DNA of 64,000 nt, taken from Hydractinia symbiolongicarpus (Eukaryota > Cnidaria > Hydrozoa > Anthoathecata > Hydractiniidae). Position 1 is the stretch's first letter, and each line of letters starts with the position of its first letter. Both the position numbers and the translations under genes were made by a program. The DNA is taken from assembly GCF_029227915.1 (NCBI RefSeq), contig NC_079878.1, forward strand, positions 23,835,501 through 23,899,500, in the 5' to 3' direction. This document shows positions 1 through 64,000 of this stretch, one piece after another. The notes below the pieces were generated by a model. The model did no database searches, had not been told where the DNA came from, and saw only the letters and a list, made by a program, of their open reading frames with translations.

Positions 1-1420
1 CTAACAGGGCACCTTTCTCTTATCCCGGATAAGCTTTCAATTTGCATTTTATGAGTTATTCTATGACTTTAGTTCTACTAAATCCTCCTCCCTGCATTGT
101 TCCCCCTCCCAACATTGCTTCCAATGTGTGCTAAAAAAATCCTCACAAAGTATGGATATAAAAGACACCACTTATTAAAGTTAAAAAAAAACAATTTTAG
201 CTAAGCCAGCATTTTCATATGTATTTTACATCTTCATTCATGTATAAATTACAATACTTGGATATCCTGTATACGTCACAGTAGTCAAAACATCAAATAA
301 ATTTGTGTTTTATTAATTTGGTAAAATTCCTTAATTTTTTTCATTGATTAAAATCGATTATTTTTCTTTGTTTGTCTGCTTAGGTGAAATTTTTTCATCA
401 CTGCTATTGTATATTTTAAGTACAGAGGTTAATGTTGGGCCCAAATTGTATTTCAAGTCTTAAATGATTCGTCATAATGTGTATGCCTGAATGTTGCATA
501 ATTTGTGTTTGTGCCTATATTATGTTATTATTAAGTTAATTGATGAGAGCATGGAAAGGTTCACTTATGCAAAATAACAATTGTAAATTTCGATAAAAAG
601 TTGTATTATGTGCTTCTGACGAACACCTAAAGAGATCAGGAGGTTTAATTAAAGGTTTAAAATGATTTGCTACCAGTCTATGATGAACTTAATGGGTTGT
701 CCTGCACCTTTAGCAAATTGATCCTATCTTTTAATAATCCTATCTTGGTGAAGATTTAATTTTTAATTTTTTTTTTAATTTAATTTTTTAGTTTGTATTC
801 TGACCTAATTTACTGGAACAATATTTCAGTTCCGTCAACTATGTTCATGAAGAACTAACTGGCCACCAATTTGCAAATCCAAAAATCATGAAAAGTGTTT
901 TTTGGATGTAAAACCTTAACAAATGGATATTTTTAATAATAAATACTCAGTATTTTGATAGTGATGAAAACTTAACAGCGATTATTTTTGTTTCACTCAA
1001 GGAAATGATAAAAAACTAACTTTGTTATTTTTCTATTATTTGTGTGACTGTAAGGAAATTACAATCCTTTAAAACCCTTTGTTCCTCTGATTTAATTACA
1101 GTAAGTAGTTATAGGTATGGGGGTTCTAGCACATTTTTAGTACTAAAACTTTGCTAGAACGCCCCATACCTATGACTACTTGTACACCCTTTGGCTTTGC
1201 CTTATGAACCCACATGAAAAACTGTGGTAATGCCCCCATCATATGTTCTGGGGTGAATAATCCTCAAACATGGAAAGGAATAGGGAATCCAGATTTGGGG
1301 TTTATCTGTATAGTTCAGTGTATATTGCTTTTAGCATTCGTTTCTTGTCAACATAATAAATCTTATATTATTTTGTGAAAAAGGTTTTTCAATTTATTGT
1401 TAAGATAATTAATAGAAAGG
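1..1420. other. Upstream flank of the TRAF gene, no gene seen
   Basis: AT-rich sequence with homopolymer runs and no open frame longer than about 60 codons. Its one structured item is the inverted repeat at 1103-1181, listed separately. The TRAF promoter and 5' UTR should lie here. A possible splice acceptor (TAATAG) sits five bases before the TRAF ATG, so a 5' UTR intron or trans-splicing cannot be excluded. Confidence 0.5.
1103..1181. repeat. Foldback inverted repeat
   Basis: The arms 1103-1130 and 1153-1181 are reverse complements over about 28 bases, with one mismatch and a one-base bulge, around a 22-base loop. The left arm begins AAGTAGTTATAGGTATGGGG. No open frame and no flanking duplication were seen. 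It could be a small foldback element or a hairpin in the 5' flank of the TRAF gene. Confidence 0.7.
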
Positions 1421-4400
1421 ATGGCAGAGAGTCATATTCGTGGTTTTGACGTAAAATTGGTTTCTTCCGTAACTGGACGCTATAAGTGCTCAATGTGCAA
1501 ATTGTTGTTGAGAGAACCGATACAAACCTTTCGTGGAGAATTGGCATGCGGATCCTGTTACAGTTACGCCCGAAGGTATATAATGTGTTTTATAACTTTT
1601 TCCTGCCAATTTTTTGCACGTTTTATATCAAACTATGTGGTGTGCTAAAACCTTGACAATTTAAATGCATGTACCTTCACACATCCAATTAAACTGTGCT
1701 GAAATATTTTACCATAGTTAAAGTTGCAGTTTTTTAAAATTTTTACAGTCAAATTTATAATAATGACACCCTGAACAATTGCATGTCGTATCTTTCCCCC
1801 TCTGGATCCATCATCACAGAGCGAGAGGAACTGAAAGATTTTGGTGTCATATTTTCCACCAACTGCTCCTTTCATTCCCACATATTGAAAGTAGTAAATG
1901 ACAGTAAAAACATGATGTCTTGGATTTTAAGAACTTTTCACACCAGAACGAAGGATCACCTTATGACCATGCAGAAATATCTTGTTCTTCCTCTATTAGA
2001 GTATTGTTCAGTCCTATGGAGTCCACATAAAGTTGGAGAGATACAAATGATCAGGCATTGCCATGGTCCTAATACGAAGAATCAGAAACTTGACCAATTA
2101 CAACTATTGGAAATCATTTAAGGAACTTAAACTGTATTCATTGGACCGTAGAAGGGAAAGGTATCAAATAATGTATATTTAGAAAATCATGGAACAGTTG
2201 GTACTAATGTCAATTTGAAAATCCAAAGCTATCATCATCTTCGGCATGGGCGGAAAGCAAAACTTCCGTGTGGTCCATACAGTAGGGTGGCAGAGCTCAG
2301 TTTACCTATCCATGGAATAAAGCTCTTTAACATCCTCCCCAAATCCATCCTTAATATGTCTGGTTGCACGCTGGACCTTTTTAAAAACAGCCTTGATAAA
2401 TATCTATTCCAGATACCAGATGAACCACAACTTGTAGGATACATCACGTTAACACAGGCTGATTTAAACTCCGTTATACATATGCATACATTGGTGTAAA
2501 CTGGATGTTCAATCCAACGAGGACTGAAACACATCTGCTAATCCTGAATACTTTTTTCGAAAGCCTACAACAATGTACAACAAGGTATAGGTTAGGTCAT
2601 GTCTGTGTAGCTTGTTTGGCATAAAAAGATATTAGTAAAGTTGGCAATCTGGGTTTTTTTCTTGGCACCTTAACATAGGATATGAGGTTATGGAAAGACC
2701 AGGAAGAAAGTAAAAGTAGACTCTGCTGGTCAACAAAGGAAGTAACTCTCTGAACTTTTTCCAAGCAGAACCTATCCTGCAAGTAACACTTCTTCCAACA
2801 CCCGCCTTCCAACACCCGCCTTCACTGCCCAACATATCACCTAAGTAACAGAAGTTCTCAACGAGCCACTGTTGTACATCATTAAAGCTGGAAATTTTTC
2901 ATTCTCTATAACCTCACCTTTGCAATGCTTGCATACAAACTGAATGTCAGCTCTTAACCTTCCACCAATACTACTGCACTTCTTATGTACCCAATGCTTG
3001 CAAGTCTGACAAAAAATTGAGTTTTAAATTGTAATTTAATGTTGATTTTTGATGTTGAAATGTATAAATACATATATGTCATAAAATATAACTTTGTCAC
3101 TATGTTTATATATCACATAATCTAGCACCAAATCTAGTATCATTTATGGCAGGTAATTTTTGTTAAGTTATAGCTGATCATTAGTAGTACATGAGTAAGT
3201 TACATTCTACTTTTGCACATTGGAGCTGTGTGAATGAATATTTTTTAACTGCGGCACAGCTATGTATGTAGACTGATTTTCCACTACATATTTCTAGAAA
3301 AAATCCCTCTGTTTGTCCCATTGATGGAGAACCTATTGATGATACACAAATCTTTCCAGACAGACATGCAAAGAGAGAAATTCTGCAACTGAAATGTTAT
3401 TGCAATAACAAGGAGAATGGTTGTCCATGGATTGGTGAAGTTGCTAATGCTGAGGTATATTGAGTTTATTAGTCAGGGTGGCCACGCCTCCTCTAAAGTC
3501 CTTTTTTTAAAAAACCTCCTCTAAAATCCTCTATTGTCCTCTAAAAAGTTGAAAGTGAGACCAATTAAATTAACTCCTCTATTTTATTTCTGGTACACAC
3601 TGATAATAGTTTGATACTTTCACTATCATGTTACAAAGATTTTACATTTGTTATAGTAATATAAACAGTTAGTTCTATCCTTCATGTTAACAATACATTT
3701 CTCGTCTATTTCAATTGTTTAGTTATGCTGGAAGTAATACTTTCCTAAGCGTATTTGTTTTTGACATCAGAAATTCATAGACCTAAGAAAATCTAAGAAA
3801 AAAAGATGATCCTCTAAAATCCTCTATTTTTCTTCTAAAGTTTTCATATTTGCAAAAAAAACTCTTCTAAGTTCAGTGCAAACTTCTTTAAAATCCTCTA
3901 AAATTCTCTTTTTCTTGAAAAAAAATTTGTGGCCCCCTTAGTGCAAATATAGTGAACATCGCTTTGGGTGTGCAAGAGTTATATTGAGATTACATTCTTA
4001 TTTTCTTGTGTTAAAAATCACATCCTTGTTTCCATTATGTTATGGCCAAGATTATATAGCTAGCATTGGAAAGTTCTATGAAAATGCGTAAAGAGCTGTA
4101 AAATAATGAGCAAATTTCGGGATGCTGGTTGTTTACATGCAAGTTTGAGGAATGTATCAACAAAATGTTGACTTTTACAGCTTTTAACTGGCAGTTTCAC
4201 ATAATCGTAGTTAACACAGTTATAAAGAGGGTTTGGTAGTGGTAGTGTGGAAAAAAAGTTAAAATATTGTAAATTTTAAGGGCGTATCTTTTGGTATTTG
4301 TTATAGCCACGTTTTTAGAATGATGTAAATATTTATTTTACTGTGTTTAAGTAAGTTTAGAACTAAAACTCAACATACAGTTTACTAACGCTCAGTGTCA

Positions 4401-7400
4401 CTTCATATTACTCTGATCAGTTCAAAAAATTCATTTTGAGCTCTCCATTCCCCAAAATCAATGCTGAATATTGAATATACTTGACTGATGCTAACAGAAG
4501 TACAGCAAAAACTGGAGTAATAGAGAAAAGTAACATTGACTTTGGGGGAAAGTGGAGAGGACAATAAAGATATTTCAACATCAAGAATAATGGAACAGCT
4601 GGATTTTCTTATAAAATCATTTTTCAACATTTGTTGTGTAAAACGATATTTAAAATTAATATTTTCAAACTATTGGCTGTTGTGATTATGTAACTGTCGC
4701 ACTCCATCTGTCACTACTCCCTCTATTACTGACTGTCAATAATTGTACGTTTGTATCAAGCATTGTAATGGTTAACCTTAATACTTACAGTTTATAAGTA
4801 ATATGAATTGATATAGCATAGAGCTTATCATAAATCTCCATTAGGAAAAGTAGAGTCTTTTTTTAATATAGAAGTTTTTATCCAAAAAAAGGAAAGTAAA
4901 ATAATATACTTTTTCTTATAAGAATGTCTGGATTTCAGCTGTAAACTTGCTTAATTTTTGGCAAAATCTCAGTCTCAATGTTCTTAAAAACCAGGTATTT
5001 TGGTTTCTTGCTTACATCAAATCTTGAAAATTAATTTTGCAGAATTGTTCAAATTGTTTATTAACAGAAAATGATCTTCCATAGTGTCGATTTTTGAAAA
5101 TATAAAACCAAAAATTTTGTTTTCACCTCACAAATGTTCATATGACAGGCATTTTGTGGACAAAATGTTACAGATTTTTTTTTCTAGGCAGTACATTAGT
5201 AACTATTTTGTGTTTTTACAAACAACAATTTTAAAATTGTTTTGTGAAGTGATCCTCCCAAGTAAAAATTTATTTTTGACCAAGCATAACCACTGGAGAA
5301 TTTCATTTGCCTGAAAAATACCAAGATGGCAACTCTCTGAATACAAAATTTAAGAATTAGGAAAAAAATCCCTTTTTGTCAATCTTTTTTTTTGGAATTT
5401 TAAATAAATTTTTTTACCAAATACTATAGAGGCTTAAAATGTGACACAAGCAGGAACATTCCAGGGAAAGTTTAAGTTCAACTTTCTCCACTAAGTCATA
5501 TTAGTATCCTAATTCTGAAACCACAAATGTGTAAAATGTGAGTTATAAATACTTCCAAAACTACCCTCACTTGGAAAAAAAACGAGGTACGGCACCCATA
5601 AGGTCAACTCAACTACTATTTTAAAACCACCACACCGTCATCAGTAAGCCTTTATTTTTACAGATGTTGTTTAAAAAATAAGGTACACTAAATAACGGGA
5701 GACACAGGATATATAGCAGCAACATCACCAATTTTCGTAAACAGCTTGAAATTTCACGGTTGTTTGGAACAAGTCAGCCAGCCAACTATAGCTAGTTAGA
5801 CATATTATATTCTAAGCTAGTTAATAATTAGCTCATTTAACACCAAGAATAATTAACAAAAGCAATAGAACGGCCCAATAATACATGCTATTATCCCATT
5901 TTATCACCAAATTTTAGTAACAATCTGTATGACAAATTAATTTTGCAAATATTGCAAGTAAACAAACCATATCTGCACTACTTCGCTGCAAACTAAAAAT
6001 TTGCTTATAACTATAATCTCGTTTTCATGTTATTCGGTATTTTGGTATGTATATTCCGCTGAACGAAAATGTATATGGAAATATGTCTATTTCTTATTTT
6101 CTTTATTTTTGAAGAGTAAAAACGATGTAACTCATTGTTGTACAAAAATATGTTATGGAAATTCATTGTCATAGGTGACAAACCTTTTAAGAATTAGAAA
6201 CAGGTCCCGTGGGCAAAAATGACGGTTTTTCTTTTATATAATAAAATTATGTGCATGTGAATTCCTGTGATTTGAAAAATCAAACACATTTCTCGGTCCT
6301 TTAAGAAAGGTTAGTAAACGCTTACAAGAAAACTAATTTAATTTAAATCCTCGTAATTCAAAAATTCATCTAAATGGAACAAATTTTTGGATCCATTGGA
6401 AATATTTTATTAGGTATTTTACTAGGTATTTCTTCATTAACACTGTTCTCAACAGATTTTCATGTAGATGTCCTACTTTTGAAAGCGTCAAACTAAATGA
6501 AACAAATTAGGCCCATTCTTCAAATTGTATGGTATTATTAGAATGTATTTTAACCCGCGACCTTTTGTATCGTTTATTCTGTAGGGTCATGTGAGTACGT
6601 GTGATTACTTTCTGGTAATGTGTACCAACTGTGGAGGAAATGTCATCAAAAGGAATCTCAATGATCATTTGATAAATTTGTGCCCAAAACGAAAGTTAAG
6701 ATGTGATTATTGTCAAGTTGAAATTGAGGCTGATTTACTTGAGGTATTTTCCTTTGTTAATTTTAAGTCAATGTTTTGTCAATGTTTTTATTTTGTGCTT
6801 GCTTTGCTTTGAATTTCCCACATGCATTGCCTAAATGAATTCCCACTGTGTTTCCTCACTGATATTTCTGATACAATGCCTTACTTTAAAAAAAATTTAA
6901 GCGGAAAATTTTGACGCTATGTAGGATTCTTGTACTGACTCTCCATACTCGTCAGCCCATCTGGTAGGGTTTGATAATGTTTGGCACTAAATTAAGAAAA
7001 ATAATAATTTAAGTCAAAACTGCTTTTTCATTATCTCAAGAGTTACGCACAACAATTTAATATTAACAGGACCATCAAAACAGTTGCGCGATGAAGCCAA
7101 GAGAGTGCCCGTATAAGTGTGGTCAAGCTGTCTCTCAAAATGACCTTTACAGTCACGTTCCAGTTTGTCCCAAAATTGACTCCGGAAGTACATGTCCATA
7201 TCAGATTATTGGGTGCAAGAGTAAGGTATGCATGAAATTTTAATATCTCCAAGAATATTAGACAGTGCTTTTTGTTATTTCATGTATACTCACCAGTTTT
7301 GATATTGTTCTTCGGATACAAAGGCCATACTTAAAAGTTTAGACTGACTATTCTAGGTTCTGCGGTCATTCACGGTTGGTTTTTGTATTTTACAGTACAT

Positions 7401-10315
7401 AGTAAAAGGTTATCAGTATCCATTTTTTATTACCTAACTGATCTAATTAGTAAAATAAAGATCTTCTGTAAAGAGTTGCCTAAAAAGGTTTTTGGAAGAA
7501 GGTACGCAAGTGTGTGTTCTATTTTAATACTTTGGAATTTATGCTTATTCGATTTGAAACTTTTTTTAAAATGCACAAAACAAGTTTGAATTATTGTAAA
7601 TATAATTAAAAAGCAAATGTATGTTCTGAAAATTATTTTCATTTTTCTTGTATCATTATGGTATAAATGTTTTTAAAAAACTAATTAATATGTAAATATA
7701 TAAAACTAATTAATATGGTACCATGGAGGGTCTTTTACGCTATGAGTAACAGACCAATAAAATTAATTTGATTTTTTATATTGTTTTTGTTTAAAATAAA
7801 TCAGTAAGGCATTAATTTCTTATCTACTTTTCCTCTCTTTCTTTTTTTACTGTTAATTTTGTTTGACTATGCCAGTTTGTATCAGCTGTATTTTGGTATA
7901 AATTTTTCAGGCATTCACAAGCAAAAAAAATTTGGATAAACACCTAGTTGCAGACATTGCTGCCCATACTGCATTGACAGTGTCGCTTGTGGAATCGTTG
8001 AAGCTTGAAAACGAAGCGCTGCAAACAGAATTGGTGAATGAAAAATCCATCCGTGTTGAGGTTGAGCAAACAGTAATAAAACAAGCCAATAAGATAGCTC
8101 CGTTAAAGGTTCAGGTTTTAATATTGCAGACTCAATTATCGGATATGATGAAAGAGGTATCGGAATCGAAGCAGCACATCGAGGAGAGAACACAACGTGT
8201 AATCGACGATGTTCAGGCGCAAAAAGATTTGGGTAAGGAAGAATCTATTATAGCCATTCAAGAACAGATGGCAGTGGTGGATTCTCAGTACCAGGAATTT
8301 GAGCGAAAGCTACAAAACTTGGATACAAGAGGTGCAAGCAGCGGGTTTGTGGGTAACTCAATTGAAATGAGAAGAGATCTGGATAACTATGCTGCGAAGA
8401 TTGACATGATTGAGACAAATAACGCTGTCATTAGTGCCAACCTTTCTGACGTGGAGTTAAAACTTCAACTGTTGGAAAACACTAGCTATGATGGAAGACA
8501 GCTATGGAAGATCGATAATGTGCGCCATCGTATGCAGCAAGCTGTCACTGGCAAAGTAACAGCTCTTCACAGTGCTCCTTGTTTTACCAGCAGGGCGGGG
8601 TACAAATTTTGTTCCAGGTAAGGTATTTGTTACAGGTAATTTCTATTTGAGTACACATTATGTAATTTCTGTTGGGGTAGTTTGGTTTAAATATCTACTG
8701 CTATGAAGACATGAATAAAGAAATGTATAATGGCACTAGTTCATGTCCAGTATAGATATACAGCACTCCCACAAGCCAATTTTTTTTGTATTTTTTTCCT
8801 ACATTATCTATAAATCATACAGTTTCCATTTCCATTTCCTGTTACACAGTATGCACATTGTCTTCCCATGTGTTGCAAAGATGATAGATCGAATACTTTT
8901 CATGTTTATAAAGAACTTCAAACAGTGGAAAGTTCCTCGACATCATGGAATGGTTTATATGCTGCTATCAATTGGCGTGCTTTTGTTATTGGAAGATAAC
9001 TGCTCGAGATACAAACCCAGATGTTATGAAATGTTGTTAGACGCTATGCGTTTAATTTTAAATTCTAGTCCTAACGTTGTAAAATTAAAAGCAAATAGCA
9101 AAAAAAAAACGTTTTAGGAATAACTAGAATAATAATACCTGCTACCTGCATGCTGGGAACATCACAAGTGTCAAACGATTAAAAAGTAAACATTTTCTTA
9201 GTGTTCAGATTTGTTTTATGTTGTTTTATTGCCTTAGGGAAATTAATTTTTTGCAAGACCTATTTGTTTCGTTAGTCCATTTCTTGCGTATTTCTACAGA
9301 TATTATTTTCGCAAACTCGTCTTCTGTACTAAATAAAAAAGATGTTATCGTAATTCCTCTTTTTAGCCCCCGGGGGGCTTATTAATTTCTGTAGGTTTTA
9401 GACGGGGAGCTTAATAGAAGGGGGGGGGCTAAATAAAGAGAGGAGGCTAAATACATAATAGAATTTTAAACACAATATCTATTTTTCAAATTAGTTTTAT
9501 ATAAGATTTATATGTTAACTTCATCTGTTTTATCATCATGTTCATCTAACAGAAGTTCTACGTCTTCCATGCACCGCTCCTCTTCTGGGACGTCAAACGG
9601 ATCAACTGGTTACAGAAAATTGGAAGATGGACTTTTAGTGTCTGAACACGTAAAAGAATTTTTAAATTTAGCTGACGTAAAAAATAATTAAATTCAGCGG
9701 AATTTGGCGATTTTTTTGTTAACTCAATATATTATCTTACCGCCGGTATTTCTTCCATTAAACATAATTTATTTTGAAAATAAGGAAATTAAACATAAAT
9801 TTCGCGAAAATTATTGTTTCGAAACTAGTAAACGCTCAAAAGTTAATTCCCTTAAGGTATATTTATCATTTTTGGATTTCAAGCTGGCACAGGTGTGTGG
9901 GAGCAATCATAGGCAGTAGGTTAGGGCGACAAATGAACTAGTGTATAAGAAAACAGTCTTTATTTACTTAACGTACCTTAATAATATATATAGGCTCTAC
10001 CTGAACGGTGATGGCATGGGAAAGGGCACGCACGTGTCCCTGTTCTTTGTTGTGATGCGTTCAGAGTACGATGCTCTGTTGAAGTGGCCATTCAGTAGTC
10101 GTGTGACATTCCGTCTTATCAACCACGACAATCCGCGAGAGAGCGTCAGGGAGACGTTTCTTCCTGATCGTAATTCGTCGAGTTTTCGGAAGCCTACGAG
10201 AGACATGAACATTGCTGCTGGTTGTCCAATGTTTATCCAGAAAGAAGCATTGTTTGCGGGAAGTTTTATCATCGACGACAGTTTGTTTATAGAGACTGTG
10301 GTCACACCGACTTAA
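1421..10315 (+). CDS. TRAF-family signalling adaptor (TRAF3/TRAF5-like), six exons
   Basis: Cytoplasmic adaptor of the TNF-receptor/Toll signalling type. Exons that join in phase: 1421-1575, 3298-3454, 6585-6743, 7070-7225, 7911-8617, 9994-10315, giving 551 aa, close to TRAF3/TRAF5 length. The order is RING-like domain (residues 21-64), TRAF zinc fingers across exons 2-4 and the start of exon 5 (about 75-215), a coiled coil (about 220-390), and a C-terminal MATH domain (about 398-551). The MATH domain keeps RLYLNGDG (R445, Y447, D451) and an SSSF serine cluster, the residues that contact receptor PxQxE motifs in TRAF2/3. The later serine in MNIASGCP is Ala here. The RING looks degenerate: C23, C26, C43, C46, C58 and D61 are present, but the third Cys and the His position read R38 and E40. 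All introns are GT-AG. I assign the family firmly and the TRAF3-like subtype only tentatively. Confidence 0.93.
1745..2500 (+). pseudogene. Decayed LINE reverse-transcriptase C-terminal fragment in TRAF intron 1
   Basis: Two open pieces (1783-2118 and 2215-2496) plus the frameshifted stretch between them read as the region after the RT domain of a non-LTR retrotransposon: ELKDFGVIFS, then LVLPLLEYCSVLW, SLDRRRERYQI and FNILPKSI, ending near IPDEPQLVGY. At least two frameshifts and an in-frame stop (near 2180) break it. It runs in the same direction as the host gene but lies wholly in the intron. Confidence 0.75.
2600..3020 (-). pseudogene. Antisense LINE relic with CCHC/PHD-like motif
   Basis: On the minus strand, 3010 down to about 2905 reads CQTCKHWVHKKCSSIGGRL, then a C-x2-C pair. 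This zinc-binding motif is often found near the C-terminus of some animal LINE ORFs. It is followed by WKKFRELLPLLTSR near 2750. Stops and frameshifts interrupt it. A 14-base unit is duplicated in tandem at 2795-2822. It is a second, unrelated insertion next to the sense LINE relic. Confidence 0.65.
3474..3937. mobile_element. Possible non-autonomous hAT-like element built of CTCTAAAATCC motifs
   Basis: The left end CAGGGTGGCCAC is weakly mirrored by GTGGCCCCC at the right end. TTAGT occurs beside both ends. Both halves carry repeated CCTCTAAAATCCTCTATT motifs. No coding capacity. The CAGGG start suggests a hAT-type MITE, but the terminal repeat is short and imperfect, so this is tentative. 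It lies at the start of TRAF intron 2. Confidence 0.35.
9360..9450. repeat. G/C-rich repeat fragment in TRAF intron 5
   Basis: The string CCCCCGGGGGGCTTATTAA is followed by GGGGAGCTTAATAGAAGG and a G9 run, in otherwise AT-rich intron sequence. The motif recalls the GCGCTTATTC-type repeat at 35984-36057. No gene is seen. Confidence 0.35.
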
Positions 10316-11715
<1,400 letters not shown>

Positions 11716-11895
11716 GTTCACAACACATGGTTTTCACATGCGATCGTTGTAAACGAAGTTTCAATTCACCCAGGGGACTGAATTCATAAAGCCAAATGCA
11801 AAGTGTTTATATCCAGAGGTGCAACTGTTGATAATGAGGTGATTAACGTGACATCAGGTCGTGATAATTGTGAAATCGTAAAAGCATTATAAAAA
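11716..11895 (+). pseudogene. Frameshifted C2H2 zinc-finger fragment
   Basis: The frame from the ATG near 11728 reads FTCDRCKRSFNSPRGLNS and then stops. The next frame continues HKAKCKVF for about 35 more codons. Together these make one C-x2-C...H-x3-C finger broken by a small deletion. Such fingers occur at the N-terminus of some retroelement ORFs, so this may be a scrap of the LINE downstream. That link is inference. Confidence 0.4.
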
Positions 11896-12984
11896 TATTG
11901 ACGTCAGCAAAAAATTTGTAAAATCAATGTTTTTTGTAAAATTTTGTCTAATCAAGGGCTCAGTGCATGCTAATCACAAGTTTACGAAAGAAATATGAAA
12001 AGCTCCTCTCTAGCAGTTCCTCCACCCCTCCCCCTAAACCTGAGGAATCTCTAAAGATATAGGCACTGATAGAATTGCAAACTACGCCGAGAAAGAATAA
12101 CATTATATAAACACAACCGTGTTTCAAGGGTTCGTTTGTTCCATTTTTAATAGGACGAGAAAGACACATGTCGCCGTTAAATCAATGGTTAGTTAATTAA
12201 CAATATTATTTTATTTGTAGGTGATATCGTTGCGTTTTTTCTTATGACAAACTTTGGTGCTAGAAAAAATAAAATAATGGTTTGAAGAAAGGTCTAATGT
12301 CAGACATTCAGTTAATTATTGCATTAAATTGTGCGCGCAAGCCTGGGTTATGGTGCGCGTTATTTTGAAATCTATTTCAAATTTGACTTGAATAACTGAG
12401 CGTTACGCCTTAAGGTAGGTGTTCAACTTGTTTTATCTAGCCAAATATATGCATTAATATATTTGGTTAGATAAATATTATTAATGAAATACATTTTATA
12501 CGTTACTGGTGTAATTTATTACAACGACTGTCCAATGCAATCATGGATACAAAAGTTTATGATCAATAGTGGCGCTGGTTCATTGTTTGTGGGTTAATTT
12601 CAGCCTGTTCATACACGGCGCAAGTGTCAATAACACGAACAGTATTGGTCTCTTCTTACTCACATTGGTGGTTGGTTTGTTTTTATTTTTCATGGCAGAT
12701 TGCTGTCAATGTATAGGTGTATAAAGAGTGGAACCAAGGGATGAGTTGAAAGACAACAAAGAGCATGGATGGCATAATGATACATAATTGTTTGGGTTTG
12801 CTCTGTTGATCATTTTCTGGATTACTTGCCTATGTCGTGTGAGCTCATTAAAAGGAAAGGATTTGGTATAATTGTTTTGTTTATGCCAGAAAACTATGAT
12901 GGTGGCGAGGTCGGACGTGTTTCGATTTGCTCTTTTTGTGTTGATTTTATTATGTTATATTGCGAAGAGAAAGCTCGTAAAAGA
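11896..12984. other. No gene seen
   Basis: Intergenic, AT-rich. It holds a short palindrome at about 12434-12474 (TATCTAGCCAAATATA and its near-complement). No endonuclease domain was found upstream of the LINE RT, which supports 5' truncation of that element. Confidence 0.4.
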
Positions 12985-15403
12985 AGGTAATGGAATATTC
13001 CCTACTGAAGATTTCCAAGCGACTGGAAGGCTTACTGCAAAGTTCGAAACTTATGTACACGTAAAATACGAGAATCGAAGTCCCAATTTAGTAAAAACTT
13101 ACTAGCACAGAATTGTCATAATCCAAAGAAATTTTGGGATACGATAAAGAAAATAATGCCAACTAAACCACGAAACGTCGTAAGTGATGCTACAGCAACC
13201 AAATCGAAAGTTGAATCACTTTGTTTGTTTTTCTCTTCAATAGCAGCTCAAATCAAGGAGAAATCGATTCCCTTAAAAGATTTTTGTATGGAAACAACCA
13301 CAATGGTCGAAATTACAAACTACTTCCATATTTACCTTCAAATATGTATCGAAAATATCGATCGAAAAAGAACTGAAAAAATTAAAGAGAAGTAAAGCCA
13401 CAGGTGTAGACGATCTTCCACCTGGACTGCTCAAAGATTGTTCCAGTCAAATCGCTGCTCCACTTTGTCACATAATAAACTTATCGATACAAACGGCTAT
13501 GATACCTGGAGAATGGAAGCATGCTGTAGTTAAGCCAATTTTTAAAAAAAGGTTCGACTGACGATAACAATAACTATAGACCTATATCTATATTGCCGGT
13601 CATCTCAAAAATTCTCGAAAGGGCAGTATATGACCAAGTTATCGAATATCTTGAGAAGAACAACTTATTATCTCAGTATCAATTTGGGTATCGTCGTCTC
13701 AGATCAACAGATTTGGCTGCTAATCTATTGTTAGATGACATTAGAAAGGAAGTTGATAAGAAAAAATACGTTGCTGCAGTTTTCATGGACTTGTCAAAAG
13801 CCTTCGACACGGTTGGTCATAGTATTTTAATTGAGAAATTATCAGCTTATGGTATACGTGGTAACGAACTAGAATGGTTTTCTGATTATTTGTTTGGGAG
13901 AAAGCAGGAAGTAGTGGTAAATAATATCAAATCTGACCCACAACCAGTGAATTGTGGTGTTCCGCAAGGGTCCATACTCGGGCCATTATTATTTTTAATT
14001 TTCTTTAATGACTTTGATAATGTCCTACTTAAAGCTAGCGTTATTAAATTTGCAGATGACACTGTTATCTACTTCTCAAGTGAAAGTTTTCTCGTCCTTG
14101 AAAATGTATTAAATGAAGAACTTCTTGCTGTTGAGACATATCTACGAGAAAATGATCTTGTTATTAATTTAAACAAAGGGAAAACAGAATGGATGATATT
14201 CGGGACGAGTAAAATGTTGAAAAGTGCTGAAGGAAAAATATCATTGTCATGTAATTTTGTGGAGATTAATGAGACGAAAAGCTACAAGTATTTGGGATCA
14301 ATTATTGATCCTAAGTTGTCTCTAAATAACAACTTCGACTCTACATACAAAAAAGCATCTGGAAGACTCCGTTTACTGACGAGACTAAGATCCGAAGTTG
14401 ACGATACAACTGCTAAAAAGATTTACGAAACAATGATAACTCCAATCATTACATTCAATAGTATCATCAATTTGAACCTGAATAACACCCAGTTGAACAA
14501 ACTGCAGTCCTTGGATAGACGTGCCAGAGTAGTAACTAACAACAACAGTTTACAACCCATTTACGACAAAATTCAACGAAATGCTTGTAATGTTGTCAGA
14601 AAATGTATTGATCGTAAAACATGCTCAAATTATTGGAACCACTTTCAGCTGCTAAATCATCAAAGACTGACTCGAAACAATTCTTATTCGCTAAAGTTAC
14701 CAGCAGTACGTTTGGATATGGCAAGAAATGGTTTTTACTATATGGGTGCCAGTATATATAATTCTTTACCAATAGATATACGAAGGGAGCCTAGTTATAT
14801 GAAATTTAAAAATAAATTGGATAACCATATTTTTTAATCGTTTGGCCTACTTACACACTTTATTTGGACTTTGGACCCTAACACAATATGAAGCTCTTAA
14901 ACCTTGTCTAGTCTTCCTTATTTATATGTTTTCACCTCTGTTTCTCACCCTTTCTACTTGATGTTTTTAGATACTGCAAGCTTATGACATACGCGGTTTT
15001 GAATTAAAATGTTTTTTGCCGATTATTCATTCGACATTTAGCAGAAGGAAGCATTTGTGATATGGCATGTTTCATCTTTCGTTTCTTAGTATAGCATTTT
15101 CAATATTTCATATATTATACTAGCTTTGTTGCCTCACCCATTTATACCAATTATCTCCCATTTGAGCGCTTAACTCATGGACACCTATAATCTTATCTTT
15201 AGTGTATTTTCACCATTTCATCTATGTGCTTAGCGTTTTTCTTTTTGTTTTGCCTATTCCTTTTCATTTTATTGGATTTTAGAACATCGACGATTTTATA
15301 TTAAATTGTATATAATGTAGAGTATTTGATTTTAATTTTAGCAGGACACATTTGAAAAGCAGAAACTTATTCTGAAATGTATATCCTGGGTAAATATTGA
15401 TGA

Positions 15404-15434
<31 letters not shown>

Positions 15435-15436
15435 AT
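12985..15436 (+). mobile_element. 5'-truncated LINE (CR1/L2/jockey-like) with RT domain and TAAA tail
   Basis: The linker between endonuclease and RT appears from about 12985 (NPKKFWDTIKKIMP at 13120-13160). The reverse transcriptase then follows across three frames. The longest open piece is 13593-14837 (414 codons), with AVFMDLSKAFDTV, GVPQGSILGPLLF and the catalytic FADD at about 14048-14059. Frameshifts near 13390 and 13550 break the ORF, and no endonuclease is visible. The 3' end is a run of TAAA units at 15402-15436, the type of tail used by CR1/L2-like LINEs. It is dead but relatively young, because the RT core is still open. Confidence 0.85.
13593..14837 (+). pseudogene. Reverse transcriptase core of the truncated LINE
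   Basis: 414 open codons covering RT motifs from the fingers (PVISKILERAVYDQVIEYL) through the palm catalytic FADD and into the post-RT region (RRARVVTNN, FYYMGASIYNSLP). The true ORF start is upstream in other frames. The first residues are therefore not a natural N-terminus and the protein cannot be made as it stands. Confidence 0.8.
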
Positions 15437-16926
15437 TAATTTTATCAATTTTATTATTTTTGGCACAACAATTATTGCACTTATATTTATGAAATACAAA
15501 TTGTTATTTTATAATTGTATTAATACTAGTACCAAAGTGAAATTGTTTAAACAATAAAGCTTAATTTTTTCCGCATTTAGGGATGCTGCCTTGATCTTTT
15601 CCCACAAACTTATCTCGACATAGAATAAGCTTGTTATTTGAAATCGTTTCATGAATTTGTATTTGGCATTTTTCTAGTCTCTTTTTACCGATTTCTCTAT
15701 ATTGCGTTTCACCAATAGGAGCTGCAGTTTTCCTTCCTTACCAAATAAACCAAGTCTCTTCTGCATCAAGAAAAATACTTTCTACATCCTTTGTGATGTC
15801 GTATAAATGCTTTCAACTCAACCTGTTTTTCAAATGCAATTACGTCTTTGTAATTTTTTTGCTTTTTATCTTTACTGTCTTGAAACTGAAAACTGTTTCA
15901 GCGATTTTTGTTCGACTAGTGGGGTTGTCCTGCGCTTGCATGTAGTCTATTCTTATACTTCAAAATACTTTTCGAGTTTGGCTAATGATTTCTTACAAAT
16001 GCACATGATTCTAAACATTGTCTTGATCAGCGTCATTAGCTCTATTTAATGCAAGTATTGCCAAGCATAGTTCTGAAGAAAAAAAATATTGGTGGATCTT
16101 GGTTAAACCCTAACATCTCCTTAACCGTTCATTGGAAGCAAGTTCATGATCCTATACATCATTTTATTTAGAGTTTCCAGCTCCATGCAATTGACGCAAA
16201 TGTCGGAATTTTTTGTCTTTTTGGCGACGGGTCATTGCTGACGTCGCCAAAATCTAATTGATGCATTTTTTGTCTACTATTTCTTTGGCTAACATGATTT
16301 TCCACTGGCTTATCGACTAGTCTCTTATAATATTACGGAAATTGCGGGTGTATGTCTATATGTACCTTTTCCGTAGCCGAAGAAAGTATGTCTGATTTAT
16401 CACATTTCTGGGCGTTACGGCACAACGCCAATGCATTTAAACTGACCTAAATATACATTAAACAAGATTAGTTAATCCATTGCGTTGCACCTTCAAGTTT
16501 GAGGCCAAATAACTTGGATGGAGAAGTTAGTTGTTTGTTACTGCGTGGATAAATAAGGACCATCTGCGACTAAAATGAAACCTATTTCTTAATGCTGGGT
16601 CAACCCAACCGTTTCGAAACAGACGGGTTGATGACATCATCACATACAAATTTCTAAAAAAAACTGTATTTTGTGTATCTACGGGTTATTGCTGAAGTCA
16701 TCATAATTCAAATGATGGTTCTTTTTCATTGTTGTTCTGCCTAAACGGATTTTTTACGCGCTTTCCAGGTTTAGATTAACAACATTCGATTCAAATACAA
16801 TACTGATATGCCGTTCAAATTCATTGCAACAATAATCAGATTTTTACAAATTTGTAAATTTTGTTTTTACAGAACGAATATACTTATTGTGCCAACCTTT
16901 CAGTTGCAAAAAATATACTTCTGTGC
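15437..16926. other. Intergenic DNA with diverged repeats
   Basis: It contains the coding-like minus-strand stretch at 15571-15813 (listed separately). It also has three related motifs near 16222-16265, 16621-16650 and 16679-16715 (ACGGGTNATTGCTGANGTCAT-like), which look like remnants of one repeat family. No host gene is recognised. Confidence 0.4.
15571..15813 (-). pseudogene. Unidentified coding-like fragment
   Basis: One minus-strand frame stays open for about 80 codons apart from a single TAA. Its composition is protein-like: LYDITKDVESIFLDAEETWF before the stop, then GETQYREIGKKRLEKCQIQI. I do not recognise the family. The single stop and apparent upstream frameshift suggest a fragment of a transposon protein or a decayed gene. 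Confidence 0.3.
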
Positions 16927-19900
16927 TTATCTCTTCCAATCTGGACATTCTGATCCTGCGGTCGTTTCACATTTCAGCAGTATAAACGGTATTGATTTCT
17001 TATTCGATTCATCTAATTCTGTTGGATAAACACCCCACCTGTTTGATAAACCATTCCAGAATTTAGACACTGAATCCTTCTCTGATATAGTGATGACTGT
17101 GCCTTTCGGCTCCATGTATTTGATGATGATAAACTCACCATAATTTGAAGGAGGACGGGTGACAATGTTGACATACGAAACATCTTTGTCTTTACTGTTG
17201 TAATATACATACCTATAAAAATTAAAAGGATAGCGCTAACATTAAGCAAGTTTTGAATTCATTCCACAGCTTTGTGTCCAGAATTAAATGTAGGCAAGAT
17301 ATTAGAAGATAGAAATGTTTTATTTGCTATAATCTTGTCAGACAAACACAGCTAAAAAGATCTGTTTACGTTTCGCAAAAAAGGTTTAGCATCCATTTAG
17401 TAATATATCTAGGAATAATAAGTAAATTTTAGTCACATGATTAAGTCAGTTTTTATTAAATTAAAATCAAACAGGATATGCGATTGGTAATACATTTTCC
17501 CTAAATTTCATATACATGTTGCAAGGATGGAAAATTGTAATAAATTTTAGAATTAGGAATATGCATAATTACCTGGGATCTAAAATCGAATCATGAATCA
17601 CCGCGTCTTTATGAAGAAGGACACGTTTATAGCGCTTTAGAAAATCTGAATGTCACAGTAGGTTTTTCAATGTTATTAATAAACAAAAAACAACTAAGAA
17701 CCGTAATAAATACTATAAATCTCTTATATTAGTAACCTATGAAGTAGAGTCTTTTGGTTAGTTTTGTATTGATTAATTGAAAAGGCCACTTTGATGAACA
17801 CATACCTATAATCACTATGCGTGGTGTATCGCGGATCGTCCAACTTAAAGCTGTAATAACCGTTTGATTTTTTAGTAACACGAATCCTGTCTTCTGTTGT
17901 AGGAGTGTCTGCATTATAACTCACGGAATACAAAACTCTTCCTTGTTTTTTATTGAACGGCATAGGGCTATACGATATTTCAGTTTTATATCCAGACGAA
18001 AAACTTCGCCGAAGATAATACGCCGGCCAATATTTGGATTTAATGACATAGTGACCTGTGGGAATTGTGCTTGGTTCGTCTATTCCGTTTGCTTTTATGA
18101 AAGAGTATAGATAGTTGCTTTGCTTGTCATGTCCTGGTGGATAATAGTACACCATGGTTTGTGCCATTGCTAGGGCTGGTGTATGAAAAAACGCTAGATG
18201 TCTCTGATAAACAGTGTCTCGGTTATGATCCAAGACATTTTGATATTGTTCAGCTAGATCTTTTCCAGTTTTTCCTGTAAAAAAAAAAAAGATATTTCCC
18301 TAGAGCAAGAACGATTTGATACACTGGTGGAAAAAGGTAGAATAATCTGTTCCCTTTTCCAATTTTTAACAATAACTTCTGAAAAATACTTTTTAGGGGT
18401 TGGAAGCTAGCGACTTTATATTATTTTTGTTAGCTTCATGACTGTGAAAATTTTTTTTATTACGTCAAGTATGTTGTCATGGCGACTCATTGTTTAAAAG
18501 TTGGTCAGGAAAAAATGTATTCAAATATATATCCTTAAGTCATATTTTTGTGTTCCAAAAAAAACGTTTGTGGCAAGATTTGCGGCCTACGATGTTCTGT
18601 CTTTTTACAGAGGATTGGGATGGGAGCATCTGTAGTCCCACAACTACTACCCGGCCTTTTAGAACCTCATAAAGCCTAGTCTGAATAGGGTTGAAAAATT
18701 TACTATTCCTATTCATATAAAAAATACTCATACATGTTCATTTGAATTCTTACACCTTTTTAATGTTAATATTCTTTCAATAAACTAAATTAGATTATTT
18801 CGTGCGTAAAATATAAGATCTTAAGGAAATAAGAAGCACCTCCAAAAAGACCGTGATCTAACAGATTGCGTATGCATTCGTGTTATTGTTCTCACGTGAT
18901 TAACGTACCTGCCAGGCTTACCTGTCTTATTAATTGTATATTTTATAAAATTGACGGGATATTCTTCTTTCTTAAAAAAATCCAAACTTTCCTAAAAGTC
19001 ATTTATATAAAATTAATTTTTTATAATGAAGCAAAATTTACATGTTAATCCAAGAATAGCTACGCATGATTTTCCAAAACTTTATCATATCACCTGAAGA
19101 TGTTTTTATTTTTGCCATATCGAGACAATATCTAAGTTGAATATTTTTCTTTTCCTGTCGACCCATCGTAGAATAATGCATGCATTGTTACATAATAGAT
19201 AATTCAGACATGTAATACAGTTAAACATTTAACAGTCTTTTTTCTTATTTTAATTTGATTTATTTTTTAGGCGTACAGTTTGTTCACGTATGTTTCAATT
19301 ATGGCAATGGTTGAGAAAAAATACGAACGCAAACCTGTTTGCAGTAGTAATGTCATCATTTTTGTCAATCCAATATCGCGGTATGTTGCCAATTGAGCAA
19401 AAGCAACTGCTAAACCGTATGCACCTTTCCCTCCACTTTTAGTGTCATCACCAGCACGTTTACGTATTCGATCACCTACTTTACCAAGAATGTTTGCACC
19501 AAAATTGGCAGGGATCTGATTCACTGAAGAACGCATTGATGCGTCTGAATCAAACTTTTTCAGCGTTGATATTGCAGCAAGTGCTGACTCTAACTCTTCT
19601 TTAAATCCATTTATTTCCGACTTCAACAATTCATCGTTTTCTTCTCGAAGTATGTTTTTTAGCATTTTGGCTATAATTTCTTTTTCCTATACATGAAATA
19701 CATCATTTTAACCTCAAATAAATAATCCCCCTTTTCCTGCTTGTTTCCTTTTTTGCCTTTATGAGAACAACTTTTAACACTGACGAACTTAGTTTTTTTC
19801 CATCGCATTAATTTTCTTAAAGAAGTAAACGAAGACAAAATATAGCCAGATATAGTAAAAAACATTCCGACCAAAATAACCTCATGTGACCTCCATTTAA

Positions 19901-22900
19901 AGATCTTAATTTCCATCCAATAAAGATCGATTCTATTAACGATTAAAAAGTGTATAATCGTAATTTCAATATTTTAGGAATGTTTTTTTTGCGAAAATAA
20001 TCCTGTGAAGACTTTACCAAGACGATAAATACTTTTCTTATTAAATTAAAAACATCATTGATTCTTGTTACCTCTTGTTCAGATTCAATTTTCTATTGAA
20101 CATGGTGTTATTTTAAAATACAAAAGTTTTTGCGTTGCAGATGTGGAAAATCAAGGAGGTTTAAAAAGAAGGAGAGAGAACTCGCGGCGTCCCTTTAAAT
20201 TTTCTATTCAATTTTTTATTGTTTCGGCGCCCCTTTGAACTGATCCGTGTCTCTGATTTGGCTCAATATTTACCTACCGACTCTGAAACGAGTGTTTTAA
20301 CGAGAAAAGATAAATCTTAAAAATCACACTTACAGCAATGCGGAAGAGCAGGAAAACATGTAGTTTAGTTAAACTACAAGATTCAATGAGGGTGAAGTTT
20401 GTTTTTCCACTTCCATAAGGACGCGGAAGGAGTAAAGTGCCTTCAAAGTGCGAAAAGCTGCCTTGGGAGATCGTAAAGTTTTACAACTTATAAACTATTT
20501 CGTATGTCCCCTCCTGGGAAAATGTTAGTTAAAGGGTTGATTAACGTTTTTGTGCAGGTCTCGTCAGGAGGGGTTATTTATAAAATTGTTTTTTTTACTC
20601 TCGAAGTAGACGAATTCTCGGTAGGGTGTCGCAGCACGTCGCAGCACTCGGTGATGTTTTCCATTGTCATGGAACAAAAGAAAATAATTATTAGTTCTAA
20701 TTATGTATATTTAGGTAAAAGTTTTAAGCAACTTTTTTTCTTTTTTCCCCAGTGGGAGTAGATTTTCTGTTTATGTATATTCTTTCTTTCTCTCACACCA
20801 GCTGTATGTTTTGAATATATATTGAATTGAGTTTATAATTGTTTTTTTATTAGGTGTTACATAACCAGCTGGCAAGTGGTTCACATTTTTTTTTAATTCC
20901 CTTGACACCTTTGTGGGTTTTTTATGAAGTTTTTTTGAAAAATAAAGTATTCATATTTGAATTTTGCTGTGTCAACATGTCTGCTTCACATTCAGAGTAT
21001 ATTCAAAAGCTATGTAGATTGTGTGGGAAGAAAATTGTGAAAAGTAAACATTACGTTAATTTTAAATCTTGTGATATTTACAGTGAAGTGTTTCAATCTA
21101 TATATGGAATAAATTTTGAACAAGAAGATCCTTGTGTATTTCCTAAATTTACTTGTAATGGATGTAGAAGAAAATTAGATGAGATGAAAACGTCAAAAAA
21201 AATAATTGGTACTGCTGCATCATTTTACCCTCATGTGGATGAAAATTGTGTGTGCATGAATTATGCTGTAAACAGAAAAGACAGCTTAAAAATACTGGAA
21301 TTAGATGTGAGTATGAAGAAAGTTGGTTTTAGTATATGTGATAAATCGGATAACTATAAACGTGTCTATACCCTTTGTCAAAATGAAAAAGAATTAAACC
21401 ATTTGCTTACAATACGTATAGACAACAGCAATGGTTGGGATTTCTCCATATATGGGAAACCTATGGAGAAAGAAACAATACAACTAACAAAAACTCTGCC
21501 ATGTGTTTTGAAAAATGATGATATTTCAACTTTCTCGTCATTCTGGAAGTCAGTCAGTGTTTGCACGGGGTTACAAGGTTATGAAGATGTAATCAAGTCG
21601 AGATGTAATTTCGAACAGCCATTCATGAATCAGAGTGGAACATTTCCAGTAGCTTTTGTTGAAGACGATAAAATGGTCAGATTTGATGAAGACAATTTTA
21701 AAACAATACGCCATACCAACTGTCATTTTTTAGCTGAAAAACCTTCATCTGTATGTAGTATGTGCAATTCTTTTAAACCAACAGTTAAAAAAGTTAGAAG
21801 TAGACGGAAAAGTGATGATTCTGTGCTTGATTCCTCACATACAAACATTCGATATCTTTCCAGAGAAGAACTAGAGGAAAGATATCGCAATACTCAGGGA
21901 GAAAAACAGAGAGCAATAAAGAAAGTTGCCCAATTATCATCTTGGGTAAGAAAAATTACTGAGAAAGAATGCATCCATGTTGATGATGAGCAACACGAAT
22001 TTATAAAAAATATTGTTTGCAATGAGGAAACATGTCCTGAAATACCCGAAGGCAGTCCCCAGTGGTTGTTATGGGAGCAACAAAAAGAAATGGCTTCCAA
22101 AAGTTCACCTAATGGCATGAGATGGCACCCACTAATTATTAGGTGGTGCCTCAGTTTATACCACCATTCACCAGCAGCATATAAACATTTGCGAAATCCG
22201 AATTTGAATTTTTTAAAACTCCCACATATTGACACACTTAAAAAATACATAAACTTCACTGATCCAATGTGTGGATTCAATCCAGATGTCATTGAAAGAT
22301 TAATAGTGGATAGTAAAATTGCAACTCTGGATGATCACCAAAAAAACGTTTCGCTTATTTATGATGAGATGAAAATAAAAGCTGACTTGGTGTTCAGACA
22401 GTCAACTGGACAATTGGTTGGTTTCACTGATATGGGGGATATTAACGATGAGTTAGTTGAATTTCAAAAACGTGCTGAGGGATCATCAGAGAATGATCGT
22501 CACTTTGCTTCCTATGTGATAGTGTTTATGGTTCGAGGAATTGTTTCATCTCTGGTGTATCCTTTTGGATATTTCGCATCATTGGGATTTACCTCTGATC
22601 AGCTCTATCCATGTGTATGGGAGGCGACATATGTATTGGAGGCAATTGGTTTTTATGTTCGAGCATTTATTTCAGATGGTGCTTCTCCCAATAGGAAGTT
22701 TTACAAAATTATGGTGACACCTGATATTGGTAACACATATTGGACCAACAACTTATTATCATTGGACAGAAAGATCTTTTTTATATCCGATGTCCCTCAT
22801 CTCATTAAAACAACGAGAAACTGTTTCGAGAACTCTCATGGAAACAATAATACACGCAATCTTTTTGTAAGTGTTTTTTGTTTGTTTGTTTCAATTTTAA

Positions 22901-25900
22901 AGTATATCTGTATACATATATCAATTTTCTATTTATTAGCTCGATCACATGGATATCAGCTGGAACCATCTTGTCAATGTTTATGAATGGGATCTGAATT
23001 TACATGGAGCAGCACCTGGATTAAGGAAACTTTATAAACTAAAAGAGGATCACATAAAGTTAACTCCAAGGTTGAGGATGCAAGTTAAGTTGGCTATCCA
23101 AGTGAGATATTTTTCTTTTCTTTTTTTATTATTTATTTGTCTGCTTGTTTGTATTAGTGTTTTCTGAGTGATAGTGGATTCACAGTTTGATTATTTTGTG
23201 GGAGTTGCAAATAATGATATACTTCTGATAATGTGTTTATCATTGCTCATGTAAATTATGATTTTGCATTTAGGTTTTGAGTAAAACAACTGCTGATGCA
23301 CTTGAGGTTCAGGGGCTGCATTATACGAAAAGTACAATAAAGTTTGTGCGTATGTTTGACCAAGTTTTTGATTGCTTGAATGTATCTTCAATTAATCAAG
23401 ATCGTGGCGGAAAAATAGCTCTTGCAGCATATAGAGATGTTAACGATTGGCGTTTTGAGGTTAGTAGTATCATTCGAAATACATTCAATTATTTTGTAAC
23501 GGAATTCAGAAACACAACATTTTTCCCTCAAAAAGCTCAAGTTCATTTTGCATATTTGTAAACCAGTCCTAAAGAACTTGATCTCCATGTAAAAGGGTGT
23601 GCAAATATTTCCATTTTCATTTTTCATTTTTTTCACATCAACATGTAAAATTCAGTTTTTAGAGAAAGAATTCCTCGAACATTACCTGGGAAGGTGGGAA
23701 GAACAAGCCAATGACACACCTAATTTATCCCAAGATGAAAAAAATAAATTGTTATTGAGCAAACAGACGATAAATGGTTGGAAAATAACAGGTAAAAAAT
23801 CTACATTTTTCTGCAATTGTGGTTCCAGGCAATGTTTCATGGACAAACGGTGTTGTTCTATAAATGTATATTTTTTTTATCTTTGTCCATAGTGAAATCA
23901 TTCGTGGAACTGACCAAATTACTTCTCCAGAGTCCAAATGTCAAGATGATTTTGAGCGAGAAATTCTCACAAGATCCATTGGAGGAACATTTCGCTCGTC
24001 AAAGACGAAGTGGTGGTACATGTGACAACCCAACACTTTATCAATTTGGCCAACAAGAACTTTCTTTGCTTGTTATGAAATCTGAGTTGATCAGAGATCT
24101 ACGTGGAAACACTCGACGTGGTAATCAAAATCAGATTCACCTAGACGTAAATGATATGAGGAAACTTCCACAGAAAAGAAAGAGATAGTTATTTATATAT
24201 TGATACTTTTGGAAACATGATTGTTTGACTATTTTATTTATATTTTTTCTGAGTATGTCAGACATTTTTTCCATTACGCTTTTTCAACATAGAAGTTGTT
24301 TTGTTATTAGTGCCTTGTCTTTTGAGTCACATCTTTTGCAAATATTTTTAGTGGAGTACGATTTTGACTTTGATTTGAAACATTTTTTTGAAAACATCAA
24401 ATCTTAGAAAATAATTGAGATTAAAAAAATTTAGGATTGCTACTTTATTATTGCTATGTAATTTTTATTTATGTCATCGGGAAATTACAACTATTACGGA
24501 ATTTCTTTTATCTTCATTTCGAATGGATCCGCCATACGTGAATAAATATTACAGTTTTGTTTTGCTTTTTTACATACTCACTTCGCGATATGTAGAACAA
24601 CCCTGGGGACAAGTTTCATTATATTCCCAACAAGAATTCATGCGAAGGAGTGTCGAAATTAATATTCGCTATTCGGGACTATGTTGATTTAAAAAAAGAA
24701 CGTGACAAAGGCCTCTTGGTGTAAGGGTGTATACAAACCACAATAAAACATACCCGATACCCGTGTGAGATGTAAAACTTGTTTGCAAAGAGAGTTCGAT
24801 ACCCGTGTGAGATATAAAACTTGTTTGCAAAAAATTTAATCAAATGGAATAATCAAAAAGTGAGTTGATTTCATCAGGCCACAGTCAGGCATAGAGCATC
24901 CGATGCGGCAATCCTAGGTCCGAGGTTGCGGTCAGCTTTAAGTAGCGATTCTCGCGTAAGAATATTTGCGTCGGTAATTATGCACGCGCAACTTATTTTT
25001 CAGGGTCCCTCCAGCTGATAAAAAGCATGTTGTTTCATACCATCTTGATTAGCCTATCCATCAACCATTTCTCCGCGTTTTTATGATCTATTAAATTTCT
25101 AGCAAAGCGCGCAGAGTTTTGATCTCGCAGCATTATTCAGTTTAACGCTTGCCAATGTGCATAACTGAACAAAGAAGTAGCACAAAAAAAAGAAATGAGA
25201 GTGAAGTTCACAAATCTTGGCAAAAATTTAGATTTAAAATAAACAGCTTCAGCGAGATTGAATCCTTACTCAATCCGAAAAAAACCCTTAAAATAGTACA
25301 AACATAATAAGGGTATGATTATTTTACTAAGAAACACAGTTATATACATGGAAAAGATATATAGAAATTAAAACAAGTTATAGGTAAAAATGTTATGACA
25401 ATTAGTTAAGTTTTTTTCTCATTGCTGGTTCACCTTTTTTAGATAAGACTACAGTCAACTTCTCTTTTTTCTCCGATGCTAGAGAAGCAAGTTTGCGTCG
25501 AACTACTTGTATATATGCAGTGACATATGCTTTTGCTCTGATGTCACACCATTTTTTAATGATCTGAGCTTTGAGAATTTTCGATAACTTCTCATTTCCA
25601 AGATACCGTGAAAGTATGACCCAGGCTTGATCAATTAAAGAGTCCTTCATAAGTTCATTTTCGAAAAGTTCCCGTATATCTTCTCCTTTATATTTTTTCA
25701 ACATGTTCAAATTTAAAACTTTTCTAATAACGTTTTCAATTCTTCTGCAAAAAATAAACATGTCATCATTGACTTTTATCAGGTATCCTCTGCTGACTTG
25801 GTCCACCCAAGATCTTGTATAATCCAGAAAACTATATACCTGCAGTTTATCATCACCTGAAACTTTCAATGAGTTCAGAAACTGCAATGCAGCCACAGCA

Positions 25901-28077
25901 ACAACTTTGTTTTTCGAATCTGCTAATCTTTGGTATTTTTTACGTAGCGAGAAAATTATGTATCCTGAAACATAATACAGAACAGTTTGTTCCTCAGTTG
26001 TGAGTTTCAAGTCAAGACTTTTTTCGACATGTCGATTTTTGTTTTCATGAGCTACTAGTATTTTTATTAACTCCATAACAAATTTCTGCAACAACATAGA
26101 GAATTCTTGACTGTCAATGCAGTATCCTTTAGGTAATACATGTTTCCAATGTTGTCTGAATTTATCGTCTTGTGCAAGTTCATGCACTTTTCTCCAAAGA
26201 GATTCTTTTCCTGAACCAGTCAGTAGGTTAGATTTTTGCAATTCTTTAAATATGCGACACACTACATTTTCAGAAATAATGTCCAAAACATCACTCCCAG
26301 CATTCAAAATTGAGTTGGCTAATTCTTTGACACGATTTCCAGGTGTTTTGAATCCTTTCACAACAATGTTATTGATTGGGTCTTTTGAAATTTTAACCAT
26401 AGCATCACGAACAAAATTCATTTTTTCTTGCTGCAGCTCATGATCGGTGATGGATAAAGATTCTAAAAGGGTGCAAAAAAAAAGGTTTATACCACCAGTT
26501 CACAATATTTTGCTCTATATATAGCAAAAAAAAATTCCTTATGTTCTCAGAGTTCATGAATGAATACTTACGATTCGATTTTGATTTAACTTGTTTTGTG
26601 GAAATTGTTGTAGTTGATTTATTTTTTGAGTCATCAAGAGTTTTTCTTGCCACTGTTGTTGTTTCTGGATCTATTATTGGAATACAGAGTTGACATCAGA
26701 ACACAGTTGTGATAACAAAACAAGACAACAACAACAAAAAGCATATCAAATGATGATAATACAATAGCTTTTCTATGAAATCTACATGCAGAGTCAAAAA
26801 ACAAAACATTATAGCTAGCTAGCTAATGGTGTTTTAAAGAAAACATGACTTTATTAAACTGAAGCATTACCTGTTGGCTTTTTACATATCAGAGTATGTT
26901 TCTTGTAGTAAGCTTCTTTAAAATACTGTTTTTTGCACTTGCTGCACACAAACTTCACATTTTTGGTACTGTTGTTATCAACCACCATGTCCACATCTTC
27001 TTCATCAACGAATACTATTTGAGGAATACCCAAATATCCAGCATCTACTTCATTTTCTTCTTCCAACAGATCTTCCACAAACGATACTTCCACCTCACAA
27101 CTTTCGTAAACAGTAAAATCTGACAACATTTCTTCCGTCACAAAAAAGTCATCATCCAATTCTATTATATTTTTAACGTCTTCGCCTGCCATTTCGCTTC
27201 TTGCTTGTTTATGATATGTAAAAACGACAAATTTATCAACTAACAAGCATTTACCGCTGAGAGAAAAATAGCCGCGGGCTCATAATTTATGCAAATAGTA
27301 ACAAAAGACAACGGCTAATTTATTAATTTAAGCGCGAGATTTCAAATTTTGATTGACAGAATTCGATGTAAGAACAATAGAGAAAAGTAAACATGAGACA
27401 CGGATGATTTCAATAGAAATAAAAGAGTTCTCTCTCCTTCTTTTTAAACCTCCTTGGGAAAATCAAATCTGCCTTTTTTGATTACATACAACCTCGTACC
27501 CAGGATTTGTTAGGCCTTTTATATTTGGACAGCCTGAACAAGGCCCTGGCCATTAACAGACATTAATCTTGTCGACAATTTCATCGAATTAGGTAATATT
27601 TTTTTAATATAATCTTACCTTTGGTGCAGGTTTAAAAAGAGGTATGATGCCAGACACTAATGCCGCTACAGCTGAAAGTGCTGGTCCTACGGGAGGTGGT
27701 AGAGCAGCTGTTACTGTACCAACAATAGCAAAAGCACCTTCAGCAATATCGTAAGGATCTCCTGACTTAAACTTTGCTAAACTTGGACCAATTCCTTTTA
27801 CCGCATCTAACGCTTTAGTCATATGGTTTGGATCATTTAATTTCTTTATCGCATCTTTTGATTCTTCTGCGCCGTCCTTTATAGATTTTCCAGTTCTATC
27901 ATCTTTTTTAAGGGTTTCAAGTTCGTCAAGCTGTTTTTGCAGTTCTGCAAAGATTTGATCTGTCTCTTCATCTAGTTGTGTTTTTAAAGACTGTGTCATA
28001 TCTTTTATGTGGCCATTACAATGTTTAATAACGAAACACAAAATCAAATAAAGTGTCCGAATTTTAGTTACATTCAT
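16927..28077 (-). CDS. Secreted protein of the jellyfish toxin (CfTX/CaTX/CrTX-like) family, four exons
   Basis: Predicted secreted pore-forming-type protein. Exons in transcription order: 27619-28077, 19335-19686, 17806-18274, 16927-17212. The phases match (0, 1, 2) and give 521 aa. A signal peptide covers about residues 1-22 (ending KHCNG). A helical N-terminal region of heptad-like charged segments follows, then a hydrophobic, Ala/Gly/Val-rich segment near 120-148. Exons 3-4 encode a tyrosine-rich, probably beta-rich C-terminal half. Length, signal peptide, hydrophobic helix and overall order fit the cnidarian CfTX/CaTX family, whose N-terminal half has been compared with the Cry-toxin pore domain. 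The exon 2 donor (GTTTGC) is weak. Intron 1 (7.9 kb) carries a complete P-like transposon, and a possible extra exon sits in intron 3. Family assignment is from general resemblance, not a search. Confidence 0.7.
17573..17645 (-). other. Candidate alternative exon in the toxin-like gene
   Basis: A 73-base minus-strand segment bounded by an acceptor (ATTCAG) and a good donor (CAG then GTAATT). One frame is open through it and would join the last exon in phase, reading LLHKDAVIHDSILDPR before the junction. It does not fit the phase of the preceding exon: inclusion would create a stop after about five codons. It may be a cassette exon, an alternative first coding exon, or a decayed duplicate. Confidence 0.35.
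19687..20144. other. Distal part of toxin-gene intron 1, next to the transposon
   Basis: Intron sequence between exon 2 of the toxin-like gene and the left target duplication of the transposon. A short minus-strand open frame (19671-19916) with one hydrophobic stretch overlaps the exon boundary in another frame and looks spurious. Confidence 0.45.
20145..20152 (+). repeat. Target site duplication, left copy (GGAAAATC)
   Basis: The 8-base word GGAAAATC directly precedes the left terminal repeat and recurs at 27457-27464 directly after the right one. P elements make 8-bp duplications, so this fits the family. Because the first and last bases of the element are ambiguous by one, a 7-bp reading (GGAAAAT) is also possible. 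Confidence 0.85.
20153..20183 (+). repeat. Left terminal inverted repeat of the P-like transposon
   Basis: 31 bases starting AAGGAGGTTTAAAAAGAAGG, the exact reverse complement of 27425-27455. The match extends one more base if C20152/G27456 are counted as part of the element. Confidence 0.95.
20184..20976 (+). promoter_or_regulatory. 5' leader/promoter region of the transposase gene
   Basis: Non-coding transposon sequence between the terminal repeat and the transposase start. It contains a perfect 20-base palindrome at 20359-20378 (TGTAGTTTAG plus complement) and a 10-base tandem duplication at 20628-20647 (GTCGCAGCAC twice). A possible acceptor (TTTTTTTATTAG) ends at about 20852, so a 5' UTR intron is plausible. 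Open frames reaching back to 20854 lack family similarity, so the start is placed at 20977. Confidence 0.45.
20243..20253 (+). repeat. Subterminal 11-bp inverted repeat, left copy
   Basis: ATCCGTGTCTC, the exact reverse complement of 27395-27405. It probably serves as an internal transposase-recognition or enhancer element, by analogy with P-element internal repeats (inference). Nearby, GGCGTCCCTTT and GGCGCCCCTTT (about 20186 and 20226) form a short direct repeat. Confidence 0.7.
20977..24188 (+). CDS. P-element/THAP9-type transposase with RAG1-like N-terminal zinc domain
   Basis: Exons 20977-22866, 22940-23101, 23274-23459, 23656-23791 and 23893-24188 join in phase to 889 aa with no stop. 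Residues 11-93 carry KLCRLCG (C13, C16), a helical IYGINFEQED segment, C60-x2-C63 and PH-x4-C-x-C (H86, C91, C93). This is the pattern of the RAG1 N-terminal zinc-binding dimerisation region, in place of the usual THAP domain. From about residue 400 the protein is P-type: GMRWHPLIIRWCLSLYHHSP, LIYDEMKIK (D463), FMVRGI, a SDGAS motif (D567), SDVPHLIKTTRN, ISWNHLV, the KLTPRLRMQVKLAIQ region, and near the C-terminus SQDPLEEHF (E822) with GGTCDNPTLYQFG. D463, D567 and E822 are my candidates for the RNase H-like catalytic acids. The N-RAG-TP element of Aplysia is the known precedent for a RAG1-N-like transposon protein. The C-terminus ends in a basic KRKR. Confidence 0.92.
24189..25401. other. Intergenic centre of the transposon, between convergent genes
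   Basis: About 1.2 kb between the two stop codons. It contains AATAAA at 24541-24546, usable by the transposase transcript, and a 42-base tandem duplication at 24755-24832 (units begin CGATACCCGTGTGAGAT). No further gene is seen. Confidence 0.55.
24755..24832. repeat. 42-bp tandem duplication inside the transposon
   Basis: Copy one starts at 24755 and copy two at 24797, both beginning CGATACCCGTGTGAGAT and running into AAAACTTGTTTGCAAA. One mismatch was seen in the shared part. It lies just beyond the 3' end of the transposase gene. Confidence 0.85.
25402..27192 (-). CDS. Second transposon protein: zinc finger plus conserved-looking domain, function unknown
   Basis: Exons in transcription order 26871-27192, 26572-26670, 25402-26462, phases 1 and 1, giving 493 aa. 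The start is the ATG at 27192 (MAGEDVKN). An upstream in-frame ATG at 27246 is less likely. Residues 1-75 are strongly acidic. Residues 83-103 form a zinc finger, C-x2-C-x12-H-x3-C. A Ser/Thr/Lys linker follows (exon 2). The rest is a helical, Lys-rich domain with LTTEEQTVLYYVSGYI at about 294-309 and a basic tail. It is not a transposase I know and has no P-type motifs. Its convergent position inside the same terminal repeats makes it part of the element. It may be a DNA-binding accessory, a regulator or a host-derived passenger; the sequence does not decide. Confidence 0.85.
27193..27424 (-). promoter_or_regulatory. Promoter/leader region of the second transposon gene
   Basis: Short sequence between the ATG at 27192 and the right terminal repeat. 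It holds the right copy of the 11-bp subterminal repeat at 27395-27405. No TATA box at a convincing distance was seen. Confidence 0.4.
27395..27405 (-). repeat. Subterminal 11-bp inverted repeat, right copy
   Basis: GAGACACGGAT, the exact reverse complement of 20243-20253, 51 bases inside the right end of the element. Confidence 0.7.
27425..27455 (-). repeat. Right terminal inverted repeat of the P-like transposon
   Basis: Ends TTTTTAAACCTCCTT, a perfect inverted match to 20153-20183 over 31 bases. Confidence 0.95.
27457..27464 (+). repeat. Target site duplication, right copy (GGAAAATC)
   Basis: Second copy of the 8-base word at 20145-20152. Removing the element and one copy would restore an uninterrupted intron. 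Confidence 0.85.
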
Positions 28078-28456
28078 TACGAATAATTATATTTATTCTA
28101 TTATTTTTTCAGACAAACATTTGCACGTTTCTGTACGATAAGATTTATAAAAACAAACAATTCTCAAAACTGTATGATTTTAATCATGCCGAGCTGATAA
28201 AAATCAATGCGTGTTCATGCATTTTCAAACGCTAAAAAGAATTTTCGTGTCGTTTTTTTATATACTTCTAAAAAATTATAAGGGTATTGACACCGATATG
28301 TCCCAAAAATAAGACTTAATATCCAAATTCTTTTGGTTCATTCAGTTATAAGTTTAAAAGGTAAATATCGTAAACTTAGTTTCAGTATTTCATACCGAAA
28401 GTGAGTTAAGCCTAGCATAAATGCTATAGAGTTGTCTGAATGAACAAATAAAGGTC
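28078..28456 (-). promoter_or_regulatory. Promoter region of the toxin-like gene
   Basis: About 380 bases between the start codon at 28077 and the TTAA MITE. AT-rich, with no open frame and no strong motif recognised. The basal promoter and 5' UTR should be here. Confidence 0.4.
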
Positions 28457-28751
28457 TTAAGGGGGATTTTCACCAAGCGAATTTAACGGCGAATTCGATG
28501 GCGAATTCGCTTTTTAATTTTCACGACATAATAAATTAGGCGCCAAAGTCATTGTTTACATTAGTTAACCGCGTTCTGATTGGTCAAAAACTAGCAGCGA
28601 ACCTTTTAGCCGCGAAAAAGTAGGAACTGTTTCTACTTTTCAGCGAAGCGAATATTTCGATGCAAAATCAAAATAAACAAAACTGAGCATGCTCAGATAC
28701 AATTCCCCGTCGAATTCGCCGTTCAACTCGCTTCGTGAAAATCTCCCTTAA
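28457..28751. mobile_element. TTAA-flanked MITE (piggyBac- or Kolobok-like)
   Basis: 295 bp from TTAA to TTAA. Terminal inverted repeats of about 45 bp with a few mismatches start GGGGGATTTTCAC on the left and end GTGAAAATCTCCC on the right. GGCGAATTCG occurs several times inside. No coding capacity. The TTAA duplication restricts it to TTAA-targeting superfamilies. It sits 380 bp upstream of the toxin-like start codon. Confidence 0.85.
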
Positions 28752-29389
28752 TATCTCTCACTGAAAAAGTGAAAATTCCCATTTGTACATACCTTAAAGC
28801 TTACCTCCCCCACTTAATCGAAAATTAATTCAATGTAAGTGATATAATTTTATACTTGTTTTGATCTGTTAACAATATATTGGATAGGGAATATATTGGT
28901 CGCAAAGTTGCAAAATATTGGATGGAAAGAAACTTCGTGCCGTCGCCACCTTGCGTCCGAATGTAAATAATTTTTTTCGCGGAAACGCTTGTGACATCAA
29001 CAACGATAAATTTTCAAGCTTGGTTGTGGCCCAGTTATGATATATACAAATTATTATTATTTGCTGTCTCATTCACAAGATGACCTCTAGTGAGAAAGTT
29101 GTGGGCTTTCCATTTCAGCCAGTAAAGTTACTATGAGGGCGAGGATGATAGTTAAAGTAACACTGCATTAGAGAAACGTGTTGACGCTTTTCCCGACATA
29201 TGGTGTAATTGCAAAAAATGTACCAAAATTCTCACAGACACGGAGTGTTTGTTATTTAACTCTGCAAGCCTTTGTGAATTAGAAGGTAAGTAACAATCAT
29301 TCATGTCTAGATGAATGCATATCAAGAGTATGAGTTTTGTACCGAAACCTCTTTAGATGGTAGGTGCACCACAAATCTGGAGCATTTCA
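28752..29389. other. No gene seen
   Basis: AT-rich intergenic sequence without a convincing open frame, RNA gene or repeat structure. Confidence 0.4.
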
Positions 29390-29674
29390 GGGGCTATTCA
29401 CATGGAGGCGGGTTTGCTCGGCTAGCTGGGGTGATTTTCATCTCGTGTTCATATGAAGTTTTATACATCCCGGCCAGCCGGTTTGTTTACATTTCACAAA
29501 AGATTCATAAACAATGAAGACAAAAGAATATATTTCGAACTTTAAATAATTAATGAGAATTTTTTAAATCTATTGTTAATTTCATCTCGCCTAGGCGGGC
29601 TGGCTCGGTTATCATATGAACACATTTTTTTTTCATGTGTTTCTTAATAGCAGCGAGATCCCGCTCAGCCGAGC
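29390..29674. mobile_element. Truncated MITE related to the element at 53801
   Basis: The left end GGGGCTATTCACATGGAGG matches the terminal repeat of the 53801-54111 element (GGGGCTGTTTACATG). GGCTCGG/GCCTAGGCGGGCTGGC motifs are shared inside. The right side stops at a GCTCAGCCGAGCC motif without the expected complementary end, so the copy is truncated. Confidence 0.55.
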
Positions 29675-32051
29675 CATTGAAGCAAGTAGCTACTTTGGAC
29701 AGCGTTAGTTGGTATGCATGACCCACACGCTAGTTACCTTCCGCTTGGAGTAAATGTTCCAAATAGATAACTAATTACAAGACTAAAAGCGACACATAAA
29801 TATAAAAAATGGTTTATACAAATGGTATGACCTAAAGGATAGGATATAATAAATTATTTAATATTTAGATCATATTGATATGGGCAATAATGAACAAGAT
29901 ATCGACTAGTATCTTTATTGAAGTCGCGAATATTTCGTAGAGTTGTCTATTATGATGTCTCGATCAGGTCGATATTATGGAGAAACAAAAAAAACGCGCT
30001 TTATAGTTTCCAATTCAACGTTTTTCGCTATCAACTGCTCCAAAATGGGCTGCTTCCAGGAAGTTCTTTGTGAAACTGTACGATTGATGTACTTAAACTT
30101 TGAAACGGAAAACTGTTATGTTGCGTTTGAGTAGCGCATACACGTAGTTTTAGCACATACTTTCCGTCCGGGTTTTTCTCACGACAGTGAGCCTCGCAGG
30201 ATTTAAAAGTTAAGATAATCACCGATTAAGCATGTGTTTGTTTTGAGGTATTTTCCTGTAATTTGTACCTGTTTTCTATCAATGTATAAATTTTGATGAA
30301 GTAGACCTAATGCAATCAAAGCCAACATTTTATCATTTCCGAAGAAGACGGTCTTTAGCGAGTATCTGATTATAAGAGAATGAAATACTTTCAAGTCAGG
30401 TGTGGAAGTACCTTCATTTATCTTATGCATGTTCATTACAAGCTGCGGTTGTCGTATGATCATAATTATGCACAGGCTAAATCCAACTAATGCTCCTCAA
30501 TTTTTTTGTAGTGTATGGAGCATGTCCACACTTGCTGTAATATACTCCGAGGAAAGCATATATAGTGTATAACTAAGAGTAATCTCTTCACCAATTTTTC
30601 CCCGCTTCCAATACAGTAGCGTATGCTTTAGTAGGGATGTTTGACTATAGGTGGTGCCCACTGGCCGAAATTGTCCGTAACCTGAAATAATATGCGTAAA
30701 TTTTTTATGCATTTAGCGATAATTTCGCTCTTATTTTAGCGATATATTTATTCTGAAAAATACCAACCTTTTTTCTTTAAACGCTTGTTGCAATTAGTTT
30801 TTTTATCATCCTTTGGTGGTAAATAGATATTAAATCAATTTCTACTTCATGGTTTTCAAGAAGATTATTCACAGTTATATGCTTAATGTTCATTAGAGAT
30901 TTTCTAAATATCAACCACAATTTTTCACTTTTTTACGTGCACTATTTATCGGTATCAACGTTCCTTCAACACACGGTACAATAAGTTGCATTATGCTTCG
31001 AACTATCACATTGGTCATCTATCGACAGCTAGAGCTTGTTCGTTTGACGTATTTCTTTAAACAATCGTAATTGATGTGAAGTCCACGCATTTTGAATTTC
31101 TGGAAAAATGTAGCTAATTCAAAAACAATTGACATTCATTACTCATTTTACGAATTTACGTAGGAAAATAATTATGCTTATTCAGAATGCACAAAAATAT
31201 GCACCTCAATAAATTTTTATTAAATGCTTGAATCGTTTTAACTTCGAAAAAAGGGTACCCGCCACCTCTCCAACAGCAGCCATTATTGAATTACCAACAT
31301 CTGTGGTAAAAATTTGTTTTGTAAAAATATGTGGAAATTTAAAAATAACTGGGAGCTAAATTCCAATCTTATCCAACAACCGGACAAGGAAGTCAACATT
31401 TTTTTAATGATCTCTGACACAGGATTTCCACATGTCATACCTGGCTGTAAAAATTTTCTTTTAAGCTCTTAACGTTGATCAAAAAGCTGGTCGAAAAGTG
31501 TTCATCGCACATTGGAACACGCTTTGGGAGATTACGGCTCTGTTAATGAGTTTGATCCACGCAGCTCGTTGCTTCTTGTTTGTTTCTCCGACTTTAATAA
31601 ACGCCTCGACAAAACATGTTTAGGGGAAGCTTTTCTTTGCCGCGTAGGAGATGACGTCAAGCCGGGGTTTAACACAAAAAAACTTGATTCCATAATAGCA
31701 GCTTTCGAAAAAGAAAGCATGTTGAAAACACAAGAAAATATTCGCTTATTATTTCGAATGTTACTTAACAAGAAGCCCTGGGGGCTCTAAGAATTTCCGC
31801 GCGCTACCAAAATATTTGATGAAAACCTGCTAATTCGTTGTGTTATTGTGCCAAACATTCGAAGGGGTTTGGTGCATGAACCTCTGAAGATAAAGCACAC
31901 CAGTGACATTATATCTTACAACAAACGCAAACAAAACGAAACGTGCCATTAAACTCACATTTTAAAAGAAATTGCTAACAAAAAATACAGCCTATCATTC
32001 ATGGTTGAAAGTCTTGTGATTGAAACGTTTATGGTCTTAAACGGCATTAGT
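29675..32051. other. Intergenic, no recognisable gene
   Basis: It includes a 92-codon + strand frame at 31512-31790 that starts at TTG rather than ATG and matches no family I know, and scattered frames below 90 codons. A minus-strand stretch near 30960-31010 reads PCVEGTLIPI, faintly like a Harbinger transposase motif, but too short to call. Confidence 0.35.
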
Positions 32052-32670
32052 TGACAAAAAATCAAAATTTTGATGTGACCATCATTTTCAGCATACTTTT
32101 TTATTAACTGTGTCAATTTTTGTCGAAAATAAAGCAGTTTTAATTTTTAGATAAATTTTGGCCTAAATGACATTTAAGTGACAAAAAATCAAACTTTTGC
32201 ACCATCATCATTTTCAGCATACTTTATTTGTTAACTGTGCCAGATTTAGCCGAAAATGAAGTGGTTTTAATTTTTGGACCAATTTTGTCCTAAAATGGCA
32301 TTTAGGTGACAAAAATTAAAATTTTGATGTCACCATTATGTTCAGCATACTTTTTTTGTTAACTTTGCCAATTTTTGTTGAAAATGAAGTAGTTTTAATT
32401 TTTGGACCAATTTTGGCCTAAAATGACATTTAAGGTGGCAAAAAACCAAAATTTTGATGTCACCATCATGTTCAGCATACTTTTTTTGTTAACTGTGCCA
32501 AATTTTGTTGAAAATAAAGTAGTTCTAATTTTTGGACCAATTTTGGCCTAAAATGACATTTAGGTGACAAAAATCAAAATTATTATGTTACCATTATGTT
32601 CAGCATACTTTTTTTGTTAACTGTGCCAAATTTTGTCGAAAACAAATACCAATTTTGCCCTGAAACGTCA
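32052..32670. repeat. Tandem array of a ~128-bp unit, about 4.8 copies
   Basis: Units start at 32052, 32179, 32307, 32436 and 32565 (spacing 127-129). Each begins near TGACAAAAA-TCAAAATTTTG and contains TTCAGCATACTTTTTTTGTT and TTTTTGGACCAATTTTG. Copies differ by scattered substitutions. The last copy is partial. No coding potential. Confidence 0.9.
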
Positions 32671-33493
32671 ATACGAGACTTCCCAGTAGTTAGGGAGCTA
32701 GTGTACGAAGTTTACATCTGTGACGGAGCAACGTGAAATCCCAGGGTCGATTTTTTCTCAAAAAATGCTCCGAAAGAAAAAAACGACGGTTTTAAAGAAT
32801 TTCCTACGCCTTCGGGCGCGGAAATTCAATAAATGTAGTATAAACAGAATAAAATGAACTTTTTTAAAATGGGAGATATGTTTTAAGGTGGTTTTTAGCA
32901 TGATAACATTAAACAAAATATGCTGAACCAACCCATCCATTTAAATATTTGTAATAAATCCTGAAACAAAGTCGTTTTAAAATATGCGTATTAAGTGAAG
33001 TTTTGATTGACAGAAAGGCACATGGCGCTTCAATTTTTTGTATTGAAGTGTAATACCAATGTATTTGATACTAAGTGTTTGGTAAAAAGGGATTTAGGAG
33101 CAGATATAGCTCGAGTATTCAAGTTGTCTAGAATCGACTTGTTTAGTTTAAGGAGTTCCAATCCATGAAGTGGTCTAGGATAGTCACAACTGTGTTTAAA
33201 ATACTTGCAATTGCAAACGAATGACAGAAAAGTATACCAAATTTGATGAGTACTTCTGTTGTTGTCCATAGGTTATTCAGTGCAATGTATATAAAAATAT
33301 CGGAGTGACGCTACTTGAGATTAAGATGGTGTTGATCACTTGAAGACAAGATATAAGAACAAGTTGAAACGCATTACTTGTCTTTAGAAATGTTATTTTT
33401 CAACTAACTCAAAAATATGAACAACATGAAGAAAAAACGTGGTCGAGATCACGTGACTAAATATAACCAATCACAAATAACATAAAAACAGGC
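32671..33493. other. No gene seen
   Basis: Short spurious frames only. A GC-richer stretch near 32805-32830 (CCTACGCCTTCGGGCGCGG) looks repeat-derived. Confidence 0.35.
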
Positions 33494-33518
33494 CGAAGGT
33501 TCTAGAATGTTCTAGAAT
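33494..33518. promoter_or_regulatory. Candidate heat-shock element, five perfect pentamers
   Basis: Five consecutive five-base units alternate between nGAAn and nTTCn without a mismatch, the HSF trimer-binding pattern extended beyond the usual three units. No heat-shock gene is visible nearby. The nearest coding remnant is a reverse-transcriptase relic at 33695-33965 on minus, so the target may be a transposon transcript or an unannotated RNA. Confidence 0.5.
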
Positions 33519-33694
33519 TACGTAACAGTGGCTTTCCACACAAGATGCTGTAAAGAAGAACTACATTAACCCTGTGAAAATTAAGTATGTAATTTACGGC
33601 GCATCCACTGTTTTGCTACCTTTACTACCATCATAACAATAATAACTTTTTCAAATTAAATTTTACTTTATTACCTGTATCGTAATGTGTACAT

Positions 33695-33965
33695 CCAGCG
33701 CTCATTTTCTGAAGATTATGATGAACTGACTAGCGCAAGGCCTTTTTAGCGTTACTATAGCTAATAGAGCCTGAAGAATGCCTTGGGGTAGATTAAGGTC
33801 AGAGGACGTTCTTTCAGAATAAGAGACAGAAGCAAGAATAGAACAATAACGTGAAGATAGTATATCAATGATAACAGAAAAGATGTTTTTATCGGCCAAT
33901 TTTTAAAACAAGGTGCCCAAGTTGCAGGAATCATACGCCTTTTCCGCATCCACTAAAAAACAGGT
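33695..33965 (-). pseudogene. Reverse-transcriptase relic
   Basis: On the minus strand the sequence reads FLVDAEKAYDSC, then after a stop ADKNIFSVIIDILSSRYCS and SDLNLPQGILQ. This follows the RT order of an F-x-D-x-x-KA-D motif and the LPQG turn. Stops and frame loss show it is dead. The family is probably a LINE. Confidence 0.5.
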
Positions 33966-34894
33966 AAAGTTCAGTTATACTAAAGTATCACATTTTAAGA
34001 AAAGATTTGTTCCAAATAATGTCCAGAAATAGCTTAAAGAAGGAAATGCTATTGAATAGCAAAATACTAGCCGAGGGACCCGACGTTGGATTGAGTAATT
34101 GTGCGATTTGCCGCAAACTGTGTCACTCAATCAGGTGAAAGTCTTTAGTACAGGCATGCATAATATTGCAAAACGAGTAAGGCGCACACAAAATTATAGT
34201 GTTTTAAGAGTAAAAAAAAATACAGTTTATAACTTGCCATTTACGACAACTGATTAAGTAAGCTGCGTACATTCTAACCGATGCCCTTGAATACTTATTT
34301 TTAGGCATTCTGGTGATGTTTATTTAATCTCTACCTTCATCTTTGCTGGTTCAAGTAATCTATTTATTTTTTTTCTTCACAAAAATCAATAAAGTTTCTG
34401 TATACAGTAATTGGTTTTGATGACAGTGATAAGTCTTATAGTAAATAGAAGGTTTTGTTGCACTAGCAAGAATTTTGTTTGAGCCAGATTAAGATGAGGT
34501 AAGGCACCTTCTTTCACACTTTTACGCGTAGGATAGACATATTTGTTCAGGTAGAAAAATGAAGTTTGCACATAAATAACTGAAGCAATGCAATATGTTT
34601 CTTTAGTTGATCGTTGATGACTCTATCTTTGGTTATAATGTTAATAAGCTCCTTTCCCCCCCTTTCTTATTTGCTTCGTTGTTTAGTGGAGATACATATT
34701 AAGCTCTTTGTTACTTCTAACCAGGCATGTTATTATAATAGCCAAAGTATAATCGAAATCAAAACCAAGACATGCCCTACTACAGTGCATTTCCAATATG
34801 TGAATTCATCATTTCAAACTACTTCTATCCAGTATCGGAGGTTTGGGCGCTACCATCTGCCGTAAAAGCAAAGAACAATAGACTACTTTACCGT

Positions 34895-35000
34895 ACCATT
34901 GTGGTAGAGCGATCGCCTGCAATGGAGAGTGTCTTGGGTTTAAGCCCCGGGTTAGTCACGCTAGTGATTATATAAAAGTCTGAATCAATCCTTTCTGCTT
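34895..35000 (+). repeat. tRNA-derived SINE head
   Basis: An A-box-like TGGTAGAGCGATCGCC at about 34902-34917 and a B-box-like GGGTTTAAGCC at 34937-34947, with tRNA-like spacing but no clean cloverleaf or 3' acceptor stem. Further SINE body probably extends to about 35140. Not a functional tRNA gene. Confidence 0.6.
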
Positions 35001-35983
35001 AGCGCCTAGCATGAGAATATGATTGATATCTCAAGCGATTGTCTAGTTGAGCAGAAGTTGTGATTACACAGTTTCCGTAGCTCAAATAGGAGCTTCAAAT
35101 GCATTAGGATCCCTTTTGCAAGGACCTTCGTTGACACCAGTACCATAAAGAACTAAAGAATAATTCTTATTTACGACTAATGTTCTTTTTAAATACCATC
35201 ATCTTTTTCTTTTCCACCTACTTTTCTCGCAAGGTGTTTGCAAATCGTATGTCTTTCGTTGTAGCTTTATATTTAGCTGGACCGACCAAGCCAATTTCTC
35301 TTTTTCTCCCAACTACTTCTGCCTCCAGGTAATTCTGATTCTCCCCTGTTTTTAAAAAATAATACAATAGTCTCGATATTTCAATCGGAGCATGACCAAC
35401 TAATCGTTATCGTTATCCTCTGCCTGTCTGTACAACCTATAAAGCAAACTTATTAAAAGTTGAGACTTCATCTCGAGTATCTGGGATACAAGTAAGCTTT
35501 TCTTCCGTCTTTGGTGTTTAGCAATCTTTGTACACATGATGCCCACGAATAGGCCTATAAACTTTATCTTGTATACCATTTTAAAACTAATGTAGTAAAA
35601 GCAAGAAAAAAGGCATTTTAGTGTTTTTTAACGAAGGAACCGATTGCGGAAACTTAAAGGCGCCGCCAATAAGAGAAGTGGTTTGTTGGAAATGGTTCAA
35701 AAATCTTTCTTGTCTTGCACATAATGCACAAAAGAAATTAGATTTTGTGAACAATCCAGAACAGAATCCGTTTTTTCCCGATTAAAGTGATATGGCTGAG
35801 ACTTGCCCTAATGATTTAATCATTGATATGAAGATGATGACCGTGAAAGTGAAAGTGAGATTTTGTAGTTTGGCAACAGTTGAAGGGAGATATAAATATG
35901 AAAGAAATTATATATGTAGTGAATTATAAAAAAATTTCCTAGAAAACATACTTTTAAAAAATAATTTTATAAGCACCCGTCTC

Positions 35984-36057
35984 GAATAAGCGCCTGTACT
36001 GAATTAGCGCCCCCTCAAAAGCAAGAAAAAAAATCATAAGCGCCCAGGCGCTTATTC
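35984..36057. repeat. Inverted repeat GAATAAGCGCCTG
   Basis: GAATAAGCGCCTG at 35984-35996 is the exact reverse complement of 36045-36057. The interval also carries AATTAGCGCCCCC and ATAAGCGCCC variants, typical of a small dispersed foldback repeat. Confidence 0.7.
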
Positions 36058-37359
36058 AAGCTATTGTGGTAGAACACACCAGGTCCATTTGCTCTGTAAT
36101 TTTTAGTGTGCTTTGACAAAAAATAATGGCCGTATTTGGCACAAAGAAATAGTTTTTCGCACAATAATTTTGGGAGATTTCCTGAGACCTACTCTTGGTA
36201 GCCAAATCATCACAGCATTTATTCTTCTTGTTTACAAAAAGAACTCCCGCAGGGGTTAAATATAACTTTTTCAACGGGCAAAACAATTAGTATGCGTAAT
36301 TAACTTGGTAATTATAGGGTGAGTAAATGTTAAATAGTTTCTAGTACAAAATAACGTTTATTGAAGCAAATTTTTGTTTTGTACTTCCCTTGATTAGTTT
36401 GTTCTCGAAAAATTCATTTTGTTTGAAGCGCGTTTGTTTTTTTATAACAGACAGTGTTCAACAGGACGCTGTACTGTTGTGTTTATTCGTAGCAGTCTTT
36501 AATTACAAAATTAGATTTGTATTCGTTTCAACAAACCACATGAGAAATAATATCTGCCGCGAAAAGGTGTGCAAACAAACACTCTCAATCGGTAACGCAT
36601 AAACATATGCCTCAGGAAACCGCTTTCTTCTACTGATGCGAGCGGGGGGTCATTAATTATTCATAGTTTCTTGCAAGCACCTTGTAGAGATACTTCAATA
36701 TTTTTTTTTTAGCGTAATTATTGTTAATATGCTTTAAAGAAAAGAAAAGAAATTGTTGGGAAAGTTTTGTAAAAGGTTGGTGGATTTTTTTTCGCTGCAA
36801 ACGTATTTACTTCACCATAATACTTTTAAGGTAGCAAAAAAAATGCAGAAGTATTCATGCGCAAACTGAGTTGTTAAAAGTTATGTCCAGAAAAAAAACT
36901 TTATCTTTTTGGAAAGTATCTTTCCTTCACAATCGCAAAGAACACAATAAGAGTAATTTGGATATTCATATATCTAATGAAAACAAAATGCAGCCCTCAA
37001 TATTTATACGTATTTAGTGAGTTTATCTTGTAATACGCCTGTACTATTTAATAACAGTAACAAAGGACTTCGTAGCAGCAATAGAAACGTTGCATGTCCT
37101 GTGTTTAAGCAATTAATGTAAGATACTTATTTCCTATGGTTTTCGTAGCTATGTTTTGGGCTAGCTGTTGCTGCAGAAACAGGAAGCGCAATTTTCTGGC
37201 TTTATGTCGCAGTATTCTCATAAAGTTTTAAGAGATATTCTTATAATTATTTTAACTAGTTCATCTGTTTAACAGGAAGAACTATAATTTAATAAGTTGA
37301 ACTGTTCAGTACATTATCTATCGATGTGTGCTACCTCAGAAACAGTAACTGAACTTGCG

Positions 37360-37432
37360 GACAGGGTGGGATTCAAACACACGAATTTTAAGCATCCCGG
37401 TTCCAAGTGATAGCTTTTCCATGGCTGACACC
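37360..37432 (-). repeat. tRNA-derived SINE head
   Basis: Minus-strand B-box-like GTTTGAATCCC (37368-37378) with an upstream A-box region GTCAGCCATGG (about 37419-37430). No complete cloverleaf, so a SINE remnant rather than a tRNA gene. Confidence 0.45.
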
Positions 37433-40400
37433 TATTGGGCGCATGGTGGTCTTATTTCGTAAGAGTTTAATTATCGCCGATTTAGAAAGAACCAATGTTC
37501 TGTGATAAGTTAGTAAGCTTTGTAAAAATCTGGAAATAAAAAATAGGCTCCAATGAACAAGGTTGACTTGCCTTGGTGTATACACCTCATGTAATAAGAG
37601 ACTAAAATGCTAAATTAACTATGCAAATTTGACCAAAGCTATATCTGCAAACCTAGTCTTTGTTTCTTATTTATCTTCTTTTTCTATTGGTGATTAACAT
37701 TTAAGAGTTATTTACTTTCCTTAGCAATACTAACAAGTTTCATTACTATATTTCCTGCAGCAAAATTTACATCCATCCCGCGTAAAGTTTGTAAACCCAA
37801 GCCGAGAGGTAATTCGATACAAACTATCAACAAATTATTTCTACATTGCGCCTTGCAGCGAGTAGATATGATAGATAATGAAAACATGAATGGTTCAAAT
37901 ATGAAAAAAGTGAGCTGTGTTCAATGAACCTAAAAGCATGCAGCGCAGGGACCATGTGTTCATACGTTCTGCTTATTATTCTCATACGGTTCGTTACATT
38001 TCGAATGTTTCAACAAAGCAAACACTGCACAAAACAATTAACCATGCTCCAACCTTTTAATTAAAAACTCAGTGAAGTAAAGAGAAAAAATTTGACACAT
38101 TTCAAAGCTTGCTAGAGAAGAAAAATCTGGAGTTTAGAAAGAACAAGCAAATTATAGAGAATAATCATCACGCAATTTGACAATGTAAGTATAAAAAGCA
38201 CAAGTTTGATTATTTATAATACTCATATTTAAGTATATATTTCGTATTTTGATTTGTTTTTGATTTTATGTTTTGTTTACATGTTGAACTGCGCTTGTGG
38301 AAGGCAAATGCTTTTGCAAAGCCGAGCATTAATGTCTGTCTGGAAGCGTTCTAACGTTTATTTAATGACAGGGAAATTAAGAGCAAGTATGTGTGTCTGC
38401 TTTGTTTCAAAAAAAATTATTAAGGAGGAATTTTGACTAAGTATCTTTGAGTTGCGCTCTTTGCGGCCCTGTTCCTGAACAAACAACTTTCGCGTTTTTT
38501 CGGTCATTTTCGATAAAACTTATGACTTTGGTAATTGTGAATCAGCAGAAATATTTTTCTTTCGTACACTACAATAACATTTTTGCTTTCATTTTTCTTT
38601 CTTTGTACTACAAACATTTCTCGGATATCCCGATTTCTTGAAACAGTAATGGATCGAGACATTTGGTTACTAATAATTGCCATTCACAAAAGATTTTCCC
38701 TTTTAAATAAAGTGATTTTAAATTCAAGAGAAATTTGTTTATGCGAAATTCGCCCACAAATTACAATTTGCGAAACTTTTCGCCCGCGAAACTTTTGCCC
38801 CTAAAGTACGCATCAAATCTCGCCGTGCTGTAAGAATTTTTTTTTATTAAGTTCAATAGATTAGAAATTTAGCATAAAAAATTAAGTAACAACAAGTACT
38901 TAATATAAAATAATTATTGTTGGAAGTATTTTTGTTCAGGTAGCGTTATTGTAGATAAAAGGATTTTATTTCGACCTTGAGTGGTAACCTACACAGGCTG
39001 GGGTCTGTCCCTCAATTCCAGTATTTTAAATAACTCTTATTATTATGTTCCACAGCTACGATACTTATACTTAGTACTATACGATACTACTGAGTTTCGC
39101 ATTTATCTATTACACATCAGTCTGGCAAATTTTTAGGTACTAGCTATACATTCAATAAAGGCCATCGCTCAAAAATAATTCTTAAATTTCTAGGAAATAT
39201 TTATAATTTTAATAATATAGTAACTTCTGTGACGAATATGATTGGTTTTTGAAAGTTTGAAAGCAATAGGCTTTATTTCATGAAGGGGATTTAATGCGAA
39301 AATTATTTTTTTTGGGGGGAGGGGGCAGGGTATGTTAGTTTATGGTGAGGATTACTCAAGGATTTACAAAACATGAAAGTAAGGATTTCTTTCCCTCCTT
39401 TTTCCATGTATATTAATTACTGTTTAAGTGAACGTAAACAAAAGTCACGTTAAAAGTATTAGAAAGAAGGGTCTATTGATAGGGGCATACTTTAGGCTTG
39501 TTTAGCCGTTAACCCGATAACCACGCAACATCTGATTCTTTGTTTATTTGAAAACCGTAGATTTTATCTCTAAATTATATTATTTTACTCGCGCAGGTAA
39601 TTATGAAAACTTAAAAATTAGAATGGTCTGAAAGGATTATTATTAAATTGCTTCAAACATTTCAAAACACACTTTATGAGATATATAATCCTGATTGAAA
39701 CTACTAAATAAACCACAGGTCTGTAAATTTCATTTGAACATGTAAACTTGCCAGAAAAACGCACAGGAAAAAAAAGGACCTTTATATGCTTGTAAATTAG
39801 ACCTATAATTTTTGAAAGACCGCTATCATAAATTGACTCAAAAACGAGGCGGTGTAAATAAATTTGTAAAAAATCCAATGTTTGTTGGATGTGTTTCTAC
39901 TGTTATTAATACCTTTCGCGGCCTGCAAAATAAAACAATCGCTTGTTCATGCTCAAAGTGAGTACTTTGTCACAAATGTGTTGGAGCGTGGAAGTTGAAG
40001 CTCCAAAACATCCATGTCTTCATATAATCTATTTTCTGTTATGAGTTCATGGTCCTGGTAAAACATATTTAATTTATCATTCGGTTTTCAAACATTTCGA
40101 ACTCAAAATCTCCCACAACTACGATTTTTGGGGAAAGCCTTGTTTAAACCATAGAGTGTGATTTCCTTTCTAAAATAAAGTTTGACGTAAGCATTAAGTT
40201 GCAACCACGATCGTAACAGAAATTATTATAACAGTCATAAGGATATCATAAAGTATAAAGTACAAACACTATTTTTTTGTATCAGAATTCAGCTTTTGAC
40301 TTATTCTGCCGCGAAAATGAATACTTTTGCCTTACTTGATAATGTACTTTTACCTTTAGTTATTCTACCGAGAAATTGATAGTTTTAGTCTGTTCTTTTG

Positions 40401-40454
40401 CTCAGCGTTTGATTTAACAATTGTACATCATTTCCGAGGATTTATCTACATTAT

Positions 40455-40552
40455 AATACCCGTATACGTCTGTCCGTCTGTCACGCAAAATGGTAGCTTA
40501 GCTGCGCAAGTATAAAAACGACGAGCGAACTCGTGGATTTTTCCACGGGATA
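40455..40552 (+). repeat. Dispersed repeat, copy A
   Basis: Starts ATACCCGTATACGTCTGTCC and contains GTCTGTCACGCAAAATGGTA and TCGTGGATTTTTCCACGGG. The last forms a short hairpin. Related copies at 51233-51336 and 63798-63866. Confidence 0.7.
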
Positions 40553-43500
40553 ACGACTAGTTTAAAAAAGATAATAATAACATTTTAACATTCAGTCTTT
40601 ATTTTTACTTCTCTGGAAGTTTCAACCATTAATCCATGTCACTTCATCCTCACACATGGCTTTTGAGAGGTTTGATGTTAAATCGCGAAAAGTTATAATT
40701 TGTTTAGCAACATGTGACCATGGCAATTAATCCTTAAAACTTTTGACTAACCTTTAGCGTGTAACATAATATTTCATCATATACCGTGAGAAAAAGCCCT
40801 CCATTGTAATATAACAAAGCTGTCCAAACACTGCATCACTTACAGAATATATATACAAATTTCCTTTAATATGTCTTTAAAAATAAGGACCTTAACATGT
40901 ACAAAAATGGTTTCGACTTATAATCTAAATTGCTCAGTCAGCAACAATTTCCACTTACATTCCATGTATAAGGTAAAAGAAAAAAATCGCAATCACGAGC
41001 TCCACCTTTTTACAACCTCGTGATTTTTTATCAAGGTATGTTTTTAAATAAAGTTTGGGTTAACCGTTGTAGCGGAAATTGCAGTCATTTGGAAATGAAC
41101 CATGAAAGTAATTTTGTGGGGCTTCTGGGGTTGGGGAAAAATAGTTACGGTAAAATTTGGACACTATTGGGCTAATTTTCAAGACAATTAGAAATAAGAA
41201 AATAGTGAGAGTCCTAATAACTTCATCAGATAAAACGCGTAAAGGTGTCTCCCAATAATACAAAGTTTCCAAAAACTTTTTATTCTGTTGTTTTATTTTC
41301 TAGCTGATTTGTTATATAGTAATTGCACTAAGTAAGAAGACAAAACCTTTTATACGACATAAGAATATTTCTCCAAATTTAAGATAGCGTATTCTTCAAC
41401 GTAACTATTTAATTTTAAAATAGCTGTTCTTTCGAGAAAAGGAAATTAAAAGTTTGCTATATTGCACAAAAAATTTTAAATATACAAGATAGTAGTAGTC
41501 ATAAGTATGTCAGGGGTCTCAAACAGCCACGATAAATAAAAGGTTTTCACAGAGAATTTTTCAGGCACAAAATAATAAAGAAGATAGCACGTGACCATCC
41601 GTGTGGTCGTAACACGGAGCTACGCCCTACGGCTTATCACGGGCGGACAATAATTACCACAAGTAAACCTGCATATTAGGTTTTCAAGTGTTGCAAATAT
41701 GATGGATTAAGTGGGGTTTGAACCCATGACCTCTCTTTGAGCTATTTATTTGTAAAAATGGTGATCAAATCAAATCAAATCGTTGTGAAAAAATGTTTCC
41801 AAAGCAGTAAACCACACAAAATAAATATCTTTTAGACACCAGATTGCCACATTTTAGATACCATACCTCCTAGAGGCCTAGATATTAGGTATTTCTCGGA
41901 ACCAACTCTTACGCAGTTGTTGCACAGTGCCGAGTTAACTTTTTTTGTCGTGTACATATTTCACGAGCCTTTAGGCGAGTAAAATATACAAGAATTAAAA
42001 AGCGGAAAATATTACGATATTTTTGAGAAAATTTGCGATGGCTAGTTATTGATACAAACCGAATATAAATCATTGTATTTGGCATACTCGGAGGATTATT
42101 GTTCAATTTAAGTCATGGTTGATGAAGTTTGTTTAATATCAAATAAAGTTATTACAAGACAATGTATGTGGATCGTGTAATTTTATTCATTATAGATTTA
42201 CTTTTGAATAATAGAATTAAACGCAAGCCTCTTTCAATGTGTTGTCACTCTCTCAGAAGTCACTGGAAACTAATTATTCTCAACGGTGAAGAGCACTTGG
42301 CTCCTATGGACTATGCGAACAAACCAATAATTGCACTGTGAATATTTTTCTTTGTTTCATTTGATAAACACATTCTTGGAATAAATTTACGGACAATTTC
42401 TCGTTTTTTATGCACAAAATTACTTTGCTTAACCAACTGGAAATTTTTTTTTTGCACTGTAGAATTTAAGAATAGCTGAAAATTGGACTCGTTTCTTGAT
42501 AGAGAATAAAAATAAAGCTCCTATTTCGTGTGGATTAGCCAATCAAAATGCGAGAAATACTCAGGCAAATGATAAAATTCTAACAAATTGTTAAAGTCAA
42601 TAGAGCAATAACGTCTGTTAGGAAATAAAATTCAAACGGACACCGGACAAGAACTGGAAGATATGTTATACAACTTCTATTTAGCTGTCAGAAACATCAA
42701 ACCGAATGTTAAATTTCGCTGTCGCCACAAGTGATTGCGCAGTCTACTTCTATATCAGATTCACAGTATTTTTGCAAACTTGAAAATCAGATATCGGTTT
42801 TAGGGAAAAAATGCATTGAGGTAACACTCATACAAAATTAATTTGTATTAGCTTCAACCCAAATTCTTAATTGCTGCCAAGGTCAGAATCAACGTTTTAT
42901 TCTGAATTGTTAGGCCTAAGCGTCCAATTTCATTGTTTGAGAATGTTATACAATAACCAGTAAAATCACCTGGCTCGCGCCTATGTAAATGTACTAACCT
43001 CTCAGCCTATCCATATTTGAAATATGAAGAAAAAACCACCTTTACCATAGTGATTATTCTTGTAGTTTTTTTTCATTTTAGTTTATTAAAAAGGACACAG
43101 TACTCTAGACTAGATTGATATATGAAAGATTTCTATCCGTCCAGTCTCGCCAACAGCGCAACCTTGTAGAAGTTCCAATAAGGCTGTCTTCAATAGTTGC
43201 TCGTGTTCCATAATCTGATTCACGAAAAACAGTTTAGTTCGAAATTTGGTTAGCTCCAAAACTACGAAAATCAATTCGAAGCTTGGTTATGTTAAACCAT
43301 ATTATTACTTTGTTACTCTCGGTTTTACTAAATTATCAATCTATATTTTGTTTTACATACAAATTTAAATAATCCTTTTTTGTTTACATCAAGAAAAACA
43401 AATCAATTGCTGCGTTCGTAAAGACAAATAAATTTTTTCGAGTAAAAGGAAAAAAAAATTGGAATGGGCATTAAAATTCTGACATTCCTTATTTTTTTCT

Positions 43501-44500
43501 TTACATTTTTTACCTTTTTATGGTCGTTCAGTTTTTGGCAAGCAAACCATTATACACAGACTGCCTTATATTACACTCATTTTCTCCTCTTATTCGATTT
43601 ACATTTTAGACAGAAAAAAGCAAATATTAACATTCAGATACAAGTAATCTTATTAAGGCGCCATAATTATTATAGACATTGATTTCCATGTTAAAATCAC
43701 AAATAAATTGTACGCGCTTCAAAAGTTCCCAAACAATAAAATATGTCCACTGTTGCGGTTGTTATGAAAACACAGCAAACAATCCAGTTACTAAAACATT
43801 TTGTCATGTCATATAGCTACTTCCATGTAGTTAAATAAATACTACAGGGTTAATTTCTGGAGAATAGGGAGAACCCGATTGCGCGAATAACGAATGATCA
43901 ATTTTAACAGTTACGTACGGCTCCCGTTATCATCAACATCATTGTACAAAACAAGTGTTAGAAAGTTCTGCAGTGTTATTGGGAGTAAAACCAGACTGTC
44001 AGCCAAGCATCTATTATTTGTTATCTGAAAGAATCTTTCCTTGATCAATCATTTTTGGTCATGTACCGCATTTTAATACGTTCTGTCTTGATCGGTAAAA
44101 TTGGTCCGGACTACGATTCCGTACATATCTTTTGGGGATTAAAAATGCACCGGTCTTACAGGGTTTGTAATATATCTGCCAAATCTGTACAGCTGGATCA
44201 TCAGTCAATTAATTCGCCCAGCCATTAAGTACATTTTAAAAGAACTAGTTAAGGTGGACCATGACTGACCACCAGTAAATTGTAGAATATTCCAAATGAA
44301 CCAGATACAAAACCTTGTTGAATGACGTATAATTTTCATCCAACAGATCCGGTATTCAAATAATGTGCACCTTGTAACATGCTTAATATCTAACGAGATG
44401 CTATCGAAGGACTATTAGTTCAGGTCTATTAGCAGTATATTTAACGAAATATACAGGTTTCTTGGGAACTATGCGATCATTAACATTAGATAGTCACTTG
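40553..44500. other. Gene desert segment
   Basis: No gene recognised. A B-box-like GGTTTGAACCC at about 41715-41725 (the complement GGGTTCAAACC is on minus) may mark a SINE scrap without an A box. Other frames are short and unremarkable. Confidence 0.35.
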
Positions 44501-44562
44501 CTCTACTGACTCCAAAGTTTGGTGTATTTCTCTCTACTGACTCCAAAGTTTGGTGTATTTCC
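44501..44562. repeat. 31-bp tandem duplication
   Basis: Two units beginning CTCTACTGACTCCAAAGTTT, at 44501 and 44532. They are identical until the last base. Confidence 0.9.
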
Positions 44563-45661
44563 CAGAGGACTGACATTTCAGTCAATATCATTGTTCTGTC
44601 CTAATTGAAAACGTAACCTTTAGGATACTTACAGTAATAGTATTACTAATTTATTTCAATGTTGACAGATCTTTACTCTTAGCAGTTAATTCACCTATGG
44701 TTGCTTAAAATTACAGTTACCATTTACAAATAATTTCCCTTAACGACTTCTTCCTTATTTCGTTCTTATTTTACATTGTACATATTTAAGTTCTCAACTA
44801 AGTATGTGGCAAGCAATATCTTTGGTGCAACCAGCAAAAGGTATTAAAAGTACTTGAGCAATAAAACTGTAAGAAGACTTCTCCACACACAGTCAATATA
44901 CTTTCTAGAAAAAAGCAGGATTCTTTGCCTACATATTACAGCCACCATCCTGTAAAACCTCCATTTTACTGCACTTTCAAATGTTATGATTGCCCATGGA
45001 CACAGGTTAAACAAAATCATCGTCAAATCAAAGTCTTTTATGTATTTATATTAACAAAATTGTAAAACATGCAATATAGAAGTTAAAAAAAACAATTATA
45101 ACTAAGCCATTAAAAACTAAAAATCAATTATTTGTCAGTTTTGGACACAATCATTTGTGCACTTTTATCTTGCACAAAAGTAATGACTGGCTCTTGTTTG
45201 GTTTCATTAGCAGAGATACTGAAGTCTGGTTCAATCAAATTAGAAAATTCACTAGGACGATAAGTTTAAAACGTTTGTTTGAAACGGTTTTCTTTTTCCG
45301 TTGTGACCTCAGCATCTTACATCAGTGCAAATATTTTGCCATAATTGTCTGCGAAGAATCACGAATACGTTTTTCATAGTGGGACAGGCAAGTTCATAGA
45401 AGTAGTAAATGTGTTCAAAAAAATATGACTACCACCACAAGACATATCTGTATACATTGATCGTGTATTATCGTCGGCTTTGCCACCGCCACAACCATGC
45501 ACACGGTTACTTGTATCAAAACAATGTTTGTTGTCACAATTTCTACACTGTAATGTCGACACCTCAAAGAGTCCTTGTATCCTATTGTTGTCTTGTAACA
45601 GGTTAAATTTGCCTTTTTGTTACACTTGGCACATTTTGTACAAGCATTTATTGCAGCAAGA
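44563..45661. other. No gene seen
   Basis: Short overlapping frames on both strands near 45374-45693 have Cys/His-rich translations but no consistent finger spacing and no splice support. Confidence 0.35.
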
Positions 45662-46342
45662 AGAAGTTTTGGATAAGTTTCGCTTTGACACATTACATAT
45701 TTCAGGAGGCAAAGATGAACTAATGCGTCAAAAAGAGAAATTTGAATTTTTTTTGAAAAAACTGTTTTTTAAAGGGTAGGAAGCCCCCTTAACAGTCTTC
45801 GTTGATTTATGGAAACGTTTCTCCATCTATATTTATCACTAAATTTTACATGCAAAACTTTCATGTAAACACTGCATAAAGTCATTATTTTCAATTTTTA
45901 ATGCAAAAAGTAAAATGAAGATTTAACACCATGCTTAAAAGCTAGTATGTTACTTGTACTTTCGTTTGTGTGAAAAACTGAAAAATTTTGAAAGAAGACC
46001 TAAAAAAGTTGGATATGGATAGTTTTTGTTTTGACACATTACATATTTCAGAAGGCGAAGATGAACTAATCCGTCAAAAAAGTGAATTTTGATTTTTTTT
46101 GAAAAAACTGGGTAGGGAGCCCCTTTAACAGTCTTCGTTGATTTATGGAAACGTTTCTCCATTTATATTTATCACTAAATTTCACATGCAAAACTTTCAT
46201 ATAAACACTGCATAAAGCCATTATTTTCAATCTTTGATGCAAAAAGTAAAATGAAGATTTACCACCATGCTTAAAAGCTAGTATGTTACTTCTACATTCG
46301 TTTGTGTGAAAAAACTGAAAAATTTTGAAAGAAGACCTACAC
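45662..46342. repeat. Tandem duplication of a ~346-bp unit
   Basis: The blocks beginning near 45662 and 46008 match over their whole length with roughly ten percent or fewer differences. Anchor words such as GACACATTACATATTTCAG (45687 and 46033) and GATTTATGGAAACGTTTCTCC recur at a constant 332-346-base offset; the second copy lacks a few bases after GAAAAAACTG. No coding capacity. Confidence 0.85.
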
Positions 46343-48680
46343 TTAAATAAGAAAATTTTCATTTCTCTTACATACATCGCCTCTTTTTTTTATTTCTATG
46401 GTTCGTCCCTTTTCAAAACAAATTGTTGCAAAAAATTATTTTACATATTTAAGTACTTGAATACGGATCACGATATTGGTCATCATGGTAAACATATTAC
46501 CAAAACCTAGTTATTTTTCTCTACCGTTTTCCTTCCATTACCCTAACAAACTCATCTAAATAAGCTATTCCATGTCACAATTCTTGCATAAAAGGGAATT
46601 TTCTGCGCCTGTTAAGATAAAAAATGGATACGTAAAATGATCATTTCAAAGGAAACGTGTATTTCAGTCTTTTCCAATTCCCTGTTGGGTGTAGTGCTAA
46701 AGTCAACAATTTTTCCATAAAAAAATGATTGATGTTAGTTCATTGGTTCAAGAAAACTCTCTCGCACATTCTCTATCTCGGATATTTTTCTACCTGAACT
46801 GGTCTCATGCTGGTTTTTCTTTTACTATAACTTTTCTCAACCTTGCACACGCTCTTACAAATTTCTCGATCCTTTAAATCGGTTTTTAGCGATTTGTTGT
46901 CCCTTTGTGTCCATAATAACTAATTTCTTCGCGCAAAGCAATTTTTTAGTTAGGCCACTGACAGCAATAAAAAGTTTTCCATGAATTTTTTGTGCTGTTC
47001 TTAAGAGATATAATTCTCACGCTTCGTCAGCAAATAAATATATATTATAAAAGAGATTTTAGTCATTAGGTGATTTTCGCCCCCTAAATCCCTAATTTGA
47101 TTTTGATCATTTTTTAATTTCTCCACACATAATTACCACTGTCCAAACTATTTGTGAGATCTGTCAATTCATTGTTTTCGGATTTTAATTTGTAATGGTT
47201 ATTAAAGTACATTCTTCCCACCTATTTCCGAGCATTAATTATGGCGATAATTCATCATTTTTGCAATTAGCTAAGTTAGGTTCTCGCGAATTTTGCTGCC
47301 TTCTTTTGCATAAAACAAAAGTTAGGCCATAATGCAATGATAGCTCGTCAAAAAAATTAAAAGCCCCTGTCTCGAATATCTGACTCCATTAACAATTCGA
47401 GTTAATTGGACTTGGCTGTAAAACATTTATAATAAACTAAGACAGATTCATGTTTCCTTACAGATACGTTGCTGACGTCCGCAAAAGTTTGAAGATCCAA
47501 ATTAAGTCAAAATACTTCTAATATAATGTTTGCTCATATTTTGTGCCTTTTAAGTTATTTTTAATGTTCTTGTAGCTATTTTTGTTTTCCTATTCACGTC
47601 AAAATAAGATAAAAAAATAACATACATAAAATAATTTCTTCTAAAATACATACGCTCAACTATAAACCCTTATTTCAAGTCTGGAACTTAATACTAATAC
47701 TAAAAAACACAAGGAATAGCCAAAAACTCTAACATCAACAAAAAATAAAGTTGATATAAGTTTCTCTGCACATTACCTTCCCAAGTGCTGCGGAAATGAT
47801 GGATCGAGTAGAAATTTTAGGTTTGTGTTACTTTACAACAATGGGTGTTACTTGAAAAGTGGTTTAATTTTAATTATATCTCTATTATTGTTATTCTATC
47901 TATGAACGCCACATAAAGCTTAGCTATATTTATTTCCGAGCTCCGAGCTGAGTTGGGCAATGATACAATGATAGCTTGTCGTTAACATAATTCAGATTGA
48001 ATCTCAGTGCTACCCCTGTAACTCACAGATTCCGGTAACTCTCGTTATCTTGAACATGTTCTATCCAAATCTTCAAGCTATTAAAAGCTTTGGTCCAAAC
48101 AACCTGACTAGCGTTATGCTTTGGCAAACAATTAATGGTACAATTTATATACTACATCACAACAGAGACATATTTTGTGGGGCGGGTTGGTTCGATCCTT
48201 GCTCAATTGACGAGGCAACCCATTTAAAACAAATCATGTTATGTGGAAAAGAAACATTCACACGATTAGTTTTCTTCTGTTAGAATCCCAATATGCATGG
48301 CTTTGAGTTTTCAAACTGACACTGGTTTGGGAAAGTCATATTATATGAACTGAGCCAAGTCCACCCACGTAATAAATCCGTCCCTTGTTGAGAAAAATTC
48401 ATAAAATATCTTATAATGCTAAGTAGTGATCTGTAAAGCCGGTTAATTCTATTATGTTGAGCACCTGGCGTGCCACAGACCGCCTCGTGAAATTAGACTC
48501 ATAATGCTAGCGAAATCTAAAAATAACTTAGTTTGCATTACTAAATCCGCGAAAAATAATCTCGTGAAAATTGATGTCCTTTTAAATGTTCCATGTCACT
48601 AAAAACAAGTTGGGCTCATATCAAGATTTTTAAAAGTTATCTAGGAATTTTTTATTTTTTTTTGCACAATCTTCCTTGCT
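46343..48680. other. No gene seen
   Basis: AT-rich intergenic DNA. A frame at 48050-48283 is short and unsupported. Confidence 0.35.
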
Positions 48681-48699
48681 TCTCGAAAAATTTTTCTTG

Positions 48700-48920
48700 A
48701 AATTGCGCTAATTATGCGAAATGATGACGTCATGTTATTGATCATAATTATAATAAATAAATATTTAAATGTTCGTGATTCATGCATAATTAATTAAACT
48801 TCTAAGTCAAAATTTTTATTAACTAATCAAGATTTTTAAAAATAAACAAATTTCTAGACAAATTTCTAAGCTCTTTCATAGAAAATTAACTTGTTTTCTT
48901 GCGAAAAGTAAGCATAAAGG
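48700..48920 (+). repeat. Dispersed repeat related to 61815-62120
   Basis: Shares GCTAATTATGCGAAATNATGACGTCAT, then a TTAATTATAATAAATAAGTATTTAAA-like stretch and a TTTCTAGACAA segment, with the copy at 61815-62120, in the same order and orientation. Confidence 0.55.
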
Positions 48921-49300
48921 TAAAATCTGCATACATTTTTTCTTTTTTTTGCCTGTCTCAGTTTTTTTGGCTACATCATGTTTAATGTTTTACGTATTTC
49001 AAGGCCAATGTTTTTTTGTTTGTTTTTTGTTCAATTTCACATAATGTAGATATTCAAAAGATATTTTAAAATATACATAAATTTAAAAAAATTTTTTTGC
49101 CATTTAAATACCAGCCAACATTGTTTGTTTTTTATTGGGTGAATTATGGGGCACCCTTGCGCTGCGCTAAAATCGGGAAAACAGGTGCGTATTCAACCTT
49201 TTCTCGTGTTTCTCGTTCTCAAAGACACGTTCGTACGTTTGAAGTGATTCGGGTTATTTTGAAATAGCACAGTCTTCTTGTCAACTAATGCATAATTTAA

Positions 49301-49990
49301 ACCTATTCGGTCCGGGGGTTTTTGAACATACTATGGCCGGGGGATGGAGGGGGCGGATTCCGCCACCCCCCTTAATAACTTTTCATAGGGTTGTTCAAAT
49401 TGAATCAAAATTGGCACACTTATAGTACGTCATAAAAGGAACAAAATAGCAGCAATAAATTTTTCTTGCGTTAGCACATTTTTTGTGACCTCATCATAAG
49501 CTTAAAATTTGTTAAAAATGCCACTATCTGCTTATATAATTTCTTTTGTTCTAGAGCAAATTTTTGCATTCTGTCGAAAATTTCTGAAAGCTAAATAATA
49601 GTTATTTAACATATCTTCCGGTTTTTACATAGATCGCATAAAAAATTGCCTGAAAATCCAGTTTTTTCCGATTTTCAGGTAAAACCTGACAAAATCGGGG
49701 AATCGGTTTATTCACGTGTCCAAATTATGCAAAATGATTCTTCTTGATGAAATAAAGTTGTGTTGCAAGTTTCTAAGGATAATCTTAATAGAAGTTATTA
49801 TATTTTTCATTTTTCATGGAGACTTTTAGGGGTAGTTTCGAGTAATGGCTAATATCAAGGCCTCTGAAAGGTATGGAACCTGAAAATTTAGCATGCAATT
49901 GTCTAATAGATAAATATTGAAACTCAGTGAGTATGATAGCCATAAACCAAAGCAATAAGGAGTTATTAAAAAAGCCCGGACCCATTAAGG
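49301..49990. mobile_element. Possible non-autonomous DNA transposon, ~690 bp
   Basis: TCGGTCCGGGGGTTTTTGAA at the left is an imperfect inverted match to TTAAAAAAGCCCGGACCC at the right. A perfect internal hairpin lies at 49668-49698. No open frame of note; a target duplication could not be fixed. The ends and the internal hairpin argue for one inserted unit, but the superfamily is unknown. Confidence 0.4.
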
Positions 49991-51232
49991 AACGAAAATA
50001 GGGCAAAAGGAGTATTTTTTAGGAAGAATAGCTCAAAGTCAAAAGTCTAAACAAAGAAATGAATAACACTTAATTGCATTCCAACCAGGCTTTTTTGTAC
50101 CTCTGGGAGGTTAGAAAATCATGTCCCACTACCTTCTTTGTATCTGTGATTTCTGATTCCAATTTTTTTTCGCAATGAAATATGACTATACTTATTTTAT
50201 ACATGTTTAATTAAAGTAGAGCTACTTTGTACTTTGCTAAAATACTGCTTGTTAACGAAGATATGCAATACGTTTGAATCCCTTCCAAAAGATGGGTTTT
50301 AAATCTGTTTCTTCATGCTGTTGCAGAGTTGTGAGAATATTTACCTTTGTCTGTAGATGTAGTTAAGCCCTGAACCTCATTTTTTTTTGCTCTGATACAT
50401 CCCATAGTCTTAGACATGGGCTATTATATGAAACGACTTTTCGAATATTGGATGGAAGAGAAAACAGCAAAAGTGATGAAATTGTGCCCATTATATGTAT
50501 CGTTATGTTTTGAGGATGAATCCATTCTTTGAACTTTCCTTTAAATTTCATTGTGTTTTGAAATCTTATTGTGGGTCCATGTACCTAAGTAATGATGTTA
50601 ATATGAAAATTAGACAAGTTGTTAATGTTTTCAATTTCTACTATCCTTCTCAAGTTCTGCTACCTTTTTAATCGTTTCTTTCAACTTATACGATAATAAT
50701 TCGAATATTGAAAGGCATTGAATTTCTCCGTTTGTTCCCAGTACTTCTCATCTTGTCTGTAAGCTTATTTAATGACCGACTTTTTGAACCTCTATTTTTG
50801 ACTTAAGGAGAGGTAAACAAAAAATTACTTTGTGGCAACCAGAAAATAAATTTTAAGCGAAAGAAAAAATAGATGATATATTTTATAACGAAGTATCTAT
50901 ACATCATCGTAGGAACATTTATGGAGAATTCCTATGTCTGAAAAAAAGTGTACTTGCCAGTAAACATAAAAAAAGACCTTTGACTCGAGCTAACCAAAAA
51001 TATTTGACGTATTATAGTAGTTAACAGCATAAGAAATTTTTAATGTTTTGACTCCTTTTTCATCAACATACTACCAGCTTTGAACGACGACGTTTGTTGT
51101 GATTAGATGGCGCCAAATTTAATAAATTTACAGACCGGAAGCATTCTACAATAAATCTAATACGCAATATGGTGGCTTGACCTTTAATCACGAATCTTTA
51201 CCTTTTTATCAGTAGTATGAAATCTATAATTT
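49991..51232. other. No gene seen
   Basis: AT-rich intergenic sequence with only short frames. Confidence 0.35.
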
Positions 51233-51336
51233 AATACCTATCTGCGTCTGTCACGCAAAATGGTATCACAATGTTGCGAGACGAACGCAATGCAGTATAA
51301 AATAGACAGGCGAACCCGTCGATTTTTCCACGGGCC
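51233..51336 (+). repeat. Dispersed repeat, copy B
   Basis: Carries GTCTGTCACGCAAAATGGTA and GTCGATTTTTCCACGGG with the same order and spacing as the copy at 40455-40552. Confidence 0.65.
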
Positions 51337-53800
51337 ACCAAAGAGTAATCAATAATGTTTGTCAAAATAATCAACATCTTTACTATTTAGATCTCCAACT
51401 TTTTTTTGCTTAAGAAATATGTGTGTATTTACCCGTGGCCATCACAATAAAGAGTAATGCATGTCATTATTTTTTAACTTAGCTACACGTTTGGAAGATG
51501 TACTGAATTATAAATAATTCAGTAATCACAAAGATGTAAATAAAACTGGTGTTTATAACAGACTGGTTTATATTTCAGGTCTACTATGTGTGTGTGTTGT
51601 TCAGCTTAGGTTTTAGGTGAAAATTCATCTTTTTCATTTAAAAGGCATTAAAAGGCATTAAGGTCTGGTCTTCAAAATAAACACTGGCTTCACGAGCTTT
51701 TATTTAGCAGCCGTGCCGCAGCGCCGCTTTCCTCTCCGTTAAGGCTGAATACACGATTAATTTAAACAAACAGTTTATACGGATTGAAAAAATCGATCAT
51801 GTAAACAGTACCATAATGGTGATTTTTTTACGTACCAGACATTTTTTAAATCTTCGGTATATTTTCTTTTAATGTTTTTAAAACGTTAACAATGTTGAAA
51901 AGCATTGCTTGCAAAATGCCAAGAACATACTTTCTTGTGGGATGTGAAAGCCCCATTGCATAGGATTAGAACTAGGTAGGGTAATATTTTCGGCAAAGGA
52001 GGCTGGGATTTCAAAGCTTGTAACCACAAGCAAATGGAAAAGTCGTTTTTGTATAATTAATACGTACTTGGCGATTTTCACAGTGCATGTTAGGCTATTT
52101 GGTTAATGTCAAAGTTTTTGATTTTTCACCCAGTTTTCTCTATTTTTTTCAACTTTCCGGGCCCGTGAACTTGATTGTTCCATAGTGTGGACACTTTGGG
52201 AAGCGCATCCAAGGTATGTTTGACGTCTGTTGATTGGAATACAACCATGCTAAAGTAAAATTCTTGTAGAGTATTGGCCAAACATTTTGTAATCATTGCC
52301 TTACTGCATGTGAAACTCAGTTTAAATTCATAATTAACCCTACATCTCATCTTATTCGTTTCTTCACCCTCTCCCTTCTCTTGCTTAACCGTTCCACTTT
52401 TTTTCATAACCTTTTACGTGTTCGTACAGTTTGCACTTGATAGCCTTGAAATTGTTTTTTTCCACTTTTTTATGTTGAATGCATTTGCAAGCTTATAAAA
52501 GAGTTAAAAGAACGGTGATGGACAATGTGAAAGAAGTTTGTTCTTGATCAAAACTTTTCATCTAACATTTTCTGTTTCATCAACGAGATTTTCCTGTTGG
52601 ATTTATCTTGGACCTCCAATGGACTATTAAGTACAGTACCATTCAACATTTGTTTTTTACTCACTGCGAGTTTCTCTTTAACATTCTCCTATCCCACTCC
52701 ATTGGATTTACCTTACCAAGTATTCAATTTCCAAGCAATACCGAAATGAACAGATCAAGTTGACAATTGTAATTTCTCGAATCTGATTTATTGATGAACG
52801 TTTTTGTTCCGATTTAAATGGAGCGGACAAAACACCCAGGTGATTATGTGATTTTCGTGTTCGGTTCCGTTCCGTTTTGCTGTTGAGTGGAAATCCTGTT
52901 ACAGGGTGAAATTAGATTAAACATTTGAGTATGAACAACAAATCCATCACATTCATGATTAATATTTCTCCAACTTCAGCCCCACCTTTTATTCTGAACA
53001 TTTATTCTTAACTTTTATCCTCTCTGCTCTCTCTTAATTCTCTCTAGTCTTTTTTTTAGGCTCTTTATCCACTTTATAAGTTATAATAGATCATCAAGTT
53101 ACCTTGGCATTGTATCTTTTGTCAATTTTCTTTTCACACATTCTTTGCCTTCCATCTGCGGATTTTTAGTTATTCATTTATTGATACCAGTGTAGCTATA
53201 GAATGTCCACCATTTTTAAATCATTGAATGAGTAAACATGTGAACATATTAAATGAACTATGTTGGATGAAAGAGTACGAACATTGACTTTCATTCATCA
53301 TTCAAAATTTTGTCCTAAATTTTATGCAACACCAGTATTAAATCTTGGATAAAATGATGGATACATTAGGGGACTTGTTAAATTAATATTTTATCAGAAA
53401 TAATTAAATATAGAGCAACAATTGAGGACATGACACGAGAAAAATTAAATTTTTCCTGCTTGCAAACTAACATTGGAAATGAAAAGTCTATGAAGATTGT
53501 TTAAAGAAATCTTTGGATTTTAGTGAAAACACCTTCTTAACCTCGTTCCCAAAGCGTTTTCTCTCTTTTTCTTAACGGGACGCCAAGACAAGCATGGCCC
53601 TGGAGAAGGCTGCTACGATATGAAGCCTAATGTCTCGCAAAATTTTTGTGCCAGTAAAAAATTTGGTGAGACAGCAATATCGTAATGAATAAGAGAAAGC
53701 TGGTCGTATTAAAATGGCGGAGGAGCTGTATCATGTTTTGTTTTTCGAAGAGAATTTTCAGTTTTTTCAAAGTGAAAAATTTACTAAAAAGCATTTCTTA
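51337..53800. other. No gene seen
   Basis: Intergenic. A 93-codon minus frame (52126-52407) has a protein-like composition but matches nothing I know and lacks splice context. Confidence 0.35.
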
Positions 53801-54111
53801 GGGGCTGTTTACATGAGCCCGGTTGTCGGCCTGGCCCGTTTACCGAGATCTCGCTTGTTTCTTATTTTCTTCATGATTTTTCTCATCTGTTTATATGGTC
53901 AAACGAGCTGTCTCGGGCTAGCCCGCCTAGGCAAGATGGTTTATTATGCTCAACTAATTGAAATCTTTTGTTATAAAAAGTATTACTTTTGTTCTATATT
54001 ATTTAATGTTTATATGATTCAGAGCCAGCCCGCCTAACCGATGTAGTTTTTTCTTCTAATAAACACAAGTTAAAAGCCAGGCCACAAATGAGCCTCCATA
54101 TAAGCAGCCCC
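53801..54111. mobile_element. TA-flanked MITE, 311 bp
   Basis: Begins GGGGCTGTTTACATG and ends with an imperfect inverted counterpart (CATATAAGCAGCCCC). It is flanked by TA on both sides, as expected for a TA-targeting element. Internal blocks such as GCCCGCCTAGGC are shared with the truncated copy at 29390. The long + frame across it is spurious. Confidence 0.7.
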
Positions 54112-56869
54112 TAAGTAACGAAGTATACAAAAAGACAATACTGCTTACATAGAAATAATACGTACATGACCAAGTATAGGTAGCTATCTATAGCTAGCTG
54201 CTTTTACTAGCAAACTATCAAGATAAAATAAATAACACAGGAAAAAAACTTTGTTTTTAAGTGACAATTTGGTATCAATTTAATGACATTAAAGAATGAC
54301 ATTACAATAAATTTTAGCTGAGAGACCAGTGTTCTCTGAAAAAAATATTTAATTTACAAAACCTTTTGCACGAAAATAAGGAAGCAAGTGAATAACTCGA
54401 ATTTTGAAAAATGGCGTTATTTAAAACCCCGTTATTTATTCATCGCGTAAAGTTCCCCTCCGTCAATTAAAGTCTGGCGCAAAAAATCCCCTGTTATAAC
54501 TCGTGGATATATGAATTTATTAAAGGCTTATAACCGGGTTTGTTAAGGTACAGTCAATGTACACTTTGCTTTGTCACGTGATCAAGGAAATAAGAGGGCG
54601 GAATAAGCGGGTAAATATCGCACATTGTTAGTTAGTTTTGCAGACCCACCCACCCGCCCCTAATGTGAGATTCTTTGAGTAAAATAATTATATATTTGTA
54701 ATTCTTTTGTAAATTTTATATACCGACTGCATACTATCTAGTTTGATTACTACTACCTAATCTGATTATTTCACTTGCATCGCATATACGAAGGTTATAC
54801 AGAGTTAATAAATCAAGTTTTTTTCGATGGAATGCAATGAATTAGAACATAAATAGTTTTGACCAATAGAAATAAAAAGAAAAAAAACATGTTGAAATTT
54901 TTAAGGTATATAATCTTCTACTCAGAATGACAAACAACATTATGTTATAAAAATCCTCTATGCTTTATCTTTATTGATTGTGTCGTCTCCACTTTCTTCA
55001 GCAATTTCAAACCTGATGTATCACGGATAACTTGAAAACTGCCTATTAGAACAATAGAATCACTTTCAAAGACAACTCTTTTCAGTAATTTTTTTTACGC
55101 ATTTTAGACAGAAAGATAAAATACGTGTGATGACATTTTATTATTTTTTTATTCTCTTAGTTGGAACCTGTAAAAATGTGTAGAAATACCTTTTTGAAAA
55201 TTCGCTTTTCGAAAATTTGAAATTCGTTGATTCGCGTGATTGATTGATTTGCCACACACTTTGAAATCCAAATTAGAAATACGCTTTAATTTCTAACCCC
55301 ATTATTTATGCACCCGTTAATTACTTGCTTCGTTATTTTCGTGTAATAAGGTACCATAAAAATATAAAAAAATCATTAGGTTGACCATTATAGCTATTTC
55401 GTCATTTACCGGCTTAATTCAAAAAAATTAAAAGTGAAAATATTAACACCTTAGAAATAGATCAGCTGATAAGCTAGCTGGCTAGCTGGCTCGGTATAGC
55501 TATATATATATATATAGCTATACATATGGCTATACTTACTATGCAGTAAGTAAGATAATTCTACTGTAGGAATGTCCCATCACATAGCAATATTCAATCT
55601 AAAATTATGCCGGTAAACCACAAAAACAAGTTATTTGCAATATTTTTGGCTCATATCTTTGTGATCGGACATTGTCATGCTGATAATGTTGAACTAATTT
55701 TTACGTTTGTTTTGCATCTTTAATACTTTCTAAATGTTGAAATATAATCACTCTTTATTGAACAATATTATCCCTTTTTTAAAAAATTATGTAAGAATAT
55801 TAATCAACTTTGGCCTACTTTTGTAGAATTTATCTATCTAAAATCTAAAAAATAAGTCATGCAAATATTTATCCCCATAAAGAAATCTTTCCAAGATAAC
55901 ATATAATACTCTGCTTTTCACTGAAATGTTTAACAATGCTTCTAAACTGCCGAGGAGGCGATACATCATTTGGTTAATTGAATTCGACAAGTTGGATCAC
56001 AAAGTTGGTCAAACAAGCTCAACTCTTTCTAAAAAATATTTTGAATATTACTGCTGCAAACATAAGAGTTCTTATTATTTGTATGTCTAGTGTGTGTGCA
56101 ATAAATACTGAGCTTGTTGAGGCCTTCTCCAGGGACATATTCGTCTCGCCGTCCCGATATATAAAGAGACCACGGGTGCTGTTAACGACGTTGAAATCTT
56201 CTGTTACTGTCTACATTATAGTAAAAATACATTTTTTAGGAACGGGTGACGGTCAAGATTTCCATTTAGCCGACATTTCGTAGCAAAAATCTCTCTATAC
56301 CAAGCGTCATATCAAGTCCCAATTTACATTACCACATACGGCAAAAACGACCAACAATGTTGTGTCTTGTTAACCGTCTGGATTTTGCAAGCGGGCAATA
56401 CGGGTTTTTAAGCAATCTGAATGGACTAGCGCTCTTAATGACGGGTCGATATGGAGCGGTATTGTCCGTCATCAAGAAAGGTTGTAACGTTCGAGAAGCA
56501 TTAGAAATTATTATCTAACTCCTACAATACATTTATAGATAAGAAAAGTTCAAAGAATTGCTAAAAATATCGCCCTCAGTCATTGCACCCACCTCGCGAG
56601 CTTGGTCGGCACTTAAACCTTGGGAGATATTTTGCGGTACAGCCCGGGGTAATCGGTTATTATTGTATTAATATAAAAAAATTCTTATAAAACATTTTCC
56701 ATATGTTATTTGGACAATATTTTACTCAATCGTCGATATCACTATACCTTAAGAATATATGTTAATTTAGAAACAATATCAACGTAGACAACACATATCT
56801 AGGCATCTTTATACAGTCCCAATTATGTCTGGGAAAAGCCTCTGCTATAGGGAGGAACAAAGTCTTGAG

Positions 56870-56912
56870 CATTTGATGTTTTATCGATGACGCATCGATA
56901 AAACACCAAATG
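56870..56912. repeat. 20-bp near-perfect hairpin with 3-base loop
   Basis: Arms 56870-56889 and 56893-56912 are complementary at 19 of 20 positions. The left arm reads CATTTGATGTTTTATCGATG. The loop is ACG. Nothing around it looks like a gene. Confidence 0.85.
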
Positions 56913-57205
56913 TTCTGTTTGTTTACTAAGTCAAACACAAAAAATACCCCTTAACTTTTTATAATAATTTTTGTTAGAATTTTTGGGCAATTTTCGGCAT
57001 TTTATAATTTAAATTATGTGAAATTCGAAAAAAAATTAAACAACTTTTATTTGGCTGATCATAAAAAAATTCGTTCTATAACTAAAGTAATTGAACTTGA
57101 GCAGATAGTGGTATTATGGTTAAATTTAAAGCTATCGCTTACGTCATTAGAAAAGTGCTGACATAAACAGAAAATTATTAATGCCAGTTTGTGCTCTTTG
57201 TGACC

Positions 57206-57223
57206 GGGGGGGGGGGGGGGGGG
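57206..57223. repeat. G18 homopolymer
   Basis: Eighteen consecutive G followed by AGGG, in AT-rich surroundings. A shorter G12 run occurs at 59429-59440. Confidence 0.95.
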
Positions 57224-58017
57224 AGGGAAAATGGCTAAAAAGAAGAAAGATAGGGACCTCCTAATTTTTGCATATTCCTTTGTAGGAATTTTGTTTTTGA
57301 TTTTTTTATACTTTAATTATATTTTTATTATAAGTTTTATCTTATTTTATGTTTTTGGCTACTTACAAATCATAATTTTATGCGTTTGAAGTTTTTTAGC
57401 TACCTAATACTCTCTATTGTTGTTTCATCTAAGAATATATGTTGTCCGCAATATGTGCCAAGCTTTTAAAATGAAAACACGTGCTGGGCCCGTTTTGAAA
57501 AAGGTTGACCTCGTAAAAAACTCAACTTTGTTTAATCCTTGAAAAAATGCGTTTTAAACAATGCATTTTTACTCAAGAATGTACGGTGGCATATTTGTGC
57601 CAGCTCGACTTATATTAAAATTTAACTCGTTTTTAAGTTATATCAAGTTAGCAATCTGACCGCTGAGAAATCGTTTGAGACCCAGCGTAATTTGTCCATC
57701 ATTAACTATTTCGATTTTCTGGTGGTAAGAAAAATTATGCTAGGTCTCCTGCCAACCTTTCCTTTAAGAATTGATTTTAAACACCATGTAGAAAGACAAA
57801 ACTTTTAAATTTTTTGAGCTACTCTAAACTATTACATGATGTTAAGATTTTGTAGGGGAAAACTATTTTTATGCACTTTCATCGAATATTCTATTATTTT
57901 TGTTCGTTTTTTTGTTTATTCATTACTACAGTGTTTAGCAAAACGTAACAGAATTGTTCCTGTTTTTTTTGCATATCAGCTTCTACGTAACATATTTAGC
58001 CTTTTCCACTTCTCTAG

Positions 58018-58803
58018 ATGCGGACGACATGCATACTGATTTCTCTCCTTGTAATGCTCTTCTTCGTTTACACTAAACCCTTGAATGCAGAAAGAATGAG
58101 AAGTAGTCACCTATTAAAACGTTCAATTGACATTAAAAAAGGTTTCAAAAGCAAACATAAAATTGCTATTGATAGTGCAGTTGACGATATAAAAGAATCC
58201 ACAGCATTTGCTGATCGAGAGAAAAAATGGAAATCCATGTTGGAGGGGGAAATGTTTCCAGAACACATGCAGAGCAAATCAAAACGAATTGAAGTTGAAA
58301 GAAATCCCAAAAATGAGGAAAACAACGAAGATGACGACGCGGAAAATAATTCTCCAGAACCTGTCGTTGGTGAGAAGAAAAATAGAATTGAAAACCATGA
58401 TATTGTACATGATGAAAACCTTGCAGAATCATTTGGAGCTGAAGGATATGACGACAGTAACCAAGACAACGATGGCGATGACGATTCAAATAATGACTCT
58501 GCATCAGATGATCAAGAAGAGGATAGCGAAAGCGGTTCTGGTGATGCTGAATCGGGCGAAGCAGAAAATAATGATAATACCAACAACGACGACACTGCTC
58601 AACCAGACAAGGAACCAGATGAGTCATCGACAGGTGACAGAAGACAAGAAGGCAAAATTCAATGCCATAAAAAATGCTCCATGCCAATGACTTATCATGA
58701 ATGTGCACATCCTAGATGTAGCTTGAAAGTGGGTACAATAAAAGACCTTTGTTTTTATCTTTGCAAACATCAAAAAGAAAGATGCGAAGACGTTTGTGAA
58801 TAA
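58018..58803 (+). CDS. Secreted acidic protein with eight-cysteine C-terminal domain
   Basis: 261 aa with no recognised family. An N-terminal signal peptide covers about residues 1-24 (hydrophobic ILISLLVMLFFVYT, cleavage near LNA). A basic pro-like stretch with LLKRS at about 32-36 follows. Residues about 95-210 are a low-complexity Asp/Glu/Asn/Ser region. The last 46 residues hold all eight cysteines of the secreted part: C-x3-C-x8-C-x4-C-x10-C-x3-C-x6-C-x3-C, starting at C216 and ending one residue before the stop. The three C-x3-C pairs suggest a small disulfide-bonded helical fold. A signal peptide, an acidic spacer and a compact cysteine module fit a processed precursor (peptide, toxin-like or matrix protein), but none can be claimed. 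The ATG directly follows a splice-acceptor-like CTAG, so the 5' UTR may be spliced on. The frame is intact and single-exon. Confidence 0.75.
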   Translation: MRTTCILISLLVMLFFVYTKPLNAERMRSSHLLKRSIDIKKGFKSKHKIAIDSAVDDIKESTAFADREKKWKSMLEGEMFPEHMQSKSKRIEVERNPKNEENNEDDDAENNSPEPVVGEKKNRIENHDIVHDENLAESFGAEGYDDSNQDNDGDDDSNNDSASDDQEEDSESGSGDAESGEAENNDNTNNDDTAQPDKEPDESSTGDRRQEGKIQCHKKCSMPMTYHECAHPRCSLKVGTIKDLCFYLCKHQKERCEDVCE

Positions 58804-60130
58804 GTAGCGTAGCACCACAGCTGATAAATAAGATGCAACTCTAAATAGGATAGATCACATCTAATGAAAGATGCTGACCAATTTAGGCATTAGTAAAAGA
58901 TGAGGAGCTTTCTTCTCCTACCTATAGGCAGAAAGAGTGACATTCATGTGAAATTATTTTTCTAATGAAAATGATCAGCACGTTATAATTCAAACAACCC
59001 GCATATACACATATGTTGCAAGACATTATTGACTAAGTGTAAATAGCCACATTGGCAATACCAGATTGCCATACTGGCAATACGAGATTGCCATTGTAAT
59101 AAGTATGATTGAGCATTCAATTTAAGATGCAGAACAGTTCACTTACATATGATTTTTTGCAGGTAATTTGGAGGAAAGAAAAAACGATGACCCACTATAG
59201 ATATATTAGTTTATAACGAAGTACTAGTATTTATTATGTGTAAATACAAATAATTAGTTTTTGTACCTTGTTACAAAAATGTAAATAGCTAACCTAATGT
59301 TCTTGCGTATTTAAGATTCTTAAAACAATATTTAATGCAAGTATATAGTTTAAAAAATCAACTTTAAACTGTTTGTGTTTGTTCTGTTATATTCCTTGTG
59401 TCCTTTTATTGGAATATGTTTCCAAGGAGGGGGGGGGGGGATATTGGGGACATTTTAGGACTAACTATGCAATATAGCATATAAGAATGCATACGAAGAT
59501 TTCAGACTTCACAAATAAATTGGACCACAATTTTGAAAATAGTAAAGTTTAAAATAATCATTTGTTTTCTAAATGCTTGGGAAGCAGGTTAGATTCACCT
59601 TGTTCTTTTTATTACTTTTTTCTGGATTGTGTTGAAATATATTTGTGATAGACATTCCACCTTTTTCTCCAACAATGGGAATAGAAGAAAATTAAGTTAA
59701 ATGCAGTCGACTCACTAATTAACCGACACCCTAAAAAGCTCCTTCTGTTTAACAGACAACAGTGCTTGCACTGGATAAATCACGATGAAGCCCTGATAAA
59801 TAATCTTCTAAACAATGATAGCGATTAACGGAAACTCTTATTTTTCGGAGCACGAATGTTCTTAAAATTTGCGAATTTTTATGAAACTCCTGAAACTACA
59901 AAATGTTCCAACAGCATTGACTAGCAAAAGTCTCAACGCAAAGAAGAATTTCCTTCATTATTATTATTCCGAATAATTATACAGGATATACTGAAACACT
60001 GTTTGAAACACTGTTATCAATGTGGGTCCTGGTTCGGAATGTATACATTACGTATACACCAATTTCCCTCACATGACATGGGTTGACCCGCAGCTGTAGT
60101 AAAGACACTTGCTAAACATGCCCGCATTGT
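58804..60130. other. 3' flank of the acidic secreted gene
   Basis: It contains a 22-base tandem duplication at 59051-59094 (units with GGCAATAC and AGATTGCCAT), a G12 run at 59429-59440 and AATAAA-type signals (ACAAATAAATTGG near 59513). No further gene is seen. Confidence 0.4.
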
Positions 60131-60195
60131 GGACCGAACCACGGACCTTGTGATTACGAAGCGAACTCCATAATCACAAGGCCACGCGCTACGAT
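60131..60195 (-). repeat. tRNA-derived SINE head
   Basis: On minus: A-box-like TAGCGCGTGGC (60181-60191), an intact anticodon-arm-like stretch, and B-box GGTTCGGTCC (60131-60140). Closer to a tRNA than the other SINE heads here, but the sequence continues into non-tRNA DNA without a matching acceptor stem. Confidence 0.65.
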
Positions 60196-62625
60196 GAATT
60201 AAATTCAATGTTCTCGGAAATATAATTCCGGCCAAGAATTTTTCCAGTTTTAATTTTATGTTTTCACAATAAAAGAATACGTTTTTATTGTTAAAAGTTC
60301 GTGATTCGCTAACCTCAATGCTCGTCAATTTGTTCAAAGGCATTTTTATGGGCAAAGGAAACTAATTACAATTTGTTCACAAAATTTTGTTTTTTATTTA
60401 CTTAAAATAATTATATAGGATACAGTTTTTAACGTTCAAAAAGCCCTCAACCTTCTCCGAAAGAGAGGAGACATCGTTTTGCCCCAAAATTTGCCACAAA
60501 TGTTTGTTAAAGTATTTGAGAAAAATTAGATGACGTCATTCAATATATGATGACGTCATCTTGAGTTCCACCACGAATAAAGGTCAAACCAGTGGAACAT
60601 AAACCCTGGGATAAAAAAGTGGTTGTTCGCCCCCCACACCTTCACCCCCTAACCCGGATAGGGTTAAAGCTTATTTTACCGAAAAGACGAGTGGAGATCA
60701 TATAAAAGGCATCTTAAAGTTGTTAAGGGATCTACAAATTTTGACAAATTTTCGTTGGTTCTTAAGATATACGTCCTTATGCAAATTTTTATGCAGTATT
60801 AATAAAAGAATTAGTTTTCAAAAATCGTTTTTTGTATCACGGTTAAAAATATTTCAAAATATACTTATAAAATATACTTATAAAATATCCTTTAGGGTGA
60901 AGAAAAAAATCGTTTCCTTTTTTTTTGACTTTTGAAATTCATATATACTCGTCCGGTGACATTTTCTTGCAGTTTCCGTATGTATTCGATGTTACTTCCG
61001 CTAGCGAAAATACTCCTTTCATTCGTATGATGTATTTCGCAGCTTGTCGTACTCCAAAGACAAATATATACTTTAGTCTGTGACGCTATAACTATATCAC
61101 GCAACCAGCAACCTTATTTAACATTTTTCAACCCTGAAAATAATATTTTTTTACGTTCATACGTTTATAGCTCTTTTCGAAAAAGAGCAAACGGTATCAC
61201 TTGAGCAGTGATCCCGCAAGCGGCAGACCGTAGAATTTCTAGTTTGGCAGGGATGTTAGCCAAGTACTGATCATCAACAATGCGCTGCTGCGCGGCACAA
61301 CTTAGTCACCCGACTTCTTATTTTTGACCAGTCCTTGATTTTCGTGTGTCCATCATACTTGGTTTTAACATTTCTCTATATATATTTATATTTTAATGTC
61401 TTTTTATATATTTTAACTGGACAGCCATTACTTCACATGTATGTCCAGTATAAATATTTGCTAAATAAAAAAATAAAAATTGCCCAAAATGTGGTGGAAA
61501 TGAGGCCTACTGGCATCAGGGCAGGTATCCGCTGGAAACATTGACAACTTCGTAGTTCTTGTTATATAGATTTATATATAGTTTTTTGGTTTAAAACGCA
61601 CAAAATTACTCTCACAATTCCAGTAAATGAGGATGGGTGTTCCTGTACTTTAGTCAAACAATAAGTACAGATAATAACAAACTTGCAGTTTAAATGTGTG
61701 CTCTGCTTACACTTTTTTCATTTTTTTATTGGTTTTTGTACTCGATATGTACTTTCCCGGGTATAACGAGCGCTCATTTTTGTAATATATCGCAAAGTTT
61801 AACATTGCCTTTAAAGTTCCGCTAATTATGCGAAATTATGACGTCATCAACTATCTTTAAAAATGCAATTGATGCCATCGAGCTTAATTATAATAAATAA
61901 GTATTTAAAGTTTATGTTAAATGATAAAAATGCCAAACTGAATGACTAAAAACATTTTTAACCCTATATGTCTTTGCAAAATGGAGAATGTACAACACCT
62001 TCTAATGTAATGTTCAAAATCTACAGAAACAATCAAGATATTTTGAAAAGATATCTGAGTTTCTAGACAACTTTAAATTTCTTTCATTTTAAATGACCTT
62101 GTTCTTCACAAGAGTTAAGCTTTAAGATTAAAAATACTTAAAGGCTGAAGTGATTGTAAATGTTGTCCATCATTGCACCAACTTTTATGCAGTTCGTAAA
62201 AAATAAAGTTAGAACCAAACTGCTTGAAAATTTATTATAAATTTTGTAGTTATCATACTATGGCGCATGGTGTTAGTTTCACTTTGCTTTCACTAAATTT
62301 TAAAGCTTGTACAGAAGTGTACCTCCACCAATATAAAGCTGCTGAATTTTTAACTTTAAAATCACTGCACTGGCTAAGACAAATTATTCTCGACAAACTA
62401 TTTATTTACAATATAAAACAAACAATTAAATAAGCAAACAAACAAACAAGCGATGTGACAACCGTTGTTAAGTCGTGATTACACTTTTTGCTATTGTTAT
62501 CGCATTATCTCGAATTTCCAAATAAGTTTCTAAGGTACGCCTAAAGGACAAAACGTACACAGAACAAACATAAGAATCTACTTTTAATTTCGCTCTCGAA
62601 AATGTTTGTAACGTGGTGGTGAAAG
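60196..62625. other. Intergenic, downstream of the PKA gene
   Basis: It holds two GATGACGTCAT words at 60531-60541 and 60550-60560, a short hairpin at 61171-61189 (GCTCTTTTCGAAAAAGAGC) and the dispersed repeat at 61815-62120. No gene is recognised. TTTATT at 62401-62406 could serve as an AATAAA signal for the minus-strand PKA gene. Confidence 0.4.
61815..62120 (+). repeat. Dispersed repeat related to 48700-48920
   Basis: Shares the GCTAATTATGCGAAAT-ATGACGTCAT opening, a TTAATTATAATAAATAAGTA segment and a GTTTCTAGACAA segment with the other copy. Lengths differ by internal insertions. Confidence 0.5.
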
Positions 62626-63689
62626 CTACTTCGACGTTCCATTGAGTTCATTAGAAATACTGTTAATTCCCAATTTTTTCCGTTCCTCTTCATATTTATG
62701 TACATTGCGTTTCATAATTTCAACACAAGGTCCAAGCAATCTTTCAAACGCGTTTATGTTCAGCACAGCACATTTAGTATCATCAGTGTACGAATAGACT
62801 GAAGCTACACGTGGCTTTTGTAAAACTAGCGCCAATTCACCGAAGTATCGACCTCGGTTTAGCTTAACTACTTCTTGTTCTGTATTTGTATTTTTGTCTG
62901 TAACACGCACAGACACTTCTCCCTGCATGATAAAATACATGTTGGTTGCAGAATCACCTTCTTTTATAATTTCCTCACCTTTGGAGAAGCGCTTCTCGTC
63001 TAAAGCATCAGTAAGGTTCATCAACTCGTATGGTGTCAAAGAATCGAGCATCGAAACACCCATCAAAAGAGTTTCGAACGTTTTCCGTTTTTTAGCGGTT
63101 GCTTTTACAACTATTTGTCGAAATGTTTTTTGGTCTAACCCCCATAAGATACCTTCGCCTGTGGCCATAATGGTGGCATTTCTTGGACAGTTATATAACA
63201 ACGCTAGTTCTCCAAAGAAACCTTTATCTTGTAACGTAGCGACTTTTTTCTCTCCATCACCGTCTTTAATTAAAACGTCGTATTTACCTTCCTCAATGAC
63301 GTAAAAGTTATCACCGTCATCACCTTGACGAATTATAACATCGCCTTCTTTGACGCGTTTTTCAAACATAGCGTCGAAAAGAATTCGCTTTTGCTCGGCG
63401 TCGCATTTTTCGAAAAATATTATCCCCTTTGCTGCTTCTTCTAAACATTTTAATTGTTCGGAAGTCTTTGGGTTGACGACAATTATTTCACTTTCTTCAT
63501 CTTCTGCAGTTGGGTCGTAGGATTCAGCTGCGACAGCCTGTCGTCGACCACGTGCTGGAGGTGGAACGAAATCATCATCGTCCATGTTCACACTTGTTTC
63601 AGTATTTTCTTTAACTTTGTGTGAAGTTTTTATTTGTGCGTTAAGACTGTTGTTAGAGGATTCAATTGGACTCTTTCTGCATGCGAGAC
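62626..63689 (-). CDS. cAMP-dependent protein kinase regulatory subunit (type II-like), 3' exon, partial
   Basis: Inhibitory cAMP-binding subunit of PKA. This 1064-base exon runs from an acceptor (TTGTTAG) at 63690 to the stop at 62626. The first in-frame ATG upstream lies in the intron and is not the real start. In order: a linker, the inhibitor site RGRRQAVAAES, the bridge NPKTSEQLKCLEEAAKG (type II-like), cyclic-nucleotide domain A with cassette FGELALLYNCPRNATI, and domain B with cassette FGELALVLQKPRVASV. Both cassettes keep the cAMP-contacting Glu and Arg. The C-terminal helix EIMKRNVHKYEEE is present. The inhibitor site has Ala where type II subunits normally have the phosphorylated Ser, so it reads as a pseudosubstrate like type I. 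The N-terminal dimerisation/docking exon is missing and must lie beyond 64000 or be undetected. Confidence 0.93.
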
Positions 63690-64000
63690 CTAACAAACAA
63701 GCAAACAAAAAAAGTTTTTATTTATGTGGATAAAAAATTGTTTTGTTAGATCACTCAGTATTATTTCTATCTTTATTGCAGTGCTGAAGATCTGCTAGCT
63801 ATCTGTCTGTCTGTAACGAGTATGGATCACTGAATTCTCGTGGATGTTTTCACGGGCTTCTGAATATTTTTACCCTAACATATTTTTGTTTAAATTAAAA
63901 ACAGAAATAAGACTGAAAATAGACTAGTAAAAATGCAATTATTTTTTATATATCAACAAATTTTTTGATTATCAATTGTTGAACCACATAGAACCACAGA
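63690..64000. other. Intron of the PKA regulatory gene
   Basis: Upstream intron sequence. It contains the third copy of the dispersed repeat (63798-63866). No docking-domain exon was found here. Confidence 0.6.
63798..63866 (+). repeat. Dispersed repeat, copy C (shorter)
   Basis: ATCTGTCTGTCTGTAACGAG and TCTCGTGGATGTTTTCACGGG correspond to the two conserved blocks of the copies at 40455 and 51233, with the middle shortened. Confidence 0.5.

Follow-up and report, generated by a model that had tools for sequence, protein, structure and literature searches.

A recently mobile P-superfamily transposon of Hydractinia with a RAG1-N-type zinc module and a conserved second gene that may encode a transposase partner

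P elements serve as a model of cut-and-paste transposition in eukaryotes. In published passages on them, one gene makes the transposase, which carries a THAP domain, and insertion leaves 8-bp duplications of the target (PMC7776569, PMC10983969). What, then, is a second, spliced and convergent gene doing between the terminal repeats of a P-like element in the hydrozoan Hydractinia symbiolongicarpus, and how close to a P element is the unit that carries it? Both questions are raised by a stretch of 64,000 nucleotides (assembly GCF_029227915.1, contig NC_079878.1, positions 23,835,501 to 23,899,500 of the forward strand), referred to here as the window and numbered from its first letter. We have analysed the element, its genomic copies and the relatives of its two predicted proteins. 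In a model cnidarian, a conserved second gene carried by recent, near-identical copies makes the idea of a P-type transposase split into two partners testable.

The insertion unit spans positions 20152-27456 (7305 bp; Table 1), and both of its ends are formed by a perfect 32-bp inverted repeat, CAAGG...CCTTG. These perfect terminal repeats bear out the preliminary description in its treatment of the whole as a single insertion unit; the repeats are as perfect as it had proposed, although they measure 32 bp and not 31 bp. Its 8-bp target duplication gives way to one of exactly 7 bp, present in 22 of the 25 copies compared (21 scored by script and a split copy on C8 by eye). The 8-bp reading arose because the eighth base, a C, is the element's own first base: matches of at least 8 bp that include this C occur in 4 of the 22 copies, about the chance expectation for a shared C. 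An 8-bp duplication paired with a 31-bp repeat is a reading shifted by one base, and it is ruled out by the 25-copy flank comparison. The three copies that lack an exact 7-bp match are L018, which has lost its left tip, and two that are old and diverged, L030 and L031, the flanks of which show, by eye, 7 bp with one mismatch each. Duplications of 7 bp were also seen by eye at two older short relatives (L033 and L034) and at two elements of a second family, family B (L047 and L048, the latter with its duplication inside an AT repeat). The duplicated bases show a weak preference, with T at position 2 in 21 of 25 and A at position 6 in 14 of 25.

Table 1 Features of the element in the window
Feature	Position	Strand	Details
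Left target-site duplication	20145..20151	.	GGAAAAT, 7 bp
Left terminal inverted repeat	20152..20183	+	32 bp, starts CAAGGAGG
Left subterminal inverted repeat	20243..20253	+	11 bp, ATCCGTGTCTC, 92 bp from tip
Gene 1 exon 1	20977..22866	+	Start ATG; RAG1-N-type zinc module at about residues 1-95, P-type HTH, first RNase H part with D463 and D567
Gene 1 exon 2	22940..23101	+	Part of GTP-binding insertion domain
Gene 1 exon 3	23274..23459	+	Part of GTP-binding insertion domain
Gene 1 exon 4	23656..23791	+	
Gene 1 exon 5	23893..24188	+	Stop; RNase H C-terminal part, catalytic E822
Gene 2 exon 3	25402..26462	-	Stop; conserved core, predicted all-helical, about residues 141-493
Gene 2 exon 2	26572..26670	-	
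Gene 2 exon 1	26871..27192	-	Start ATG, acidic stretch, finger-like CxxC...H...C motif (by eye)
Right subterminal inverted repeat	27395..27405	-	11 bp, 52 bp from tip
Right terminal inverted repeat	27425..27456	-	32 bp
Right target-site duplication	27457..27463	.	GGAAAAT, 7 bp

Further copies, which the preliminary description had expected the genome to hold, were found: the right end recurs at 99-100% identity in at least 26 places (40 scored of 83 candidates). Among 23 copies examined gene by gene, 15 are of full size (7.17-7.65 kb), nine of them exactly 7305 bp long, and the mean pairwise difference among these 15 is 0.062%. Their 34 variable sites are each private to one copy, a star pattern that fits one recent burst, and recent mobility, which had been proposed from a single copy, is thereby upheld. 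Gene 1 and gene 2 are both open in 12 of the 15 full-size copies; of the others, L009 has lost 135 bp of gene 2 in frame, L011 has a stop in its gene 2, and L024 lacks one base of gene 1. The remaining eight copies are either internally deleted (L010, L012, L015, L018, L020 and L023) or start inside the left end (L036 and L040). The pairing of two genes in one unit, which the preliminary description took to be a property of the element, holds for all 15 full-size copies, including the one with the in-frame gene 2 deletion, and does not extend to the short, internally deleted copies, which are without parts of one or both genes. In gene 1, the window copy carries F47 and I683, where the other 15 residue-compared copies carry C and T. 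The copies support the view that the element is a recently mobile DNA transposon of predicted autonomous, cut-and-paste type.

Some copies have a history of their own. L040 and L009 (G000:C10:24694700-24710300), near-identical and oriented alike, are separated by about 1 kb, and the second of the two is without its first 420 bp. The copy on C8 is interrupted by a 22.8-kb insert (L044-L046, about G000:C8:11864430-11887226) that has, by eye, inverted ends starting GGTAAGTCGTCCACG and an 8-bp duplication; the long ORFs of L044 and L045, within this insert, consist mostly of tandem-repeat sequence.

The eight exons first read as two convergent genes hold up, with GT-AG introns, frames open across the joins and both proteins present in NCBI records. 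Gene 1 has five exons encoding 889 aa and matches an H. symbiolongicarpus record (P0006, LOC130613056; 889 aa, 10 members) without gaps over its full length, with three residues differing. The P-element-like identity suggested earlier is confirmed by P-type Pfam domains and by a match to the Drosophila P transposase: PF21787 (TNP-like RNaseH_N; 8e-24), PF21788 (GBD; 3.2e-16) and PF21789 (RNaseH_C; 8.8e-06) score above their curated cut-offs and the HTH domain PF12017 under its own (0.0022), and phmmer aligns the protein with Drosophila P transposase 6p5a at 1.2e-13. In the 6p5a alignment, D463, D567 and E822 fall on Drosophila D230, D303 and E531, given as the catalytic residues in passages of PMC7776569, with the stretch around the first D scoring only 6 bits. 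Across the best 120 of 286 gene 1 matches (P0006 included), D463 is kept in all 120 proteins and D567 in 118, and E822 is kept in all 82 that have a residue in that column. The gene 1 protein stops 67 residues past E822, and 80 of these 82 listed transposases likewise stop no more than 90 residues past the catalytic E (one at 0, probably misaligned); longer tails are found in P0015 (127 residues) and P0077 (424). These matches show gene 1 to encode a predicted P-superfamily transposase in which the residues of a DDE triad are accompanied by a GTP-binding insertion and, at the N terminus, a RAG1-N-type zinc module. The genome also holds more distant P-like genes: in a search with P0006 (495 candidates, 51 scored), 30 of the 52 listed matches are P-like genes of 32-42% identity in which a single frame covers the greater part of the catalytic region, in some cases with stops (for example, C10:1633830-1635713 and C6:31015105-31017261).

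At the N terminus, where Pfam matched no THAP domain in the gene 1 protein, the first 95 residues form a CxxC...CxxC...H...C module, on which the preliminary description is silent. PF12560 (RAG1 importin-binding) gave no match to P0006 at E 0.5; the family is annotated in 16 of the 120 relatives (again the best 120 of 286), among them a Hydra protein (P0055, 2.2e-10) and P0010 (1.2e-07), and P0006 aligns to the PF12560-bearing relatives through the same Cys/His pattern. With a profile made from 23 N-termini, one of which is that of P0006, the module is detected in 48 of the 120 listed proteins, including all 23. In a tree of the catalytic domains, these 48 proteins make up one side of a fully locally supported branch; the seven THAP proteins are opposite, and the 65 proteins that carry neither label, many of which are incomplete, occur on both sides. 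A second tree method, applied to 58 of the 120, reproduced the split. As read from an unrooted tree, the split is compatible with a single gain or exchange of the module. The combination of a RAG1-N-type module with a P-type core occurs in cnidarians, echinoderms and amphioxus, and bears on the origin of the non-catalytic half of RAG1. A passage of Kapitonov and Koonin 2015 (PMC4411706) describes the Chapa domain as a truncated RAG1 N-terminal part and reports it as not known from other transposable elements; the gene 1 module may correspond to that domain.

Gene 2, convergent with gene 1, comprises three exons encoding 493 aa, and matches its own H. symbiolongicarpus record (P0001, LOC130649343; 493 aa, 13 members) without gaps over the full length, with one residue differing. 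No Pfam family scores above cut-off in it, and the finger-like motif yields a weak zf-C2H2 match (E 0.79). The core is predicted to be mostly helical (mean pLDDT of 57 and 74.5 in the models); the predicted fold matched no PDB entry at E<0.1 (best 0.16 and 0.47 in two comparisons), and a sequence search of the PDB gave nothing convincing (best E 0.32). No gene 2 was confirmed in IMG/VR viral contigs. Searches of 5.8 billion proteins returned at least six proteins, its own record included, an undercount because only candidates sharing most words were scored; four of the relatives (P0002-P0005) are 41-51% identical, and a second, alignment-based search added one more (P0126). In the word-limited search, the relatives come from hydrozoan and sponge. 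The stretch that separates gene 1 from gene 2 contains a 35-bp direct repeat (24755-24831) with 42-bp spacing and 97% identity.

A genome search with P0001 returned the copies of its own family, an older subfamily and about ten distant places, five of which, in four regions, were inspected. L048 represents the second family: 5891 bp long with ends CTTGGAGG, it encloses gene 2 and gene 1, again convergent, within one repeat pair. Identity is about 56% for its gene 2 (residues 290-493); for its gene 1 it is 33% over residues 5-388 and 56% over residues 792-869, with no match between. A derivative of this same family B (L047; 2163 bp, 96.4% identical over 1866 bp) has lost gene 1 and retains an open gene 2 between intact ends, its final codons changed, by eye, at the deletion junction. 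In a third family (L049), a gene 2 of 32% identity lies convergent with gene 1 remnants, and no terminal repeats were found at that place; at L050, no gene 1 accompanies gene 2 within 7.8 kb, and L030, of the older subfamily, holds convergent remnants of both genes. These places show that the predicted gene 2 protein belongs to a conserved family and that its gene is paired convergently with gene 1 in at least two element families. Between gene 2 and its L047 homologue, differences amount to 0.50, 0.31 and 0.65 at codon positions 1, 2 and 3, an order that would be expected of a protein under selection; dN/dS is uninformative because synonymous change is saturated.

A further link between the two genes comes from a sponge. 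P0077 of Ephydatia muelleri (1222 aa, 11 members) is a predicted P-like transposase with an extra C-terminal part that matches the gene 2 profile at E 1.6e-16 among 125 proteins searched, the next-best transposase in that set reaching E 0.006. The fusion could be the product of two same-strand genes joined by the gene predictor. P0077 sits on the THAP side of the catalytic-domain tree; should the fusion be genuine, the two domains were therefore associated before the RAG1-N clade arose. Gene 2 is no chance open reading frame, because it lies convergent with gene 1 in the second family and with gene 1 remnants in the third, and has a sponge relative fused to a predicted transposase.

The ends themselves are asymmetric. 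In Drosophila P, according to passages of PMC7776569, the subterminal repeats are 11 bp long and the spacers to the transposase-binding sites differ in length (9 and 21 bp). In the window element, the distances of the subterminal repeats from the two tips (92 and 52 bp) differ by about 40 bp, and a similar offset is found in L029 (40), L034 (42) and L047 (40, with a different repeat sequence). L031 and L032 have repeats at offsets of 39 and 42, but each has an equal or longer match at offset 35; L048 has an offset of 48, its right tip being short of seven bases by eye. The same test found no subterminal pair in L030 and L033.

How, then, should the element be classified? CA...TG termini are a trait of the P superfamily, and the element has them, with perfect short inverted repeats (CAAGG...CCTTG); the CA is not common to all relatives, because family B ends CTTGG...CCAAG. 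Membership of the Transib/RAG transposons was considered and rejected, the element having a P-type core and a 7-bp duplication as against a Transib-type core and 5 bp. N-RAG-TP of Aplysia, reportedly described by Panchin and Moroz in 2008, is said to be a mobile element that encodes a RAG1 N-terminal-like protein, and it is in this protein that the likeness lies; the comparison was made through partial descriptions in other papers only. By its enzyme, the Hydractinia element falls in the P superfamily, yet it is no canonical P element, because a P-type core is joined to a 7-bp duplication; for Galileo of Drosophila, in the same superfamily, flanking sequences of 7 bp are likewise described instead of duplications of this length, and the passages concerned give it very long repeats of its own and make no mention of a second gene (PMC3573991). 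With Drosophila P as presented in parts of PMC7776569, the element shares the HTH, an RNase H split by a GTP-binding domain, the DDE residues, perfect terminal repeats of about 31-32 bp, internally deleted derivatives and 11-bp subterminal inverted repeats spaced asymmetrically at the two ends. It differs in having a 7-bp and not an 8-bp duplication, a RAG1-N-type module and not THAP, a second, convergent gene, and a length of 7.3 kb and not 2.9 kb. Zebrafish Pdre2/THAP9, from excerpts of PMC10983969, likewise has a P-superfamily transposase with terminal and subterminal repeats, and differs in its THAP N terminus, a C-terminal domain in the same protein, an 8-bp duplication and 13-bp terminal repeats. 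A transposase accompanied by a second protein in each element is described, in other superfamilies, for RAG1L-RAG2L (TransibSU) in a passage of PMC4411706 and for Kolobok-0 with KolX in one of PMC9587614; the Pfam search of gene 2 found no RAG2- or KolX-type domain. In the titles, abstracts and passages searched, an incomplete coverage of the literature, we found no two-gene P element. Set against that literature, the two-gene, RAG1-N-bearing element appears to be a new variant within the P superfamily, distinct from canonical P.

We propose, with a probability of just under 60%, that this is an autonomous-type P-superfamily transposon encoding two proteins, the second of which would be a partner subunit of the transposase. 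The gene 1 protein would bind the subterminal repeats, probably through its zinc module, and grip the terminal repeats with its HTH, so that HTH and RNase H would act there; it would then cut and insert with a 7-bp stagger. The gene 2 protein would join this complex as a partner working in trans with the transposase, a function that may be supplied in cis by the C-terminal region of the predicted sponge fusion. A partner is the most likely role because of that fusion, the repeated pairing of gene 1 with gene 2 and the short end of the gene 1 protein.

The main competing account makes gene 2 a regulator of the element, a repressor or an anti-silencing factor and not a subunit of the complex. 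Repressor-making deletion derivatives are known from P elements, and L047, with its open gene 2 between intact ends and no gene 1, looks like one; the acidic N terminus and the finger-like motif, both seen by eye, would also suit a regulator. The predicted fusion to a transposase fits a subunit better, however, and a single gene 2-only copy with last codons altered at the junction may reflect the chance placement of a deletion, and we consider a regulatory role possible though on the whole unlikely. The same motif and acidic N terminus could instead serve target choice, for example by tethering to chromatin, with the gene 2 protein having a job separate from cutting and joining. The weak preference shared across the 25 duplications is compatible with this, but Drosophila P is not known to need any gene 2-like protein to pick its targets, and we regard such a role as improbable.

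Capture of host sequence is common among DNA transposons, and gene 2, with no Pfam family above cut-off, might be a fragment of a host gene carried as a passenger. Its convergence with gene 1 not only in the window family but also in L048, at about 56% identity, and in L049, at 32% and with gene 1 remnants, makes this very improbable, and no named host gene is among the six proteins that the word-limited search found. As for a classic P element—an 8-bp duplication, 31-bp repeats, a single transposase and an unrelated ORF on the minus strand—the window copy taken alone does read GGAAAATC on both sides, and 31-bp terminal and 11-bp subterminal repeats are those of Drosophila P in the passages of PMC7776569. 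That account is refuted by the 7-bp duplications in 22 of 25 copies and by a minus-strand ORF that is a spliced, conserved gene.

The partner-subunit reading can be taken further, in a form that we hold to be doubtful. The transposase would be bipartite, with catalysis by the gene 1 protein and an obligatory gene 2 partner, acting on ends at which the sites bound by protein are offset by about 40 bp, in a pairing akin to that of the 12/23 rule, and the large RAG1-N-bearing P-type clade of cnidarians, echinoderms and amphioxus would be kin to the source of the N-terminal zinc region of RAG1.

Family B and the remainder of the window add some minor observations. Elsewhere in the window, positions 13530-14837 hold a 435-aa open frame that we take to resemble the reverse transcriptase of non-LTR elements, and positions 62626-63717 one of 363 aa that presumably resembles the regulatory subunit of cAMP-dependent protein kinase. 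In family B, an open gene 2 was seen only in the gene 2-only element L047. At the right end of family B (L047:6039-8201, in G000:C4:10490500-10500000), all 40 scored copies, of 329 first-look candidates, are 99-100% identical, the mark of a recent burst.
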